DNA from: Nitrospira sp.
Lineage (GTDB): Bacteria; Nitrospirota; Nitrospiria; Nitrospirales; Nitrospiraceae
NCBI GenBank assembly: GCA_024760545.1
Contig: CP060502.1
Coordinates: 1-64,000, forward strand
Direction of reading: 5' to 3'
DNA length: 64,000 nucleotides
Shown here: piece after piece, positions 1-64,000 of the stretch
Numbering within the stretch: position 1 is the first letter of the stretch
Layout of the letters: the number at the start of each line of letters is the position of its first letter
The notes under the pieces: generated by a model
Seen by the model: the letters and a program-made list of their open reading frames with translations, nothing else
Told to the model about the DNA's origin: nothing
Databases searched by the model: none
Program-made: the position numbers and the translations under genes

Positions 1-627
1 GTCACGCACTTGGCCACACTCAGCACTGGGGAAACGATTGACAACCCACGCCATGCCGAACGACAACAGCGCACGCTCCGGGTTCTCCAGCAACGGCTCA
101 GTCGCGCCCAGAAGGGTAGCCGACGACGAGCCCGTGCACGCCACCGGCTGGCGGTGGCCCATGAGCGGATTCGGAACGCCAGACAGGATACGCTCCAGAA
201 ACTGACGACCCTGCTCGTCAAACGCTTCGATACGCTCTACGTCGAAGACCTCAATCTCAGGGGGATGGTCCAAAACCACGCCATCGCCCGCGTGTTGAGT
301 GATGCCGCGATCGGCTCCGCCATCCGATTGCTCGAAGACAAGGCGGCCCGCTACGGGAAAACGGTCGTCACAATCGATCGCTTCTTTCCCTCAAGCAAGA
401 CCTGCTCGGCGTGCCGGCATGTGCTGGATACATTACCCTTGGCGGTCCGGGCCTGGACCTGTCCCACCTGTGGGACAGCTCATGACCGGGATCTCAATGC
501 GGCGAAGAACCTTGTGGCGGCCGGGCAGGCCGCAGCTGCGCATGGAGCTGGGAGAAGCCCTCGTCGCCTCGCGCGACGAGGCACCCGGCGTCGAAGTGCG
601 AACCACCCTGACAGATCACCCGTCTGA
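1..627 (+). CDS. tnpB: TnpB RNA-guided nuclease (IS605 OrfB), 5' part outside the window
   Basis: The reading frame is open from base 1, so the gene starts upstream of the window. The visible part has the second half of the TnpB RuvC-like nuclease: the glutamate in LYVEDLNL, a four-cysteine zinc ribbon (CSAC ... CPTC) and the last catalytic aspartate in HDRDLNAAKNL. The first RuvC aspartate normally lies just before VTHLATLSTGE, outside the window. TnpB is an omega-RNA-guided DNA endonuclease that promotes retention of IS200/IS605 elements. The tail after the last motif is arginine-rich. A right-end hairpin follows at 631-665. No TnpA transposase is visible. The catalytic half looks intact. 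Confidence 0.88.
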   Translation, partial: VTHLATLSTGETIDNPRHAERQQRTLRVLQQRLSRAQKGSRRRARARHRLAVAHERIRNARQDTLQKLTTLLVKRFDTLYVEDLNLRGMVQNHAIARVLSDAAIGSAIRLLEDKAARYGKTVVTIDRFFPSSKTCSACRHVLDTLPLAVRAWTCPTCGTAHDRDLNAAKNLVAAGQAAAAHGAGRSPRRLARRGTRRRSANHPDRSPV

Positions 628-630
628 GCA

Positions 631-665
631 GGAATCCTCGGCTTTCAGGCCGGGGAGGATGTCAA
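631..665 (+). ncRNA. TnpB element right end / omega-RNA 3' hairpin
   Basis: A 35-nt segment begins GGAATCCTCGGC and ends CCGGGGAGGATGTCAA, forming a hairpin with loop TTTCAG. It closely matches the segment at 10906-10940 after the second tnpB. In TnpB elements this region is both the transposon right end and the 3' scaffold of the omega RNA, with the guide taken from the flanking DNA. Here that flank is the start of the next gene (666 onward). Its RNA role is inferred from family knowledge. Confidence 0.6.
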
Positions 666-1232
666 ATGAGGGACGCCATGTCCACACCCCCACCCTTTCA
701 ATTCGCCTTCGATGCCACCAGCACCATGCCAGACGCCTTACCCTACGTGGCACGCCTCCAATGGAATGCCACGCTCAATCGTATCGAACACCAATTGTTT
801 CCCCTCCAACAGGAACCCTTAAGCGCAACCCACACCCGCGTCTTCGGCCACTTCCGTGCCTCTCCCATGGACATTATCGAAACACGCCGAGGCGCCATCA
901 CCCGCAAACGGAAACGCCTCGATCTGATCTCGTGGTTCCTAGTCGTCCCGCACGGCTGTTTGGTGCTGATCGGGGAAGGCCATGACACCACGGCCGCAGA
1001 GCGAATCCGGAAGTTTCTCAGCGGGACCCTATCGGTGAATCAACTCGGGCATCAGCGATGGGACTTCAACACAGCCGTATCCGACTGGACCGCGATCCCA
1101 TCCCGTCCCCTCACAGAATCACCACAACCACGGGTCGGATTTCTTGAAGATCGTCGAAAGATGCTCTTGAGAGAACTCCGCGAAATCGAAAGTGAACTCA
1201 GCCAACTGAAAGGGTCCCATTCCCACACGTAA
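666..1232 (+). CDS. hypothetical protein with C-terminal coiled coil
   Basis: 188 residues; I do not recognise the family. The C-terminus (from about residue 155, EDRRKMLLRELREIESELSQL) is a clear charged coiled coil. The middle has a hydrophobic patch (DLISWFLVVPHGCLVLIGEG) that could be a core beta-hairpin. A second ATG at 678 is an equally good start. The purine-rich GGGGAGGATG just upstream belongs to the right end of the TnpB element, so the insertion may now supply the ribosome-binding site. The stop overlaps a CGTAATACCC motif that precedes the protease gene. Confidence 0.6.
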   Translation: MRDAMSTPPPFQFAFDATSTMPDALPYVARLQWNATLNRIEHQLFPLQQEPLSATHTRVFGHFRASPMDIIETRRGAITRKRKRLDLISWFLVVPHGCLVLIGEGHDTTAAERIRKFLSGTLSVNQLGHQRWDFNTAVSDWTAIPSRPLTESPQPRVGFLEDRRKMLLRELREIESELSQLKGSHSHT

Positions 1233-1237
1233 TACCC
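1228..1237 (+). promoter_or_regulatory. CGTAATACCC motif (promoter-like)
   Basis: This 10-mer recurs at 3940-3949 and 12988-12997, each time shortly before a gene. Shorter CGTAATA matches sit at 13952, 20655 and, on the minus strand, 3877-3883. TAATAC could be a -10 hexamer. Here it lies 55 bp before the protease start. Function is inferred only from position and recurrence. Confidence 0.35.
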
Positions 1238-1291
1238 ATCTATGGCACACACGGCACAGTGCACACCTTACACTGGCAGGAGACCATCACG

Positions 1292-2419
1292 ATGAATCGC
1301 TTACGCTTTCCGTTCTTGGGATACAACGTCATCATTCACTGGTCATGGCTGATTGCCGTCAGTGTGCTCACCTGGAGCCTCGCCACCGGGTACTACCCCA
1401 ACATTTGGCCCGACTACCCTCGCACGATTTATTGGCTCTCAGGGTTTATGACCACCGGACTCCTCTTTCTCTCCGTCTTACTCCACGAATGTGCCCATGC
1501 CGGTGTTGCTACTGCCCACAAGGTCCAAATCCATGACATCATGCTTCACATCGTGGGCGGCTGGACCTTGCTTCCCCGTGAAATTTCCACCCCTACGCTT
1601 GAAGCCAAAGTGGCCATCGCCGGGCCTCTCTGCTCCGCCTTCATCGGCGTGCTCCTCTGGCCCTGGTCGGATTTTCCCATCGCCCACTACCTGATGAAGT
1701 TCAACTTCATCCTGGCTGGCTATAACCTCCTGCCGGCATTCCCGATGGATGGAGGGCGCGTGCTCCGAGCGTGGTTCTGGAACGCATACGGCTCCTTTTC
1801 CCAAGCAACAGAACGGGCCTCCCGACTCGGAAAACAAATCGCCATCACGATGATTCTGGTCGGCATTGGTGGCCTCTTCCTGGGCTGGAGCACCTTCTGG
1901 CTTATGGTCGGCGGCATCATCCTCCGGATGGTCTCAGACGGCACCCATCATACCGTTGAATACAGCCACCTCCTCAAAGGCCAGGTCCGCGACGTCATGA
2001 TTCCACACGATCGCATCATCAGCCTTGGAGCGAACCATACGGTCGGGGAGGTGAAAGACCTCTTTCTCCGCTACGGCTATCACCACTTCCCCGTGCGCGA
2101 TTTCGAGACCGTGCTGGGCCTCATCCACCATGAGGACCTCCGCAAACATCCTGATTGGCAAGACGGAGGCAAGTCGCCGATCAGAGACCTGATCCGGCCG
2201 CTGACCGACGACATCATCGTCGATCCGTCCACACCCATCCAACAGGCGTTCGACCAAATGCTCCTGACCGCCTCGCCGCGATTGCTGGTCTACGATGGGC
2301 GGGTGTTTGTTGGAATGTTGACCCGGGCGTCGGTTACGCGCCTACGGGAGCTCCATCAGAAAGAGTCGAGTTGGGTAGGGTTGACGGGGGCGACTCCGGC
2401 GGCTGCCCGTCATTCGTGA
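1292..2419 (+). CDS. site-2 protease family membrane metalloprotease with two CBS domains
   Basis: Start at 1292 (MNRLRFPF) is preferred because AGGAG lies about 10 nt upstream; an in-frame ATG at 1259 lacks this. 375 residues. Residues 1-215 are mostly membrane segments holding the zinc motif HECAH (65-69) and the second S2P motif NLLPAFPMDGGR (145-156). Residues about 230-355 are two CBS repeats (begin VRDVMIPHDRI and IRDLIRPLTDD), which in relatives bind adenine nucleotides. S2P enzymes cut transmembrane anchors within the bilayer; the substrate here is unknown. The 3' end overlaps the convergent coupling ATPase gene by 86 bp. Confidence 0.9.
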   Translation: MNRLRFPFLGYNVIIHWSWLIAVSVLTWSLATGYYPNIWPDYPRTIYWLSGFMTTGLLFLSVLLHECAHAGVATAHKVQIHDIMLHIVGGWTLLPREISTPTLEAKVAIAGPLCSAFIGVLLWPWSDFPIAHYLMKFNFILAGYNLLPAFPMDGGRVLRAWFWNAYGSFSQATERASRLGKQIAITMILVGIGGLFLGWSTFWLMVGGIILRMVSDGTHHTVEYSHLLKGQVRDVMIPHDRIISLGANHTVGEVKDLFLRYGYHHFPVRDFETVLGLIHHEDLRKHPDWQDGGKSPIRDLIRPLTDDIIVDPSTPIQQAFDQMLLTASPRLLVYDGRVFVGMLTRASVTRLRELHQKESSWVGLTGATPAAARHS

Positions 2420-3845
2420 TATGCGGAAACTGCACCTGCACATAGGGCGGATAAACATCCAGCGTGTGCCCTTTGGCCCGCATCGAGCGGCTGCGGAAAT
2501 AAAACCAACGATCGGGCAGATGAATGACTTTGTCTTGCTGCACCTGACGCATCTTCACCCCGCGCATGGTCACGCCAGAGCCCAAGCCGATGACTGCTTC
2601 CTGTCGGTCGACCAATGGACTCGTCTCCATGATGTGTTCCGCCGTCCCCGGATGATTCACCCGGAAATAGAGCCAGGTGTTGACACTGTCAATAATCGAC
2701 GTGGCCGACAAGACCCCCGCCTCTTTCTCCGGCTGAGCCTTCGATTGCGTGTACAGATGCACCCAGATCCGCGCACCGCCCGCCTTATTGAACAGCTCAT
2801 GAATCCCCGGATACAGCACGTTATGCCCCTCATCGAGATGGAGACACAGCGGGATCTCCAGCCGGGACCCGCGCGCGAATATCCGTCCGGTCAACGACTG
2901 GATCATCGAGACAAACACCTTCGCCACCAGGTACGACACCCGAGCCGTCAACAAACTCCCCAAGGTACAGAACAGCAACACCGGCCGCCCCTCCTCCAAC
3001 CGGTCAATGAAGGGATTCGTGCGCGCTTTGCCAATGATCCGTCCCGTGTTGCCCATGGTCAGCTTAATCATCGCATCACGCAACGACGCCGAAATCTTCA
3101 CGTAAAAATCTTTGAGCGCCTCCGACTGCGTGATGCTGTCGATCGTATGACACAAATCCTCGGTCCCCGGCAGCATCGACAAACTTTCCCGCAACCGCCG
3201 CAGATCTTCATGGCCGATGCGCTTCTTGATGTCATCGAACGTCAAGGGCACTTGCTCGCCCTTCGCCCGACCCAATTTGATCAATCCGCTAATGATGGCA
3301 TGCGAGACCGACTCCGCCGTCCCCGTGAAGAATTCCGTCCCCCGTTCATCCTTGCCCGGCAGAATGCTGTAGATGTGATTGACCAACTCTTCTTCCATGT
3401 AATACGTCGACAGCGGATCAAGATAGATCGAACAATCCGGAAAAATCGGCGTGAGCAACATCACTTCGTCCAACCGACCCGACTCGGCCGCGACTTGCAC
3501 GAACTTCGAGAACAGCCGCTGATCCCCCTTTGGATCAAACACGACCGTCGAATAGCCCTTACGAATATCCTGTTCCATCACCGCTTCGATCAGACGGCTC
3601 TTTCCGCTCTGCGTGGTGCCAAAGCACCCCACGTGACCCCGTCGATCCTCGTCCGGCATCCAGATCAAGCCCTCTTCTATCGGCTCCACCCCCAAAATCG
3701 CCCCACGGCCGAACACGGTCCGCTCCGGCCACAAGGGAGCCAGGCGACCGGCTCGATTGATGGCTTGCAACCGATCCAACGCCGGATGCGGCGGCCGTGG
3801 CGCCCCAGCTTCACCGCCCCCAGTCAACGACATAAATGGAAACAT
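2334..3845 (-). CDS. TraG/TraD/VirD4-family coupling ATPase
   Basis: 503 residues from ATG 3845, which has GGGAG six bases upstream; a longer start at 3875 is less likely. Walker A is GTTQSGKS (about 76-83) and Walker B is LHLDEGHN (about 335-342), followed by the TraM-recognition-like C-terminal part typical of VirD4/TraG proteins. These hexameric ATPases bring relaxosome DNA to a type IV secretion channel. No N-terminal transmembrane segment is visible, so this is a soluble variant. No relaxase or mating-pair genes lie in the window; traT downstream supports a conjugation context. It is convergent with, and overlaps, the site-2 protease gene. Confidence 0.85.
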   Translation of the reverse strand: MFPFMSLTGGGEAGAPRPPHPALDRLQAINRAGRLAPLWPERTVFGRGAILGVEPIEEGLIWMPDEDRRGHVGCFGTTQSGKSRLIEAVMEQDIRKGYSTVVFDPKGDQRLFSKFVQVAAESGRLDEVMLLTPIFPDCSIYLDPLSTYYMEEELVNHIYSILPGKDERGTEFFTGTAESVSHAIISGLIKLGRAKGEQVPLTFDDIKKRIGHEDLRRLRESLSMLPGTEDLCHTIDSITQSEALKDFYVKISASLRDAMIKLTMGNTGRIIGKARTNPFIDRLEEGRPVLLFCTLGSLLTARVSYLVAKVFVSMIQSLTGRIFARGSRLEIPLCLHLDEGHNVLYPGIHELFNKAGGARIWVHLYTQSKAQPEKEAGVLSATSIIDSVNTWLYFRVNHPGTAEHIMETSPLVDRQEAVIGLGSGVTMRGVKMRQVQQDKVIHLPDRWFYFRSRSMRAKGHTLDVYPPYVQVQFPHITNDGQPPESPPSTLPNSTLSDGAPVGA

Positions 3846-3876
3846 CAGGTACTCCCATCGACGAGTTGTACCCATC

Positions 3877-3883
3877 TATTACG
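3877..3883 (-). promoter_or_regulatory. CGTAATA motif upstream of the coupling ATPase
   Basis: On the minus strand CGTAATA lies about 32 bp before the coupling ATPase start. The divergent nrdJ gene has its own CGTAATACCC at 3940-3949. See the 1228 entry for the recurring motif. Confidence 0.3.
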
Positions 3884-3939
3884 GGTCTGCCGAAGACCCC
3901 AGCCGCTCCACAAACACAGACGCCAAATATCTGCCCAGT

Positions 3940-3949
3940 CGTAATACCC
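3940..3949 (+). promoter_or_regulatory. CGTAATACCC motif upstream of nrdJ
   Basis: Copy of the recurring 10-mer, 17 nt before the nrdJ ATG and immediately followed by the AAGGAGA ribosome-binding site (3954-3960). If TAATAC is a -10 hexamer the leader would be very short. Confidence 0.35.
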
Positions 3950-3965
3950 CTATAAGGAGATTGTG

Positions 3966-6900
3966 ATGGAAATCGCCCGCTTCTATACCAAACGTCAATC
4001 GGATCCCTACGCCGACCAAACGTACGTCGAACGGACCTCACAACCTCCCGGCAAAACCACCCCAATCAGTGTGCTGGCCCCGCGCAGCTGGTCTCAAACG
4101 GCCGTCGATATTCTGGTGCAAAAGTACATGCGCAAAACCGGCGTCCCTCAACCCGGCTCTGACCGGGTAGGCCGAGAGACCGATGCCCGGCAAGTCTTCC
4201 GGAGGTTGGCCGACTGTTGGACGATGTGGGGACGCCGAGCGGGGAACTACTTCCTGACAGAGGAGGATGCGCAAGCCTTCAACGATGAAATGCAGTACAT
4301 GCTGGCCCATCAGATTGGGGCGCCCAATTCGCCTCAATGGTTCAACACCGGGCTCTCACTCGCCTACAGCATCAAAGGCCCAGCGCAGGGGTTATGGCGC
4401 TGGGATCCACAGCAACAGGACACCGTGGAAGTCCGCGATTCCTACGAATGTCCGCAGGCCAGTGCCTGTTACATCCAGTCCATTGCAGACAATCTCGTCA
4501 ATGAGAACGGGATCATGAACCTCTGGACTCGCGAGGCGCGACTGTTCAAGTTCGGATCGGGCAGCGGGACCAATTTCTCGGCCCTCCGCGGTAAAGGCGA
4601 ACGCCTCTCCGGGGGCGGCGAGAGCTCCGGCCTGATGTCCTGGCTCAAAGTTGGGGATACCGCCGCCGGCGCGATCAAATCCGGGGGCACCACCCGCCGC
4701 GCGGCCAAGATGGTCATCCTCAACATCGATCATCCCGACATCGAAGCCTTCATCAATCTCAAAGTCCAAGAAGAGCAGAAGGTCGCCGCCCTGGTTGTCG
4801 GGTCCCATCTGTGTGCCACGCATCTCAATAAAATCATGCAGGCGGCCTGGATCACGGAAGAAGGCCGCGAGTTCGTCCAACCCAACCCGAAATTCAACAC
4901 GGGTCTCAATGAAGCCATCCGCGCTGCACGAGTTGCCCGGATCCCGGAAACGTACATCCAACGAGCCCTCAGCTTTGCCAAGAAAGGCCAGCGGAATTTT
5001 GCCTTCTCTGTCTATGACCTTAGATGGGAAGGAGAGGCCTACCAGACCGTCACGGGCCAGAACGCCAACAACAGTATCCGCCTGACCAAGGCCTTTCTCG
5101 ATGCCGTCAAAACCGATGCGACCTGGAATCTCACCCATCGAACTGATGACAGGATCGCCAAGACCGTGCGCGCGCGGGACTTGTGGGATCAAATCTGCGC
5201 GGCCGCCTGGCAGTGCGCCGACCCCGGCATTCAATACGATGACATCATCAACGAATGGCACACGACGCCGGCACAAGGGAAAATCACAGCCAGTAACCCC
5301 TGTGTCACGGGCGATACGCTTGTCGCGACCGTCAAAGGCTGGCGTCGAATCGAGGACATCGCCAGTGACACGGAGATCATTGGGAGCGATGGACACCTGC
5401 ATCCCATCAATCGGAGCTTCATCACCGGCTTCGAGCACGTGTGGAGGGTTTGCACGTCCGACGGATATGAACTCAAAGCCACGATCAATCACCTGGTCAC
5501 GACCAAGAATCGTGGCGATGTTCCCGTGGGCGAGCTTGAGCATGGCGATATTCTCGTCCTCTCCGCTGGTCAATTCGGGGCACGATCAGTCGAACCCAAC
5601 CTGGCCTTTGCCATCGGGCTCGCCGTGGGGGATGGGTGTGTATCGCATTTCGATACCAAGTATGGACGCCGCTCGAGCATCAATTTGACCATGCATCATG
5701 ACGAAGCACCGGTTCTCGCGACGGCGGCCGCGGGCATCCAACGTCAGAAGGATTTGCACTATGCCCTGGCTCGTTGTGAAGGCCGCTATGTTCCTCGACC
5801 CACCTCAGTGTTCCACGTCCCAACGACGTCACGCGTGACATGTGGCGCTCCGTCCGTAATTAAAGATTTTTCTACATATGCCATTCTGGACGAAGGATCG
5901 AGCAATAAACGTTTTACGCCGGCGGCGTTCCAATTAGACAAGCCATCGCTTGCCCAGGTGCTGAGAGGGCTCTACACCGCGGACGGCACGGTGGCCAACT
6001 ATGGAGACAAATCGCAGTACATCGCCCTCGATTCTTGTTCGCTCACGCTCTTGCAGCAAGTGCAGGTGCTGCTGCTCTCCTTTGGGATTAAATCCAAGCT
6101 GTACCGCGATCGACGTAGAGGCAACACCATCGCCGAATTGCCGAGCGGCAAGGGCTGGTACCGCCCTTATGTCGTCAAAGAGATGTACTCCTTGCGCATC
6201 TCACGCTCCTCTCGCCTTCTGTTTGAGCGAGAGATCGGCTTCCACCCGGACAGCCCGAAGGCCGCGAGGCTGCGCCAGTTGAATGAGGAGGTGGAGTGTT
6301 ACCAAGACCCTCTGACCACGAAGTTCGAGCGCTTGGAATGGGCGGCGCAAACGATCGTCTATGACCTCACGGAACCCGCCACGCAGCACTTCGTCGCGAA
6401 TGGCTTCGTCGTGCACAACTGCTCAGAATTTCTTTCAAATGACGATACCTCATGTAACCTGGCGTCGCTCAATCTCGTCAAATTCTTGAAACCCGACGGC
6501 ACCTTCGATCTTGAAGCCTATCGACACGCCATTCGGCTCTGGACCATCGTGTTAGACATCACAGTCTTCATGGCCTCGTATCCCAGCCGCGCGATCGCGG
6601 AACGGACCGCGAAACTCCGTCAACTCGGACTGGGCTACGCCAATCTCGGCGCCGTACTCATGCGAATGGGGCTGCCCTATGATTCCGACCAAGCCCGGGC
6701 GGTTGCCCAAGGCCTCACCGCCATCCTCACCGGCGAAGCCTATGCGACCAGTGCCGATCTCGCTCTCGAGCTGGGCCCCTTCGAATATTATGCTGAGAAC
6801 CGGGACGCGATGCTCCGGGTCATCCGGAACCACCATCGCGCCGCCCATGGCCAGAGTGATGGCTACGAAGGACTCTCGGTCCTCCCCCGTCCGCTCAATA

Positions 6901-8447
6901 CCGCCCTCTGCCCGGCCGCCCTCGCGGAAGCCGCCCGTAACAGCTGGGATACCGCCATCAGAAAAGGCTCCGTCTCTGGATTCCGTAACGCGCAAGTGAC
7001 CGTGCTCGCCCCGACCGGAACGATCGGGCTCGTGATGGATTGCGATACCACGGGCGTTGAACCCGATTTCTCCCTGGTGAAGTACAAAACCTTGGCCGGC
7101 GGCGGCACGATGAAGCTGATCAATGAGTCGGTCCCCCTTGCGCTACGCACCCTGGGCTACCCCGCTGCAGCGGCAGACAGCATGACACGCTATATCGTCG
7201 GGACAGGCACACTCCAGGACTGTCCCACCATATCCGTTAACCGCCTGCGACAGTGCGGACTCTCAGACGCCGCACTCGACCGAATTGAAGCGGCGCTGCC
7301 ATCCGTTCTCGATGTCACCATGGCCATCACGCCCGAGATCATCGGACTCGAATGGTGTCAACAACACGTCGGGGTCTCCTCTGAGGAGTTGCAATCTCCA
7401 CACTTCAGTCTGCTCCAACGGCTTGGGTTTAGCCCCGACGCCATCACGACCGCCAATCGCTATGCCTGTGGAACCTTGACGATCGAAGGCGCCCCGCATC
7501 TCAAGGCCGAACACCTTGCCGTCTTCGACTGTGCGGTCCCCGGAGGTGCGCTCGGGACCCGCTCCATCGCACCCGAAGGGCACGTCAAAATGCTCGGCGC
7601 CGTCCAAGCGTTCCTGAGCGGCGGCGTGAGCAAAACCATCAACATGCCGGCCGGCGCCGAGGTCGAAGACGTCGCCCATGTCTACCAGCTGGCTCATGAC
7701 CTCGGCGTGAAATGTATCGCGGTGTACCGCGACGGCTCGAAACTCAGCCAACCGCTGAATGCGATCGGCACCGGCGAGCTCGCCCAAGCCGTGGAACAAC
7801 ACAATATTCCCAAAGTCGCACAGCACCTGGCCTCACTCAGCGTCGAGCGGGGAAAGCACCGCCCATTACCGAACAAACGCCAGGGCTACACACAAAAAGC
7901 GATCATTGGCGGACACAAACTTTATATCCGCACCGGCGAATATGCGGATGGGACGCTCGGCGAGATCTTTCTCGACATGCATAAGGAAGGCGCCGCGTTC
8001 CGCAGCTTGATGAACTGCTTTGCCATCGCCATTTCCATGGGACTGCAGTACGGCGTGCCGCTGGAAGAATTCGTCGAAGCCTTCACCATTATGCGCTTCG
8101 AACCCAATGGCCCGGTCTCTGGCCACAACCAAATTAAGATGGCGACGTCGATCATGGATTACGTCATGCGTGATCTCGCCATCAACTATCTGAACCGGCA
8201 GGATCTTGCGAACATCAAGATGACCGGCGAAGACATGCGCGGCGACTCGGTCAAACCATATATCAAGACGACTCCTCTCCGTGAGACAGCGCCTTCATCG
8301 ATGCTCGATCGGGAGCTCGCCGAGCAGGCCCGCGCCAAAGGCTATACGGGCGACCCCTGCCCGGAATGTCTGCGGTTCACGTTGGTCCAACGAGGCACCT
8401 GTAAAACCTGCGTCACCTGCGGCGCCAATAGCGGAGGCTGTAGTTAG
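3966..8447 (+). CDS. nrdJ: adenosylcobalamin-dependent (class II) ribonucleotide reductase with an internal intein
   Basis: Reduces ribonucleotides to deoxyribonucleotides using B12-generated thiyl radical chemistry. ATG 3966 is preferred over the overlapping GTG 3963 because AAGGAGA then sits five bases away. The precursor is 1493 residues; removal of the 373-residue intein (446-818) leaves 1120, normal for large NrdJ. Recognisable features are [13 protein letters not shown], the active-site segment ASNP-CSE formed after splicing, [12 protein letters not shown], the loop with APTGTIG, and a C-terminal cysteine tail (CPEC ... CKTC ... CGANSGGC) that re-reduces the active site or binds zinc. 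A plasmid-borne copy would supply dNTPs to a replicon that also carries dnaN, primase and helicase. Confidence 0.93.
5301..6419 (+). other. intein with LAGLIDADG homing endonuclease inside NrdJ
   Basis: In-frame 1119-bp insertion encoding residues 446-818. The N-terminal splice block starts [10 protein letters not shown]; the C-terminal block ends [10 protein letters not shown] followed by extein Cys, the canonical HN/C junction. Internal blocks [10 protein letters not shown] (about 548) and [10 protein letters not shown] (about 666) are the two dodecapeptide motifs of a LAGLIDADG endonuclease with both acidic residues kept. The downstream +1 cysteine is the reductase radical cysteine, so the enzyme is inactive until splicing. 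An AT-richer patch around 5860-5930 differs from the surrounding extein. Confidence 0.93.
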
Positions 8448-8526
8448 GAGCTGGGATCGCATGAATGACTCGCCTCTCCATTCAAGAGCTTTGTTCATCA
8501 TGCATTCATCAACAAGGAGGAAACTT

Positions 8527-9309
8527 ATGACTCGTGTCCTACTCATCCCCGTACTCGCGCTCACGCTCTTGAGCGCTGCATGTGCGAACCATATGACGCT
8601 CACCAAACAGCAAACCACCTCCGTGAGCAACCCCATTTTCCTCCGACCGACGATGGACAAGACCATCTATGTGGAAACCCGCAACACATCCGATCGTCCA
8701 AACGCCACACTCACGTCACTCCCGCAGCTGCTTACCGCCAGGGGGTACACGCTCACTCAAGATCCGGAGAAGGCGCATTTCATTCTGCAAGTCACCACCG
8801 TCTCGGCCATCAAGGCCAAACCGGGCACCACACTCGATGCCTTGGTTGCCGGCGGATTCGGCGGCATGATCGGTGGCAGCGTCGGCGCCGCCACAGCACT
8901 GTCCGGCCATGGAGTCGGCTTTATTCCTGGTGGCGCCGCGGTCGGAGCAGGACTCGGCTTTCTTGCCAATAAAGCCACCGAAGATACCCAATTTGGGCTC
9001 ATCGCTGATGCTCAGATCATCGAACGCACGAAGGAAGTGGTTGAACAGGTCGTCACCAAACAGGCTGCTCCAGCGTCTGGTCTCCCAGAGAATCGTCAGC
9101 CCTTGGCTAGTCTCTTTGGTGGTGGACAATCCCTCAGCCCCGCACATGCCGGGCAATCAAGTGAAACGATCCAAGAGACCCATCGCGGAAATGAGCGAAT
9201 TCATCGTGCACGTTTTGCGGCCCTGCAGCAACAGATGTGGCTCGATACGGATAAATCGATCGCAGAATTGTCTGCGCAACTGGCCCAAACCATCGCAGGC
9301 CTGTTCTAA
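8527..9309 (+). CDS. traT: TraT-like surface/entry exclusion lipoprotein
   Basis: Start at ATG 8527 with AAGGAGG (8514-8520) directly upstream; an upstream in-frame extension would overlap the end of nrdJ. 260 residues with a lipoprotein signal ending SAAC. The segment NPIFLRPTMDKTIYVETRNTSD and the glycine-rich membrane-like stretch GGFGGMIGGSVGAA through GLGFLANKA align by eye with F-plasmid TraT, as does the IIERTKEVV region. TraT is an outer-membrane lipoprotein blocking mating between cells already carrying the plasmid and adding serum resistance in enterics. It indicates a conjugative element. Confidence 0.85.
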   Translation: MTRVLLIPVLALTLLSAACANHMTLTKQQTTSVSNPIFLRPTMDKTIYVETRNTSDRPNATLTSLPQLLTARGYTLTQDPEKAHFILQVTTVSAIKAKPGTTLDALVAGGFGGMIGGSVGAATALSGHGVGFIPGGAAVGAGLGFLANKATEDTQFGLIADAQIIERTKEVVEQVVTKQAAPASGLPENRQPLASLFGGGQSLSPAHAGQSSETIQETHRGNERIHRARFAALQQQMWLDTDKSIAELSAQLAQTIAGLF

Positions 9310-9366
9310 AGTCTATGGCGCTCCGCCTAGCCCGTACAAGAGGACGGAGCGTCAAAGGAGGTCCCC

Positions 9367-9783
9367 ATGTATCTAACCATGTCTCGCATCCTGCTGATCG
9401 GACTTGTGATCCTTGCACTCGTCATCCCCGTCTTTGCCGCTCCACAACCTGAACGAGATTCCGCCGTCGACTGGCTCACGCTCATCGACACGCAGCGCTT
9501 TGATCATAGCTGGAACGAATCCTCCGCCTTTCTCAAGGAACATATCACCCAAGCCCAATGGGCCAAGACGCTGACCGACCAGCGGCTGCCGCTCGGAAAG
9601 CCGACGTCCCGGACGATCGTGAAGAAGGAATTCCAATATCAGATTCCAGGGATTCCCACCGGCACCTATGAACTCAAGGTCTATCGGACAACCTTTGCTC
9701 TAAAGGGAGAAATGAACGAGACCGTCATTATGACCCGTGAATCGGATCAGAAGTGGCGCCCGATCGCCTACTACATCAAATGA
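9367..9783 (+). CDS. DUF4019 domain secreted protein
   Basis: 138 residues with an N-terminal signal peptide (ILLIGLVILALVIPVFA, cleavage near AAPQP). The rest, AVDWLTLIDTQRFDHSWNES through WRPIAYYIK, matches the DUF4019 pattern of small periplasmic proteins with a cystatin/NTF2-like fold. No catalytic residues are known. AAAGGAGG at 9353-9360 is a strong ribosome-binding site for ATG 9367. It follows traT by 57 bp and may share its transcript. A strong hairpin follows the stop. Confidence 0.75.
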   Translation: MYLTMSRILLIGLVILALVIPVFAAPQPERDSAVDWLTLIDTQRFDHSWNESSAFLKEHITQAQWAKTLTDQRLPLGKPTSRTIVKKEFQYQIPGIPTGTYELKVYRTTFALKGEMNETVIMTRESDQKWRPIAYYIK

Positions 9784-9835
9784 CGCGCAGTGCTCCCGCT
9801 AGAGCTCATGAGCTTAGCGGGAGGTGAAGCGCGTC
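9782..9835 (+). terminator. hairpin terminator-like structure after the DUF4019 gene
   Basis: CTCCCGCTA (9793-9801) pairs with TAGCGGGAG (9815-9823), and the outer arms GACGCGC and GCGCGTC (9782-9788, 9829-9835) extend the stem. No U-tract follows, so it may act as a bidirectional or Rho-assisted end. Confidence 0.5.
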
Positions 9836-9927
9836 GGGTTATGAGGCTCCTGCCTGTTGCTCGATATCATGCTGAATGACCGTTCATCTGTGAACACGTT
9901 CCGGCGATATTTCGTGACAAGAACTCA

Positions 9928-10845
9928 ATGAACATGAATGGCATAAAGAGAAAAACGAGTATCGGCTCTATCCGAACGAACGACACGATGACCCACGGAC
10001 GACTCCGACTGTCGGGGATCGGGGTCATCAAACTGCGCGGCGGGGCACGCACTCCGGGCATTCCGAAAACGTGTGAGATCCTATCTAAAGCCGGACGCTG
10101 GTACGCCTCGATGACGATCCTGTGCACCCCCAGCCGATCCTGTGGCACCAAGGCCGCCGGCTTTGACTTAGGAACAGAGACATTCCTGACGCTCGCCGAA
10201 TCGAATGGGACCATTCGGACGATTGACAATCCGCGTGTCTTGCGAACCAGTCTCCCCGCGCTCACACACGCCCAACGGGCTGTCAGTCGGAAACAAAAAG
10301 GTTCAAAGAATCGCAAGAAAGCCGTCCGCCGCGTGGCCCGTATCCATCGTCGGATTGCCAATCAGCGACGAGAATTTCTCCACCAAACCAGTCATCGATT
10401 GGTTCAAGAGTACGGACTATTAGCGACCGAAGACCTCTCGATAAAGAACCTCACGGCGGTCGGCGGCCGCCGGAAACGAGGCCTCAATCGAGAAGTGCTG
10501 AGTGTCGCGTTGAGTCGGTTCCTCAGAATACTGGCGTGCAAAGCGGAAGAAGCTGGCAGCTGGTATGTCGCGTTGTCGCCTCGGACTCTCAAACCCACAC
10601 AGACGTGTCATCAGTGTGGCCGACAGGAGAAGAAATCCCTGTCGGACCGACAGCACGTCTGCCCCTGTGGGGTGAGATGTGGACGGGACGAAAACGCCGC
10701 GCGTGTCTTGGTCCATTGGGCGTTGATCGGCAATGCCCCGGGTTCGGAACGAGCCCGCTGTGGAGAGCCGAGCGCTGGCCTCGATCACACGATCGAGACG
10801 CAACTCAGCTCGATGAAGCAGGAATCTCCCTCCAGAGCCGCGTAA
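9928..10845 (+). pseudogene. decayed TnpB (IS605 OrfB) with N-terminal deletion
   Basis: The open frame (305 residues) covers the RuvC part: GFDLGTETFLTLA (first Asp), LLATEDLSIKNL (Glu), a zinc ribbon CHQC ... CPCGVRC and GRDENAARVL (last Asp). The usual N-terminus is missing. Its start motif EYRLYPNE is encoded at 9957-9980 in a different frame directly before the surviving middle part (GRLRLSGIGVIKLRG), implying a deletion of roughly 100 codons plus a frame change. Catalytic residues remain, so a shortened protein could still be made, but it is probably inactive. It sits between the DUF4019 gene and the 11-20 kb block and is a different subtype from the TnpB at the window start. Confidence 0.8.
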
Positions 10846-10905
10846 GCGGCTTGGTGGGAAAGGTTCAATACATCAAATAAGGAGGTCACCATCTTTCCCC
10901 AGCAC

Positions 10906-10940
10906 GGAATCCCCGCCGTTCAGGGCGGGGAGGATGTCAA
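10906..10940 (+). ncRNA. second TnpB right end / omega-RNA 3' hairpin
   Basis: 35-nt segment starting GGAATCCCCGCC and ending GGGCGGGGAGGATGTCAA, same layout as 631-665. The two stems differ by paired substitutions (CGGC/GCCG there, CGCC/GGCG here) while the ends and the TTCAG loop are kept, which supports an RNA hairpin under selection in the family. Confidence 0.6.
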
Positions 10941-10962
10941 TACCCGCAACGAAGAGAGTCTG

Positions 10963-11250
10963 GTGACCCCCCACCCACCCACCAACGACACATCGCCTTC
11001 TCAACCTCAGGCGCGGACACCCCGTTCTCCCTGGTATCAACACTGGAAAGATATTGCGGATATGACAATGAACATCCTCCCTCATGAGCCCCGCGTCAAA
11101 ATGATCGCCACCATGCTCGATCGCTGCGACATGGCTTATCAGAAGAAGGACGAAGTGGGATTCGTTCGGTTGAAAAAGCAGCTGCGCAATCTCATCAATG
11201 CGTCCAACCCGAGGCCGCCTAAACCTGCCTCACGACACCGAACCTCTTAA
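10963..11250 (+). CDS. small hypothetical protein
   Basis: 95 residues from GTG 10963; I do not recognise it. The N-terminal 25 residues are proline/serine-rich and disordered-looking. The centre (WKDIADMTMNILPHEPRVKMIATMLDRCDMAYQKKDEVGFVRLKKQLRNLINA) predicts two or three amphipathic helices, a fold compatible with a small adaptor. It lies directly behind the TnpB right end, which may have replaced its promoter. The spacing to the ATPase gene is 126 bp. Confidence 0.55.
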   Translation: MTPHPPTNDTSPSQPQARTPRSPWYQHWKDIADMTMNILPHEPRVKMIATMLDRCDMAYQKKDEVGFVRLKKQLRNLINASNPRPPKPASRHRTS

Positions 11251-11376
11251 CCAAGTTTGATTGGAATACCATCCTGTTGAAGACATATCCCCCTATGGGC
11301 CTGTCCACCTCCCACGCCGCCGCACCGCCCATAACGTTCGTACTTGATAATTCCACTCTTACCTAAGGAGCCTCTG

Positions 11377-12969
11377 ATGTCTTCCACGCTCATCGATCGC
11401 TTCCGAAAAGCGCTCAAGTCCAGCGTGCCACTGATCGCCATCACTACGCCCGATCCGGCAATGACCATTGCGAGTCTGCTCACCGTCCGCCCCGCCGAAC
11501 TGGTCGATGAGGACTACGCCGTGCTGCAGTGGGACACCGTCGACGGCCTCACCGTAACCGCCGCCGAAGACCAACTTTCTCCACATCCACCGCACCTCGT
11601 CAGCGACCAAGTGAAGACCGCCTTGATCAAAGATCAATCGATCGCCGCAGGCATCAAAAACCTCGCCTTCGCCCTGACCCACGCGAGAAAGCTGCCCTCG
11701 AACACCATGCTCTTCGTCCATAACGCCCATCGCTTTCTGCATGACACGGCTGTCATGCAAGCCGTCTGGCATCTCCGGGACCACTTCAAGAATACCGGCA
11801 ACACCCTAATCCTGCTCGCCCCTCATCTCAAAGTCCCGGTCGAACTCCTGCACGACGTCGTCGTTCTCGACGATCCCCTGCCGGGTCGCGAGCAGCTCCG
11901 CGACATCATCTTGCTCCAGTACGACAACGCCAAACAGACCAACGCCGCCATCCCCGACCCCGCTCCCGACCAACTCGATCACGCCGTCGATGCGGTCCAT
12001 GGACTGTCCGCCTTCGCCGCCGAACAAGCGATCGCCATGTCTTTTACGGCAAAAGGGATCTGCCTCCCCAAGCTCTGGGAGCACAAGTATCAAGCGATCG
12101 AACACACGCCGGGGCTGAAAATCTACCGAGGCGCCGAACGCTTCGACGATATTGGCGGGGTGACCCACATCAAACAATTTCTCCGGCAGATCCTCACTGG
12201 CCGCGCTAAGCCCGGCGGCGTCGTGTTCCTCGATGAGCTCGAAAAGGGGATCGCCGGTGCAAACAGCACCCACGGCGATAACACCGGCGTCTCGCAAGAC
12301 ATTCACAAGCAGCTCTTGGAATTCATGCAGAACGAAGATGCCACTGGCATCATCATGGTCGGCTTACCGGGGACCAGTAAGAGCATGGTGTCCAAAGCCG
12401 CCGGCAAGGAAGCCGACATCCCCACGATCGAATTCGATCTGGGCGGCGTCAAAAGCGCCAATGTCGGGGCCTCCGAGCACAATATGCGTCAAGCACTCAA
12501 AGTCATCGGCACGATCACGAACCACGCCCCTTTATTTCTCGCCACCTGTAATAGTCTGCAGGCGATTTCGCCGGAACTCCGGCGCCGATTCCGCCTCGGC
12601 ACGTTTCTCTTCCCCTTGCCGTCGCGCGAGGAACGGGAGGCCATTTGGTCGATCTACCAACGGAAGTACGAGCTCACCGAAGACCCGGGCAAGCTTCTCG
12701 ACGAGCAATGGACCGGCGCCGAAATACGCCAATGCGCCGATATCGCCTGGCGACTGAATATCTCGCTCGCCGAGGCTGCACACTACATTGTTCCCGTGGC
12801 GATCAGCGCCAAAGAGGGCATTGCGTCCCTTTACGACCAGGCTCACCACGCCTTTCTCTGTGCCAGCTATCCAGGTCCCTTCAACAAAGATCGCACCATT
12901 GATCCCAAACCCGTCCCCACTGGCCGACGGATGCGGACGATCGCACCCGCCAAAGAAGGCCAAGCGTAA
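11377..12969 (+). CDS. Ycf46-like AAA+ ATPase with permuted core (Walker B before Walker A)
   Basis: 530 residues from ATG 11377 with AAGGAG at 11365-11370. Residues 1-230 resemble the Ycf46-type N-terminal domain (PLIAITTPDPA, LQWDTVDGL, MLFVHNAHRFLHD, LKVPVELLHDVVVLDDPLP). The core order is abnormal: the Walker B-like VVFLDELEK (282-290) and its following helix come first, then the P-loop GLPGTSKS (329-336), then the sensor-1 strand LFLATCN (386-392) and the arginine-finger region ELRRRFR (400-406). In standard AAA+ proteins Walker A precedes Walker B by about 50 residues. All key residues seem present, so it should bind and hydrolyse ATP. First gene of a co-directional block ending at dnaN. 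I recall similar permuted ATPases in some large phages, unverified. Confidence 0.85.
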   Translation: MSSTLIDRFRKALKSSVPLIAITTPDPAMTIASLLTVRPAELVDEDYAVLQWDTVDGLTVTAAEDQLSPHPPHLVSDQVKTALIKDQSIAAGIKNLAFALTHARKLPSNTMLFVHNAHRFLHDTAVMQAVWHLRDHFKNTGNTLILLAPHLKVPVELLHDVVVLDDPLPGREQLRDIILLQYDNAKQTNAAIPDPAPDQLDHAVDAVHGLSAFAAEQAIAMSFTAKGICLPKLWEHKYQAIEHTPGLKIYRGAERFDDIGGVTHIKQFLRQILTGRAKPGGVVFLDELEKGIAGANSTHGDNTGVSQDIHKQLLEFMQNEDATGIIMVGLPGTSKSMVSKAAGKEADIPTIEFDLGGVKSANVGASEHNMRQALKVIGTITNHAPLFLATCNSLQAISPELRRRFRLGTFLFPLPSREEREAIWSIYQRKYELTEDPGKLLDEQWTGAEIRQCADIAWRLNISLAEAAHYIVPVAISAKEGIASLYDQAHHAFLCASYPGPFNKDRTIDPKPVPTGRRMRTIAPAKEGQA

Positions 12970-12987
12970 CCCCCCCACTCGACAATT

Positions 12988-12997
12988 CGTAATACCC
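12988..12997 (+). promoter_or_regulatory. CGTAATACCC motif
   Basis: Third full copy of the recurring 10-mer, 15 nt before the next gene start and just ahead of its GAGGAG ribosome-binding site. Confidence 0.35.
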
Positions 12998-13012
12998 AGA
13001 GAGGAGATTTTT

Positions 13013-13942
13013 ATGACCACCACGACGGCCATGCCCCCCACTCAAGACCTCACGCGTGAACAATTGTTCTCCAAAGCCGCGTGCATGACCCTCTCCATCC
13101 ATAAAGTCGGCTTCTCTCGCAAAACCAAAGTCGCCATCAAATCCAAAGCCGACCAGACCCTCGTCAAACGCACCAAATGGATCATCGATTGTCCAGAATA
13201 TCGCGCCATCACGCGCCTGGATGACAGGGTCAAGCGTGACTGTGAAAAATTCAAGCTCCCAGCCACGATCGGCCGTGGCATGATGCTGATCGCCGCGAAG
13301 GATCTCATGGAGGTCTACCGCATCCTGGACGAGTACCAAATGCAGCGTCATACGCTCATCGACACGTTCTGCAGCGTCTACCTGGAACGCAAGCTGGAAG
13401 CCAAAGACAGGCTGAAAGATTTGTACGTCGAAACGGAATATCCCACATTGGCTGAAGTCCGCGACAAATTCCGCGTCGATATCCAATTTCTAACGTTCGA
13501 TCTACCCGGATTCCTGCAGAATGTTGATCGCACCCTCGCCCAGCGGGAACGAGAAAAGATGGCCGAACTCTTCAAAGGATACGGCGAAGAAATCCGAGGA
13601 GGATTACGCGACATGCTGCAAGGGCTGGTCGATCATCTTCTTGGCGCACTCTCCTCCGAGAGCGATGGCCGCCCCAAGACCCTGCGCGCCGCCGCCCTCA
13701 CCAACCTGACCGAGTTCCTGACGACATTCGACCGCCGGAACGTCACCGACGACAGCGAACTCGATAAGGTCGTCACACAACTCAGGAACACCCTGGCCGG
13801 GATTACCCCGAAAGGGTTGAAAAAAGATCTTCAATACCAAGAGATCATTCGAACCAGCCTCCAGTCCGTTCGCGCTCAACTCACCAGCCTGGTTGTGCCA
13901 CAAGCCACCAGGCGCATTCTCACCAGCCAAGACGATCTCTAA
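13013..13942 (+). CDS. helical protein of unknown function, partner of the permuted ATPase
   Basis: 309 residues from ATG 13013 (GAGGAG at 13001-13006). No catalytic motif is visible. Composition and periodicity suggest an almost wholly alpha-helical protein with long amphipathic helices (IGRGMMLIAAKDLMEVYRILDEYQ; REREKMAELFKGYGEEIRGGLRDML). It lies 43 bp behind the AAA+ gene, a position typical for a substrate or adaptor partner. A relation to DUF3150, which I recall next to AAA+ genes on plasmids and phages, is possible but unverified. Confidence 0.7.
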   Translation: MTTTTAMPPTQDLTREQLFSKAACMTLSIHKVGFSRKTKVAIKSKADQTLVKRTKWIIDCPEYRAITRLDDRVKRDCEKFKLPATIGRGMMLIAAKDLMEVYRILDEYQMQRHTLIDTFCSVYLERKLEAKDRLKDLYVETEYPTLAEVRDKFRVDIQFLTFDLPGFLQNVDRTLAQREREKMAELFKGYGEEIRGGLRDMLQGLVDHLLGALSSESDGRPKTLRAAALTNLTEFLTTFDRRNVTDDSELDKVVTQLRNTLAGITPKGLKKDLQYQEIIRTSLQSVRAQLTSLVVPQATRRILTSQDDL

Positions 13943-13975
13943 CCCGAGGAGCGTAATAAACAAGAAGAGGGGATC

Positions 13976-14497
13976 GTGACAACAACCCCACGATCCCCGA
14001 CCATGATGCACCCAGTCGCCCTGACATCGTCGCCGCACCAATCGCGTATCAGAAGACCCCAGGACGTCCTGCTCTATCTCAGGACTCTTCGCCTCAACAT
14101 TCCGCCCGGCGACACGATCCTACTTGCGCTCGACCAACACCATAGCCCGGTCGGTCGGCACTCCTTTCCCTATACCCCACTCCATCCCCTGGGACCGACA
14201 CCCCAGGACGTGTTCAAGATCGCCTTCACGCAACGCGCGAACCGACTGATTCTCGTCTCGTCACACCCGCGGATTCGACGAGGCGCCTTTACCCCGACTG
14301 ACGATCAACTGAATTATGCCGCCCAATGTTCACTGGCCGGGCAACTGTTGAATCTGCCGCTGGTCGATCATCTGATGCTCAACGAAACCGAACTGGAGTC
14401 CTTGCTCCTCAATTTCCACGACAAGCTCTCCCGCTATGCCTTGCGCTATTCGCAGCAACAGGCCAATCCCTTATTGATAAACCTATGCCCAAATTAG
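13976..14497 (+). CDS. RadC/JAB-like domain protein with lost metal site
   Basis: 173 residues from GTG 13976 (AGAGGGG seven bases upstream). The fold signature of the RadC JAB1/MPN domain is clear: DVFKIAFTQRANRLILV, then a degenerate metal motif SSHPRIRRGAFTPTDDQL, then LAGQLLNLPLVDHLMLNETE. Active JAMM proteins have HxH at the first position and an upstream glutamate. Here the first His is Ser and the Glu is not apparent; only the second His and the Asp remain. It is likely a non-catalytic scaffold. The primase gene starts inside its end (13-bp overlap), so the two are translationally coupled. Confidence 0.7.
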   Translation: MTTTPRSPTMMHPVALTSSPHQSRIRRPQDVLLYLRTLRLNIPPGDTILLALDQHHSPVGRHSFPYTPLHPLGPTPQDVFKIAFTQRANRLILVSSHPRIRRGAFTPTDDQLNYAAQCSLAGQLLNLPLVDHLMLNETELESLLLNFHDKLSRYALRYSQQQANPLLINLCPN

Positions 14498-15516
14498 ATG
14501 AGACGCTCGTCACGCAGGCTCGACAAATCGACCTCATCCGCTACCTGTGCGCCATTGGCCACCAACCGGTCTACGCCAAACCCCACAAAGCGCTGTTTCA
14601 TTCTCCGCTTCGGGAAGACCGTAACCCCTCGTTTACCGTGTCCTACGTCGATGGCGCCTGGAAATGGATCGACTGGGCTCGCGATACCCATGGCGATGGC
14701 ATTGACCTTGTGATGGGCTTAAAACGAGTCGATTTTCAAACCGCCGTCAAAGACCTGCTCGGCGCGGCAGCATCCACGCAGCCAGTACGCAAAGACCTTG
14801 CGCCGCCGGTCCTGACACCACACGACATCAGGCGCCTGTATTGCAGATGGCGCGAGGATATGACTCCCGAACGCACGTTTCTGATCCATCAATACTTCCT
14901 TCACCGTCACCTGGCATTCCCACAAGAACTCGGCATCGTGTATCTCGACATCACCGTCGATGCGGACGGCCTGACACTGCCATTTCTTGGCATCCCAACA
15001 CCGTCAGCCAATCCGCGTACGATGACCGCCCTCGAATGTCGGGCCCTCGACGAAACAACCAAACCCAAGCTCTACCGACGACGGACGTTCGGGCCCAAAA
15101 CCCTCTGGGTCATTCGACGTCCCTCGCCAGGATTACTCGTGACCGAAAGCGTGCTCGATTGCCTCGCCGGCAACCAGTTACTCCAGCATCAGCTCTCTCT
15201 CTGCGCGCTGAATTCCATCAACCTGATTGACCAGCTACTCCCATGCGTCCGCCAACTCCAGCCCAAGACCGTCTACCTCGCTCTGGATAATGACCAACGG
15301 AAACCACAGCGCGGACAGACTCCTGGACAAACCGCGCAGCACAAAGCCTGCACGATGTTAGTAGACGCTGGCCATCGCGTCGTCGAAGTCCGTCACCATA
15401 CTCACGCAAAGGTCAAGGATCTCCACAAGCTCCTCCTGCACGATCCGATGCCCATCACGCTCCAAGCACTCGAACGACAGGGCACAGTCCATACGCCGAC
15501 AACCCATCGCCCGTAA
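14485..15516 (+). CDS. DnaG-like primase with Toprim domain
   Basis: 343 residues from ATG 14485. The N-terminus resembles the CHC2 primase finger region (ALFHSPLREDRNPSFTV ... GDGIDLVM) but the zinc-binding Cys/His are absent. The Toprim domain follows, with the glutamate in LLVTESVLDCLAG and the paired aspartates in TVYLALDNDQ. Toprim primases of this kind make RNA primers for plasmid or phage replication. Overlap with the preceding RadC-like gene and the helicase gene 49 bp downstream support a replication operon. Loss of the finger is also seen in some plasmid primases. Confidence 0.8.
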   Translation: MPKLDETLVTQARQIDLIRYLCAIGHQPVYAKPHKALFHSPLREDRNPSFTVSYVDGAWKWIDWARDTHGDGIDLVMGLKRVDFQTAVKDLLGAAASTQPVRKDLAPPVLTPHDIRRLYCRWREDMTPERTFLIHQYFLHRHLAFPQELGIVYLDITVDADGLTLPFLGIPTPSANPRTMTALECRALDETTKPKLYRRRTFGPKTLWVIRRPSPGLLVTESVLDCLAGNQLLQHQLSLCALNSINLIDQLLPCVRQLQPKTVYLALDNDQRKPQRGQTPGQTAQHKACTMLVDAGHRVVEVRHHTHAKVKDLHKLLLHDPMPITLQALERQGTVHTPTTHRP

Positions 15517-15565
15517 CGCACTGACCCGTCCCACATTCCCTTTGTACAGACCATGAGGAGGCTGT

Positions 15566-17695
15566 GTGTCACACGCCACGCCGATCACCGTCCCGCTCGC
15601 GCACTTTCTTGAAACCTTCTCCGATGCACTCTGCACGACCACCGCCAATCAGCTCACCCCGCAATTTACCCCTGAAGTCCTTGAGGCCGCGCGTCCGACC
15701 TTGCGGCAATTTGGCGAACCCCTCTATCCGGCCCAAGCCAACGTGGCCACCGCGCTGGCTCATGCGTTCCACACCCACAACAGCGCCATTTGCTCAGCGG
15801 AAATGAGCACCGGGAAGACCCGCATTGGCACCGCCGTCGCCGCCCTGCTCCGCTCTCATCGGACCCTGATCTTTGCCCCACCCCACTTGGTCGGGAAATG
15901 GAAAGACGAAATCCAGACGCTCCTTCCGGGCGCCCATGCAGCCATTCTGCGGAGCATCACCGATGTGCTCCAGTTCGCCACCCTCCCGACAGACGGACGC
16001 TGGCCGCTCTTCGGCATTCTCAGTCGCGAGCGAGCAAAACTCAGCTACGCCAAGCGTTGCGCCATCAACCCCAAGGTCACCCGGATTGATACACGTACCT
16101 TTCATCATTTCCATTGCCCCCAGTGCGGCATCCGCATCGACGATAAGGACGGCATCCCACAAACCCCCAGGAGCCTCAAGCCAGGAACACACTGCACCGC
16201 ATGTCAGAGCCCGCTCTGGACCTACGATCCCAACGGCCCACGGCGCGTCGCCCTGGCCGACTACCTTGGGAAAAAGCATCCCCGACTGTTTGATCTCATC
16301 CTGGTCGATGAAGTGCAGGAAGAAAAATCGATTGGGAGTGCCCAGGGGCTCGCCTTCGGCCTGTTGGTCCAAAAATGTCGACGCGCCCTCGCGCTCACCG
16401 GCACCCTGACGTCCGGAAAGTCCACCTCGATCTTTCACATCTTGTGGCGCATGAATCCGGCACTCAAAGCCGCCTTCAAACACACCGACGAACCACGGTG
16501 GGTGGACTTGTACGGCACATGGGAAACCCGCACGACCGAAGAAGACATCCACCGGGTGCTGCTCGTCGGCAAAGAATCCAAACGGCGCGTCCATGTCACC
16601 GTTCGCGAACGCCCCGGCATCTCCCCGCAGATCATTCCCCACCTGGTCTCCAACACAGCCTTCTTTCAGTTACGAGATCTTGGTATCGCACTCCCGCCCT
16701 ACACAGAACACGTGCAAGAATGCCAGTTCTCTTCACAACTACACGACAACTACGAACGGCTCAAAAATGCGGCTCGCCAATTCATTCCCATTGCCCGACG
16801 CAACAAGGATGGACATCTCTTCAGCAGCCTCGTCCAAGCATTATTGGCTTACCCAGATCGCGCCACCCAAGGCGAAACCATCACCAATCGCGACGGCGTT
16901 CCCGTCTTTACGTTAGACCCGCTTCCAGAAGACGTCGTGCTTCCCAAGGAACAGGCCCTCATCGATCTCATTCTCCGCGAGCGTGCACAAGGACGACGCG
17001 TGCTCGTCTACTGCACCCACACGCAAACCAAAGACATCACAACACGCCTGCAACGACTCTTTGAGGCCGCCGGCCTTCGCAGTTTGATCCTGACCTCCGC
17101 CGTCACCCCAGAACGACGCATGAAATGGATTACCGATCACACCAAGAAAGGCCTCGACGCCCTCATCTGCAACCCCAAATTGGTATCGACCGGTTTAGAT
17201 TTACTCGACTACCCCACCATCGCCTGGATCGAAGTCGACTACTCCACGTACCTCGTGCGCCAAGCCTCACGTCGTTCGTGGCGCATCAAGCAAACCCGCC
17301 CGGTCTATGTGCACTACTTTCTCTACAAAGGCAGTGTGCAAGAACATGCCTGGGCACTCGTCGCCGCAGGCATCAACGAAGGCCTCAAAACCGAAGGGGA
17401 TCTCACCGCGGAAGGACTCAACCAATATCAGCAACCAGATGACCTGATGACCCAGCTCGTCAAACAAGTCCTGGATCGCAACGCCTCGGTCCTCAGCGCG
17501 GAAACCATGTTTGCCCAGCTGGCAACGCACTATCAACAAGATCAGGCCAGCGACACGCCGGACATTCCAGAGCCTGTCAGTGCGCAGACGTACCAGGATA
17601 CACCGCCTGAGCTGCCACTATTGATTCAGCCAACGACCAAAACCAGCAAGCGGAACCATGACGCCAACATCCAACTCAACCTCTTTGCGGCCTAA
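15566..17695 (+). CDS. SNF2/DEAD-type superfamily 2 helicase with zinc ribbon
   Basis: 709 residues from GTG 15566 (GAGGAGG nine bases upstream). Motif I is AEMSTGKTRIG (about 78-88), motif II LVDEVQ (about 245-250), and motif III-like ALTGTLTSGKS follows. A four-cysteine insert (CPQC at about 184, CTAC at about 211) lies between motifs I and II. The C-terminal RecA domain (VLVYCTHTQTKDITTRLQRLFE ... LVSTGLDLLDYPTIAW ... RQASRRSWRIKQT) is complete. SNF2-like relatives remodel nucleoprotein or drive plasmid/phage replication. It is followed by a hypothetical gene after 4 bp. Confidence 0.85.
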   Translation: MSHATPITVPLAHFLETFSDALCTTTANQLTPQFTPEVLEAARPTLRQFGEPLYPAQANVATALAHAFHTHNSAICSAEMSTGKTRIGTAVAALLRSHRTLIFAPPHLVGKWKDEIQTLLPGAHAAILRSITDVLQFATLPTDGRWPLFGILSRERAKLSYAKRCAINPKVTRIDTRTFHHFHCPQCGIRIDDKDGIPQTPRSLKPGTHCTACQSPLWTYDPNGPRRVALADYLGKKHPRLFDLILVDEVQEEKSIGSAQGLAFGLLVQKCRRALALTGTLTSGKSTSIFHILWRMNPALKAAFKHTDEPRWVDLYGTWETRTTEEDIHRVLLVGKESKRRVHVTVRERPGISPQIIPHLVSNTAFFQLRDLGIALPPYTEHVQECQFSSQLHDNYERLKNAARQFIPIARRNKDGHLFSSLVQALLAYPDRATQGETITNRDGVPVFTLDPLPEDVVLPKEQALIDLILRERAQGRRVLVYCTHTQTKDITTRLQRLFEAAGLRSLILTSAVTPERRMKWITDHTKKGLDALICNPKLVSTGLDLLDYPTIAWIEVDYSTYLVRQASRRSWRIKQTRPVYVHYFLYKGSVQEHAWALVAAGINEGLKTEGDLTAEGLNQYQQPDDLMTQLVKQVLDRNASVLSAETMFAQLATHYQQDQASDTPDIPEPVSAQTYQDTPPELPLLIQPTTKTSKRNHDANIQLNLFAA

Positions 17696-17699
17696 CACG

Positions 17700-18275
17700 A
17701 TGACCACTGATAACCTCATTCGCATCTCCACAGAAGGATACGACGCCATTGTCGAATCCTATGCGGTCACCCCTAACACACACGAAGTCTGCATGCTGTC
17801 CATCGCCGGACAACCAGACGCCATCAAAGCCCTCCGAGCTGCGCTGAGTATCGGGCTCACCGTCAAGATCACCGGACTCGGAGACATCCACTGGCCCAAA
17901 CAAGCGGACTCCGTCTTTACGTTCGTACACAAACGACTCCCCTCTGGCGCTGTCGCAGCGCTCTGGCTCCCTCAACTCGGCACCTCCGTCGGCATTCAAC
18001 ATGACACGAAAGCGTACATTCTGCAGCGACACCACAGAGCCGAGACGCCACCGCTCAACTTCGTGGCCATCCTTGATCGAGTCCTCTCTTGCCCCATTCT
18101 CAAAGATTGGGCGACTCCGCTCTGGACCGCTGCACAGCAACACCAATGGGTCCGCCCGCTCCACACCTATAACTGCATGGCGTGGGAATTCCATCCCCAG
18201 ACCGAGGCCATCATTGAATGGCTACAGGCCTACCTACGCACCACCACAGAGGCCGCTCCTCAAGTAGCGGCATAA
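17700..18275 (+). CDS. hypothetical protein in the replication block
   Basis: 191 residues from ATG 17700, only 4 bp after the helicase stop, so it is almost certainly co-translated. I do not recognise it. Several beta-strands are likely in the first half (EVCMLSIAGQPDAIKALRAAL, VKITGLGD), and the second half contains tryptophan-rich helices. No cysteine pairs, nucleotide-binding or nuclease motifs are visible. Position suggests an accessory replication or DNA-binding factor. Confidence 0.65.
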   Translation: MTTDNLIRISTEGYDAIVESYAVTPNTHEVCMLSIAGQPDAIKALRAALSIGLTVKITGLGDIHWPKQADSVFTFVHKRLPSGAVAALWLPQLGTSVGIQHDTKAYILQRHHRAETPPLNFVAILDRVLSCPILKDWATPLWTAAQQHQWVRPLHTYNCMAWEFHPQTEAIIEWLQAYLRTTTEAAPQVAA

Positions 18276-18335
18276 CGGATTATCGGGATCAACCCGGACA
18301 CACCATCTCTTTCACCTTTAACGGACAGACACTTC

Positions 18336-19394
18336 ATGCACATCGCCGGCAGAAGCATTTCCGGATTCTATCCGACTCCACCTCGTATCCTCTCCTCTGT
18401 CAGCTCCCTCATCGCCAACCCCGCGCATCATCTAGGACGACTCCTCGACCCCTGCGCCGGCAACGGCATTCCCCTTCACTACCTCGCTCAAGCATGGAAC
18501 CTGAGCCCTTATGGAATCGAACTCGACCGACAACGCGCCGCTCAATGCCGTACGGCACCGGCCACCATCCTGCACTCGGACGCCCATCTCTGCGAGGTCT
18601 CGCGAGACAGCTTCTCCTGCCTCTTCCTCAATCCCCCCTATGACTTCGCTGGACAAGGCGAACGTACGGAATATCTCTGGCTGAAACGCTGGACCCCGAC
18701 TCTGCAACCAGAGGGGCTCCTGATCTACATTATTCAAGAGCATCAATACACCGAAAAAGTCCTCTACTATCTCAGCACTTACTACCGCGAAGTCAGCCTC
18801 TTTCGCTTCCCACCGGAAGAATATGAGGCTTTTCGCCAAACCGTCTTCATTGGGAAACGGGTTCGCACCCCCAACCCATCCGAAACCGTCAAACGTCAAC
18901 TCTGGCGCCTCTTGCGCACGAACAACCTCCCCATTCTCCCGGTCGACACTGCGCCTCGCTACACCATTCCTTCACTACTCATTCGAGGCGAAATCACCTT
19001 TTCCAGTGACTGGATCGATCCGGCTGACATCTATGCCGAAGCCCATGACCATGGACTCTGGCAAGATCGCCATATCACAGAACTGCTCACCTTCGATCAA
19101 CATAAAGTGATCAATCCCCTCCTGCCGCTTCGCAAGGGACACTTAACTCGCCTCATCTCGGCCGGCCTCTACAACAACACCGTCATCGAACACAACAACC
19201 TCCGATGGATCATCAAAGGACGGGCGAGGAAAATCACCAAAGAACTCCCTCCGATCATCGATCTGGTCCAGACCAAAGACGGACCAGAAGAACGTACACA
19301 CCACCGCACCATCGAACAGTATGTCCCTGAAATCCGAGCCTTCGATTTAACTCCAGGCCCCAACTACGGTCGTTTCGTTGTTATTGAGTGTTAA
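18336..19394 (+). CDS. SAM-dependent DNA adenine methyltransferase-like protein (DUF6094 type)
   Basis: 352 residues. Motif I for AdoMet binding is LDPCAGNGIP (about 37-46) and the catalytic motif IV is LNPPYD (about 98-103), the NPPY form of N6-adenine or N4-cytosine methyltransferases. The N-terminal FYPTPPRIL is typical of DUF6094 methyltransferases found in plasmid and phage replication neighbourhoods. No restriction endonuclease gene lies nearby, so it is an orphan enzyme that may mark the element's DNA or its origin. The ribosome-binding site is weak. Confidence 0.8.
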   Translation: MHIAGRSISGFYPTPPRILSSVSSLIANPAHHLGRLLDPCAGNGIPLHYLAQAWNLSPYGIELDRQRAAQCRTAPATILHSDAHLCEVSRDSFSCLFLNPPYDFAGQGERTEYLWLKRWTPTLQPEGLLIYIIQEHQYTEKVLYYLSTYYREVSLFRFPPEEYEAFRQTVFIGKRVRTPNPSETVKRQLWRLLRTNNLPILPVDTAPRYTIPSLLIRGEITFSSDWIDPADIYAEAHDHGLWQDRHITELLTFDQHKVINPLLPLRKGHLTRLISAGLYNNTVIEHNNLRWIIKGRARKITKELPPIIDLVQTKDGPEERTHHRTIEQYVPEIRAFDLTPGPNYGRFVVIEC

Positions 19395-19433
19395 CCACCA
19401 CCATCCCAATAGCGTACTGACACAAGGAGCATC

Positions 19434-20564
19434 ATGATCATTGAATTCCCACGCACCACCCTGCTTCAGACCCTCAAACTCATGCACAGCATTCTTGACC
19501 GCAAAAACGCCTCTGCGCCACTTACCATGATCCACGTCACCACAAGCCACACCGGGGTTCGGCTCGCTGCGACCGATCTCGAACTCGGTCTCCAACGCAC
19601 CCTTCCCATTCCCCTCATGGAAGAACGCGCCTTCCTCATTCCTGACGCCCCAATCTATGAGTTCATCAAAGAACTCACGTCCGACACCATCCGCTGGTCC
19701 ATCGATGACGACCACCACATCACCATCACCTCTGGAAAAGCCAAGGCCAAATTCAACGGCATGAAGGCTGAAGACTACCCAGCGCTCCCCCCGCTCCCTG
19801 ATCCCTTCATCTTCAGCCTCCCCGCCAAGGACTTGTCACAGCTACTCACGGAAACTCTCCCAGCCGTCGGCGAGGCGGACGGCCGCTACATCTTGAACGC
19901 CATCAAGCTGACCATTTCCAACGCTCCCTCCCCAACGCTCCAAATCGTCGGTACAGACGGTCATCGCCTTGTCATCACACAACAAAACACTGGCACCTGG
20001 CTCACACGCCACCATGACACCCGGCACCTCCTCATCCCGAAAAAAGCCGGGAAGGTTCTGCAAACACTTATCCCGGATAAAGAACCACCCCTCATTGCCA
20101 TCGGAGCCAACCAATCCCTCGCAGGCTTTCAGATCGGCGACTATCTCCTGACAAGCCGGCTGCTCGACGGCAGTTACCCGGCCTATGACAGGATCATCCC
20201 CACGCTGACCACGGCGCGACTGACTGTTTCGAAAACCGTCTTGGAAGATTCGATTCGACGAGTCTCAGTGATTGGAGGGAAAGACACCAAACCGATGGAA
20301 CTGTCCATTGCAGACAATCATCTGACTCTGCATGCACACAACGTCGATGTAGGAGAAGCCACCGAAACTCTCGAAACTCCAACTTCGACACAGCCATTCA
20401 AGGCAGGATTCAACGCGCAGTATCTCCTCGATGCCCTAGAAACCATGCCGGGAGAGCACTGTCAGCTATACATGGAATCGCCTCAGACACCATGCGTCCT
20501 GACAACCCCTGATCGCACAACCCAATTCAAACACATCATCATGCCACTCACCCTCACCTCATAA
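19434..20564 (+). CDS. dnaN: DNA polymerase III beta sliding clamp
   Basis: 376 residues, full length, from ATG 19434 with AAGGAG at 19423-19428. Three clamp domains are evident; typical segments are LAATDLELGLQRTLPI, VGTDGHRLVITQQ, YLLTSRLLDGSYPAYDRIIP and the C-terminal HIIMPLTL. The ring tethers replicative polymerase to DNA. A plasmid-encoded clamp beside primase, helicase and ribonucleotide reductase suggests a replicon that can partly equip its own replisome. It is the last gene of the co-directional block. Confidence 0.93.
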   Translation: MIIEFPRTTLLQTLKLMHSILDRKNASAPLTMIHVTTSHTGVRLAATDLELGLQRTLPIPLMEERAFLIPDAPIYEFIKELTSDTIRWSIDDDHHITITSGKAKAKFNGMKAEDYPALPPLPDPFIFSLPAKDLSQLLTETLPAVGEADGRYILNAIKLTISNAPSPTLQIVGTDGHRLVITQQNTGTWLTRHHDTRHLLIPKKAGKVLQTLIPDKEPPLIAIGANQSLAGFQIGDYLLTSRLLDGSYPAYDRIIPTLTTARLTVSKTVLEDSIRRVSVIGGKDTKPMELSIADNHLTLHAHNVDVGEATETLETPTSTQPFKAGFNAQYLLDALETMPGEHCQLYMESPQTPCVLTTPDRTTQFKHIIMPLTLTS

Positions 20565-20654
20565 GCCGCGGCGTAACCGGCAGTCCCACTACATGATGGC
20601 CCATCTGAACAGTCTCCCTTAAGGCCATTGTCCCGGTTGCCACGGAGCTCAATT

Positions 20655-20661
20655 CGTAATA
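20655..20661 (+). promoter_or_regulatory. CGTAATA motif
   Basis: Shorter copy of the recurring motif (here AATTCGTAATATG), 42 bp before the small downstream gene. The AATTCG lead is shared with 12988. Confidence 0.25.
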
Positions 20662-20702
20662 TGTATCGAGGGCGGACACTACAATACGCCGCGCATCAAA
20701 CA

Positions 20703-20993
20703 ATGAGCTCCAACCCATTTACCATCGGGCAAGCGATTTTCTGGATTGCGCGCGTGACCAAAACCGGGGAGGCCCGGTATCGCATCCCTGGTTACATCGT
20801 GAATATGACGCCCAAGCGGGTGGCGATTCTGATCCAACAACGCAACGGTCGCGGCGCGCTCCGGCATGTCACAGCCAAACGGCTGACTGCCAGCCACCTC
20901 GCCCCGCTTCCTCTATCAACACTCTGTCAAACCATGGCGGATAGCCAACTTCACAAGGTCAGCCGTCGTCGGACAGCCAAAGTCCCGTCGTAA
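20703..20993 (+). CDS. small hypothetical protein
   Basis: 96 residues from ATG 20703 (MSSNPFTIGQAIFWIAR). The pattern AIFWIARVTKTGEARYRIPGYIVNMTPKRVAILIQQ suggests a small beta-barrel, SH3-like fold. No known family is recognised. Its last 78 bp overlap the response regulator gene on the other strand, which weakens the prediction; an upstream start at 20628 is possible. Confidence 0.45.
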   Translation: MSSNPFTIGQAIFWIARVTKTGEARYRIPGYIVNMTPKRVAILIQQRNGRGALRHVTAKRLTASHLAPLPLSTLCQTMADSQLHKVSRRRTAKVPS

Positions 20994-21545
20994 GACATCC
21001 CGATGGAATCGTACCGTCCGTGGTGTTATTCCGAGCTCTTGGGCAACCTCCTTATCGCCACATCCTTCAGCAATCAACTGGAGCACTTCCCGCTCACGCG
21101 CCGACATAACCCGTTCTCCAACGACGTGCTTGCCACCATGCAAGACTACTTCATAACCCAAGCCAGGGCTGATATACGACTGTCCAGCCGTCACCATCCG
21201 GACTGCCTCGCTAAAACCCTGCGGATCGGTCGCTTTACTCAGATAGCCTTTGGCTCCTGACAGCAGCGCTTCGGTAATCCGTGCAGGATCCTCGTACATC
21301 GACATCACAATGCACTTGGTCTTCGGCGACAGCGCCACGAGTTGCGAAACGGTATCCATCCCATTTAAGACCGGCATGCTGATATCCACAATCGCCAGAT
21401 CTACCACCGCTCCGTTCTGCACCTGCCGGAGCAAGTCGCGTCCATTGCCCGCCGTCACCACCACGTCATGCCCCATCGCCTCCAACACATGGCGTTGTCC
21501 TTCGATCATCATCTGATGGTCATCGCACAATGCGACCCGCATCAT
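20916..21545 (-). CDS. NarL/FixJ-family response regulator
   Basis: 209 residues. The receiver domain (1-120) has the acidic pair DD in ALCDDHQ, phosphoacceptor Asp in AIVDISMPVLNG and the conserved Lys in AKGYLSKA. The C-terminal LuxR-type helix-turn-helix is SAREREVLQLIAEGCGDKEVAQELGITPRTVRFHRDVL. Its ATG (21545) overlaps the end of the kinase gene by 4 bp, so the pair is translationally coupled. Targets are unknown. Confidence 0.92.
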   Translation of the reverse strand: MMRVALCDDHQMMIEGQRHVLEAMGHDVVVTAGNGRDLLRQVQNGAVVDLAIVDISMPVLNGMDTVSQLVALSPKTKCIVMSMYEDPARITEALLSGAKGYLSKATDPQGFSEAVRMVTAGQSYISPGLGYEVVLHGGKHVVGERVMSAREREVLQLIAEGCGDKEVAQELGITPRTVRFHRDVLRRDFGCPTTADLVKLAIRHGLTEC

Positions 21546-23008
21546 CCCCTCCCAATACCATCACCATCCGGCAAGGCCACCCGAACGATCACCATCGTTC
21601 CTTCACCCGGAGCACTCTGAATCACCAAACGGCCATGAATCTGCCGCACGCGTTCCGCCATACTGAGCAACCCCAACCCGGCACTCCCCACATTGCTCTG
21701 GCTCATGGCAAATCCACGCCCCCGATCCGCCACACACAACTCCAGCTCGCCCTCCTGCACACCCAGGGTGACGACACAATCCTGCACCCCCGCATGCTTC
21801 ACGATATTCTGCAACGCTTCCTCCGCCACGCGATACAGCACCGCGGCCACCAGCGACGCCAATGGCTGCCGCAGCTCACAGACAGACCGAGTGATGCGTA
21901 ACCCCTTCTGCCGTTCGCACTCGTCGATCAACCGATGCAACGTCAACGAGAGCCCCAGACGGTCCAAGACCACCGGATGAAGACGAAACGCCAGCGAGCG
22001 CGCCGAGGCCCCCAAGCCATCGATCTCCACCAAAATCTCCCGCAGAGCCCCCAGCAGCTCCTCGTTCGTCTGTGGCGGCACCTGGACCACGGCGTGTAAC
22101 GTGAACCCAATGCCAGCCAGCCGGCTGACCACATGATCATGAAGTTCCCGCGCAATCCGCGCTCGTTCTCCCTCTTGCACCGTCACAATCTGCTTCGCCA
22201 GTTGGTGCATCCGTTCCTCGGTCTTCCGGAGACTGCGCCCCTGCGCGTCAATCGTTTTCCCATATACCTCGACCCACTCCTCCAGCATCGCCGTGTCCAC
22301 ATGCCGGGCAGGACGCGCGAGGCGATCGGTCATGGTTCCCCATGCTAGATGCAGTGCCTCCATCAACAGGCGCAAGCACTCCACCATGTCTTCGGACGCC
22401 GACGCACGGAGCCAAAACACGGTGACACAACCCTGGCCATCAGGGCATACGCCACTACACCCCACAACCGATCGAATCGCATAGCGATCGACAAAGTCCT
22501 GGTACTCCGGGAGACGCGGATGCCCCTTTGCCATCGGAATCGCCATCACCGTGCATCGGCTACTCACCGCTTGTCTGTCGCGAATGGACGCTCCCTCTCC
22601 GGTCTTCGCGGGCAGACTGACCTGGTCCAAGAAGTCCGCCAGCATCGGGAATTGCGTGACGAACTGAGGCCTCATTATAGGGACTCCCTCGGACCAACCA
22701 GAGCACGCCGCATCCGCACACTGTGCCGCCTCACCAGCCGAGGCCACGAGCACCAGATATGGTGCAGCCCGTTCTCCCGACGCACCCATGGCCTCAGCCT
22801 GACCCGTCACAAAACAGCGGGCCAGCACAATATCCGACACCCCAGTCTCCACCGACCGACAAACGTTCATCGCCACATCCATCGCGCGTTGCGCCAGCTC
22901 CGCACCGCTCAGACAGACCGCAGCCAATTGATGAATCTGAACCACGCCATGACCGGCATCCGCGCGCGCCCGCTCCGCCCATGCGTCCTGATCGCCTGAC
23001 TGCCTCAT
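21542..23008 (-). CDS. NarX/UhpB-type sensor histidine kinase
   Basis: 488 residues. The dimerisation/phosphorylation helix of the HisKA_3 class is ERARIARELHDHVVSRLAG with the phospho-His in ELHDH. The ATPase domain carries the N box (EEALQNIVKHA), DRGRGF and GLGLLSMAERV. The first 240 residues are cysteine-containing and soluble, probably a GAF-like sensor; no transmembrane segment is visible, so sensing is likely cytoplasmic. A coiled linker (EERMHQLAKQIVTVQEGE) joins the two. It is coupled with the response regulator. Confidence 0.9.
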   Translation of the reverse strand: MRQSGDQDAWAERARADAGHGVVQIHQLAAVCLSGAELAQRAMDVAMNVCRSVETGVSDIVLARCFVTGQAEAMGASGERAAPYLVLVASAGEAAQCADAACSGWSEGVPIMRPQFVTQFPMLADFLDQVSLPAKTGEGASIRDRQAVSSRCTVMAIPMAKGHPRLPEYQDFVDRYAIRSVVGCSGVCPDGQGCVTVFWLRASASEDMVECLRLLMEALHLAWGTMTDRLARPARHVDTAMLEEWVEVYGKTIDAQGRSLRKTEERMHQLAKQIVTVQEGERARIARELHDHVVSRLAGIGFTLHAVVQVPPQTNEELLGALREILVEIDGLGASARSLAFRLHPVVLDRLGLSLTLHRLIDECERQKGLRITRSVCELRQPLASLVAAVLYRVAEEALQNIVKHAGVQDCVVTLGVQEGELELCVADRGRGFAMSQSNVGSAGLGLLSMAERVRQIHGRLVIQSAPGEGTMVIVRVALPDGDGIGRG

Positions 23009-24031
23009 TACCGTACCGCTGTGCTTCCCGACTACTCGGCTTACTTACGAACTCGGACTATGGCGAAACACGACCCGCTGTTTCAAGCTGGCCAAATGAC
23101 CAGTGCCTCGTCGCAAACACGTGCCCAGCGCCACTTCCCGCGCCACACGCGGACCATCAGTCACGTGCATCAGGAGCATCGGGAGCACCCAGAGAAGTCC
23201 CGTCTTCCTTCGTGTTGTTGTCATGATTGCTGACTACTGAGTACTCATGGGCACGGAAGAATGTGAACGGATGCTCTTATCGCTGGTGCCATCTGTACTG
23301 TCAGTCTTTGTCTCGGGGGCCTGGCGCACGAGCCCCTCTCGATGTGGTCACTGAAGCGGGTGGTACGATCGCTCCGTACAATTCTTCTGTCACCCAGACA
23401 TTTCAGCAACTCTCTGCTGAGCAACATGCGTACCATATCGGTAACTGACGCGATTTCCCAAGAAACCCACTTTGCATCGATATTGATCCTCTCGATGCAT
23501 ATATCAACAGTGATACACATGTGTATCCATTTCGGTCCATGCTCCAGCTGCGACCATCAGTGTATTAACGAGTGATCAGGGCGCGATTGACCACGCTCTG
23601 TCTGGCAACTGGTCTCCCGCTTTTACTCAAAGTGTCCACCACTTGCACGCATACGATCTGATCCAATCGTTTCCATATCGTGGAGGCTTTTACAGTCTCC
23701 TTTCGCCACAAAGGCGCGCTGAGGCGACTGATCCAAGTCGACCAACCCGCGCAACGGCAGACGCTCAGCACCCTGATCGGATCAGCCTCTGGCTCACAAC
23801 TACTACCTCGGCCAGCTACCGAGATGTGCTCCCTCCCTGCCCCAATCCCTGACTCCCACATGTGTGTCCCTCCAGATGTGTCCCCCCAAAAATGGGGATG
23901 GCGCTTCGGGGGTCTGTTCGGGTGTGCACTGCCCTTCATCGGTGGAGACGGAGGGCACCATTGAGCAGCTCTGGAGATGGCTACGCGCGAGTGTGATTTG
24001 GCTATGGCACTGGTGATTCAATGGGAGCGGT
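23009..24031 (+). other. 1-kb stretch without a convincing gene
   Basis: Only short overlapping frames of atypical composition occur on both strands. Local GC falls around 23400-23560. A purine-rich stretch near 23880-24030 leads into the broken transposase and may be its eroded 5' part (EQLWRWLRASVIWLWHW in frame before a stop). Otherwise I see nothing. Confidence 0.4.
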
Positions 24032-24644
24032 GTGGGGCGCCGACGGCGGCGGCGACCGATCTACTTGGACAGACCGGGCGCACGACTGCAGCCGATCCAG
24101 CCCAAACCGCGATGGGTGAAGCAGGAAGTCCTGCACCTCAAAGCCTTGATGCCGCAGGCAGGCTGCCGGACGATCGCGCATCACTTCAATCGGCGCTGGA
24201 GATCACGCAGACAGATGACGGTCAGCAAGACCTATGTGGCGGACCTATGCCGACGGCATCAATACCTCATCTATGAAGCCCGACGGAAGATGAAACACCG
24301 GGTGCCCAGGCCGATGCGGCGCAATCGCATCTGGGGCTGTGATCTGCTCGCGAAGACGGATTCCGATGGCCGCACACATCTCGCCCTGGCGGTTCTGGAT
24401 CATGGCAGCCGGGCCTGTCTCCGACTGCAGCGGTTGGCGGATAAGTCGTCGCTTCGGCTACTCCAAGAACTGGACTAGTGCAGGCGGTGAAACGATACGG
24501 ACCACCACAATTCGTGCGGACCGACAATGAGACCGTGCTGGTCTCCCGCTGGTTTCGATTCGGCCTCTGGCTGCTCGGCATTGGACAGCAGCGTATTCAG
24601 CCCGGCTGTCCGTGGCAGAACGGACGGGTCGAACGGTTCAGTGG
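24032..24644 (+). pseudogene. broken DDE integrase-core transposase
   Basis: Two abutting frames encode one integrase-core transposase. 24032-24478 holds the helix-turn-helix-like front (LKALMPQAGCRTIAHHFN) and the first catalytic Asp (IWGCDLLAKTDSDGRTHLA). After a stop at 24476 the next frame holds the second Asp (PQFVRTDNETV) and the Glu (CPWQNGRVERF). The gene ends abruptly at 24644 where a tRNA-like sequence starts, so its last part is missing. A frameshift plus 3' truncation make it inactive. Confidence 0.75.
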
Positions 24645-24691
24645 TGGTGGTCCCAACGGGATTTGAACCCGTGTTTAAGCCTTGAGAGGAC
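24645..24691 (-). tRNA. 3' half of a tRNA gene (tRNA-Glu-like), probable attachment site remnant
   Basis: On the minus strand this encodes a T-arm ACGGG-TTCAAAT-CCCGT, the acceptor 3' strand TGGGACCA and an encoded CCA end. Upstream of the T-arm, CCTCTCAAGGCTTAAAC fits the anticodon loop (CUC) and variable loop of tRNA-Glu. No 5' half or matching acceptor strand is present. Such 3'-tRNA fragments are the usual att copies left by tyrosine integrases. It is not a functional tRNA. Confidence 0.7.
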
Positions 24692-25113
24692 CGACCAAAC
24701 TGAGAAAAATCAACAAGATGACACTTCAGAACCGTCCAATGAGTAGCATGGTTTTACAACGACTTACAAGACCCTTGTCCTATATAGGACAGTGATGAGG
24801 TCTCGACCCTTGCCAACGAGCCGAAGGGGTTCCGCATCCCGACTGATATCACGCAGACCGTCACTATCCTGGCTCGAAAACGCGGACGAGAAGACCTGCA
24901 TGGCTTCTGTGATCGCAGACGAGCTTTGCAAGACCACGCTGCCGCTTATTGAACACCAGACCATATCACAATCACATCACCCAGAACGTCTGCGTTGCGG
25001 GCCAGCGGACGCGACACCTGTCCATTTTGCTTATGCCCAACCTCTTCGATCTGTATGCTGGTCAGCTGGACGTGGTGTGGCACTCGTAGAATTGCAAGAA
25101 TTGCAACTCAAGC
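24692..25113 (+). other. no recognisable gene
   Basis: Degenerate-looking sequence between the tRNA fragment and the DUF433 gene. Short frames exist but none has a recognisable product or ribosome-binding site. Confidence 0.35.
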
Positions 25114-25149
25114 TTGCGGAGGCAAATTCGCATGGACTACACTGAGGGC

Positions 25150-25419
25150 ATGCCTACAGTGGTTCACCCTCATATCACAAGCGATCCAAACATTTGTGGT
25201 GGGAGCCCGTGTATTGAAGGAACGCGCATCACCGTGCGAACCATTGCGATCTACGCGTTGCATCACGGGCAGACTCCGGAAGAGCTACTCACGCACTATC
25301 CTCACCTCAGTCTCGCATCAATTTATGATGCCCTGTCCTATTACTACGACAATCGTGCCGTACTCGATCAGGACATTGTCGAGCATCTGTCGGCCCCGGA
25401 AATTGATTCCCGGTTCTAA
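25150..25419 (+). CDS. DUF433 protein (VapB-like antitoxin), toxin partner missing
   Basis: Start probably at ATG 25150 (MPTVVHPHITSD), although an in-frame ATG at 25132 and a further upstream start exist. The DUF433 signature is complete: ITSDPNICGGSPCIEGTRITVRTIAIYALHHGQTPEELLTHYPHLSLASIYDALSYYYDN. This family has a homeodomain-like helix-turn-helix and usually acts as antitoxin for a PIN-fold (DUF5615) RNase encoded immediately downstream. No such toxin follows; a radC fragment does. It is likely an orphan. Confidence 0.75.
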   Translation: MPTVVHPHITSDPNICGGSPCIEGTRITVRTIAIYALHHGQTPEELLTHYPHLSLASIYDALSYYYDNRAVLDQDIVEHLSAPEIDSRF

Positions 25420-25481
25420 TCCCACAACCCCGTCTTTCCTCATGAGCCTTTCTGTGGGGCCCGCGCCGAGATGTCCTGGTG

Positions 25482-25613
25482 ACATGGCTAAGTCGGACGC
25501 TCACCACACGACTGCGGGAAGCGGGAGACTTACTGGGCATCAGGCTGCTCGACCATCTCATTCTCGGTGATGACCGTCTCTATAGTTTTGCAGATCAGGG
25601 CTGGCCGTTGTGA
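25482..25613 (+). pseudogene. radC C-terminal fragment
   Basis: In frame from 25494, the translation RTLTTRLREAGDLLGIRLLDH, followed by LILGDDRLYSFADQGWPL and a stop at 25611, is the typical C-terminus of RadC (JAB1/MPN domain). The HxH metal motif and N-terminal half are absent. It is a relic left by rearrangement next to the tRNA fragment; the intact chromosomal radC must lie elsewhere. Confidence 0.7.
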
Positions 25614-26049
25614 GGCGACAGCGAAAGTCCTATCCCCATTCCCGTCGATTATCCTTCTGAGCAGATGACGCATGTCGACACATGCGGAAAATCCCACGTT
25701 CCTACCACAAGTGGTGGTCTGCTTCTGCCACAGCGGACGCCTAAAAACTAGGCAACATGCTGAAGGGGCCATGATGCGCAGTCATTCGTACGTCCAACGC
25801 GACTTGCCCACAAGGTCATCTCCAGAAAATGGGGACGACGGGATGAATACAAGGTGACAGCTCAGATCTTTTTGCTGTTCTCTCCGTGCCTCGCGAGCGT
25901 CTGTGATCATTGTGCATCCGATTGGGGGGCCAGACACGGTTGAGAGGCCTCAAGGAGTGCTGGCAAGGGAAACGCAGAGGCCGGAGGTGGAGATCCCGAC
26001 AAGAAGGGCTGAGCGCTCATGTCGCTCAACCCTTGTCGCCGGCTAGAAG
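25614..26049 (+). other. intergenic, no gene seen
   Basis: No frame with a recognisable product. The right end contains the hairpin at 25998-26037 that serves the globin gene. Confidence 0.35.
25998..26037 (-). terminator. hairpin after the truncated globin gene
   Basis: GACAAGAAGGGCTGAGCG pairs with CGCTCAACCCTTGTC with two mismatches around a short loop. It starts 12 bp past the globin stop on the minus strand. No U-tract is evident. Confidence 0.5.
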
Positions 26050-26553
26050 CTATTTCCCCACAATGTCTCCACGTAGCCCGCCGATAATTGCAAGAAGCTC
26101 ACCCATCTCAGGCTGTGGCACCTTGAACTTGTCAAGCGTGGTCACGAGATGCGCGGCCACCTGATCAAATTGCATATCTGTGATTTTCATTCCCTGATGC
26201 GTGGCTGGCATAGCCCGCCCGATATACGTACAGGGGCCACCGGTTGCTGCACAGACCATTAACACGTTCAATTGTTTGAAACGCGCCTGTCTGTCAGGTG
26301 GCAATCCTCCAAAGGATGACGCCAGTTTGGGATCAGCAAAGAGCCGGTTCCCAAAGTCACTGACCACAGCTGAGATGGCGTCGTACCCACCGAGGCGTTC
26401 ATAGAGAGTTTTCTGACTCCCCGCTTGTGTAGATGGGGGGGAACCGGCTGTAGCAGATCGAGGACTGCCGGTTACTGACACAAGCAGACCTCCAAGTGCT
26501 GCTGATACGACCAAGACCTTATATGCTGTCCGTGCACTCGTTGTTATAGCCAT
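26050..26553 (-). CDS. exported group 1 truncated hemoglobin
   Basis: 167 residues from ATG 26553 (AAAGGGGG upstream). Residues 1-36 form a signal peptide (VLVVSAALGGLLVSVTG ... ATAG), unusual because most truncated globins are cytoplasmic. The globin part starts TLYERLGGYDAISAVVSDF and contains the proximal histidine in MPATHQGMKI; the end is LLAIIGGLRGDIV. Group 1 globins bind O2 and NO and can oxidise NO. A perfect operator palindrome lies 81 bp upstream. It probably works in the periplasm with the P460 and c-type cytochromes of this cluster. Confidence 0.85.
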   Translation of the reverse strand: MAITTSARTAYKVLVVSAALGGLLVSVTGSPRSATAGSPPSTQAGSQKTLYERLGGYDAISAVVSDFGNRLFADPKLASSFGGLPPDRQARFKQLNVLMVCAATGGPCTYIGRAMPATHQGMKITDMQFDQVAAHLVTTLDKFKVPQPEMGELLAIIGGLRGDIVGK

Positions 26554-27012
26554 GACATACCCCCTTTAGAAAACTTGATTTGGAACCTACGAAAACTACA
26601 TAGGCATCTGTAGATGTTTATCGAGGAAATATCTGTCATGGAGATGACAAAGCCGAATACAGAGATCATGCCGAGATTACCGACTATTTGATCAAATCCC
26701 ACAGAACTCTCTGATGAAGAAGCGAACGGTGTCACTCTGCCAAACCGTATGATGAGCGATTGGCTCACCCTGTGTTATGAAAATGCTAGCCTTGGATCTT
26801 CGCAAACGGTGGTGTGTGGTGTATGGAGAACGATACAGCGTGAACAATCGCAATGGCTTAGGCCTCCATTTTCAAAGCAGATTCTAGTACCTCGGCTACT
26901 GCAATGCATAATGTGGCCCGATTTCATCAGGCTCGTCCTCCTACAGAGGCCTGTGAAATTAGGAGACGGTCAGCCTATCGCAGGGGAAGAGGGTCAGACA
27001 TAAGCCATGCGA
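26554..27012 (+). other. intergenic region between globin and outer-membrane genes
   Basis: Apart from the operator at 26634-26649 nothing is recognised. A frame at 26749-27003 lacks homology-like features and a ribosome-binding site. Confidence 0.35.
26634..26649. promoter_or_regulatory. CRP-shaped operator upstream of the globin gene
   Basis: TGTCATGGAGATGACA, a perfect inverted repeat (TGTCA-N6-TGACA), centred about 88 bp before the globin start. It is the same pattern as the sites at 28334, 32284, 32621 and 35852. Confidence 0.65.
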
Positions 27013-28089
27013 TCAAAATCGAAACAGGCTACCGACTGTCACGGTGTTTATTCTGGCTGCTTCGTCTTCATAGCTGAGTTTCCATCGTCCGTGCAGATAG
27101 CCGACCGAAAGCGCGAGTGCCTCGGTAAGCTGATATCGTACCAACACTTCCCCCTGGTAAATCTTTTCGCGCGCGCCAAGAAAGTCATCACCAGGCAAGC
27201 CAGACGTGTAGCTGGTTCGCTCAAGATCAAAGCCCCCGATCAGGGTGAGTTCATCCGTGACACGCGCCTCCAGCTCCGCTTCGACATAGTGTGTGACATA
27301 GGAGATGTCCTCTCCAATTTGTGGATTGTGTCTCCCGTCAGCCAGCCCTCGTTCGTAGTGGTATCCGACCAACAATCCGATTCCCGGCTTGATTTCCCAC
27401 ATGACATGTGTCCCAAGGGTCCAAAAGCGAGTATTCCGGTGTGCAAAACTCTCGTTGTACGATCGGTCTCCGTATCGGGCTAACCCGCGAATGGTGACAT
27501 TCTCGAGTAGTTTACGCTCCAGTTCTGCTGCTCCAAAGTGTGTCGTTACGTACTCTCCCCCACGATCCGATGATCGTAATTCGCCGGGACCGTGATTGCC
27601 CAAGAAGAGGTGCGGACCGTAGTGATACCGCATCCGGAAGACCGTCTCTCGTGGTAGTGTTTGAGTCAGCTGCAGTCCATAGGTACCATGAGAAAATGCG
27701 GTCTGGTCAGTAAACACAAAGCCTTGTGCCCGTGCCGTCAGGTCCGTTTTTCCCCAGCTCGACTGAAACGATCGCGTGATGTGAGCAACGGGTTCAAACA
27801 CTCCGCTCGAACCTTGGCCGGTGGTCTGAATGACCGGCTGTGTGGGATCCTCTTGCAGCGACAATCGTTGAGAGGCCGAGAACAGCGCGACGTCGTCGGT
27901 GTAAAACGCGTTCATTTCTCCGCCGACGTGCCATCCTGATTCAGACTCGACATCCATCTTCATATCCTTCATATCAGAGGCATCCAGACTCATGTCGGTT
28001 TCAGCCTTGACCTGGGAACACAGCAACAACACAACGAGGAACGGCCACCCACACCATGTAGTGAATTGTATTTTCACGTGTGTCACCAA
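27013..28089 (-). CDS. outer-membrane beta-barrel protein
   Basis: 358 residues from GTG 28089 (a second GTG lies at 28077). Signal peptide PFLVVLLLCSQVKA, then a short methionine/aspartate-rich linker (MSLDASDMKDMKMDVES). Alternating hydrophobic strands follow (VFRMRYHYGPHLFLG, GIGLLVGYHYERG, LALSVGYLHGRWKLSYEDE) and a terminal phenylalanine (VGSLFRF), the hallmark of outer-membrane barrels. I cannot assign a substrate. The Met/Asp-rich linker could bind metal. A weaker operator copy lies about 250 bp upstream. Confidence 0.75.
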   Translation of the reverse strand: MVTHVKIQFTTWCGWPFLVVLLLCSQVKAETDMSLDASDMKDMKMDVESESGWHVGGEMNAFYTDDVALFSASQRLSLQEDPTQPVIQTTGQGSSGVFEPVAHITRSFQSSWGKTDLTARAQGFVFTDQTAFSHGTYGLQLTQTLPRETVFRMRYHYGPHLFLGNHGPGELRSSDRGGEYVTTHFGAAELERKLLENVTIRGLARYGDRSYNESFAHRNTRFWTLGTHVMWEIKPGIGLLVGYHYERGLADGRHNPQIGEDISYVTHYVEAELEARVTDELTLIGGFDLERTSYTSGLPGDDFLGAREKIYQGEVLVRYQLTEALALSVGYLHGRWKLSYEDEAARINTVTVGSLFRF

Positions 28090-28333
28090 TTTGTGTTCAA
28101 AGCGTTTTTTGGATGTCGGAACTTTTGCCCCTGGGATCTGGCGAGGGTCTCAGACGACTGGTTGAACACACACACAACTTCTGCGCCGATGTTCGATTGC
28201 CCATCAGATCTAGTGCACTGGAGATGCCTAACAGGCAGTGATGTTCCGTGCGATGCCCCCCTGTTTACTTGTAATAGATAAATCTGGCGTCGTGGACCTG
28301 GTTCGCACTTTACATGGCGGGTAAACAGATCTC

Positions 28334-28349
28334 CGTCATGTTTACGACA
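28334..28349. promoter_or_regulatory. operator-like palindrome upstream of the outer-membrane protein
   Basis: CGTCATGTTTACGACA matches the cluster pattern at 10 of 12 arm positions. It lies 245 bp before the outer-membrane gene and between two minus-strand genes. Confidence 0.4.
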
Positions 28350-28440
28350 AGAAATAGAAAGTTCTGGTATCTCGATGGGAGTGCTCCCACTGAAATCAAT
28401 CGCTGTTACTTGGCTTCAGGGGAGCAAACATGGTCTTCAG

Positions 28441-28566
28441 GATACCTGATGGGGAGCTGTGGGTAGCCGAGCGGCAAGACTTTCCCCCGTGGGTTTGGCT
28501 TCGAGGTTCCTTGAACCGCTAAGGTTGCCGAAACCCGATCAGGGTTCGCTTCGTATCAGACGAAGC
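28441..28566 (-). terminator. structured intergenic RNA/terminator region after the cytochrome c gene
   Basis: Two perfect hairpins lie side by side: GCTTCGT-ATCAG-ACGAAGC (28548-28566) and AACCC-GATCA-GGGTT (28532-28546). A third GC-rich part follows (28462-28530). On the minus strand they begin 26 bp past the cytochrome c stop, so termination is the simple explanation. The rest of 28090-28591 holds no gene I can see. Confidence 0.45.
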
Positions 28567-28591
28567 CTTGAATTACGTATGTAAGGGGACT

Positions 28592-29068
28592 TCATTTGGC
28601 GAGGCTTCTCATATAGTGAACAAGCTGCCACACTTCCTCGTCTGACAAATCCGGGAAGGCCATCATCCCTGTGCCTGAAGAACCGTGTTTTGTGATCCAG
28701 AACAGTTGCCCGTCAGAGATCTCACGCATCATGGCACTGCATGTGAAATCGCGCGCTGGCGGCATCATTCCGCCGCTGACCGATCCTTTCCCCTCTCCCC
28801 GCTTGCCGTGACACAGCGCGCAGGCCATGGGCTTCGCATCGTGGAGATACAGTCCTTTTCCTGCCTGGAGGACATCGCTGGAGGCAGGAAACGGGTTCGG
28901 CTTAGTTAAAATGTCTTCCGGAGCGGTGGCGGTTTTCCTCGGCTGGACGCAGGAGCTGTTCAGCCCTCCCTCGGAGTCGCCCGCTGTGGCCTGCTGGGTG
29001 AACGGCATTATCCAGATGATTACGACCATTGTTGCTATCATGTTCAGTTGTGTCCTCATTGAATTCAT
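28592..29068 (-). CDS. monoheme cytochrome c
   Basis: 158 residues from ATG 29068 with AAAAGGAG upstream. Signal peptide MIATMVVIIWIMPFTQQATA. One heme motif CALCH (about residue 84) and a downstream methionine-rich segment (GGMMPPARDF, SGTGMMAFPDL) offering the axial Met. The C-terminal LSDEEVWQLVHYMRSL is the classic class I cytochrome c helix. Periplasmic electron carrier, likely passing electrons to or from the P460 and globin proteins of the cluster. Confidence 0.88.
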   Translation of the reverse strand: MNSMRTQLNMIATMVVIIWIMPFTQQATAGDSEGGLNSSCVQPRKTATAPEDILTKPNPFPASSDVLQAGKGLYLHDAKPMACALCHGKRGEGKGSVSGGMMPPARDFTCSAMMREISDGQLFWITKHGSSGTGMMAFPDLSDEEVWQLVHYMRSLAK

Positions 29069-29335
29069 CGCGCACTCCTTTTGTTACAGAAGCCTGTGTA
29101 GGTATTCTGTTGAGCCCGAGCACCTTCGACCTAAATCAGTCCTCAGGGTGATCGTTGATCTCCGTGGAACTTTCCATTTGTGGTCCTTCAGGGCCACCTC
29201 CCGATCATGATCGGCAATGGATGCGGAGCGTGCATTCGACACCCACCGGCGGATGCCCGGCCCTCTCAGGCTTCGGATAGAATGACTCGATGATTGCCGC
29301 AAGTCCCCTCACACGGAATGACATGATCCTTCTTA

Positions 29336-29845
29336 TCAAGAAACCGCTCGAGGCGGTACCTTCCAATGAGATCTTGTAAAGTGGCACGTATATCCGTGGG
29401 GATTTCGCTCGAGATAATCCTGATGCCCAGGTTCCGCCACCCAAAATGGGCCTGCGGGCCGAACCTCTGTGACTACCTTGCCAGGCCAGACCCCCGATCT
29501 ATTGACATCTGCAATCATTTCCTCCGCAACGCGACGTTGCACCTCTGACGTGTAGTAAATTCCCGATCGATACGACGGGCCTACATCGTTGCCCTGGCGA
29601 TTCAACGTGGTGGGGTCGTGGATTTGAAAAAACACCTCAAGTAGACTGCGGAAAGTCAGCTTGCCAGGGTCAAACACCACTTCAATGGCTTCTGCGTGAG
29701 TTCCATGGTTACGGTAGGTGGCGTTCGGCACATCGCCGCCGCTATAGCCCACCCGAGTCGAGAGCACCCCTGGCAGCTTGCGAATGAGATCTTGCATGCC
29801 CCAGAAACAGCCGCCAGCTAGTATGGTCGTCTCCATCTGACTCAT
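29336..29845 (-). CDS. msrA: peptide methionine-S-sulfoxide reductase
   Basis: Start at 29845 ([16 protein letters not shown]) is chosen because GAGGAG precedes it; a frame start at 29872 has no such site. 169 residues. Catalytic motif GCFWG, then [28 protein letters not shown] and [10 protein letters not shown], all characteristic of MsrA. It repairs the S-epimer of methionine sulfoxide with thioredoxin. The C-terminal region has only one further cysteine (YTCHF), so the resolving scheme may differ from E. coli. MsrB is encoded 3 kb away in the same cluster. Confidence 0.92.
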
Positions 29846-30021
29846 CTGATGCTCCTCATCTCTTTCAAGCAAACGTAAATTCGGCGTTCATTGCTCTAAG
29901 AGACTCAAATGATGAAGCATTGAAGTTTTGACGGTTTTGGCCTATCGAGAAACACATGACCATTCTGTACCCCACAGACATAACAGGTAGCATGGACTCC
30001 ACCATAAAGAGAGCGCTGTCC

Positions 30022-31533
30022 TCACGTACCGCAGAACGTTTGATAACAGGCCGTCACTTCAGTAGGTGCGGGGGCGACATAGGCATGGAGCTCCGGATCT
30101 TCATCAAACGGTCGAGTCACGGCTTTCAACAGCCGATCGAATGGTGCAAGGTCAGCATGGTCTGTAGCAGCGGTCAGCGCTTCCTCAACACGATGATTCC
30201 GTGGAATGTACAGCGGGTTTGTGTGCCGCATAGATGCAGCCTGTGCCTCCGCTCCAACGCACTCACGATCAAGACGCATGCGCCACCGCTTCAGCCACAA
30301 CGAGAGGACTGAAGGCTCATGAAACATGGCCTGAAGCGGACGGACGTTCCCCTCCGCTGCGTCGGCGAGGTATCGCCAGGCGAGCGTGTAATCGGCGCCT
30401 TGTGTGTGGAGCAATGCCAACCATTCCTCGGCGAGCGCGTCGTCCCCTTGCTCGCTCGTGGAAAGGCCGAGCTTCTTCCGAAGGCCTGTAAGCCAATAGT
30501 CGTGGTAGCGAGCCGGAAAAGTTTCCAGGACCTCGATGAGCGGGTGGACGACAGGTTTGCCGGAAACAGTATTCATCAACGGAGCAATGGCTTCGGCAAG
30601 ACGTGCCAAATTCCATCGCAGGATGTGCGGCTGGTTGTGATAGGCATACCGACCCTGCGAGTCGATTGAACTAAACACCGCATGTGGGTCGTACGCCTCC
30701 ATAAACGCACAGGGTCCGTAATCGATGGTCTCGCCGGAGATCGTCGTGTTGTCTGTATTCATCACGCCATGGATGAAACCGACCAACATCCAGCGAGCGA
30801 CAAGACTCGCCTGTCGGTCAGCCACGGCCCGGAACCATTCCTGATACCGATGAGGATGGTCGGTGAGCTGAGGATCGTGCCGTCGGATCGCATAGTCCAC
30901 GAGTCGTTGTACCTGGCGTGGTTCCTCACGCGCCGCGAAGAATTCAAAGGTGCCAATTCGCAGATGACTGGCCGCGACGCGGGTCAATATAGCCCCCGGC
31001 AACGGACGCTCACGAAAAACTGGTTCGCCTGTCCAGACCGCGGCGAGTGCGCGAGTGGTCGGAATACCCATGGCATGCATGAATTCTCCGATGAGGTATT
31101 CCCGGAGCACCGGGCCCACCGCCGCTTTCCCATCTCCACCGCGAGAAAAGGGGGTCGGCCCCGATCCTTTAAAGGCCAGATCTCTACGACGGCCGTCTTC
31201 CCCCAATACCTCACCCAGGAGCAAGGCCCGACCATCGCCGAGTTGTGGAGCGAAGTTCCCAAACTGATGGCCTGCGTAGGCTTGGGCAATAGGCGTTGCG
31301 CCGGCTGGAATTTCATTCCCGGAAAGTATTGCACTGCCCATTGGGCTATTCAGCACTTCCATCGACAGGTTCAACTGAACGCCTAGGTTCGTATTCAATC
31401 GAAGAAGCTTTGGCGAAGGGACCTTGGTAGGTTGCCAGGGAACATACGTGCCTTCGAGTTCCCTGGCATAGGTGTTGTCAAATTGAATGTGCACAATCAT
31501 GAGGAAAATGGATGAGACATTGCCTTCCGCCAA
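30022..31533 (-). CDS. selO: SelO/YdiU protein adenylyltransferase (pseudokinase fold)
   Basis: 503 residues from TTG 31533 (GAGG upstream); an ATG at 31500 is the alternative. Signature segments: QAYAGHQFGNFAPQLGDGRA, LAFKGSGPTPFSRGGDGKAA, and the metal/catalytic NTDN and DYG (MNTDNTTISGETIDYG). SelO transfers AMP to Ser/Thr/Tyr of redox proteins and links glutathionylation to stress. Bacterial members often end in a redox Cys or selenocysteine; here the end is FCGT, the Cys form. It follows the P460 gene by about 40 bp and is probably in its operon. Confidence 0.9.
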   Translation of the reverse strand: MAEGNVSSIFLMIVHIQFDNTYARELEGTYVPWQPTKVPSPKLLRLNTNLGVQLNLSMEVLNSPMGSAILSGNEIPAGATPIAQAYAGHQFGNFAPQLGDGRALLLGEVLGEDGRRRDLAFKGSGPTPFSRGGDGKAAVGPVLREYLIGEFMHAMGIPTTRALAAVWTGEPVFRERPLPGAILTRVAASHLRIGTFEFFAAREEPRQVQRLVDYAIRRHDPQLTDHPHRYQEWFRAVADRQASLVARWMLVGFIHGVMNTDNTTISGETIDYGPCAFMEAYDPHAVFSSIDSQGRYAYHNQPHILRWNLARLAEAIAPLMNTVSGKPVVHPLIEVLETFPARYHDYWLTGLRKKLGLSTSEQGDDALAEEWLALLHTQGADYTLAWRYLADAAEGNVRPLQAMFHEPSVLSLWLKRWRMRLDRECVGAEAQAASMRHTNPLYIPRNHRVEEALTAATDHADLAPFDRLLKAVTRPFDEDPELHAYVAPAPTEVTACYQTFCGT

Positions 31534-31573
31534 CCATCCTCTTGAGGGTCACGGCACGATCATCTGTCTTGAG

Positions 31574-32185
31574 CTATTGTTTTTGCAAAATAGGGTAGCC
31601 AAGGGTGTAGATCCATTTGTCCGCTTCTGCCGCATTGGCCGAAGCCATTCCTCGTGCAGGAATGTGGCAGGGAACACATTCGACTTTGTAGTTCTTCGTG
31701 ACGGAGTGACCCATGTCGCCCTTATTAAAGAGACCCCAGGCCCACCCATCTCCCCATACCATGGAATCTTTATACCGTCCCTTTGTATCGCGCACGAGCA
31801 CAAACCAACCTTTGAGAGTGGTGGCATGACCGACTGCGGGCCCCGTGGTCATCGCCATCGTTTCGGCATTTAAGAGTTCCTTCACCAACACCGCGCCGTC
31901 CGGGAACTGTCCCGTCTTCTTATAGTGGGCAATCGTTGATGGCTGCGTATACACCGTGTGATACTCGTGGAGGCCGGGCCCATTTTTTTCCAATTTCTCA
32001 TCAGTGTTGGCGTGAGCCCAGGTACCGAGCGTGGGCCATTCTGTGTAGTTGTCTGGCACGCGCAAAGCTCCCGTGGCGACGTCGACGTTCGGTGCGAACG
32101 GTTTTTCTTGTTCTGCAATGGATAATCCGGTCAGCCCTATAGCCCCGCATGCAAGAAAAAGAACTCCGAAAAGTAGTCGATTCAT
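31574..32185 (-). CDS. cytochrome P460 family protein (copy 1)
   Basis: 203 residues from ATG 32185 (AGGTGGG upstream). Signal peptide LLFGVLFLACGAIGLTGLSIA. Single heme site CVPCH near the C-terminus, as in P460 proteins where the heme is also cross-linked to a lysine. GAVLVKELL contains the most plausible cross-link Lys, shared with copy 2. Known P460 enzymes oxidise hydroxylamine and NO in ammonia oxidisers and methanotrophs. A cluster operator is centred about 106 bp upstream and selO follows. Confidence 0.85.
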   Translation of the reverse strand: MNRLLFGVLFLACGAIGLTGLSIAEQEKPFAPNVDVATGALRVPDNYTEWPTLGTWAHANTDEKLEKNGPGLHEYHTVYTQPSTIAHYKKTGQFPDGAVLVKELLNAETMAMTTGPAVGHATTLKGWFVLVRDTKGRYKDSMVWGDGWAWGLFNKGDMGHSVTKNYKVECVPCHIPARGMASANAAEADKWIYTLGYPILQKQ

Positions 32186-32283
32186 GATTCCCACCTTTCA
32201 TCAATAATGACTGTTAGCTCCATTCCGAACATACGAAATGGGAGAATGCCAACACAATTCTATTCTTTACTCTTTCGCTTTTC

Positions 32284-32299
32284 TGTCATCTAGACGACA
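32284..32299. promoter_or_regulatory. CRP-shaped operator upstream of P460 copy 1
   Basis: TGTCATCTAGACGACA, one arm mismatch; the centre TCTAGA equals the centre of the textbook CRP consensus. Located 99 bp before the P460 start on the minus strand. Confidence 0.6.
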
Positions 32300-32620
32300 A
32301 ACCCGGTAGGTCTCTGGCAGGAATGATATCAAGTGCCGCAACCCCGGCAATATGTATTTCTCAGAAGACCTCAAGGTGACGTTCGGTGATATACCGCGTC
32401 CATTTTCCTGGAGATATCGTGCCCTGTTGTCTGGGTAACCCTCCTATCTAATCGAGAGCTCATCACATCTCAGCTTGGTGGTAGCCCTCAGGAGCAACTG
32501 GCTCGCCCTGCAGCAATACCCTGCAGTAATACAATGTCTTTATCCCAAGAGAGCCGTCACGCGCTGACGCGGGATGAGGGCATGATCGCAAACCCCTGAT
32601 GTGCGCATATTGATCATGAT

Positions 32621-32636
32621 GGTCATCTAGATGACA
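32621..32636. promoter_or_regulatory. CRP-shaped operator upstream of msrB
   Basis: GGTCATCTAGATGACA: 11 of 12 arm bases fit and the inner 12 bp are a perfect palindrome. It lies about 182 bp before the msrB start, so a long leader or second promoter is implied. Confidence 0.6.
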
Positions 32637-32817
32637 GACAGGTTCAAAGAAAATGACGTATGACAGTGCGCAGTCAGCCTAATAGTTGAGCTAGAGAATT
32701 GTGGCCGGAGCGACCAGGCCCATAGGAGAAAGGGCACATAGATCTGTGCGCTCTGATGTCCACTGGTAGAAGAAAGTACCGGAGGGTGTAACTCTCTGTA
32801 CGACCAAGGGAGTATTC

Positions 32818-33333
32818 ATGGAAGGACAGGAATATCACAAAGCACATGATGTGCCATCGATTGCCACCCTCACATGGAGTGAGGTGACGCACCTGGCCAA
32901 ACACGGCAATCCATCCCCGCCCCGCCGTGTCGAGAAGACCGAGGCCCAGTGGCGTGAACTGCTGACCGACAAGCAATTTCGGATCACCCGTCTGAAGGGG
33001 ACCGAACGGGCCCACAGCTCGGAGCTCTGCCAACTGTTTGAACCGGGCCGGTACGAGTGCCTTTGTTGCGGCACAGAGCTCTTTGATGCTACGACCAAGT
33101 ATCAAAGCCATACGGGGTGGCCTAGTTTCACGCAGCCGGTCTCGCCAGGAGTCGTCGCCTATCATCAGGATACTAGCCACGGCACGCACCGAATCGAGGT
33201 GACCTGCAATGTGTGCGATGCGCACCTCGGCCATGTGTTCCCCGATGGACCAGAGCCGTCAGGGTTGCGATTTTGCATCAATGCCATCTCCCTGCACAAA
33301 ATTTCTATGCGCGAGCGAGGCCGGCTCTTGTAG
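32818..33333 (+). CDS. msrB: peptide methionine-R-sulfoxide reductase
   Basis: 171 residues from ATG 32818 (GGGAG at 32809-32813). Zinc cysteines are in YECLCCGTELF and CNVCDAHLGHVFPDG; substrate-binding HTGWPSF and catalytic GLRFCINA are intact. It reduces the R-epimer of methionine sulfoxide. There is no signal peptide; a 40-residue N-terminal extension (EYHKAHDVPSIATLTW) precedes the domain. It complements msrA, and the lactonase-like gene follows in the same direction. Confidence 0.92.
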   Translation: MEGQEYHKAHDVPSIATLTWSEVTHLAKHGNPSPPRRVEKTEAQWRELLTDKQFRITRLKGTERAHSSELCQLFEPGRYECLCCGTELFDATTKYQSHTGWPSFTQPVSPGVVAYHQDTSHGTHRIEVTCNVCDAHLGHVFPDGPEPSGLRFCINAISLHKISMRERGRLL

Positions 33334-33553
33334 CAGATGAGGAAGTGCGTCCACACAACCGAAGCAGGCATTGAGGGTCGACTGATCGATGGCAGTAGCC
33401 ATTGATTCCAGGAAAGGCCGAGAGTCGGCGGCCATCAGAAGAATGGCCCTGGTGGTCACATGTGGGTCATAGGGTGGCGCACAGGAAGAATGGCGATTTG
33501 AGGGACGACCGCATACACACAGGCATGATTCATTAATCAGAGGAGGTCTGAAT

Positions 33554-34873
33554 ATGACGACTCACCAGAACCAGTTTCTGTATATCCAAACAAACGACAT
33601 CCGTGAGGGACAAAATGCGGTGTTGGGCTATAACCGAAACGATGATGGCACGCTGGATCCGTTGCCAGGAAATCCGTTCTATACAGGAGGCACGGGCATC
33701 AACAATGACACCCATGGCAAGCTCGGCCCACATGACAACGACACCCCGCTGATTGTCAGCCAGGACGGGAAGCGTCTCTTTACGGTCAACACACACAGCA
33801 ATACCATTGCCGTCTTCGATATTCAGCCCGATGGATCGTTACGGCATGTGAAGGAATCGCCGTTTCCGTCGCACGGTGTCGCCCCCAATAGTCTCTCGCT
33901 CAGTGGCATGACGCTGCTCGTGTCAAACCGGAATGAGGACTATCACCAGATTGAGGCGTTGCGTGGTGCAGCGAAAGCCAGCTACGTCTCGTTCACTGTA
34001 GAAAACACCGGTGCGTTACGATTTGTATCCAAAATTGATGTCGAGGACTCACAGAAACCGACCCAAGTCTACGTTCCCCAGTCCAACCCCCAGGTTGGGT
34101 TTGGCAATGACTTTCAGGTCGATGTGGATTTCGACGGTGAAGGAACGAGATCGTTTCTGGCTGGCACCAAGCCGAGCGTGCAGGGGCAACTCCATGTCTT
34201 TCAGGTGGGGCGAGATGGCCGGCTCACTGAGCGAGGTCGTATGCAGTTACCCGAGACGAATGCCGGCTACAAGTACAAGGGCATGGACGGCGTTCCGTCG
34301 ATGCCTTTAGGTATCTGGGCGCATCCGACAGAATCATTGCTGTATGTGGGCTTCGTGACGCGAAACGAGCTCGGTGTCTACCGTTTTACTCAGGACGGCG
34401 AAATGACGTTCTTGGGGTCTGTTGAAAATAGCGGTCAGGATATTTGCTGGTTGCTCACCAACAAAAAAGGGACGCGTCTCTATACGGTGAACAATCTTCC
34501 ACGGTCTGACAAGGATGACAAAGCCCCCACAGTGAGCACCTACGACATTTCCGGCGTACACGCGGTGAAACCCGTTGAAATCAGCCGACTGCAACTTCCT
34601 CACCCAGGGGGGTGGTTTATCAATAATCGCATGTTTAGCCAGCCGGGAAGTACCGCGTTCCAATGTGCGCTGTCTCCAGAGGAGACGTTTCTCTACGTGA
34701 TCTGCCAACGGATCAATCAAACTGATGAGAACAAGAGCGAAGAGGGCAATATCCTGCACAGCCTGCTCTTAGACAAAAATGGGATTCCATCGATTGCGCA
34801 CTCACGGCATCTTAGCCAAGACGGGGTGCACTATCGTTCCCGCCCGCAGGGGATTGTGACGCTTAATCGCTAA
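33554..34873 (+). CDS. lactonase-like beta-propeller protein
   Basis: 439 residues with AGAGGAGG just upstream. Repeats such as PLIVSQDGKRLFTVNTHSNTIAVFDI, LLVSNRNED and ESLLYVGFVTRNELGVYRFTQDG show a seven-bladed propeller of the 6-phosphogluconolactonase/YncE type. No signal peptide is seen, so it is cytoplasmic. Catalytic assignment is uncertain, since many members are not lactonases. It probably belongs to the msrB transcript (220-bp gap) and so to the redox cluster. Confidence 0.75.
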   Translation: MTTHQNQFLYIQTNDIREGQNAVLGYNRNDDGTLDPLPGNPFYTGGTGINNDTHGKLGPHDNDTPLIVSQDGKRLFTVNTHSNTIAVFDIQPDGSLRHVKESPFPSHGVAPNSLSLSGMTLLVSNRNEDYHQIEALRGAAKASYVSFTVENTGALRFVSKIDVEDSQKPTQVYVPQSNPQVGFGNDFQVDVDFDGEGTRSFLAGTKPSVQGQLHVFQVGRDGRLTERGRMQLPETNAGYKYKGMDGVPSMPLGIWAHPTESLLYVGFVTRNELGVYRFTQDGEMTFLGSVENSGQDICWLLTNKKGTRLYTVNNLPRSDKDDKAPTVSTYDISGVHAVKPVEISRLQLPHPGGWFINNRMFSQPGSTAFQCALSPEETFLYVICQRINQTDENKSEEGNILHSLLLDKNGIPSIAHSRHLSQDGVHYRSRPQGIVTLNR

Positions 34874-35057
34874 TGTTCCAAGTCCATGGCAACGCGGGAG
34901 TTCTCCACGTTGACAGCCGGGCAGACATGACCAGAAGCATCCATGGGCTTGGTATCGATAAGACGATGCAAAGGACGCTCTAACGCATGTTGAGGGGTTC
35001 ACGAAGAGGAGTGCGTCCCACTCCACCATGGAATAGGCAGAAGGCGACGGGATGCGC

Positions 35058-35798
35058 CTATTTTGTTCTGGCGTACATGGGTGGGTACTGTGCCGGAGAC
35101 GACCAAAGGCTGGTGTCACGTCCCTCGGCAACTCCTCCGACGATCTGCCTCAACGCATCCAGCGACCGAAGGCAGATGTAGGCCCGTGAATAGGCAATGA
35201 CGTTCTGAGCACGAAGATCGTTCAGGATTGGCGTCACGTTTGATCGGGCAGCCAGAACGATCTCAGAGAGATCTTGATGCGTCAGCCGGATGTCAAGGGC
35301 ATACCCTGAATGGTGTGGGCAGGGCTTTCCTCCAAAACACATGAGGTCAAGAAGTACCGCCACAATTCGCTTCTCTAGTGGTGCGATAAAGTGCCACTGG
35401 AGTCGACGATCAAGAAACTGAAACTGAAGAGCGTAAATCTCTAATAGTATCTGGCGTAGAGCCTCATCCTGGCGCACAGCTGTCTCTATGGCGACACGGT
35501 CCAGTTCGAGAACGTGGGTTTCTCCACTCGCAATGGCAACTCCGTTTTGGTCGAAACTCGCGGGACAGAACGGAAGGTCTCCAAAGATCGAGGCTTCCCC
35601 CAGCAGTGCACGAGTGGCATGGTGACCGTCTGCTTGGGTCGCTCCTAAGCGCACATATCCGGACTTGACGATATGCACTTTCCCCGGAATGAATGCCCCA
35701 GAGATCAGCGCCTTGTCCTTTAACACGTATCGCCGGGCAGTTCGGAGACGTCCTGCAACCATCAGAAAGTCTGTCGCCAGTGAGGCTGGGATTTGCAT
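35058..35798 (-). CDS. Crp/Fnr-family transcription regulator
   Basis: 246 residues from ATG 35798. An N-terminal cyclic-nucleotide-binding-like domain (GKVHIVKSGYVRLGA, LGEASIFGDLPF), a long dimer helix and a C-terminal helix-turn-helix (LTHQDLSEIVLAARSNVTPILNDLRAQ). It lacks the Fnr iron-sulfur cysteine cluster. In the recognition helix the CRP contacts R-E-T-V-G-R read R-S-N-V-T-P, so DNA specificity must differ. The best operator of the cluster (35852-35867) lies 54 bp upstream, between this gene and the divergent P460 gene. Likely the regulator of the cluster and of itself; the signal is unknown. Confidence 0.88.
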   Translation of the reverse strand: MQIPASLATDFLMVAGRLRTARRYVLKDKALISGAFIPGKVHIVKSGYVRLGATQADGHHATRALLGEASIFGDLPFCPASFDQNGVAIASGETHVLELDRVAIETAVRQDEALRQILLEIYALQFQFLDRRLQWHFIAPLEKRIVAVLLDLMCFGGKPCPHHSGYALDIRLTHQDLSEIVLAARSNVTPILNDLRAQNVIAYSRAYICLRSLDALRQIVGGVAEGRDTSLWSSPAQYPPMYARTK

Positions 35799-35851
35799 GT
35801 TAATAGGCGTTCAGTTTTGCAGCGAATGTTTGTGCAATTTTATTGTCGTTT

Positions 35852-35867
35852 TGTCATTCAGATGACA
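35852..35867. promoter_or_regulatory. CRP-shaped operator between crp-like gene and P460 copy 2
   Basis: TGTCATTCAGATGACA, perfect TGTCA-N6-TGACA palindrome. For the P460 gene a TATATT hexamer at 35906-35911 would put the start point near 35918, about 58 bp from the operator centre, close to the class I activator distance. Confidence 0.65.
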
Positions 35868-35936
35868 GTTCTTTGCCCGACGAACATGTACATGTAACGG
35901 CACGTTATATTCATCGTCTAATTTTAGGGAGGTTCT

Positions 35937-36572
35937 ATGCACAAAACAAGTGGTACTCGAACTGTACGTATCGTCTTAGCAGCAAGTGTTGCGCTTGGAG
36001 GAATGCTGTGGTCAACCGTCGGCAGCCTCAGCTCTGCAACAGCTGGTGCTCCCCCCGGCGCTCCCCCGTCCACAATACCTGGTGCGATTGAGTACACCCC
36101 TGAGGGCAAAATGAAAAGGCCGCCATTTTCTGCCTTCCGGCATTGGGTGTACATTGGAACTCCTCTGACTCCGAACGATATGAACGATGGGAAGGCCAAT
36201 TTCCCTGAGTTTCATAACGTCTACATGGATCCAGAGGGTTTTGCGTACTACGAAAAGAACGGTAAATATCGAGACGGCACCGCGATCGTGAAAGAATTGG
36301 TCAGCGTTGGTGCAAAAGAAGCGGCCAGCGGTGCAGGGTATTTCCAAGGGGAATTTATTGGACTTGAAGTTTCCGTTAAGGATTCCAAGCTCCACTCGAA
36401 AGATCCCGGTAACTGGGGCTTCTACAGCTTCGGCCATTCGTACCCACTGAAAGACGTGTCAAAGCCGAACAAAATCGACGAGTGCAATAAATGCCATGAG
36501 ACGAATGCCGTGGACTTTGTGTTCTCGCAGTATTACCCAGTACTGCGCGCGGCTAATCCCATGAAAAAGTAA
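35937..36572 (+). CDS. cytochrome P460 family protein (copy 2)
   Basis: 211 residues from ATG 35937 (AGGGAGG upstream). Signal peptide RIVLAASVALGGMLWSTVGSLSSATA. Single heme motif CNKCH near the C-terminus; GTAIVKELV again carries the candidate cross-link Lys. Overall similarity to copy 1 is modest (shared HxVYxxPxxxAxYxKxGxxxDG pattern), so this is an old duplication. The signal sequence resembles that of the truncated globin. Expected role: periplasmic NO/hydroxylamine oxidation or heme-P460 electron transfer. Confidence 0.85.
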   Translation: MHKTSGTRTVRIVLAASVALGGMLWSTVGSLSSATAGAPPGAPPSTIPGAIEYTPEGKMKRPPFSAFRHWVYIGTPLTPNDMNDGKANFPEFHNVYMDPEGFAYYEKNGKYRDGTAIVKELVSVGAKEAASGAGYFQGEFIGLEVSVKDSKLHSKDPGNWGFYSFGHSYPLKDVSKPNKIDECNKCHETNAVDFVFSQYYPVLRAANPMKK

Positions 36573-36587
36573 CAATCTGCTTGATCT

Positions 36588-36618
36588 GGTAACCGATGAC
36601 TATAAGTCATCGGTTATC
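36588..36618 (+). terminator. hairpin after P460 copy 2
   Basis: AACCGATGACT (36591-36601) pairs perfectly with AGTCATCGGTT (36605-36615) around ATA, extended by outer pairs. It lies 16 bp past the stop. No T-run follows. Confidence 0.55.
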
Positions 36619-36656
36619 CAGCTCCGCCAATTCTGTCATTTTCTTAAAGCGCGCCT

Positions 36657-37874
36657 ATGAGATTGCCAATCAAACTCGTGCCGCCGTGTTTCTGCCTAGC
36701 ATTTGTTTTTGGCATTAGCGGATGTCTTTCTCCTCTCGCAACCCATCGCGCCGTGCTTGAATATGACCGGACCGTCAGTTACGTCGAAGCAGATCTATTG
36801 CTGCTCAATATCGCACGTGCACGATACCATCGGCCGGTGCATTTCACGGCGGTGTCGAGTGTTGCCGCGACGTTCGATTTTCGAACAGACGCAGGGATTC
36901 GGGGAGGAATTGGGCATGCCGTCGATCCATCGAAATACCCACTCGGACTCGAATATGGCGTGAGTGTCGCGGAAAATCCTACGATCACCATTATCCCCAT
37001 CACGGGTGAGGACTTTACTAGGCGCATCCTTCAACCGCTCAATGAAAATACATTGAAATCTTTGGCGCACCAAGGCTACGAGCTCAACATGCTGTTGCGT
37101 TTGATGGCTAGGGGGTTCTCGATCGACGAAGGCGATGGGAGGCGCTTATTGATTAACCGCCCCTCGGAAGGAGATGGCTTCATCGAATTTCGCCGTCGGG
37201 TGCTGCATTTAGCTAGCCTCGAGAAGAGCAGACAACTCTATGTAGAACCTTTGCTATTCAACGACACTCAAACTATGTACGTTCGTCCCCCGAACCCCCG
37301 TGAGATCGTCGAGGCGACAGAGAAAGGGTATCGTTGGGAGGTCAATGTCGAGACCGGCACGCATACTGTGTGGCGTCCAACGATCGGACGGCTGCTGATC
37401 TCCAACTACGACTCCAAGCGCCTGTCAAACGAGGAACGGAGGCAATTACATTTGGAGGCGCTCCAATATCCTGAAAGCCAGGTATTGGTCGATATTCGGC
37501 CTGGTTTTCCTGGTGGTGATTATCCGCTTCATGGCACGTTACTTCTGAGAAGCATCAATGCCATCGTTGGATTTGTCGGCCGGAATTTCGAGGAGGACCG
37601 CGAATTTGCCGTTACGCCTGATCCAAGAACCATTACACTCGTGCGCAATCCAACACACACGCTGGAAATTGTCGAATCGGCTAGTAAGCCTGGCGAGATC
37701 GAATTCGCCGTCTACTTTGAGGGGAAGTATTATTCGATAAAAAGGTACCCGGTCGAACAGAGGACGGAGTCCAATTGGAATCAAGAATCCTTCGCCGTGC
37801 TATCCCATCTCTTTCAGATGACTGTCACGGATTTGGGCAAAGTCCCAACTCCAGCGATTACCATTCAGAAATGA
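36657..37874 (+). CDS. hypothetical lipoprotein
   Basis: 405 residues, lipobox GISGC at residues 19-23, so a mature lipoprotein. Not assigned to a named family. The body has several conserved-looking segments: YVEADLLLLNIARARYHRPVHFTAVSS, NPTITIIPITGEDFTRRIL, and a C-terminal domain with PDPRTITLVRNPTHTLEI and SFAVLSHLFQMTV. It resembles large uncharacterised lipoproteins I recall from environmental proteobacteria and Nitrospira. It stands alone between the P460-2 terminator and the MauG gene. Confidence 0.75.
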   Translation: MRLPIKLVPPCFCLAFVFGISGCLSPLATHRAVLEYDRTVSYVEADLLLLNIARARYHRPVHFTAVSSVAATFDFRTDAGIRGGIGHAVDPSKYPLGLEYGVSVAENPTITIIPITGEDFTRRILQPLNENTLKSLAHQGYELNMLLRLMARGFSIDEGDGRRLLINRPSEGDGFIEFRRRVLHLASLEKSRQLYVEPLLFNDTQTMYVRPPNPREIVEATEKGYRWEVNVETGTHTVWRPTIGRLLISNYDSKRLSNEERRQLHLEALQYPESQVLVDIRPGFPGGDYPLHGTLLLRSINAIVGFVGRNFEEDREFAVTPDPRTITLVRNPTHTLEIVESASKPGEIEFAVYFEGKYYSIKRYPVEQRTESNWNQESFAVLSHLFQMTVTDLGKVPTPAITIQK

Positions 37875-37932
37875 CGGGGCGATATGTCTACCGAACGCTC
37901 GAGTCACAAATTATCTTCGGTCTAGATGAACA

Positions 37933-39048
37933 ATGATTCAGAACGCGTTCTCGATGCTCATGGACATCCGACGACTCGTACCAAACCCTTCAGGGCGCCC
38001 CCTGTCCTTCGTGCTTGCACTCACGAGGGCTTTCATTGGTTGTGGGTTGTTCCTGCTCAGCGCGGACGTGATGGCGCTCGATCCTCTTCGCGCAACAGAC
38101 AAAGAAATTCCCCATCTCCTCGGATTGGGCGATCCGAATGACTTTCTCCTAATTGAGAGTCGTCCCATCCAACAGTCCGTTGAACTCGGCCGGTTTCTGT
38201 TTTTCGACAAGCGACTCTCAGGAGATGGCACGATCGCCTGTAGTTCGTGTCATCTGCCCTCTCGCGCGTTTACCGATAGGAACGCTGTTCCAACCGGCAT
38301 CAAAGGCCAGCGTGGCCATCGGAATGCCCCCACCATTGTGAATCGCCTGTACGGTCGGTCATTCTTTTGGGATGGACGAGCGCACACGCTTCCAGAACAG
38401 ACACTTGAGCCTTTTCTCAGTCCGGTTGAACACGGGCTCTCTCAGCGCGACCTCCTCTCCATGATCAGGTCAATTCCAGGCTACCGCCGTCTGTTTCGCG
38501 AGGCATTCGGCACGGATGTGACCGAGGATGGCATTGCGACCGCCCTGACCCATTTCCAATGGACCATCCTCTCCGGTAACAGTCCCGTAGACCGATTCGA
38601 TTATCGGGGGGATGCGACCGCCCTCCCTGCCGCCGCACAACGCGGGTTCCTCGTGTTTCGAGGCAAGGGCGGCTGTGTGCGATGCCACGCTGGCCCCAAC
38701 TATACCGACGAGCAATACCACAATCTCGGAGTGGGTTGGGAGTCCTCTCACGTCGATCTCGGCCGCTATTCCGTGACCCGTCAGCCGGAAGATATCGGCG
38801 CGTTCAAGACACCGACGCTGCGAGAGGTCGCTCAGACTGCTCCCTACATGCACGATGGTCGATTCAAGACACTCAGAGAAGTGGTGAACTTTTACAATCA
38901 CGGAGGGGTGAGCAACCCGCATCAGGATCCCATTATGCGACCTCTGTTTCTGAGTGACGACGAACGAGAAGACTTAGAAGCCTTTCTCAACAATCTGTCT
39001 GGCGAAGGATGGCAGCAGGCGGTTGCACCCCGTGTGTTCCCGAAGTAA
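37933..39048 (+). CDS. di-heme cytochrome c peroxidase (MauG/CcpA family)
   Basis: 371 residues. Two heme motifs: CSSCH (about residue 103) and CVRCH (about 250), with typical segments RNAPTIVNRLYGRSFFWDGRA, FKTPTLREVAQTAPYMHDGRF and LREVVNFYNHGG. It is periplasmic; a hydrophobic export segment (LALTRAFIGCGLFLLSADVMA) occurs near residue 40, so the true start may be one of the later Met codons. Reduces H2O2 or oxidises proteins. Context: next to the redox cluster, but without the operator motif. Confidence 0.88.
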   Translation: MIQNAFSMLMDIRRLVPNPSGRPLSFVLALTRAFIGCGLFLLSADVMALDPLRATDKEIPHLLGLGDPNDFLLIESRPIQQSVELGRFLFFDKRLSGDGTIACSSCHLPSRAFTDRNAVPTGIKGQRGHRNAPTIVNRLYGRSFFWDGRAHTLPEQTLEPFLSPVEHGLSQRDLLSMIRSIPGYRRLFREAFGTDVTEDGIATALTHFQWTILSGNSPVDRFDYRGDATALPAAAQRGFLVFRGKGGCVRCHAGPNYTDEQYHNLGVGWESSHVDLGRYSVTRQPEDIGAFKTPTLREVAQTAPYMHDGRFKTLREVVNFYNHGGVSNPHQDPIMRPLFLSDDEREDLEAFLNNLSGEGWQQAVAPRVFPK

Positions 39049-39211
39049 CGAGTTGCTTTCCCAGCATTCGCATTACAGGTCCGCGGAAGTTAAAGGTGTT
39101 TCAGATGTCTGTGGCAGGCGATTGTACCGTACGTTGTTTTTCTTTTGGCCGGGACCCGTATCACTACAACGGCTGGTCGAGGGGTACCAGACATGGGCGA
39201 GGGCTTCATTG

Positions 39212-39835
39212 ATGAGACGTGCAGAACACCAGCCGACGACGGACCTGATCGCCTGCGACGAGTGCGACCTCCTCCAACGCCCGATCGCCCTTCCCGCCGG
39301 TGGGTGGGCGCTCTGCCGACGATGTGACGGTCCTCTGTATCGGTATACGCCCGGCAGTCTTGACCGGGCGCTCGCCTTCTCGATTGGTGCCGTCGTGATG
39401 TTTCTCATCGGTATCACGTCTCCGATCATGGAGCTGGAGATACAGGGGAATGTAACCTCTTCGAGCCTGTACACGGCGGTGCAACAACTCTGGAGTCAGG
39501 ACCAGCACATCTTCTCGGTGCTCATCGCAGCTACCACCATGATCCTGCCTGTCTTCGAGTTAGCGGCCATGTTATCGGTGTTGCTTTCATTGCGAATCCG
39601 GCCAGCATCAACCTGGGTCCCCAGGCTACTACGATTGCTGACTCTAATACGACCATGGAGCATGGTCGAAATATTTTTCATGGGGGTACTCGTGGCTCTC
39701 GTCAAACTGGCGCACATGGCTGACATTGTAACCGGCGTGGCCCTGTGGGCATTGGGGGGGATGATGGTCTTGTTGGTTGCGGCAAGCGGGTCGTTTAATC
39801 TTCGGCATCTGTGGGAAGAGGTCTCCTCGCAATGA
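39212..39835 (+). CDS. pqiA: PqiA-family membrane protein (first half)
   Basis: 207 residues from ATG 39212. N-terminal zinc-ribbon-like cysteines (CDECDLL ... CRRCDGPL), then four transmembrane helices typical of one PqiA half (AFSIGAVVMFLIGITSPIMEL; MVEIFFMGVLVALVKL). In E. coli PqiA both halves are fused in one polypeptide; here they are separate genes with an ATGA overlap. PqiABC is an MCE-type lipid transport system between the inner and outer membrane. Confidence 0.85.
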   Translation: MRRAEHQPTTDLIACDECDLLQRPIALPAGGWALCRRCDGPLYRYTPGSLDRALAFSIGAVVMFLIGITSPIMELEIQGNVTSSSLYTAVQQLWSQDQHIFSVLIAATTMILPVFELAAMLSVLLSLRIRPASTWVPRLLRLLTLIRPWSMVEIFFMGVLVALVKLAHMADIVTGVALWALGGMMVLLVAASGSFNLRHLWEEVSSQ

Positions 39836-40470
39836 CATCGTCACCGAGCACGGCAAAAGCACTCGGGCTGTACGCCTGTCACACTTGCGGTCTTGTTTCC
39901 AGACCAGCTCAAGAGGGCGCATCGTCTTGCCGTCGATGCGGCAGTCTGCTCCGTTTTCGAAAGACGAGCAGCATCGAACGGTCATTCGCCTATCTGCTCG
40001 CCGCCTATATTCTCTACATCCCGGCCAATATACTCCCGATTATGGAAACGCACTCCGTGTTGGGGAAAGAGGACAACACGATTGTCAGTGGAATCGTCTA
40101 TCTGTGGCATTCTGGATCATGGCCGCTGGCCCTCGTCGTCTTCATTGCCAGCATCGTGGTTCCTGTTTTGAAACTCCTGGCGCTGACGCTCCTCGTGGCC
40201 ACATCCCATTACCAATCTGCCTGGCGCCCCCTCGAACGGACGAAACTCTACCGCATCGTGGAACTGATCGGGCGCTGGTCCATGCTGGATGTGTATGTCG
40301 TCGCAATTCTGGCAGCGCTGGTGCAATTTCATCCGCTCGCAACAGTGACCCCTCGCATCGGGGCCGTCTACTTTGGTGGCGTGGTGGTGCTCAGCATGCT
40401 CTCCGCCATGGCTTTTGATCCTCGACTCATCTGGGATCCGACTCAGAAGGACCTTCGCACCCGTGAATGA
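39832..40470 (+). CDS. pqiA: PqiA-family membrane protein (second half)
   Basis: 212 residues from ATG 39832, overlapping the preceding stop by 4 bp. It has CHTCGLV ... CRRCGSLL cysteines and transmembrane helices including FAYLLAAYILYIPANILPIMET and RWSMLDVYVVAILAALVQF, the conserved PqiA signature. With the preceding gene it would form the equivalent of full-length PqiA. The pqiB GTG start lies inside its end. Confidence 0.87.
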   Translation: MTSSPSTAKALGLYACHTCGLVSRPAQEGASSCRRCGSLLRFRKTSSIERSFAYLLAAYILYIPANILPIMETHSVLGKEDNTIVSGIVYLWHSGSWPLALVVFIASIVVPVLKLLALTLLVATSHYQSAWRPLERTKLYRIVELIGRWSMLDVYVVAILAALVQFHPLATVTPRIGAVYFGGVVVLSMLSAMAFDPRLIWDPTQKDLRTRE

Positions 40471-42103
40471 CAGACATACAGACGAACTGTTGAAAGTGGC
40501 AAGTGCCGTGGCCGCGCCGAAGGGGCGGTGGTCGCTTCATTTTGTGTGGCTGGTGCCGATCATCTCCATCCTGATCGGCGGCTGGATTGCAATCAAAGCC
40601 GTCCTCGAACAGGGACCGACGATCACCATCACCTTCAGAGCTGCGGAGGGCTTGGAACCTGGTAAGACGAAGATCAAGTACAAGAACGTCGACGTCGGAG
40701 AAGTGAGAACAATTACCATCAGCGAAGATCTCTCCCACGTCATTGTCACCGCGAACATGGTCAACAACTTTTCCATGCATCTCGTTGAGGACACGAGATT
40801 CTGGGTCGTCCGCACACGGGTGACCGGGGGACAGGTGACAGAGCTCGGCACGCTGTTCTCCGGATCGTACATTGGTCTGGATGTGGGGAGATCTCAAGCG
40901 TCTAGGAGGGAATTTGAAGGGCTTGAGGTCCCTCCAATTATCACTGGAGATGTCGCGGGCAGGCAATTTGTCTTACGAGGAACTGGCCAAGGCTCGCTCG
41001 ATACCGGTACCCCCATCTACTTTCACCGAGTGCCCGTAGGAAAGGTGTTGTCCGCTGAGCTCGATACGGATGGAACCGCTGTGGTGACACGAATCTTTGT
41101 CGCCGCGCCCCATGATCGATACGTCACCACGAACACGAGGTTCTGGAACGCGAGTGGCGTGGACGTGACCGTTGACTCTGCCGGACTGAAGATGCGTACA
41201 CAATCCCTCATCTCGATCTTGGTCGGTGGAATTGCCTTTGAGACCCCGCCGAATGCCTCGGTGACGCCGCAGGCTGCTGAAAACACAAATTTTGTGATGT
41301 ACCCAGACCGGGACATGGCGATGAAACGACCAGATCAGGGTACGCTCAGATTCACAGTGTATTTTACGGAATCCTTGCGAGGACTGACCCTTGGGGCTCC
41401 GGTGGAACTCCATGGCCTCCCGGTCGGTGAAGTGACAAACATCGAAATGGACTACGACGACAAGGCCAGAACCTATCGGTTTCCTGTCGAGCTCGCGCTC
41501 TACCCCGATCAATTGGCGCGGCATGTCCAACCCGATGACATGAGGGGGGCCCACGCGGAGGCCCCCACGAGGCAGGAGATCGATGCGCTCGTCGCTCGTG
41601 GGCTACGGGCACAACTGACGACGGGCAGTCTCCTCACCGGACAGCTTTTCGTGGCACTCGACTTTTTTCATGATGCAACCAAAGCCTCGGTCAACTGGGG
41701 AAAAGTTCCTCCCGAGCTGCCGACGATTCCGAGTAGTCTTGCGAGCCTCCAGCATAACTTGTCCCACTTTGCACAGAAATTAGAGCGGCTGCCGGTGGAT
41801 GAGCTCATGACGGATCTTCGTAAAACCCTCGGCTCCCTGCAGACAATGTTGCGGAGTACGGATGCGTTGGCGCAGCAGCTGGACAAACAGGTGGCGCCGA
41901 AGGCTGAGGAGGCATTGCAAGAGTTGCGGCGCACGCTGCTCGCCGCAGAACATCTTCTGGCGACCGATGCGCCCCTTCAGCAAGATGCTCGTGACGCGTT
42001 GCGTCAGCTGGGACGAGCATCTCAATCCCTTCACGAGCTGGCGGAATTTCTCGAACGCCACCCCGAATCCCTCATTCGTGGGAGAACAGAGGAGAGACCA
42101 TGA
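40463..42103 (+). CDS. pqiB: PqiB-type MCE domain protein
   Basis: 546 residues from GTG 40463, overlapping pqiA by 8 bp. One transmembrane anchor (LVPIISILIGGWIAI), then three MCE/MlaD domains (starts near ITITFRAAEGLEPGKTKIKY, GTPIYFHRVPVGKV and RFTVYFTESLRGLTLGAPVEL). A long helical C-terminus (ELMTDLRKTLGSLQTMLRS ... ALQELRRTLLAAEHLLA) forms the needle across the periplasm. Transports lipids toward the outer membrane. Operon pqiA-pqiA-pqiB-pqiC. Confidence 0.92.
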   Translation: MNDRHTDELLKVASAVAAPKGRWSLHFVWLVPIISILIGGWIAIKAVLEQGPTITITFRAAEGLEPGKTKIKYKNVDVGEVRTITISEDLSHVIVTANMVNNFSMHLVEDTRFWVVRTRVTGGQVTELGTLFSGSYIGLDVGRSQASRREFEGLEVPPIITGDVAGRQFVLRGTGQGSLDTGTPIYFHRVPVGKVLSAELDTDGTAVVTRIFVAAPHDRYVTTNTRFWNASGVDVTVDSAGLKMRTQSLISILVGGIAFETPPNASVTPQAAENTNFVMYPDRDMAMKRPDQGTLRFTVYFTESLRGLTLGAPVELHGLPVGEVTNIEMDYDDKARTYRFPVELALYPDQLARHVQPDDMRGAHAEAPTRQEIDALVARGLRAQLTTGSLLTGQLFVALDFFHDATKASVNWGKVPPELPTIPSSLASLQHNLSHFAQKLERLPVDELMTDLRKTLGSLQTMLRSTDALAQQLDKQVAPKAEEALQELRRTLLAAEHLLATDAPLQQDARDALRQLGRASQSLHELAEFLERHPESLIRGRTEERP

Positions 42104-42714
42104 TCAGCTGCCTGGCCAGGCTCGCCATTGTCGGACTCGCAGGTCTCGTGTTGACGGTTGGCTGCGCACCGCCTGTCACCCTCAACCACTACATCCTCAA
42201 CAGTCACACTGTCCGAGACCGTGGAGGTCCCCAGCCTGAGGCGTTCGCGCTGTCGATCGGCCTGAGACCAATTACGCTGCCGGACATGGTCGATCGCCCG
42301 CAGCTCGTGTTGCGCACAAGTGAGCATCGTGTGGTCCTCGCCGAGACACATCGCTGGGCTGGACCGCTTAAGGCAGAAATCGCGCGTGTCCTGGCCGATA
42401 ATCTTGCCTATCTCCTGGGCACCCGGTCGATTTCTTCCTATCCCCAGCGTGGGGTCGAGCGCGCCGAGGTGAGGGTGTCGGTTGATGTTCAGCGTTTCGA
42501 ATCGATCCTGGGAAAAACCGCAACGATCGACGCCATCTGGACGGTACAATGGACGGATGGAACGCAGCGGACCGATAGCGCGCATGTACAAGAAACGGTG
42601 TCTGACGAGAGCTACGACGCCCTGGTCGCCGCTCATAGTCGTGCATTGATGACCGTCAGTCAGGACATTGCCTCGACCATTCGAGGGGGTGGGGTCGCTG
42701 CCTCGCCTCGTTGA
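42100..42714 (+). CDS. pqiC: PqiC/YmbA outer-membrane lipoprotein
   Basis: 204 residues, ATGA overlap with pqiB. Signal peptide with lipobox VGCAPP. The YmbA/PqiC (DUF330) pattern is seen in YILNS, LSIGLRPITLPDMVDRPQLVLR and RVSVDVQRFESILG. It anchors the PqiB needle at the outer membrane. Last gene of the operon. Confidence 0.88.
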   Translation: MISCLARLAIVGLAGLVLTVGCAPPVTLNHYILNSHTVRDRGGPQPEAFALSIGLRPITLPDMVDRPQLVLRTSEHRVVLAETHRWAGPLKAEIARVLADNLAYLLGTRSISSYPQRGVERAEVRVSVDVQRFESILGKTATIDAIWTVQWTDGTQRTDSAHVQETVSDESYDALVAAHSRALMTVSQDIASTIRGGGVAASPR

Positions 42715-42779
42715 TATCCACGGTATGGATATAAGAGAAAAAATCTCATGCTCATATGCATGGTGTATAGGAATAGAAT

Positions 42780-43739
42780 ATGAACACGTTACAGTTTTTG
42801 GTGGACTACGGAGCGTGGGTGCTCTTCGCTGTTGTATTTCTAGAGCAGGCTGGTCTTCCTCTTCCCGCACTCCCTCTCTTAGTAACAGCAGGCGCATTGG
42901 TCGGAGCCGACAAGATGAACGTCGGCGTGGCAGTGCTGGCTCCCCTCGTCGCCGCTGTTCTTCCCGACCTCTGCTGGTATTACTTAGGGCGCGTGAAGGG
43001 AGGCCGAGTCCTTGGGCTTCTCTGTAAAATCTCCCTTGAACCTGACTCCTGTGTGCGAAGTTCAGAGGATATGTTCCGCCGGCACGGGAAAAGCACCCTG
43101 CTAATCGCAAAATTCGTCCCCGGCTTGAGCACGATCGCGCCTCCATTGGCCGGCATCACCGGCATGACACTTCCGGTATTCCTCTTCTACGATACGGGCG
43201 GGGCTCTCCTATTGATCCTCCTATCCGAGGGTGTCGGTGCCTTGTTTAGCAATCAGCTGGAATCCGTCATGGCCGTCTTCGACCAGGTCGGCGGATGGAT
43301 TCTCGTCATCGCGCTGATTGGTGTCGCCACCTTTGTAGCCTATAAGTTTTATCGCAGGCAACAGGTCTTACGAGAACACCAGATGGCCAAGATTTCAGTC
43401 GACGAATTGAAGAACATGATGGATGGCGGGCACCAAGTGGTTATTGTTGATGTAAGAAATCCCCTATCGCGCGAAACGGATCCAGAAGCCATTCCTGGAG
43501 CCATCCATTTACTGTTTGAGGAGATCGAGCATCGCCAAGATGAATTGCCGAAGAACCAAGAAATTGTGCTCTACTGTAACTGTCCCAACGACATTTCTAG
43601 CGCTCGCACGGCGTTGAAATTGAAGAAACAAGGAGTCCACCGTGTTCGCCCTCTTGAAGGAGGACTTGATGCATGGCGAGACCGACGGTTCCCAACGGAA
43701 TCAGTCACGTGTCAGACAGTCCCGCAACAGCAATCCTGA
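42780..43739 (+). CDS. DedA/TVP38-type membrane protein fused to a rhodanese domain
   Basis: 319 residues. Residues 1-205 form a DedA family domain (FLEQAGLPLPALPLLVTAGAL, FRRHGKSTLLIAKFVPGLSTIAPPLAG). Residues 208-310 are a rhodanese domain with motif VIVDVRNP and active-site loop YCNCPNDISSA carrying the catalytic Cys. DedA proteins flip undecaprenyl phosphate or maintain membrane potential; rhodaneses transfer sulfane sulfur. The fused pairing occurs in various environmental bacteria and may handle sulfur species or membrane stress. A 61-bp segment of this gene is repeated directly after its stop. Confidence 0.85.
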   Translation: MNTLQFLVDYGAWVLFAVVFLEQAGLPLPALPLLVTAGALVGADKMNVGVAVLAPLVAAVLPDLCWYYLGRVKGGRVLGLLCKISLEPDSCVRSSEDMFRRHGKSTLLIAKFVPGLSTIAPPLAGITGMTLPVFLFYDTGGALLLILLSEGVGALFSNQLESVMAVFDQVGGWILVIALIGVATFVAYKFYRRQQVLREHQMAKISVDELKNMMDGGHQVVIVDVRNPLSRETDPEAIPGAIHLLFEEIEHRQDELPKNQEIVLYCNCPNDISSARTALKLKKQGVHRVRPLEGGLDAWRDRRFPTESVTCQTVPQQQS

Positions 43740-43740
43740 T

Positions 43741-43801
43741 TAACAGCAGACGCATTGGTCGGAGCCGACAAGATGAACGTCGGCGTGGCGGTGCTGGCTC
43801 C
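43741..43801 (+). repeat. 61-bp direct repeat of an internal DedA gene segment
   Basis: 43741-43801 repeats 42883-42943 with two mismatches (59 of 61 bases by eye). It begins within two bases of the stop codon and is not part of any frame. A scar of a partial duplication or illegitimate recombination at this junction. Confidence 0.8.
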
Positions 43802-43959
43802 TTGCTACTCGAGACGCTCATGAACTGTACCGTAGATATGGGTTTAAGTCTCCTGATGTGCCAACGCTGTTTATGGAAAGAACTGGCACCGTTCCGTGTG
43901 AGCCTCGGAACGGGTGAAGGTGGTCAAGGCGGGCCTACCTGCAATGCATTCATCAAAGC

Positions 43960-44337
43960 TTAAATCGTCAAGGGCGCATTCCCTTCGCTGCGGTTATTCA
44001 CCAAGACATAAGCCTTTCGCTTCTCTCCCACCGCCTTCTTCACGAGTTCCACGGTGTCTCGCCGCATCTCTGGCAGCTCTTCCACGATCTTCGTATACGG
44101 CTCCGCACGTTTCTTCGCTGCTTCATACGACATCTTGAGTGGGGTCAGGAGGCGCAGAACCGTGAAGGGCGCCGTGAAGCAATCCTCCATCCGTTGATGC
44201 TGCTCCGGTAACGACGGCATGTAAGACCAATGGTTGTAGACATGGGCGATGCCGTGATGCTCTAAGACCTTGCGATAGTCAGGACCCAGCAAGCCCGCAT
44301 TGCGAATTTCAACCGCATACCGAAAGTCCTTGGGGAG
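43960..44337 (-). pseudogene. DUF72 (YecE-like) C-terminal fragment
   Basis: Minus-strand translation PKDFRYAVEIRNAGLLGPDYRKVLEHHG continuing MPSLPEQHQRM ... AYVLVNNRSEGNAPLTI matches the C-terminal third of DUF72 proteins. The frame runs open to about 44337 and then breaks without a start, at the point where the ImmA/IrrE gene begins on the other strand. The N-terminal TIM-barrel part is missing. Confidence 0.7.
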
Positions 44338-45147
44338 TTGACCGCTCCAGCTTACTACCCCTTAGCCTCAATCTGCTTGAGAGAAGAAAAGCTTAAACGG
44401 AGCCATCCTCTGACGAGGCATACATTCAAGAATCTGTCTAGCCGGTTCACCAAGGCAGGTTTCCCGAATGACTTTCTTCGCTCCGCAATCTTGCCTGATT
44501 GGTGGGACGACACCTGCCGTGAAGATCCAAAGCTTCTTCAGGATATTGAAATTCGGATTGCGCGCTTCCTTGGTCAGTCTTTGACAGAGATCAAAAACCC
44601 GAGCACTAGATTAGCATCTCCACCTTATCCTGAAGCTCAGCTAAGACGTGTAAAAGACATTGATCGTGATAGGCTCGGTCCTGCAATTCACGCCGCTATG
44701 CGGATAGCTGCAGCAACCGTTCGAAGTCTACGACACAATGTCCCCACTGCTGCAACTACTCCTCCTGCTGACGGCCTCGCCTGGCGGAACTCGATCCAGC
44801 ACACAGGCCCGTCGATAACTTTGAAAGATGTCGCAGGAGATCTCTGGCGTCGGGGAATTCCTTTCATCTCGCTTGACTTGCTTCCAACTCCCAGTTTCCA
44901 AGGCCTAGCCGGAATCATTGAGGGCCGGCCCATCATATTGCTTGGCCACAAGCATGATGAGCCAGGGCGGCTAGCATTTGTTGTGTCGCACGAAACGGGT
45001 CATATAGCCGCTGGTGATTGTGCTCCTGGTCAGCCAGTTGTTGACGAAGAAGAGATTCAAGACAGCGACCTTATTGAACGTCGGGCCGATCAATACGCAA
45101 CGTGGGTCCTAGTAGGTAGCGATACCATTCCAAGCATTAATGGTTGA
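44338..45147 (+). CDS. ImmA/IrrE-family metallopeptidase, ends modified by rearrangement
   Basis: 269 residues from TTG 44338; no good ribosome-binding site, and the start coincides with the break in the DUF72 fragment, so the true N-terminus may be lost. The zinc motif HETGH (about 218-222) and downstream Glu in IERRADQYATW identify the ImmA/IrrE family, which cleaves HTH repressors of mobile elements or forms toxin-antitoxin-like pairs. The stop TGA is supplied by the first bases of an IS3 end (TGAGCTGCTGCC), so the C-terminus is probably also truncated. No partner repressor is adjacent. Confidence 0.65.
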   Translation: MTAPAYYPLASICLREEKLKRSHPLTRHTFKNLSSRFTKAGFPNDFLRSAILPDWWDDTCREDPKLLQDIEIRIARFLGQSLTEIKNPSTRLASPPYPEAQLRRVKDIDRDRLGPAIHAAMRIAAATVRSLRHNVPTAATTPPADGLAWRNSIQHTGPSITLKDVAGDLWRRGIPFISLDLLPTPSFQGLAGIIEGRPIILLGHKHDEPGRLAFVVSHETGHIAAGDCAPGQPVVDEEEIQDSDLIERRADQYATWVLVGSDTIPSING

Positions 45148-45174
45148 GCTGCTGCCGGTTTCGTTGACACCACC

Positions 45175-45450
45175 CTACGCTCTTTCAGCTTGCCGTTCGA
45201 ACTCCATCGGACTGAGATACCCCAATGTGGAATGCCGCCGTCGGGGATTATAGAAGCGCTCAATATAATCGAACACGTCGGCTTTTGCCTGGTCTCGGGT
45301 CCGGTACGTGGTTCGCGCCGTGCGCTCGGTCTTCAGCGAGGAGAAGAAGCTCTCTACTGCCGCGTTGTCCCAACAGTTGCCGGAGCGGCTCATGCTACAC
45401 GAGAGGCCCTGGTCCGCCAGGAGCCGTTGAAACGGTTCGCTGGTGTACTG
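45175..45450 (-). pseudogene. IS3 transposase OrfB, C-terminal part
   Basis: Encodes YTSEPFQRLLADQGLSCSMS, SGNCWDNAAVESFFSSLK with the catalytic Glu, and RRRHSTLGYLSPMEFE. It continues directly from HSDRGSQ of the part at 46903-47193 once the IS30 insertion and one CTG are removed. Confidence 0.85.
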
Positions 45451-46902
45451 GGCGAATTCAACCGGTCGACGCAACACCTTTGATTGAGGAGGTGGTTATG
45501 GGGCGACCCGCGGGATGGATGCAAACGTTGACGGGGCGAGGCGCGAGGCGCTCACCGGGTGCCCCGTCGCATCGCAATGAGATGGAGCGGCGATTTTGGC
45601 TGGAGGTCGCGACTGGGATTACGAGCGAGGAAGCTGCCGAGATGATTGGTGTGTCTCCGGCGGTGGGAACGCGCTGGTTCCGCCATCGTGGCGGCATGCC
45701 ATTGTTCATGGCGAAACCGGTGTTCGGGCGGTATTTGTCGTTCGCGGAGCGCGAAGAGATCGGGCTGCTGCGGGCTCAAGGCGTCAGCGTGCGGGAGATC
45801 GCTCACCGTATTGGGCGCTCCCCCTCAACGGTCTCGCGCGAGCTGACACGCAACGTGGCCACTCGTGGTGGCCAACTCGAGTATCGGGCGTCGGTCGCGC
45901 AGTGGAAGGCAGAGATGGTGGCCAGAAGGCCGAAGCCGGCAAAGCTTGTGATTCACCCGCAACTGCGCCACTATGTGCAAGACCGCCTGGAAGGCAAGAT
46001 CCGTGACGTGGCTGGACGTGAGATGGCTGGCCCTCGACCGGCACCGTTCAAGGGGCGGAACACGCCTCATCGCGGCGACCGCCAATGGGTCACTGGCTGG
46101 TCGCCAGAGCAGATTGCCCGCCGGCTGCAGATCGACTTCCCGAACGATGAATCAATGCGAATCTCTCACGAAGCCATTTACCAGGCGTTGTACATTCAAG
46201 GCAGAGGCGCTCTCAAACGCGAGTTGGTGAGCTGCCTTCGTACTGGGCGGGCGTTGCGCGTGCCACGGGCCAGAGCACAGGCCAAGGCGTGGGCGCACGT
46301 CAGCGAGGAGGTCATGATCTCCAGCCGTCCTGCAGAGGCACAAGACCGCGCCGTGCCCGGGCATTGGGAGGGGGACCTAATCATCGGCCTGAACCGGTCT
46401 GCGATTGGGACGCTGGTGGAGCGATCAAGCCGCTTCACCATGCTGGTTCACCTGCCTCGCGAGAAGGGCTATGGGCTGATCCCCCGCACGAAGAACGGCC
46501 CCGCGCTGGCTGGCTACGGAGCCATCACCATGGCCAATGCGCTCAAGAGAACGGTGACAACCCTGCCTGCCCAGCTGTGGCAATCATTGACTTGGGATCG
46601 TGGCAAAGAACTATCCGATCACGCCCGGTTTACCGTTGAGGCAGGAGTGAAGGTCTTCTTTACTGATCCTCATAGTCCATGGCAGCGCGGCACAAACGAG
46701 AACACGAACGGACTTCTGCGCCAATACTTCCCCAAGGGCACCGACCTGTCTCGTTGGAGTGACCAAGAAATCCAGGCCGTAGCCCACACGCTCAACACCA
46801 GACCGCGGAAGACGCTTGGTTGGAAGACACCAGCCGAAGCCCTAAACAAGTACCTACAATTCGCCGGACAACCCAGTGTTGCGTCGACCGGTTGAATTCG
46901 CC
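45451..46902 (+). mobile_element. complete IS30-family insertion sequence with CTG target duplication
   Basis: 1452 bp. The terminal inverted repeats are about 27 bp and near perfect: the left end begins GGCGAATTCAACCGG and the right end closes CCGGTTGAATTCGCC. CTG directly flanks both sides (45448-45450, 46903-46905), a 3-bp target duplication. One transposase gene fills it. Intact ends and target duplication suggest a recent insertion into the IS3 remnant. Confidence 0.9.
45498..46895 (+). CDS. IS30-family transposase
   Basis: 465 residues from ATG 45498 with GAGGAGG upstream. The N-terminal helix-turn-helix is AEREEIGLLRAQGVSVREIAHRIGRSPSTVSREL. The DDE catalytic core includes PGHWEGDLIIG (first Asp), LTWDRGKELSDH (second Asp) and SPWQRGTNENTNGLLRQYFPKGTDL (Glu). 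Ends KTLGWKTPAEAL, typical of IS30. Frame intact; probably active. Confidence 0.92.
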   Translation: MGRPAGWMQTLTGRGARRSPGAPSHRNEMERRFWLEVATGITSEEAAEMIGVSPAVGTRWFRHRGGMPLFMAKPVFGRYLSFAEREEIGLLRAQGVSVREIAHRIGRSPSTVSRELTRNVATRGGQLEYRASVAQWKAEMVARRPKPAKLVIHPQLRHYVQDRLEGKIRDVAGREMAGPRPAPFKGRNTPHRGDRQWVTGWSPEQIARRLQIDFPNDESMRISHEAIYQALYIQGRGALKRELVSCLRTGRALRVPRARAQAKAWAHVSEEVMISSRPAEAQDRAVPGHWEGDLIIGLNRSAIGTLVERSSRFTMLVHLPREKGYGLIPRTKNGPALAGYGAITMANALKRTVTTLPAQLWQSLTWDRGKELSDHARFTVEAGVKVFFTDPHSPWQRGTNENTNGLLRQYFPKGTDLSRWSDQEIQAVAHTLNTRPRKTLGWKTPAEALNKYLQFAGQPSVASTG

Positions 46903-47193
46903 CTGACTGCCTCGATCAGAGTGATGCAACACCGCCTCGGGCTTGCCTCGCCGCCAGATCGCCATCACCAGAGCATCGGTGACCAGTTGCGTGGTCATCG
47001 TCGCCTGCATCGACCAGCCGACGACCCGTCGTGAGAAGAGATCCACCACCGCCGCGACGTAGAGCCAGCCTTCGGCGGTCCAGAGATAGGTGAAGTCAGC
47101 GACCCATTTGCGGTTGGCCGACGCGGCCGTAAATGTCCGGTCGAGCACATTGGGCGCGACGGCGTTTGTTGACCGCACGCCAGTATCCGAGGG
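46903..47193 (-). pseudogene. IS3 transposase OrfB, N-terminal/middle part
   Basis: Encodes APNVLDRTFTAASANRKWVA, DFTYLWTAEGWLYVAAVVDL with the first catalytic Asp, and HHSDRGSQ with the second. Homology stops upstream near 47193 and the IS30 element follows at the other side. Confidence 0.8.
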
Positions 47194-47559
47194 TGCCCCT
47201 CCCGCCACACCCCCCATGCCGACAGACACCAGCGGCCTGCCTCCTCTCCCTGCACAGCCATAGCCCATCGCCTGCGGCAGGCCCCGCACCGCGCGAGCCC
47301 GGAGGCTGGCATCTGAACACGTTCCTTGGTAAACAACTAAAGAGGTCACGCTGTTTGAGTAGGAGCACCATCTACCCCTCATATTTCTACCCACCACGCG
47401 TGCCCTCCCCTTTCGACCTACAGGACGTGACAGAAGAGCAACTCGCTCAGCGGCACGCCAAGAACAAGTAGCCTCGATGGGGGGGAACACCCTTCTTGTG
47501 AAGAATATCAGATTGCCTCCACACCCCCTACAGTCGGCAAATCAGCCCCAGGAGCGGCT
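47194..47559 (+). other. junction region, no gene recognised
   Basis: Proline/cysteine-rich spurious frames only. A short plus-strand tail ending EEQLAQRHAKNK at 47471 could be the end of a lost gene, but there is nothing to support it. Confidence 0.3.
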
Positions 47560-47565
47560 TTGCAC

Positions 47566-48384
47566 ATGGCTGATCCACATCACCCATTCCCCCTGCACGT
47601 GTTTCGCGATTTCTCCGCGCGTGAGATGACCCAGATCCTCGAGATCATGCACCACCTCTTCCATGCCCAGACGGAACAGGACATTCGACATATCCTGCAA
47701 CTCAAGCAGACGCTCCTCCCCTGTAACAAAATCGTGGCGGCCACCCTCTCACTTCCCGCCATGGCCACCCCCCATGACCATGCACCCTTTCACATCATCA
47801 ATGTCTCCTATCCCACCGCGTGGCTCACGACCTATCAGCAGCAGGGATACCACCGCTATGATCCGGTCATGCAACGCTGGTCGAGCACCCAACAGACGTT
47901 TGCGTGGGAACATACCATCCGCAAACGGATGGGGCCCAAAACCGAAGAAGTAATGGAAGAAGCCCGAGCCTATGACATTACGGCGGGCGCGATTGGAGGC
48001 AGGATTGATCGGCGACACCAGACCGGTGCATTCATCGCCTACGCTGGCGGATTGCACAAGGATAATCTGCGCTATTGCGACGTGATCGACTATATCAATA
48101 GCGAACTTGCCGCCGCGTTACTGCGCATCTGTCCGCCTCTCCTCAACCGCCCTCAACTCTCAGCGCGCGAACGGGAAGTATTGGAAGGGATCAAGGCGGG
48201 ACATGAAACACGAGCGATTGCGACCAGGCTCGGCATTAGCGAACGCACCGTCCGCTTTCATGTTGAACGCTTGCTGATCAAACTGCGCGCCAAGACCAGG
48301 GCTCAGGCCATCGAGAATTACTACGCCTCTCATGGGCCCTCATTCACCGCCGCGCAACACGTTCAGAAGAAAGACAGTGTCTAA
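47566..48384 (+). CDS. LuxR-type regulator with autoinducer-binding domain (LuxR solo)
   Basis: 272 residues from ATG 47566 (AGGAG at 47550-47554); a TTG at 47560 is also possible. The N-terminal autoinducer-binding domain shows the conserved pattern YPTAWLTTYQQQGYHRYDPVMQRW (Trp, Tyr and Asp-Pro of acyl-homoserine-lactone receptors) and WEH, GAIGG. The C-terminal helix-turn-helix is LSAREREVLEGIKAGHETRAIATRLGISERTVRFH. No luxI synthase is in the window. It is convergent with rep, so it may tie copy number or transfer to population density as TraR does on Ti plasmids (inference). Confidence 0.85.
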   Translation: MADPHHPFPLHVFRDFSAREMTQILEIMHHLFHAQTEQDIRHILQLKQTLLPCNKIVAATLSLPAMATPHDHAPFHIINVSYPTAWLTTYQQQGYHRYDPVMQRWSSTQQTFAWEHTIRKRMGPKTEEVMEEARAYDITAGAIGGRIDRRHQTGAFIAYAGGLHKDNLRYCDVIDYINSELAAALLRICPPLLNRPQLSAREREVLEGIKAGHETRAIATRLGISERTVRFHVERLLIKLRAKTRAQAIENYYASHGPSFTAAQHVQKKDSV

Positions 48385-48473
48385 CACTCCGTCATCGATG
48401 TCGACCCTGACGCGTCCGCCGAGACGAGCCCAGCCCTTTCCTTCTATGTTCCCCAGCCTGGCACGAGCGTGCG

Positions 48474-49886
48474 CTAACCCTCAGATTTCGGTTCGGAGCC
48501 ACTCCGATCCACCGCCGCTACGGCCCAGGGCACTTTCAACGTGGCCGCATCACGTTTCACGAGGTCATAGAGATAACTGCCTGGGTTGATCCGCTCGCCA
48601 CGGGCGACACGCTCCTTGACCTCATGGAACCGTCGCCAAATCATGACATGTGGCACCGAATTGATCGCACGTTGCCAGGTTTTCACCCAGATATGCGGAT
48701 CTTTGCGACGTCCCGAAAACTCCAAGATCAAGTCTAACAGTTTGGCGGCCGAGGCCGCCGTCTCCTCCGCGCTCCGGTTCTCAATCTGCGAATCGGCGAT
48801 CAACACCATCGGATCGCTCGTATCTTCGAGCATTTTCATCGCTGGCCGATCATCCCCGACGCCATAATAGGCCCGCCGTTCCTCTAGTTGCTGCTCCGCC
48901 TCCCGCCACGCCGGTCCGGCTTCCCACATCAACATATATTCCCGAGGCTTGCTCCCCTGGACTGGCACGAGATCCCATGAACTCAGAAACTGACGGGCCA
49001 TCAATTCCTCATGCGCCGGCCCCAATTGCTGACGGACTTGGGAAATCGCGGTATATCGAGTCAGCTCAAACCCCTCCACCAACTCCGAATAACTTTGCAT
49101 CGCGGATCCACCGCCCAGATAAAAGAGATGCGACAGCAACTGATGCAAGACCTTCGTGATATGGCCCTTCACATCTTGAAGCAGGTGATGATCGACCACA
49201 AAACAATTCCCCGCCAACAGACTCTCGCAGTACCAATCATCCAAATGTATCTCATAGCCGTCGAGGAGCAGTCCCTTCCCCGTCGCGGTCCCGGGCAAGG
49301 TGACGTTCCGAAGAATTCTCATAAAGGACGACCGAGGGGACTTCATCGAAACCTCGCCGGTTTTCCGTGTCTTGCCCGATCCCACGCCGATCATCAAGCC
49401 AGCAAGCCGCATCAAACACCGATTCAGTTCCTGATATTCCCGCCCCCCTTTTTCCTTCCCCGCCCGCTCCAGGACCTCGTGCCCCTGAAATCGAACCACC
49501 GGATCTAACGTACGGGACTTCTTGATCCGATCTAACAGCAGACCCTCTAACCCCAAGAACAACTCAAAATCCACGGCGGTGGGAAAGCCTAAGTCTCCCG
49601 ACGCATACGCGACCAAGGTCATTTTGCGAATCGTCCCATCCCGCCAGAGATACCGAACCATTTCCTTTTCATGGACCGATTTTTGAGAACGGCGAGAGGA
49701 CGTATTCGCGGACCAGAAATGCAGCGATCCCAGAATCCGTTCCCGCAAGAGATACTGAGAGGTTGCGTGTCCAAATGAAGGGACGAGTCTCCCGTAGGAG
49801 AGTATTTCGCGCGCATTCTCTGTCAGAGACTTTTGCGACTCAGCGTCCATAGCGCGTAACGTTCTTTCTTCTCTTTCGTTATTCAT
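48474..49886 (-). CDS. repA: plasmid replication initiator (RepA/RPA-like)
   Basis: 470 residues from ATG 49886 (a second ATG at 49850). The segment VRYLWRDGTIRKMTLVAYASGDLGFPTAVDFELFLGLEGLLLDRI plus YQELNRCLMRLAGLMIGVGSG is typical of winged-helix RepA/RPA initiators; the second winged-helix region and a long tail follow. Its upstream region (49969-50278) holds iterons and a DnaA box, and parB/parA lie beyond, strongly supporting the role. It should bind the iterons to melt the origin and control copy number. Confidence 0.75.
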   Translation of the reverse strand: MNNEREERTLRAMDAESQKSLTENAREILSYGRLVPSFGHATSQYLLRERILGSLHFWSANTSSRRSQKSVHEKEMVRYLWRDGTIRKMTLVAYASGDLGFPTAVDFELFLGLEGLLLDRIKKSRTLDPVVRFQGHEVLERAGKEKGGREYQELNRCLMRLAGLMIGVGSGKTRKTGEVSMKSPRSSFMRILRNVTLPGTATGKGLLLDGYEIHLDDWYCESLLAGNCFVVDHHLLQDVKGHITKVLHQLLSHLFYLGGGSAMQSYSELVEGFELTRYTAISQVRQQLGPAHEELMARQFLSSWDLVPVQGSKPREYMLMWEAGPAWREAEQQLEERRAYYGVGDDRPAMKMLEDTSDPMVLIADSQIENRSAEETAASAAKLLDLILEFSGRRKDPHIWVKTWQRAINSVPHVMIWRRFHEVKERVARGERINPGSYLYDLVKRDAATLKVPWAVAAVDRSGSEPKSEG

Positions 49887-49968
49887 AACGTAGAAAGGGA
49901 CAACTTCATCCTCGATTGACCGAGCAGAAAAGGCCTAATTTCAAGATGTTCACTCTACATCCGTGAAG

Positions 49969-50278
49969 TTCAATGACTTCCCGTCCCTTCAATCCCTTCC
50001 CGTTCAGATCTTCAATGACTTCCCGATCAAACCGGAAAAACCTTCAATGACTTCCCGCCTCATTCACCAGCTTCCCGTCCAACCTTCAATGAATTCCCAT
50101 GGCCCTGTGGATAACCTCCTCTGGCTCTACCATTACCAGGGGTGGGACCTGCCCTCCCACTCCCTAGAGAAGAAAATTCGATGAAAATTCCACGATGTAT
50201 CTTGTGAGATACAGAAGAGGGGTAGCCGAGATACAACGGGAATTCATTGAAACCTTTCCACCACGGGAATTGATTGAA
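49969..50278. other. oriV: iteron-type plasmid replication origin
   Basis: Iterons of consensus TTCAATGACTTCCCG occur at 49969, 49988 (degenerate), 50011, 50043, 50063 (degenerate) and 50085, spaced about 19-32 bp, mostly near two helical turns. Two inverted copies (CGGGAATTCATTGAA at 50237, CGGGAATTGATTGAA at 50264) face parB. A perfect DnaA box TGTGGATAA lies at 50106-50114 and an AT-rich stretch at about 50165-50200. Located between rep and parB. The layout matches theta-replicating iteron origins. Confidence 0.85.
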
Positions 50279-50310
50279 ACTTTCTACCACCGTCACAGAT
50301 CTACCATGGT

Positions 50311-51369
50311 CTATTCATGGCTACCCGCGTCAGCCACACGCCCAAACCGATCCAGAACCTCCAGAATTTGCTGAATCCCATCCCGGACACTCTCCACCTT
50401 ATCTTGTTGATTCGGGGACCAGCGAATCGCAGCCACCACCCCTTTACTGCCATTCTCCCCGCGCAGCGTCACCCGGATACATTGTGCCCCTTGATTAAAC
50501 CGCGGCCGGCGGTGAACCTCTTGCCGTATTTTCTCACTCGCCCAGCGGTCTTTCACGGCCTGCCGGGCAATCCGCTCCATCTTTGCCGGCTGATCCATCA
50601 ACGGCAGCAAGGCCTCCGCATGACGCGAGGTCATATCACTGCCGGGAGCAAACAGAATGTCGAGGACAGGGGGCGGAAGTTTGAGCAAACTCAATGCCCG
50701 CGAGATCCGGGTCTTATGACAGCCGACTTTCTCCGCTAGTTGAATCTGCTGATAGCCGTGGCGCTGAAGCAGCGCCTGAAAGGCGCGCGCTTCTTCGAGA
50801 GGAGACAAGTCCTTCCGAACCAGATTGTCAATCAACGCCTGCGCCGCCGCTTGACCGGTTGACGTCTCCCGCACCAGCGCCGGTATCGTTCCATGGCCCA
50901 ACAACTGCGTTGCGCGCCACCGCCGTTCCCCAGCAATCACTTCAAATTTCTCCCCCACCTGACGTACTTGAATGGGATTCAACACCCCATGCTGGCGAAT
51001 GGACTCCAACAACTCTTGATCCGCTTCTGGATCAACGACCTGTCGAGGCTGATCCGGACTCGGGACCAACCGATCGAGCGGAATCTCATAGACCTGCTCG
51101 GCAACCCGGCCGGGCAGGGCGCTCTCAGCTGGGACCGGCGCCGGCGCAATCCCTAACGATTCCGCAACTACCGCGCGCCGCTCCACGTCCTTCGTGCCGG
51201 AGTCTTCTACCGCTGAAGCCGGAGGCCCAGCGGTCCCCGGATCCTGAGGAGGCACTCCCAACATATCCCAGGTTGAAAAACGCCGGGCTTGACGATCAAA
51301 TCCCTGTTCAAGCTCGGCCAAATGTGGCGAGGGTTTCTTTGTTTTCGTCTCTTTCTTTGGGTGCGTCAT
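50311..51369 (-). CDS. parB: ParB partition protein
   Basis: 352 residues. ParB/Srx NTPase-like domain with IPLDRLVPSPDQPRQ, LLESIRQHGVLNPIQV and the GERRWRATQL box, then a helix-turn-helix region (YQQIQLAEKVGCHKTRISRALSLLKLP) and a C-terminal domain. CTP-dependent clamp that binds parS and spreads. Ends 59 bp from the iteron region; starts 2 bp after the parA stop, so the two are co-transcribed from upstream of parA. Confidence 0.93.
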   Translation of the reverse strand: MTHPKKETKTKKPSPHLAELEQGFDRQARRFSTWDMLGVPPQDPGTAGPPASAVEDSGTKDVERRAVVAESLGIAPAPVPAESALPGRVAEQVYEIPLDRLVPSPDQPRQVVDPEADQELLESIRQHGVLNPIQVRQVGEKFEVIAGERRWRATQLLGHGTIPALVRETSTGQAAAQALIDNLVRKDLSPLEEARAFQALLQRHGYQQIQLAEKVGCHKTRISRALSLLKLPPPVLDILFAPGSDMTSRHAEALLPLMDQPAKMERIARQAVKDRWASEKIRQEVHRRPRFNQGAQCIRVTLRGENGSKGVVAAIRWSPNQQDKVESVRDGIQQILEVLDRFGRVADAGSHE

Positions 51370-51371
51370 GG

Positions 51372-52202
51372 CTACGCCTCACTCGCCACCAGTTCATCGG
51401 CAAACTCTCGCAAGGGTTTCAAATGCAGCCGCTCCAGCACTTCCCGCCCAAACTGCATATAATCCCGCGCCCCGGTACTCTGACGATCCGATTGAAAGAT
51501 CGTCTTCTTCATGACCTCGGCATCCTGAATCCGCGCCGACGAGGCGATCGCCGTGTGAAACACCAACGGCCCAAACCGCTTTTCAATCGCGTTCCTCATG
51601 GCCTTACACACGTTTTTTCGGCCATCGTGCTTGGTAATCAATACTCCCAAACATGACAGATGCGGGTTCACTTCGTCTTGCGACACGTCCTTGATTACTT
51701 CTTCCAAATCCGCGTACCCGTCGAGACTGTATTTCGAGCCGCTTTCCATCGGCACGATGAAATGGTCGGACGCCACCAACGCATTGACTGTCAGGAACGA
51801 CAGACTCGGCGCACAATCGATCAAGACGATCTCATCTGGACCGATCGCCAATTGACTCAAGCGACGTTTCAGGGCGGACCCAGGGGTCAGCATATGAATC
51901 TTCTGGAGTTCACGATCCACGCGGGTCAACCCGACATGCCCATAGATCAGTCGCACGTCTTCTTCGATGGTCTCATGCCACGGCGCGGCCACCGTGCTGG
52001 CTTTGTCTAATAAGAGATTCGCGGATGTGAATTTTACTTCGTAAGGATCCATCTTTCCCAATGTCGTCGAAGCATTGGCTTGCGGATCAAGATCGATGAC
52101 CAACACAGGATGTCCCAGGCGGGCCAACGCCGCCGCCATGTTAACAACCGTCGTGGTTTTTCCGACTCCACCTTTCTGATTGATGACAGAAATAGTCTTC
52201 AT
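51372..52202 (-). CDS. parA: ParA partition ATPase
   Basis: 276 residues. Deviant Walker A KGGVGKTT (10-17), ALARLGHPVLVIDLDPQANAS and IVLIDCAPSLSFLTVNAL (Walker A' and B). No N-terminal helix-turn-helix, i.e. the short type Ib/chromosomal-like form, so autoregulation would rely on ParB or another factor. It moves ParB-bound plasmids over the nucleoid. The upstream 750 bp hold four GC-rich palindromes. Confidence 0.94.
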   Translation of the reverse strand: MKTISVINQKGGVGKTTTVVNMAAALARLGHPVLVIDLDPQANASTTLGKMDPYEVKFTSANLLLDKASTVAAPWHETIEEDVRLIYGHVGLTRVDRELQKIHMLTPGSALKRRLSQLAIGPDEIVLIDCAPSLSFLTVNALVASDHFIVPMESGSKYSLDGYADLEEVIKDVSQDEVNPHLSCLGVLITKHDGRKNVCKAMRNAIEKRFGPLVFHTAIASSARIQDAEVMKKTIFQSDRQSTGARDYMQFGREVLERLHLKPLREFADELVASEA

Positions 52203-52374
52203 CTAGTATGCCCTCCAAGCGATGACCACAATTAGACCGGGAAGATATACGTGTGAGGCGATAATTGCAACACCCAAGTCTAAGATAGGCCCAGTGTTTG
52301 TCGAACATGCAGTCATATGATCGGCATGACGCTAGACTTGCCCTATCGTAGATATCACGAGAAAAACATTTCTC

Positions 52375-52833
52375 AGTTGCGCGCGCGCAACTCGTCATAC
52401 CCTCCTCCCATTCCCACGACAGTCGTTAAGGCAGGTCGTCACCATCTAGCCCAGGCGTCCCACGCGCGGTCGAGGGAACTCTAGGGCTAACACGCCGGAG
52501 CAGTTGCGCGGGCGCAACTGAGAAAGATTCTATAAATCATACTTTCTGAACAAACATTGCACTATCGTGAGAGAAGCTTTCAACGCTTTTCATCATTCAT
52601 AGCAGCCGACGAGATCGCCAATGGAATGGGAAGAAGAGTTACGCGCGCGCAACTGTGAAAGATTGAATGTATTGAACAACGGAAGAGAAGTCGATGGCAG
52701 CTTGCATCTTTGTCGAGCGATAACCCATGCGGCATATTCATAGCGCGGCACTTGTCGGTTACGAGCGATGACGCGAAGATCGCCATCGTTTCTGAAGAAG
52801 TGGGAAATGATTCACAGTTGCGCGCGCGCAACT
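52375..52833. repeat. four GC-rich palindromes AGTTGCGCGCGCGCAACT (candidate parS/centromere)
   Basis: Copies at 52375-52392 (perfect), 52502-52519 (one central change), 52637-52654 (one change) and 52816-52833 (perfect, extended to 24 bp CACAGTTG ... CAACTGTG). Spacing 127, 135 and 179 bp. Flanks keep a GAAA-type side motif (AACTGAGAAAGATT, AACTGTGAAAGATT). They fill the otherwise gene-free 52203-52953 upstream of parA, where partition centromeres usually lie. Could alternatively be operators for the adjacent HTH protein. Confidence 0.75.
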
Positions 52834-52953
52834 GTGGGACATGGTCGTGCATCCTCGGCGGAGAACGAAGCATGTGCCGGGGAGTTCGCAGGGGAATGAC
52901 GATTGCGACACAGAGGAGACAGGCGTGGAGTGGCGAAGGGGCTGGCGTCGCGC

Positions 52954-53652
52954 TCAGACGACCGGATGAAACGAGAACGCATTCGGATGGTGTTTCTTCA
53001 TATAATGGTACATGCAGGACCGCATGACTTCGAAGAGCACCAGCTGATGAAAGAGGTGTTTCTCGACCGTGAGCCCCAGCTCCTGTAATCGGCTGATGAC
53101 GCGCTCCTCGAGTTCCTGCCGTTCCTTGGGGGGCAGGGACAGATAGGACAGTTCCAGTTTCTCGCGTTCCTCCGGCGTCAACTCCTTCAAGCGGTTTTCG
53201 AGTGAGCCGGTACTGCCCGCAACACGCAGCCGTGTACGCACCGGCACCGACCCTGGGAAGGTCTTCCGATACGTATACCACCGGACTTCATACTGCGCGG
53301 GCGTGTGCGGGCCTCCACGCGAGACGACATTGATCAGATCCACCTTGGGATTCGCCAGCGTCCGCAGCGCCGCCGTGACCGTCTCCTTGCTCAAGCCCGT
53401 CTTCTCCACCAACGTCCGAATCGTGATCCGCACGGTGCGGCGGCCGCGTGCGAGCGTCTCCTTCATGAGGTGGAGGAAAATCAGCTGCGCCGGCGCCCCC
53501 AAGGCCGATAATCCGCCATCGAGATACCGATGCAGAATGGCCAGATAGGCAAGGGGCGTCTCACAGGCCGCCCGCAGGTCCTCGTCTGAGATGCGTTCAC
53601 TGATGTGTTGGGTCGGGGCGTCGATCATCGTCTTACCATTCCGAGGGTGCAT
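52954..53652 (-). CDS. helix-turn-helix DNA-binding protein of plasmid partition/replication region
   Basis: 232 residues from ATG 53652 (alternative 53628). A winged-helix region (TVRITIRTLVEKTGLSKETVTAALRTLANPKVDLI) follows an N-terminal helical part (AQLIFLHLMKETLARG). The C-terminal half is charged and helical (LTPEEREKLELSYLSLPPKERQELEERVISRLQELG). No recognised family name. It reads toward the four palindromes and parA, so it may bind them or regulate the par operon. Confidence 0.7.
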   Translation of the reverse strand: MHPRNGKTMIDAPTQHISERISDEDLRAACETPLAYLAILHRYLDGGLSALGAPAQLIFLHLMKETLARGRRTVRITIRTLVEKTGLSKETVTAALRTLANPKVDLINVVSRGGPHTPAQYEVRWYTYRKTFPGSVPVRTRLRVAGSTGSLENRLKELTPEEREKLELSYLSLPPKERQELEERVISRLQELGLTVEKHLFHQLVLFEVMRSCMYHYMKKHHPNAFSFHPVV

Positions 53653-54177
53653 GTCCGGTCAGGCTCCTCGCTACACGCGGAGAGGGTGCCGAATGCGAGC
53701 GGTCTGAGTCGGGCAGCCATCCGTACATCGTGACGACCGTGGCCAGGCTGCGGTGCTAATTCCAGGATCCACCGCTCTCAACCACGCCGTGCGCGCTCCG
53801 ATAATCGGACGCGATCGTCTTGAATCATCACGTGAAAGGCCGCGCGAAGCATCCTATACACTTTGTCCTAGTATAGTGTCAATGGTTGGAATTCTAGGAC
53901 AAAGGCCGTGGACCTGGAGTCGGACGCGCTCTTAGCATCCGGGATTGTGTCCTTCTCGGATACCTTGTCTTTTCGGATCGGCTGGGGTAGGGTGGGCACG
54001 GACGGGTCAGAGATGGGTGAAATGGGGTCGGCAGACAATCGACTCCTGGGGGGTCGCTGGGGCCGCCCCAATCGGACCACTCCCATTATATAGAGGGCGA
54101 GGGAGGGACGAGGCGGACCCAGGCGTCGGATTGCCGACCCGGTCTGATCGATCACCTAGTATAAGGAGTGTCAGTCG
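53653..54177 (+). other. intergenic region upstream of the recombinase
   Basis: No convincing gene. Contains the 11-bp inverted repeat at 53861/53894 and, just before the recombinase start, CACCTAGTATAAGGAG, which echoes CCTAGTATAG of the repeat region. Confidence 0.45.
53861..53904. repeat. 11-bp inverted repeat upstream of the tyrosine recombinase
   Basis: CTTTGTCCTAG (53861-53871) and CTAGGACAAAG (53894-53904) are exact reverse complements separated by 22 bp. The arm length matches recombinase half-sites, though the spacer is long. Alternatively an operator for the recombinase or a terminator. AGTATAAGGAG near 54160 echoes part of it. Confidence 0.55.
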
Positions 54178-55266
54178 ATGGATCTGGTGTCGGCCCTGCC
54201 TGAGACGGGGCTCCCACAGCTACGTCAGCCGGATGCGTTGGTCCCGCTCGCCACGACGGGGCTCCGACGGGCCGGGCGCGAACTCCCGCCCGTCTGTCTC
54301 CAGTTGTCGTCATCCACGCTGATTGGTTTACGGGTCTACCTCGACGAATTTGCGCGACAACTCGCGGCGCAGAAACCCTCTGCGACCACAGCCCGCACCT
54401 ATCTGAAACGGGGTCGGGCATTCATCGCGTGGCTGGAGCAGCAGAGCGTTCTGCGGCGCCTCGATCGCGCGTGCCTCGACGCCTATCGCGTCTCCCTGGA
54501 TCGACGGTTTCCGAATCCGCGCACGAAGAACGGGTATCTGACGGCCGTCCGCCAGTTTCTGCACTGGCTCGTGCCGCTCCACCCCGGCTTGGTCAATCCG
54601 GCCGACTTCGTCCAAGGCTGGCCGTGCAGTCGGCAGCACACGCGGCGGCATTTGCCGGTGGCGGATGCCAAGGCGTTACTCGCCGCGCTCGAATCCGATC
54701 CACGGAAATCGGAGCTGCAACGGGCCCGCAACGTCGCGATGGCCTATTTGATGCTGAAGACGGGCCTGCGGACGATTGAAGTCAGCCGGGCGCGGATTGA
54801 CCATCTCCAAGAACATGTGCCGGGCGACAAATGGAAATTGTGGGTGCATGGAAAGGGGCGGCCATCCGCCGATGAGTCCGTGCAGGTGCTCAAGGAGGTG
54901 TACGACCGCATCCAGACGTATCTCGCACTCAGACCTGGACCGCCGCAGGGATCGGATCCGCTCTTTGCGACCACGGCCTGTGTCGATCGCGGCGGGAACA
55001 TCGTGACGCCAGCCGGGCAGCCGCTCTCGACCCGCGCCATTCGTCGGATTATCACAGAGGGTTTGCTCTTGGCCGGAGTGAAGAAGCCCGGCATCGTCGT
55101 CCATAGTCTGCGGCACTCCACCCCCACCTTTGCCCTCCTCAATGACGCGAATCCCACGCGGGTCCAGAAGATGATGCGGCACCAGCACTATGCGACCACC
55201 GAGATTTATGTCGAAGAAGTGCAGCGGTTGTTGGAAGGGGCGGAGGAGGCGGTCACGCAGATCTAA
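54178..55266 (+). CDS. tyrosine recombinase/integrase
   Basis: 362 residues (ATAAGGAG ends 8 bases before ATG 54178). SAM-like core-binding domain (TTARTYLKRGRAFIAWLEQQ), then the catalytic set: Arg in KTGLRTIEVSRA (about 199), Lys in VHGKGRPS, HSLRHS (about 308) and the nucleophile Tyr in TTEIYVEEVQRL (about 344). It may resolve plasmid multimers or integrate the element; nearby 11-bp inverted repeats are candidate core sites. A degenerate second copy of its 3' end lies at 56586-56903. Confidence 0.9.
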   Translation: MDLVSALPETGLPQLRQPDALVPLATTGLRRAGRELPPVCLQLSSSTLIGLRVYLDEFARQLAAQKPSATTARTYLKRGRAFIAWLEQQSVLRRLDRACLDAYRVSLDRRFPNPRTKNGYLTAVRQFLHWLVPLHPGLVNPADFVQGWPCSRQHTRRHLPVADAKALLAALESDPRKSELQRARNVAMAYLMLKTGLRTIEVSRARIDHLQEHVPGDKWKLWVHGKGRPSADESVQVLKEVYDRIQTYLALRPGPPQGSDPLFATTACVDRGGNIVTPAGQPLSTRAIRRIITEGLLLAGVKKPGIVVHSLRHSTPTFALLNDANPTRVQKMMRHQHYATTEIYVEEVQRLLEGAEEAVTQI

Positions 55267-55500
55267 GCAAGAACGGGCACATCGGTCCTTGATCAGACTG
55301 ACGATGCCAGAGCGCCCGCGGAGGCTTCGTGACAAGACTTGAACAACAAAACGGAGGAAGCGATCTGGGCCCACTTGATCGGCCCCAGGGCTGGCGGCAT
55401 TGACAAGAAGATCTCAGCAAGCTACACAATTACATGTGTTCCTCACACAGCAAGCGCCTTATCGAGCGGACATGACACAACATCCCGCATAAGCACCATC

Positions 55501-56208
55501 ATGCCCCCCTCGACACTCCCGATCATACGGATACCCCTCTCACAGCCTGCGAACGGGACAATCGATGTGAGTATTCAGTCCATTCCATCCGCCAACGACA
55601 CCCACCTGACGTGGTGGGATGCAAACGTTCAACCCATTATTAATCAGATGCCCCAACGAGCTGACCGTGGATGGCGATGGAAGCGCATCATGTCTGGCCT
55701 CAACGGCGTGCTATTTCGGCATCAAGCCCCGGCTGGCTTTGCAGTCACGTTCAGATCGGTCCGCGATTCTCAAGGTCAGCCGATCGTATGTGGGCTCACC
55801 TATGCTGTCCGCCACTACGTGTACCTCGGAGGCAATCAGCAAAACGCCTCCTACCTTTGGTATTGCGCAAGCGCCCCGGGCAAGATCCTCGCACACCATC
55901 TCACCAACCACTTTGGCCAACCAACCTCGATCGAGCCACACGAGATCGGCAAAATCGCGCTGGACCTCACGATTCAGGAGTCAGTACAGGGTGGGTATCA
56001 CGGCAGAATGGGCCTCCATGCAGACCCCAAAGGAGGTGTCAAGCTGCTCTCCCTTTACTCGCAGTACGGTATGACAGCACTGCCTGACGGGTCCCTCCCC
56101 CCGACGCTCATGCGCACAATTCTCCAAGGTCGCGGTGCCAAAGGGTATTTCTATTTTGACGAGGCTGGGGCCCTCTCGTTTTCTCAGTCGTTGACCTCAT
56201 GGCGCTAG
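55501..56208 (+). CDS. hypothetical protein with possible acetyltransferase-like fold
   Basis: Start likely at ATG 55501 (MPPSTLPIIRIP), though the frame is open from 55339. 235 residues from 55501. The segment TIQESVQGGYHGRMGLHADPKGGVKLLSLYSQYGM resembles the degenerate GNAT-like proteins that carry GxxGRxGLHxxPxA near the end; the resemblance is remembered, not computed. It pairs with a small gene 16 bp downstream, together a two-gene cassette between two recombinase ends. Could be a toxin-antitoxin or defence-type pair; unproven. Confidence 0.5.
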   Translation: MPPSTLPIIRIPLSQPANGTIDVSIQSIPSANDTHLTWWDANVQPIINQMPQRADRGWRWKRIMSGLNGVLFRHQAPAGFAVTFRSVRDSQGQPIVCGLTYAVRHYVYLGGNQQNASYLWYCASAPGKILAHHLTNHFGQPTSIEPHEIGKIALDLTIQESVQGGYHGRMGLHADPKGGVKLLSLYSQYGMTALPDGSLPPTLMRTILQGRGAKGYFYFDEAGALSFSQSLTSWR

Positions 56209-56224
56209 AGAGGTAGACTTTCTC

Positions 56225-56587
56225 ATGCCGACATCCATGTACGTCTTTGCCGATATCGCCCGCAAATATGGCATCGACCCCACAAACGATGCCGCAATCG
56301 ACGAATTTTTCATCACAACCGTTCCAACGTTGACCGAGGACGAGCAACAAGCGATTTTTACAGAACTCCTCCAACGCGAGAACGAAACCCCTCCGCTCAG
56401 CCCCACCGAGACCGTTCACAAACTCGTCGATTCCATTATTCGGGAAGAGCTTGCGACCATGCGCCAGATCCAGCAGGCCTGTACAGCATCCCAATCCATC
56501 ACGGAGCTTCGGGAGCATATTTTGAAACTGACGAAGGAGCTGGAAAACAAACGAGCCCGACAAGTCAAGCAACTCAGTCAGGGCTAG
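56225..56587 (+). CDS. small helical protein paired with the preceding gene
   Basis: 120 residues, highly helical and acidic (DIARKYGIDPTNDAAIDEFFITTVPTLTEDEQQAIFTELLQREN; LREHILKLTKELENKRARQVKQL). No known motif. The distance of 16 bp to the upstream gene suggests one transcript and perhaps an antitoxin or partner. I recall similar short proteins beside GNAT-like genes in environmental genomes but cannot confirm this here. Confidence 0.5.
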   Translation: MPTSMYVFADIARKYGIDPTNDAAIDEFFITTVPTLTEDEQQAIFTELLQRENETPPLSPTETVHKLVDSIIREELATMRQIQQACTASQSITELREHILKLTKELENKRARQVKQLSQG

Positions 56588-56903
56588 CTCTTGACGCCTT
56601 GTCGAACCCGCTGGCGCGACACAGAGTTGAAGATCTCGGCTGTACCCGTCGTGTGAGAACCCCAGTACTCGCTCCATCAACTGGATCATGACCGAACGTC
56701 TGCTCTTGGCGGGCGTCAAGAAGCTGGGCATCGTCGTGCAGAGTTTGCGCCTTTCGACGCCCACCTTTGCGCTGCTCAACGAGGCGAATCCGACGTGGGT
56801 TCAGAAGATGATGCAGCATCAGCATGACGCCACCACAGAGATGTATGTGGTGGAAGTGCAGAAGTTGCTCGAGGGGACGGAAGATGCGGTGACGCAAATC
56901 TGA
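56586..56903 (+). pseudogene. degenerate 3' end of a tyrosine recombinase
   Basis: The frame 56688-56903 (MTERLLLAGVKKLGIVVQSLRLSTPTFALLNEANP ... TTEMYVVEVQKLLEGTEDAVTQI) parallels the C-terminus of the recombinase at 54178. HSLRHS has become QSLRLS, so a catalytic His is lost, and MMRHQHY has changed to MMQHQHD. The preceding sequence from about 56586 is frameshifted homology. A remnant left by duplication or element integration. Confidence 0.8.
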
Positions 56904-57479
56904 CGGGGCTCCGCGCGTCATCGTATCCCCAGACGGTCCTTTCACTCTCGGAGATCCCGGAATTCTCCATGATCCTTCAAGCCGACACGACCATTACCGA
57001 CTGAGATGGTGAACTCAATACGAGAGTCTCTATCACACCGGTGACGTCCCCGCCCGTACAGTTGCAGATGAAACATACCTACTTGTACAAAATTAATTCT
57101 CGCTCGTGACTCCTTACCGTGAGCAGTGATGCGCTACACCCTACAGCTTAAGCGGGTTCGGACACCGAAGGCTGAATCATTTGTTAAAGACAACCCCCAA
57201 GGAAGCTGTCGCCGGACATGGTGGTTTCGATCAAGGCCACGTTGTTCCGGTTATACCAGGCTGAAACGATCAGGGGGCACGAACTTCCATTCCTACGGTT
57301 GCATCCATTGAAAGGAAGTCGAAAGGGGAGTGGCGTGCGCAGATGCCCTTCTACCGACAACCCGACTGGGAGATATCTCATGCGCATGGCTGCCCTCATT
57401 GTTGAGAGTCTTATTGATCCTTCCCGTCCTGTAACCCAGCTTACAGATTCATTTGGACCGACCAATCTATGCTGTGCAC
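56904..57479 (+). other. intergenic region without recognisable gene
   Basis: Only short overlapping frames. A tail of the pseudogene and GC-poor patches near 57060-57130 occur. Nothing identifiable. Confidence 0.35.
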
Positions 57480-57734
57480 ATGCGGCGAGTTGACTTCTAT
57501 TTCCACGACAGATGCTTGTCAGAGCAATCAATCCTATCACTTGCGACGGACGTCCTTGAACAGTATCCAACATGGGCCGTGACGGTTCATCAGCTAGCGG
57601 AGAAAGACATTGAAAGACTGGGCTTTTCGGTCCTGCCAGTCGTCGTCATCAATGGCCAGACCGTGGCAACAGGTGTGCCGAAGAAAGAGTGGTTACTCCG
57701 AAAAGTAGGGGAGTGGACTCAGCTAGACCAGTAA
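57480..57734 (+). CDS. small thioredoxin-fold protein
   Basis: 84 residues from ATG 57480 (an upstream frame start at 57453 is less likely). VDFYFHDRCLSEQSILSLATDVLEQYP then LGFSVLPVVVINGQTVATGVPKKEWLLRKV, a typical glutaredoxin/thioredoxin-like core with cis-Pro in VLPVVV. The redox motif is CLSE, a single Cys form of CxxC. It probably reduces or senses thiols together with the following AhpD-like protein. Confidence 0.65.
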   Translation: MRRVDFYFHDRCLSEQSILSLATDVLEQYPTWAVTVHQLAEKDIERLGFSVLPVVVINGQTVATGVPKKEWLLRKVGEWTQLDQ

Positions 57735-57744
57735 AAGGTTTGCG

Positions 57745-58254
57745 ATGACCGGTGTACCCCTTCATGTGGCGAAGGCTATGGTACAACACAGCACAACGAC
57801 CGAACACGCTGAGCGAGCTGAATGCGGTGCTGAACGATCCCGCCGCCTGGCCGCTGAGACAGTCCTCGTAGACATTACCGAGACCTTCGGCATTTCGTTT
57901 GTTCCCGACTTGTTTGCCGCGCTTCAGGCGAGACCAGCCTATCTCGAGGCGGCCTGGGAACTATTCAGGGACGACGTCGACCTTGATGTCCTCGATGCTC
58001 GAACCAGGCGAATCGTGGCATTGGCCATCACCACAAATGCGAGTGGACTATACCAGATCGCCGCACTACCACATGCCTTCTGTCTGAGTGCTGTGGGCCC
58101 TCGGAGATGCGAGGCCATTGTGTCGACGATTCGAATTGTTCAAACCTTTGACCGATATCTGTCCGACCGTGTGCCTCTTCACAACACCCCTGCAACGATA
58201 CTATCGGGAACGATGACCGTGCTCACTTCTCCTGCTCTGAGACGACCGATATGA
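57745..58254 (+). CDS. AhpD/carboxymuconolactone-decarboxylase-like protein lacking CxxC
   Basis: 169 residues. The fold signature FVPDLFAALQARPAYLEAAWELFRD and RRIVALAITTNASGLYQIA is that of AhpD-like proteins, but the CxxC active site reads NASG, so peroxidase-reductant activity via that pair is unlikely. Located 10 bp after the thioredoxin-like gene, pointing to a functional pair. Function unknown, perhaps a structural or binding role. Confidence 0.65.
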   Translation: MTGVPLHVAKAMVQHSTTTEHAERAECGAERSRRLAAETVLVDITETFGISFVPDLFAALQARPAYLEAAWELFRDDVDLDVLDARTRRIVALAITTNASGLYQIAALPHAFCLSAVGPRRCEAIVSTIRIVQTFDRYLSDRVPLHNTPATILSGTMTVLTSPALRRPI

Positions 58255-58288
58255 GCCACGTATTCAGCTGGCAGATCGCAGTGCACTT

Positions 58289-59290
58289 ATGACTTTCGCG
58301 TCGCCCGTGAACACGACCTGGTGGCACCGTCTCACCTCTCCGCAGTGGCGCTGGGTGCTGCTTCTCGCAGGTGGTGCCCTGTTGATCCTCATGGCCTGGC
58401 TGGGATTCAGAAAGATCCCGACCACCACCTTTGATCTGTCACGCCACAGCGTTCCACTGGACCAGTTCGTTGACGGGGGGCCTGGGAAGGACGGCATACC
58501 GGCCATCCTGACTCCTAAGTTCATCTCGGGCTCAGATTCCACATTTCTCCGTGACGACGACCGAGTGCTCGGACTCACAGCAGGCTCGGAGGCCAAGGCG
58601 TATCCGATAAAAATCCTCAATTGGCATGAAATCGTCAACGACATGATCGGGGGGAAGGCCGTCGTCGTTACCTATTGCCCCCTCTGTGGCACCGGCATGG
58701 CCTTCGAGGCTGAGGTGCAGGGACGGAGACATACCTTCGGCGTCTCCGGCCTGCTCTATCAAAGCGATCTGCTCATGTACGACCATCAGACGGAGAGCCT
58801 CTGGTCGCAAGTCGGCATGCATGCCGTTTCCGGACCGCTGACGGGAGAGAAGCTCAGGCCGATGTTCATAGAACATACGATCTGGAGGGACTGGCGCACC
58901 GCTCATCCCTCTACCGTCGTCCTCTCGGCACGAACCGGGTCGTTCCACAACTACGATCGCGATCCTTACGCAGGGTATGGCGAAAGCTCCGAGCTGTTTT
59001 TCGACATTACCCATGTCGATTCCCGCTACCACCCCAAGGAATGGGTGGTCGGTCTCGAGATTGATGGCGTCACTAAAGCCTATCCCTTTCTGGAACTGAA
59101 CAAGGTGTCGTCACCCGTGGCCGACCAGGTGAACGGACAGCGAGTGACCGTACGTTACAACGCAGCGTCTCGCAGCGCCTCGGTGGTCGACGAACAGGGG
59201 AAGCCAATCCTCTCCGTGATGGCCTTCTGGTTCGCATGGTACGCGTTTCATCCGGACACACAGGTATTCACTTCTTACTATGCGGGTTAG
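58289..59290 (+). CDS. DUF3179 domain protein, membrane-anchored
   Basis: 333 residues. One N-terminal transmembrane anchor (WVLLLAGGALLILMAWLGF). DUF3179 signature: LGLTAGSEAKAYPIKILNWHEIVNDMIGGKAVVVTYCPLCGTGMAFEA, with the CPLC pair, and later RYHPKEWVVGLEIDGVTKAYPFLEL. Family members are exported, sometimes next to heme or redox systems; the biochemical role is unknown. Common in Nitrospira and planctomycetes as I recall. Confidence 0.88.
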   Translation: MTFASPVNTTWWHRLTSPQWRWVLLLAGGALLILMAWLGFRKIPTTTFDLSRHSVPLDQFVDGGPGKDGIPAILTPKFISGSDSTFLRDDDRVLGLTAGSEAKAYPIKILNWHEIVNDMIGGKAVVVTYCPLCGTGMAFEAEVQGRRHTFGVSGLLYQSDLLMYDHQTESLWSQVGMHAVSGPLTGEKLRPMFIEHTIWRDWRTAHPSTVVLSARTGSFHNYDRDPYAGYGESSELFFDITHVDSRYHPKEWVVGLEIDGVTKAYPFLELNKVSSPVADQVNGQRVTVRYNAASRSASVVDEQGKPILSVMAFWFAWYAFHPDTQVFTSYYAG

Positions 59291-59537
59291 GGACACTGCT
59301 CAAACGACGTCCGGAGCAGACACCAGCGATCACCCCGTGTATCAATCAGACGATCAGCCATTATGTCCTTTGTCATGTGAACGGAGTGAGAAATCTTGAA
59401 ACGGGAGTGCAGAACAGATTTCTGCTGGTCGAAACGGCACAGAACAAAAGTCATTGTTTCCACTGCGGAATCCGGGATTATTTAGCAACTCGAAGAAATC
59501 TGGCTTAGTTCAGGCAGGTGACCGACAGGAGTTCGAT

Positions 59538-60218
59538 ATGATGAAACTTCACATTGTTGCATCGGCGTTTGCGGGACTGTCTCTGATCAGTGTCGGGTGT
59601 GCAACCCGCTTGGACATATCAAGCCCCGACCAACTCGTGACTCAGCGTGGGGAGACAAACGTCATCTACAGCCCACACGAAGTAGCCAACTTACATAACA
59701 AACTGGGGGCGCTGCTGTTTTTGCTGGGAGATCTCCCCAAAGCCTCCGAGGAGCTTCGAACGGCGATTCGACTCGATCCGAAAAGCCCTACCCCACATAA
59801 TTATTTTGGGATGGTCCTGTATGTCCAAGGGAATTACGTTGGTGCTATTGGGGAGTTCTCCACCGCCGTCCGTTTGAGCCCGAACAATGCCGTAGCCAAG
59901 AGCAATCTCGGGTTCGCCTTGTTCGAACATGGGGAATTGGAGTCTGCCATCGTGCAATGGCAGACCGCAGTGAGCCAGGATGCTTCCATTGCCAGTGCCT
60001 GGGCTGGCCTGGGGCTAGGATGCTTCTCCTCTGGCTCCGTCGACAAGGGACTCCAAAACTACCGCCAGGCGATTCGCCTGGATCCTAGCTATGGGGATGT
60101 GAATTATCTTCGGCTCGTTCGTCGTTGGAACGGAGGGCTACTGAGGGGTGCTGTTGCCATTATGCATCTCCTAGAGACGCGACAGACAATCTCTGCGGAA
60201 ACGGCGGTCTCTGAATGA
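59538..60218 (+). CDS. TPR-repeat lipoprotein
   Basis: 226 residues from ATG 59538 (CAGGAG upstream; ATG 59541 is equivalent). Lipobox SVGC at about residue 21. Three to four TPR units follow (HNKLGALLFLLGDLPKASEELRTAIRLDPK; HNYFGMVLYVQGNYVGAIGEFSTAVRLSPN; KSNLGFALFEHGELESAIVQWQTAV). TPR lipoproteins serve as assembly or scaffolding factors. Followed without a gap by a 21-codon frame. Confidence 0.85.
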   Translation: MMKLHIVASAFAGLSLISVGCATRLDISSPDQLVTQRGETNVIYSPHEVANLHNKLGALLFLLGDLPKASEELRTAIRLDPKSPTPHNYFGMVLYVQGNYVGAIGEFSTAVRLSPNNAVAKSNLGFALFEHGELESAIVQWQTAVSQDASIASAWAGLGLGCFSSGSVDKGLQNYRQAIRLDPSYGDVNYLRLVRRWNGGLLRGAVAIMHLLETRQTISAETAVSE

Positions 60219-60280
60219 CACGAGCTTGGGGAATCTTCATCCTGATCATCGGCGCGCAGCTGCTGGTCTATACAGAATGA
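60215..60280 (+). CDS. possible 21-residue membrane peptide
   Basis: ATG 60215 overlaps the TPR stop (ATGA), encodes MTRAWGIFILIIGAQLLVYTE and ends in TGA overlapping the next ATG. One hydrophobic segment. Overlaps on both sides favour real translation, but it could also be the truncated start of a longer membrane protein. Confidence 0.35.
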   Translation: MTRAWGIFILIIGAQLLVYTE

Positions 60281-61024
60281 CGGTCACAACGAACACCATG
60301 CGATTCTTCACGGACACGGGAGTCGAAGTTCCCGCGGTGACGGCGGAGCAGATGCGGGAAGGGGACCGCCTCGCCAGCGAAGCGACCGGACCCAACCTGT
60401 TTCAAATGATGGAGAACGCCGGGCGCAACCTGGCGCTGCTCGCCATCGCGCATCGTCGTGCTGACTGGGAGTGGAGGCAATGGCGGAGGAGGAATCTGCG
60501 CCGCTCGCCACCTGGCCAATCACGGTATCAACGTCAGACTCTGCCTCGCTGAGCCTGACCGCCTTGAAGATGTTCCGGCATTTCAACGAACAATCTTCCG
60601 GTCCACACAGGGCAGAGAAATCGACGACGCCTCCTTGAGCGCGGAACCGGTCGATCTGATCCTCGACGGCCTGATCAGATACGGACTCCGTTCCGCCCCA
60701 AGAAGTCCGGTCGCTGACTTGATTCGGTGGTCGAACGGCACGGGCATGCCGATTCTGGCGCTCGACGTGCCGTCGGGATTGGACGCTACAACCGGTCACA
60801 GGCCTGGAGACTGTATCCAGCCCCATTGGACCATGACGCTGGCTCTCCCCAAGACCGGTCTGCTGCCTGAACGAACTGGACAGCTCTTCCTAGCTGACAT
60901 CGGCATTCCAGAGCAGACGTATCGTCGTCTGGGATGGTCCTATGTCAATCCGTTCGCAAAGGGTTTTTGGGTTCCGTTGATCTGCCGGTCATGCCCGCCC
61001 GTGCCGGACTCGGCTCAATCCTGA
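60277..61024 (+). pseudogene. nnrE: NAD(P)H-hydrate epimerase (YjeF_N), frameshifted
   Basis: Frame from 60277 encodes the YjeF_N start VPAVTAEQMREGDRLASEATGPNLFQMMENAGRNLA. After about 60455 the homology continues in another frame (VLTGSGGNGGGGICAARHLANHG), ending at 61024 with LILDGLIRYGLRSAP, LALDVPSGLDATTG and FLADIGIP. A single-base frameshift in between is the only defect seen, so it may be a sequencing error rather than decay. The enzyme repairs damaged NADH. Only the epimerase domain is present. Confidence 0.75.
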
Positions 61025-61183
61025 CCACACCTGCTCTGTAAGACACATCACAGACCTGCGACATGAATGTGCCGTACCATGCCATCATCCAATGAGGGAT
61101 AAAAAGTAGGCGTGAATGGCCATGCGAATGAAGACCCTGTTGTATGGGTGGAGCTACGTTGTGGCTGCGCAAGGAGCGTAATA

Positions 61184-61837
61184 ATGCTGAGACATGAGCG
61201 GCGTCGACAAATCGGCGTCTTGTTATCCATAGTGACATTCGTCGTCGTTACATGCGGTGTCGAGAGCCGTGTAGCGAGCGCGCAATCTTCCTTCGAAGCG
61301 CACGATGTGATGACCAAAGGCACGGTAGAAATCGGCGGGGCGCTGGGCTATGCGCAGGGCACGACCGTCGTTGGAAACGGCCCCTCCGCGAACCGGAGCG
61401 CCGTCTTTGTGATGCCGCGTCTCGGGGTGGTCTTGACCGATCCCCTGGGAACCGGCTGGTGGCAAGGCAACGTCGAATTCTTAGTTCAACCCGTGTTCGC
61501 ACGCTTTACCGAACCGTTTGCGGCGGAAGCGGCAGGAGGGTCGTTCCTCCTGAAATACAATTTTCTGTCGTTTGGGCGATGGGTGCCGTTCTGGGATGTC
61601 GGCGCGGGCATGATCTGGACCAATTTGGCGCCGCGGATTCCTGAACAGAGCACACAGTTCGAGTTCATCTTGGAGACCGGCCCGGGGGTGCATTATTTTG
61701 TGACGGACCGGATCACCTGGACCATGGGCGTGCGGTTGCACCATATCTCTAATTCGAATCTCGGTGACCGAAATACCGGGATCAACGGAGTGCTGCCCTA
61801 TGTCGGGCTTTCATTCTTCACACCTGGGCTCTTTTGA
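61184..61837 (+). CDS. PagL-type lipid A 3-O-deacylase (acyloxyacyl hydrolase family)
   Basis: 217 residues from ATG 61184 (AAGGAG at 61171-61176). Signal peptide LLSIVTFVVVTCGVESRVASA, then an eight-stranded barrel. The PagL catalytic signature is RLHHISNSNLGDRNTGINGVLPYVGLSFF with the His-Ser pair. Removes the 3-acyl chain from lipid A in the outer membrane, changing envelope charge and permeability. Terminal phenylalanine as in barrels. Confidence 0.85.
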   Translation: MLRHERRRQIGVLLSIVTFVVVTCGVESRVASAQSSFEAHDVMTKGTVEIGGALGYAQGTTVVGNGPSANRSAVFVMPRLGVVLTDPLGTGWWQGNVEFLVQPVFARFTEPFAAEAAGGSFLLKYNFLSFGRWVPFWDVGAGMIWTNLAPRIPEQSTQFEFILETGPGVHYFVTDRITWTMGVRLHHISNSNLGDRNTGINGVLPYVGLSFFTPGLF

Positions 61838-61853
61838 CGGAAGGGGAGACCGC

Positions 61854-62630
61854 ATGGCGGCCACAAGAACCGGTTGGCTGAAACTCGGAGCACTTCTCGC
61901 CGTCCTGGTCGGCATCTACGCGGTGGCATCCTGGCTTGATCTCGGAGAACTGCTGAAGCCTGAGCAAGTAGCCGACCAGCTACGCACAGCCGGCCCCTTC
62001 GGACCGCTCTTGTTCATGGCGCTGATGACGACCTCTGTTGTCATCAGCCCGCTTCCCGATCTCCCCCTGGTTATCGCTGCTGGCGCCACTTTCGGAACGA
62101 TACTGGGAACAACCTACTCCGTCATCGGTGCAGAGATCGGCGCGATTGCGAGCTTTCTCATCGGACGCACGTTGGGGCAGGAGATCCTCACCAAACTGCT
62201 GCGGACCAATGTTGTATTTTGCGAACGATGTTCGGACCGCCATCTGGCGATCTTTGTTCTGCTGGCCCGGCTGGTCCCGCTCTTCTCGTTCGACGTGATC
62301 AGTTACGGCGCCGGCTTGACGAACATGTCCCTCCGGACCTTCGCCCTGGTTACTTTCGTGGGGATGATTCCGCCGACGTTCGCGCTGACCTATGCCGGCA
62401 GTCAAGTGATTTCAGGCGCGTGGCTGATGATTCTGTCGGGGACGGCCATGGTGACGGTGATGCTGCTCCTGCCGAAGCTGGTGCTCCGCTACCCCACGGC
62501 GCGCTGGGTTCGTTTGCTGCGCGGCGACATGCCGGTGGCGGCTCACGTCCATCTTGCACCCGGCCAGCCGGGATGTCCTGTTGTAGACGGTGCCCCACGA
62601 TGCGATTCCTGTGGGGGACCACTGACCTAG
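61854..62630 (+). CDS. TVP38/TMEM64-family membrane protein (DedA superfamily)
   Basis: 258 residues from ATG 61854 (AAGGGGAG upstream). Transmembrane helices and the VTT-domain core FMALMTTSVVISPLPDLPLVIAAGATFG and FVLLARLVPLFSFDVISYGAGLTNM. The C-terminus carries cysteines (PGCPVV, CDSCGG), perhaps a metal site or cytoplasmic tail. Related in fold to the DedA domain at 42.8 kb. Lies 16 bp after the PagL-like gene, a possible envelope operon. Confidence 0.87.
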   Translation: MAATRTGWLKLGALLAVLVGIYAVASWLDLGELLKPEQVADQLRTAGPFGPLLFMALMTTSVVISPLPDLPLVIAAGATFGTILGTTYSVIGAEIGAIASFLIGRTLGQEILTKLLRTNVVFCERCSDRHLAIFVLLARLVPLFSFDVISYGAGLTNMSLRTFALVTFVGMIPPTFALTYAGSQVISGAWLMILSGTAMVTVMLLLPKLVLRYPTARWVRLLRGDMPVAAHVHLAPGQPGCPVVDGAPRCDSCGGPLT

Positions 62631-62898
62631 GGGTGTCAGTGGTCTTGGTTTCTGCTTTATCCAACAATCCTGACCGTGCTCGCCGCCGTCACCACTTCCC
62701 CGCAATGCAGGCCCTGCTCTCAACAGCCATCGATTCGGCACGCTTCTCTATCATCCGCCTCGCCTCAGCCCCTGGGCCCTACCATGGTGCAATCTCTCGA
62801 TGATTGTGAGGTACCTTACAGCCAGCAGATTGAAAAGGCTGGTAAAAGGACGGGTAAGCTGGAACATTCGGTCCACCTTACACAAAGAAGGAGGGTGT
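62631..62898 (+). other. intergenic, no gene seen
   Basis: Short frames only. The DUF2934 ribosome-binding site sits at its right end. Confidence 0.3.
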
Positions 62899-63099
62899 AT
62901 GAGCAAAAAGAAAAAAGAAGCCAACAAAGGAAACTCGTCCGAGACAAACCGTGAGGCAGCGCAAGAAGACATCCGCGCTCTCGCCTACCAGCTCTTTTGT
63001 GAACACGGATGTGAACATGGACACGATGTGGAGCATTGGTTGGAGGCCGAACGACGGATACTCACACGGGATCAAGGAAATGGAGAAGGAATCTCGTAG
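62899..63099 (+). CDS. DUF2934 small protein
   Basis: 66 residues from ATG 62899 (AAGGAGGG upstream). Lysine-rich N-terminus, then the DUF2934 pattern IRALAYQLFCEHGCEHGHDVEHWLEAERRI. The family is widespread in Nitrospira-like and soil bacteria; function unknown, with Cys/His-rich helix suggesting metal binding. Confidence 0.8.
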   Translation: MSKKKKEANKGNSSETNREAAQEDIRALAYQLFCEHGCEHGHDVEHWLEAERRILTRDQGNGEGIS

Positions 63100-63303
63100 C
63101 TCTTCGCTCCACTAGACAATACCCGCGCCACTCCTTCCCAGCTCTTGCATGGGGGTGCTAATAGGTTGGGGCTGGTTGCAAACTGTAATCCACCTCACAG
63201 TTCTTTTCTTCCATCTCTCGTAGAACGGCGCCAGAAACGACAAGAAGCCGATGGATGCCCTTATCGTGGATACGGCTTCTTTGACTGAGGAACCTCTCCG
63301 TCT

Positions 63304-63606
63304 ATGTGCGCTCCATTCCGATTGCCTCTCATGATCGTGCTGGCAGGGGTGCTGTTCGCCTCGACCGTCTTGGTCGGCCCTCACCTGATCGTGCACGAGT
63401 TCGAGCACGGGAACCATCACTCGAACAGCCATTCGAATTCTCTCTGTGCCTGGTTCTGTGCAGCCGGTCAGGCCATGAATACCTCCTTCTCCCTGGCCGG
63501 CGCTCAGCTTGCAGAGGCAGCGGTTCTCGACTGCAACCATCCGCCCCCAAGGCGGAATGTCCCACCGTCTCACTCGTTCACCCGAGGACCGCCCTCCGAG
63601 GCCTGA
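63304..63606 (+). CDS. small envelope protein with His-rich segment
   Basis: 100 residues. One N-terminal hydrophobic segment (LPLMIVLAGVLFASTVLVGPHLIV), then HEFEHGNHHSNSHSNSLCAWFCAAGQ, a His/Ser-rich metal-binding-looking stretch with CAWFC. Resembles DUF2946-type proteins associated with copper handling. No ribosome-binding site match better than weak GAGG at 63289. Confidence 0.55.
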   Translation: MCAPFRLPLMIVLAGVLFASTVLVGPHLIVHEFEHGNHHSNSHSNSLCAWFCAAGQAMNTSFSLAGAQLAEAAVLDCNHPPPRRNVPPSHSFTRGPPSEA

Positions 63607-63778
63607 CCGGTTTCAGCAACAGATCGTTCGTCAGCCCGAGTGCGACCTCGCGTGGACTGGTATCCGTGCCCCTGGCACGTCCACCCAGGGAGGATCACGG
63701 GCGGGCGCTCTCGTCATTCTCTCGGGACGTCTTCGTTTCGGCGGAAGACGCGAACCGACCATTGAAGGAGCTCGTACC

Positions 63779-64000
63779 ATGCGATTGACTCGACACGTGT
63801 CATTTCTTTTCTTCCTGGCACTCCTCACCGTGTTTCTCCGATCGGAGGCGCTGGCCTCCTGTGGCGCCGTGAGCTGCTTTGTGGTGATCGGAGCACAGCA
63901 ACAGGTCCCGCAACAAGGCGTGCTGACGGTGAGTGGGATCTACAACTATACTCCGATGCGGTTGCTGAGCGGCGCCACAGGGATTATTCCGGCGGCGGAT
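63779..64000 (+). CDS. secreted protein, 3' end outside the window
   Basis: 74 residues visible from ATG 63779 (GAAGGAG at 63762-63768). Signal peptide VSFLFFLALLTVFLRSEALA, then SCGAVSCFVVIGAQQQVPQQGVLTVSG. The pattern suggests an outer-membrane or periplasmic beta-protein; the gene runs past base 64000. It follows the small His-rich protein and may be in the same metal-related operon. Confidence 0.6.
   Translation, partial: MRLTRHVSFLFFLALLTVFLRSEALASCGAVSCFVVIGAQQQVPQQGVLTVSGIYNYTPMRLLSGATGIIPAAD

What the first reader, a model, noticed from the sequence alone, without database searches (positions are those of the whole stretch)
11377..12969. AAA+ ATPase with circularly permuted core
The Walker B-like strand VVFLDELEK (282-290) comes before the P-loop GLPGTSKS (329-336), and the sensor-1 strand LFLATCN and RRRFR follow. 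Conventional AAA+ proteins have the order A, B, sensor 1. The N-terminal half still matches the Ycf46 type, so a Ycf46-like ancestor seems to have had its Walker B segment moved in front of the P-loop. It heads a replication-type operon with an unassigned helical partner, so it may be a remodeller dedicated to this element.
Basis: partly seen in the sequence, partly recalled or inferred. Interest (0 to 1): 0.8.

Follow-up and report, generated by a model that had tools for sequence, protein, structure and literature searches.

The report
AAA+ ATPase with swapped core segments
This is a molecular motor protein (AAA+ ATPase) in which the segment carrying the ATP-cleaving Walker B motif sits in front of the ATP-binding loop instead of behind it, and about 80 relatives from phages and Nitrospira-group mobile DNA share that order, so a natural protein family seems to have rewired a core whose order is otherwise kept.

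Summary
In the 530-residue protein (window 11377-12969) the Walker B block (282-321) precedes the P-loop block (322-382); sensor 1 follows directly and no second Walker B lies there. A profile of 83 normally ordered Ycf46-like proteins tiles it completely, in order 1-3-2-4; exchanging the two blocks in silico raises the single-domain score from 105 to 272 bits. It is no artefact: 67 IMG/VR contigs, one isolated tailed phage and Nitrospirota elements show the same order, while 85 of 85 other relatives have Walker B exactly 56 residues after the P-loop. The swapped proteins form one clade, also on the untouched N-terminal domain. Catalytic residues are kept; dN/dS is about 0.1. Strictly, two adjacent core segments are exchanged; the whole domain is not circularly permuted. 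The 'unassigned helical partner' is a DUF3150 relative, present in 82 of 92 loci. Here the pair heads a replication-type operon on a 273-kb Nitrospira plasmid. Best reading: an active AAA+ remodeller working with DUF3150 in mobile elements. Fold placement and function are inferred; no coordinates were available. No earlier description was found in open-access papers.

The parts
11377..12969 (+). AAA+ ATPase of the Ycf46 lineage with exchanged core segments (530 aa)
   Evidence: AlphaFold2 model mean pLDDT 83.5
11377..12219 (+). N-terminal part, residues 1-281: normally placed; profile 8-246; aligned by structure to a second AAA domain of p97/Cdc48 (looks like a degenerate AAA domain without P-loop)
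12220..12339 (+). Walker B block (beta3-alpha3), residues 282-321, VVFLDELEK...; displaced in front of the P-loop; predicted strand 281-285 and helix 305-319
12340..12522 (+). P-loop block (beta1-alpha1-beta2-alpha2), residues 322-382, Walker A GLPGTSKS 329-336
12523..12966 (+). sensor 1 (LFLATCN), Arg-finger loop (RRRFR), beta5 and C-terminal lid; normally placed
13013..13942 (+). DUF3150-family partner (309 aa), two predicted helices of about 40 residues plus a small beta part
   Evidence: homologues on the same strand in 82 of 92 loci; profile of partners hits the annotated DUF3150 protein of L006 at 5e-70, which hits PF11348 at 1e-8; model pLDDT 75; the window protein alone has no Pfam hit
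13976..14497 (+). RadC-like JAB protein; relatives also lie near the pair in L006, L023, L103
   Evidence: Pfam RadC 2.7e-9; L023 copy 1.2e-10; cluster C5
14494..15516 (+). DNA primase-like protein (CHC2 zinc finger, Toprim)
15566..17695 (+). superfamily 2 helicase
18336..19394 (+). DUF6094 methyltransferase
19434..20564 (+). DNA polymerase III beta subunit (sliding clamp)
10963..11250 (+). small conserved gene just upstream, also upstream of the ATPase in L023, L206, L208, L211

Best explanation
A working AAA+ ATPase of the Ycf46 lineage in which two adjacent parts of the core have changed places: normal beta1-alpha1-beta2-alpha2-beta3-alpha3-beta4 has become beta3-alpha3-beta1-alpha1-beta2-alpha2-beta4. 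SHOWN: the order, its conservation in one clade, retention of the catalytic residues, purifying selection, and the standing link to a DUF3150 gene. INFERRED: the fold is kept, because in the parallel AAA+ sheet (order 5-1-4-3-2) all strands start on the same edge, so the three new joins (linker to beta3, alpha3 to beta1, alpha2 to beta4) can be short; the rearrangement arose once, probably by tandem duplication of the beta1-alpha3 stretch followed by loss of one copy of each part, in a DUF3150-linked Ycf46-like protein of a phage or plasmid. The protein most likely forms a ring, as classic AAA proteins do, binds ATP between subunits and remodels or pulls on a protein, with DUF3150 as adaptor or substrate. 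In the Nitrospirota elements this would serve the element's own DNA replication module (primase, helicase, beta clamp, ribonucleotide reductase); this last step is the least certain (about 0.4).
For: Order 1-3-2-4 against an independent profile and against p97 in the solved-structure search. Unique optimum for the swap. In all 87 swapped sequences restoring the order raises the best single-domain score (median 82.7 to 245.1 bits). AlphaFold2 with 12 relatives: core pLDDT about 90, strand 281-285, helix 305-319, strand 323-329, helix 335-345, strand 350-353, helix 365-380, strand 385-391. The AAA part matches p97 D2 (3cf0_A) over 202 residues at 2.3 A, Z 16.6. Catalytic residues: Walker A Lys 55/55, Walker B Asp 52 and Glu 54 of 54, sensor-1 Asn 54/54, Arg 47/48 aligned. 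dN/dS 0.097 against the 75%-identical L103. One clade, SH-aLRT 100, on the re-ordered alignment and on the N-terminal domain alone. DUF3150 neighbour in 82 of 92 loci, DUF1257 in 39. A normally ordered Ycf46 lies on the host chromosome (C1:1139016-1140032).
Against: The tools give no coordinates, so that strand 281-285 lies in the beta3 slot is inferred from DSSP, confidence and topology, not measured. The P-loop glycine before the lysine is replaced by A, S or C in 25 of 55 swapped proteins (S in the window protein) and never in 29 normally ordered ones, which could mean altered or weak ATP use. No experiment exists. The replication link is by neighbourhood only and is not seen in the viral loci compared. 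The C-terminal part alone does not resolve the clade (support 28).
Confidence: 0.82

Rival explanations
1. Artefact: an assembly rearrangement, frameshift or pseudogene made the order look odd.
For: None found beyond the oddity itself.
Against: Same order in 67 of 70 viral contigs, in phage Tunturi_3, and in Nitrospirota genomes of several genera including a single-contig 4.7-Mb one; open frames without stops; dN/dS 0.097.
Confidence: 0.01
2. The order is real but the core is no longer a proper AAA+ engine: VFLDELEK is a spare or structural segment and the protein is a dead or scaffold ATPase that at most binds ATP.
For: P-loop glycine relaxed in 25 of 55 members and residues lost in the Arg-finger loop; no coordinates to check the site.
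Against: Walker A Lys, Walker B Glu and sensor-1 Asn are essentially invariant across a very diverged clade; confident strand prediction for 281-285; no other acidic strand is available.
Confidence: 0.12
3. The rearrangement happened more than once rather than once.
For: Clade not supported on the C-terminal part alone (28); some long branches.
Against: One side of a branch in three trees, support 100 in two; breakpoints agree in all members.
Confidence: 0.06
4. The ATPase and DUF3150 serve virion assembly or another phage task rather than replication of the element.
For: Most members are in phage contigs; a MoxR AAA plus vWA pair has been proposed for virion assembly in jumbo phages (PMC7824862).
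Against: Nitrospirota copies are on a Par/Rep plasmid or beside an integrase, next to primase, helicase, clamp and reductase genes; no terminase found on the plasmid with the families tried; only weak generic AAA hits in PADLOC.
Confidence: 0.35

Closest known systems
Ycf46-type AAA ATPases (plastid/cyanobacterial ycf46 and bacterial relatives, often with DUF1257 and DUF2997 neighbours)
   Same: Same N-terminal part, P-loop block, Walker B block, sensor 1 and lid by profile; same catalytic residues; DUF1257 relative in 39 of 92 swapped loci
   Different: Walker B block in front of the P-loop; relaxed last P-loop glycine; shorter Arg-finger loop; DUF3150 partner
DUF3150-linked Ycf46-like proteins in normal order: viral contig L001 and Candidatus Manganitrophus plasmids CP114559 and CP114554
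   Same: Nearest outgroups in the tree; same DUF3150 and DUF1257 neighbours
   Different: Walker B 56 residues after the P-loop, as usual
p97/Cdc48, Vps4, fidgetin-like 1 (classic AAA proteins with solved structures)
   Same: AAA fold of model residues 244-493, Z about 16-17; two tandem AAA-like domains over the whole chain
   Different: Normal segment order; the N-terminal half of the query has no P-loop
Circularly permuted GTPases (YjeQ/RsgA and YlqF class), from general knowledge
   Same: Natural reordering of a P-loop NTPase core
   Different: Another NTPase class, with cyclic permutation of the whole G domain; here only two inner segments are exchanged; not compared with any tool here

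Membership tests
AAA+ ATPases | Walker A, Walker B, sensor 1 and Arg finger present | tested here: met
   Pfam AAA 6.3e-13; residue counts
AAA+ ATPases | Order Walker A, Walker B, sensor 1 along the chain | tested here: not met
   Order is Walker B, Walker A, sensor 1
AAA+ ATPases | Core beta sheet of order 5-1-4-3-2 with lid | tested here: inconclusive
   Model matches p97 D2 at 2.3 A over 202 residues, but strand positions could not be measured
AAA+ ATPases | ATP-dependent ring assembly | not testable with these tools
   No experiment or complex prediction
Ycf46-like lineage | N-terminal domain of the Ycf46 type in front of the AAA domain | tested here: met
   Profile 8-246 hit of 105 bits; phrog_8638 over residues 3-270
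Ycf46-like lineage | Normal order of the AAA core | tested here: not met
   hence filed as a rearranged variant, not a plain member
DUF3150 family (partner protein 13013-13942) | Homology to PF11348 | tested here: met
   Indirect: profile of partners hits the L006 protein at 5e-70, which hits PF11348 at 1e-8; direct Pfam scan of the window protein negative
MoxR/CobS-type AAA with VWA partner | VWA-domain partner | tested here: inconclusive
   No VWA hit among the window neighbours scanned; other loci not scanned for VWA
IetA-type defence ATPase | Match over most of the model above cut-off | tested here: not met
   PADLOC and NCBIfam hits are short and far below cut-off

The most novel reading that the evidence does not exclude
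The first natural AAA+ clade with a non-standard segment order is not merely tolerant of the change: joining alpha3 to the P-loop strand, and alpha2 instead of the Walker B unit to sensor 1, alters how ATP splitting is coupled to movement, which would explain why the P-loop glycine is free to vary only in this clade and why the clade is tied to DUF3150.
Probability: 0.25. Interest if true: 0.88.

Novelty: new variant of a known kind. Interest (0 to 1): 0.78.

Why it matters
The order Walker A, Walker B, sensor 1 is treated as a fixed property of AAA+ proteins by annotation tools and evolutionary schemes. A clade of about 80 proteins that breaks it while keeping the catalytic residues is a natural test of which connections in the motor matter. 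It also explains why such genes are only partly matched by Pfam, NCBIfam and PHROGs profiles, and it gives a clear, testable evolutionary event: one rearrangement, with normally ordered DUF3150-linked outgroups, inside mobile elements.

Tried and rejected
Assembly artefact: rejected by independent occurrences. A hidden second Walker B: none in 87 sequences. Duplication intermediates carrying both copies: looked for in 78 loci, none seen; the long member L177 only carries an intein-like insert, and so does L191, a normally ordered one. Whole-domain circular permutation: rejected because the N-terminal and C-terminal parts keep their places. A viral-contig scan with Tunturi_3 alone gave nothing. 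PF03354 and PF03237 in the own genome gave nothing and phrog_2 only one weak chromosomal hit; these families also miss most of the viral contigs, Tunturi_3 included although it has an annotated terminase, so they are poor markers here. Fold search of the partner gave no significant match. Paper searches for permuted AAA+, Ycf46 and DUF3150 found no description of this arrangement in what was read, only engineered permutants, permuted methylases and permuted GTPases; only open-access papers are held.

Full report
WHAT IS THERE. Pfam's best stretch covers only a fragment of the AAA domain (325-376) and PHROGs mainly the N-terminal half (phrog_8638, 3-270), as expected if the pieces are out of order.

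IS THE ORDER REALLY CHANGED. I built a profile from 83 normally ordered Ycf46-like proteins, most of them fetched from public genomes, and scanned the query and its relatives. All pieces of the profile are present once, but in order 1-3-2-4: N-terminal part, Walker B block, P-loop block, sensor 1 to lid. Exchanging segments of the query in silico gives a sharp optimum: moving 282-321 behind 322-382 lifts the single-domain score from 104.7 to 271.7 bits; 1,160 grid swaps and 1,487 random swaps give nothing better elsewhere. In all 87 swapped sequences (82 distinct) the same operation raises the best single-domain score (median 82.7 to 245.1 bits). Between the P-loop block and sensor 1 only about four residues remain (one member has 163, an intein-like insert), and none of the 87 has a Walker-B-like strand there. 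A profile search of solved structures shows the same relative to p97.

HOW WIDESPREAD. tblastn in 50,697 phage records gave one full-length swapped relative, in the isolated tailed phage Tunturi_3 (terminase, portal, head and tail genes annotated). A scan of IMG/VR gave 70 loci, of which 67 are swapped and three (L184, L189, L191) normally ordered; for L160, L164, L170, L178 and L181 the profile missed the Walker B block and the order was judged by position and by eye. Nine of 296 Nitrospirota genomes carry it, in six genera, one of them in fragments. The plasmid relatives that were read are normally ordered. The host itself has a normally ordered Ycf46 on its chromosome. That the host is a Nitrospira is inferred from the closest named relatives (L023, L024).

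ONE ORIGIN. On an alignment with the order restored, 55 swapped proteins lie on one side of a branch with support 100, against 29 normally ordered ones; the nearest outgroup is the viral protein L001, then the Manganitrophus plasmid and Thermovibrio proteins. The N-terminal domain alone, which is not touched by the rearrangement, gives the same split with support 100; the short C-terminal part gives it with support 28 only. These are quick trees without bootstraps and hold some long branches.

IS IT A WORKING ENZYME. Walker A Lys is present in 55 of 55, Walker B Glu in 54 of 54, sensor-1 Asn in 54 of 54, and the first Arg of the finger loop in 47 of 48 aligned. dN/dS between the query and its 75%-identical relative L103 is 0.097, and 0.03-0.10 in the separate blocks. 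Two derived features mark the clade: the glycine before the Walker A lysine is A, S or C in 25 of 55 (never in 29 normally ordered ones), and residues are missing in the Arg-finger loop. AlphaFold2 with 12 relatives gives a confident model (mean pLDDT 83.5, core about 90) in which strand and helix order fits the exchanged topology. The AAA part aligns to p97 D2 over 202 residues at 2.3 A; an aligner that keeps sequence order can use about 215 of the 255 residues there if the displaced block is skipped, so this fits, but does not prove, that the block fills its usual place.

SURROUNDINGS. Directly downstream lies a helical protein (13013-13942). Relatives of it are on the same strand in 82 of 92 swapped loci (some loci are re-fetched copies of one contig). 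The profile of these partners hits the Manganitrophus protein annotated DUF3150 at 5e-70, and that protein hits PF11348 at 1e-8. DUF1257 relatives, which also lie beside normally ordered Ycf46-like genes (for instance L006, L008), occur in 39 of 92. In the window, RadC-like, primase, helicase, DUF6094 methyltransferase and beta clamp genes follow. The contig is a second replicon of 273,451 bases with ParA, ParB and an RPA-type initiator (48477-52202), so a plasmid. In G284 (single-contig genome) and G276 a similar module (beta clamp, primase, DUF3150, swapped ATPase, ribonucleotide reductase; in G284 also helicase and methyltransferase) lies beside a tyrosine integrase, so it also occurs as an integrated element.

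MECHANISM. From general knowledge of AAA+ structure, all core strands are parallel and start on one edge of the sheet, so exchanging two strand-helix units needs only short new joins. The likeliest path is tandem duplication of the beta1-alpha3 stretch and loss of one copy of each part; no intermediate was found. I expect a ring ATPase that remodels a protein together with DUF3150. Replication of the element is my first choice of process in Nitrospirota elements; virion assembly or another phage role is the main rival.

LIMITS. Open-access papers only; no coordinates; no experiment; database scans limited by short peptide patterns; partner model of moderate confidence (pLDDT 75, pTM 0.51) with no fold match.

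Noticed in passing
window 3963-8444 (+): Class II (B12-dependent) ribonucleotide reductase with a LAGLIDADG intein; a reductase gene lies near the swapped ATPase in several Nitrospirota loci (L023, L104, L206, L208, L211).
   Followed up: partly
L177, protein residues about 357-519: A swapped ATPase from a viral contig carries an intein-like insert inside sensor 1, close to where the Walker B block used to be.
   Followed up: partly
L191: A normally ordered viral relative carries an intein-like insert inside the P-loop itself, between GVPGC and SGKS.
   Followed up: partly
swapped clade, residue before the Walker A lysine (S334 in the window protein): This normally invariant glycine is A, S or C in 25 of 55 swapped proteins and G in 29 of 29 normally ordered ones.
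   Followed up: partly
L005 11690-12649: The DUF3150 relative of phage Tunturi_3 is annotated as HNH endonuclease, perhaps a misannotation.
   Followed up: no
window 9928-10842 (+): OrfB/TnpB-like protein of IS605 type just upstream of the operon; a similar one lies near the ATPase in L210.
   Followed up: no
window 10963-11250 and 17703-18275 (+): Two genes without family hits that recur around the ATPase in Nitrospirota elements.
   Followed up: no
L206 (G284:C1:2058000-2077999), L208 (G276:C1:45000-60000): Integrase plus replication module around the swapped ATPase: apparently an integrating element of Nitrospirota that I could not name.
   Followed up: partly
model residues 2-245 of the window protein: The N-terminal half aligns by structure with a second AAA domain of p97/Cdc48 although it has no P-loop, so Ycf46-type proteins may be degenerate double-AAA proteins.
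   Followed up: no
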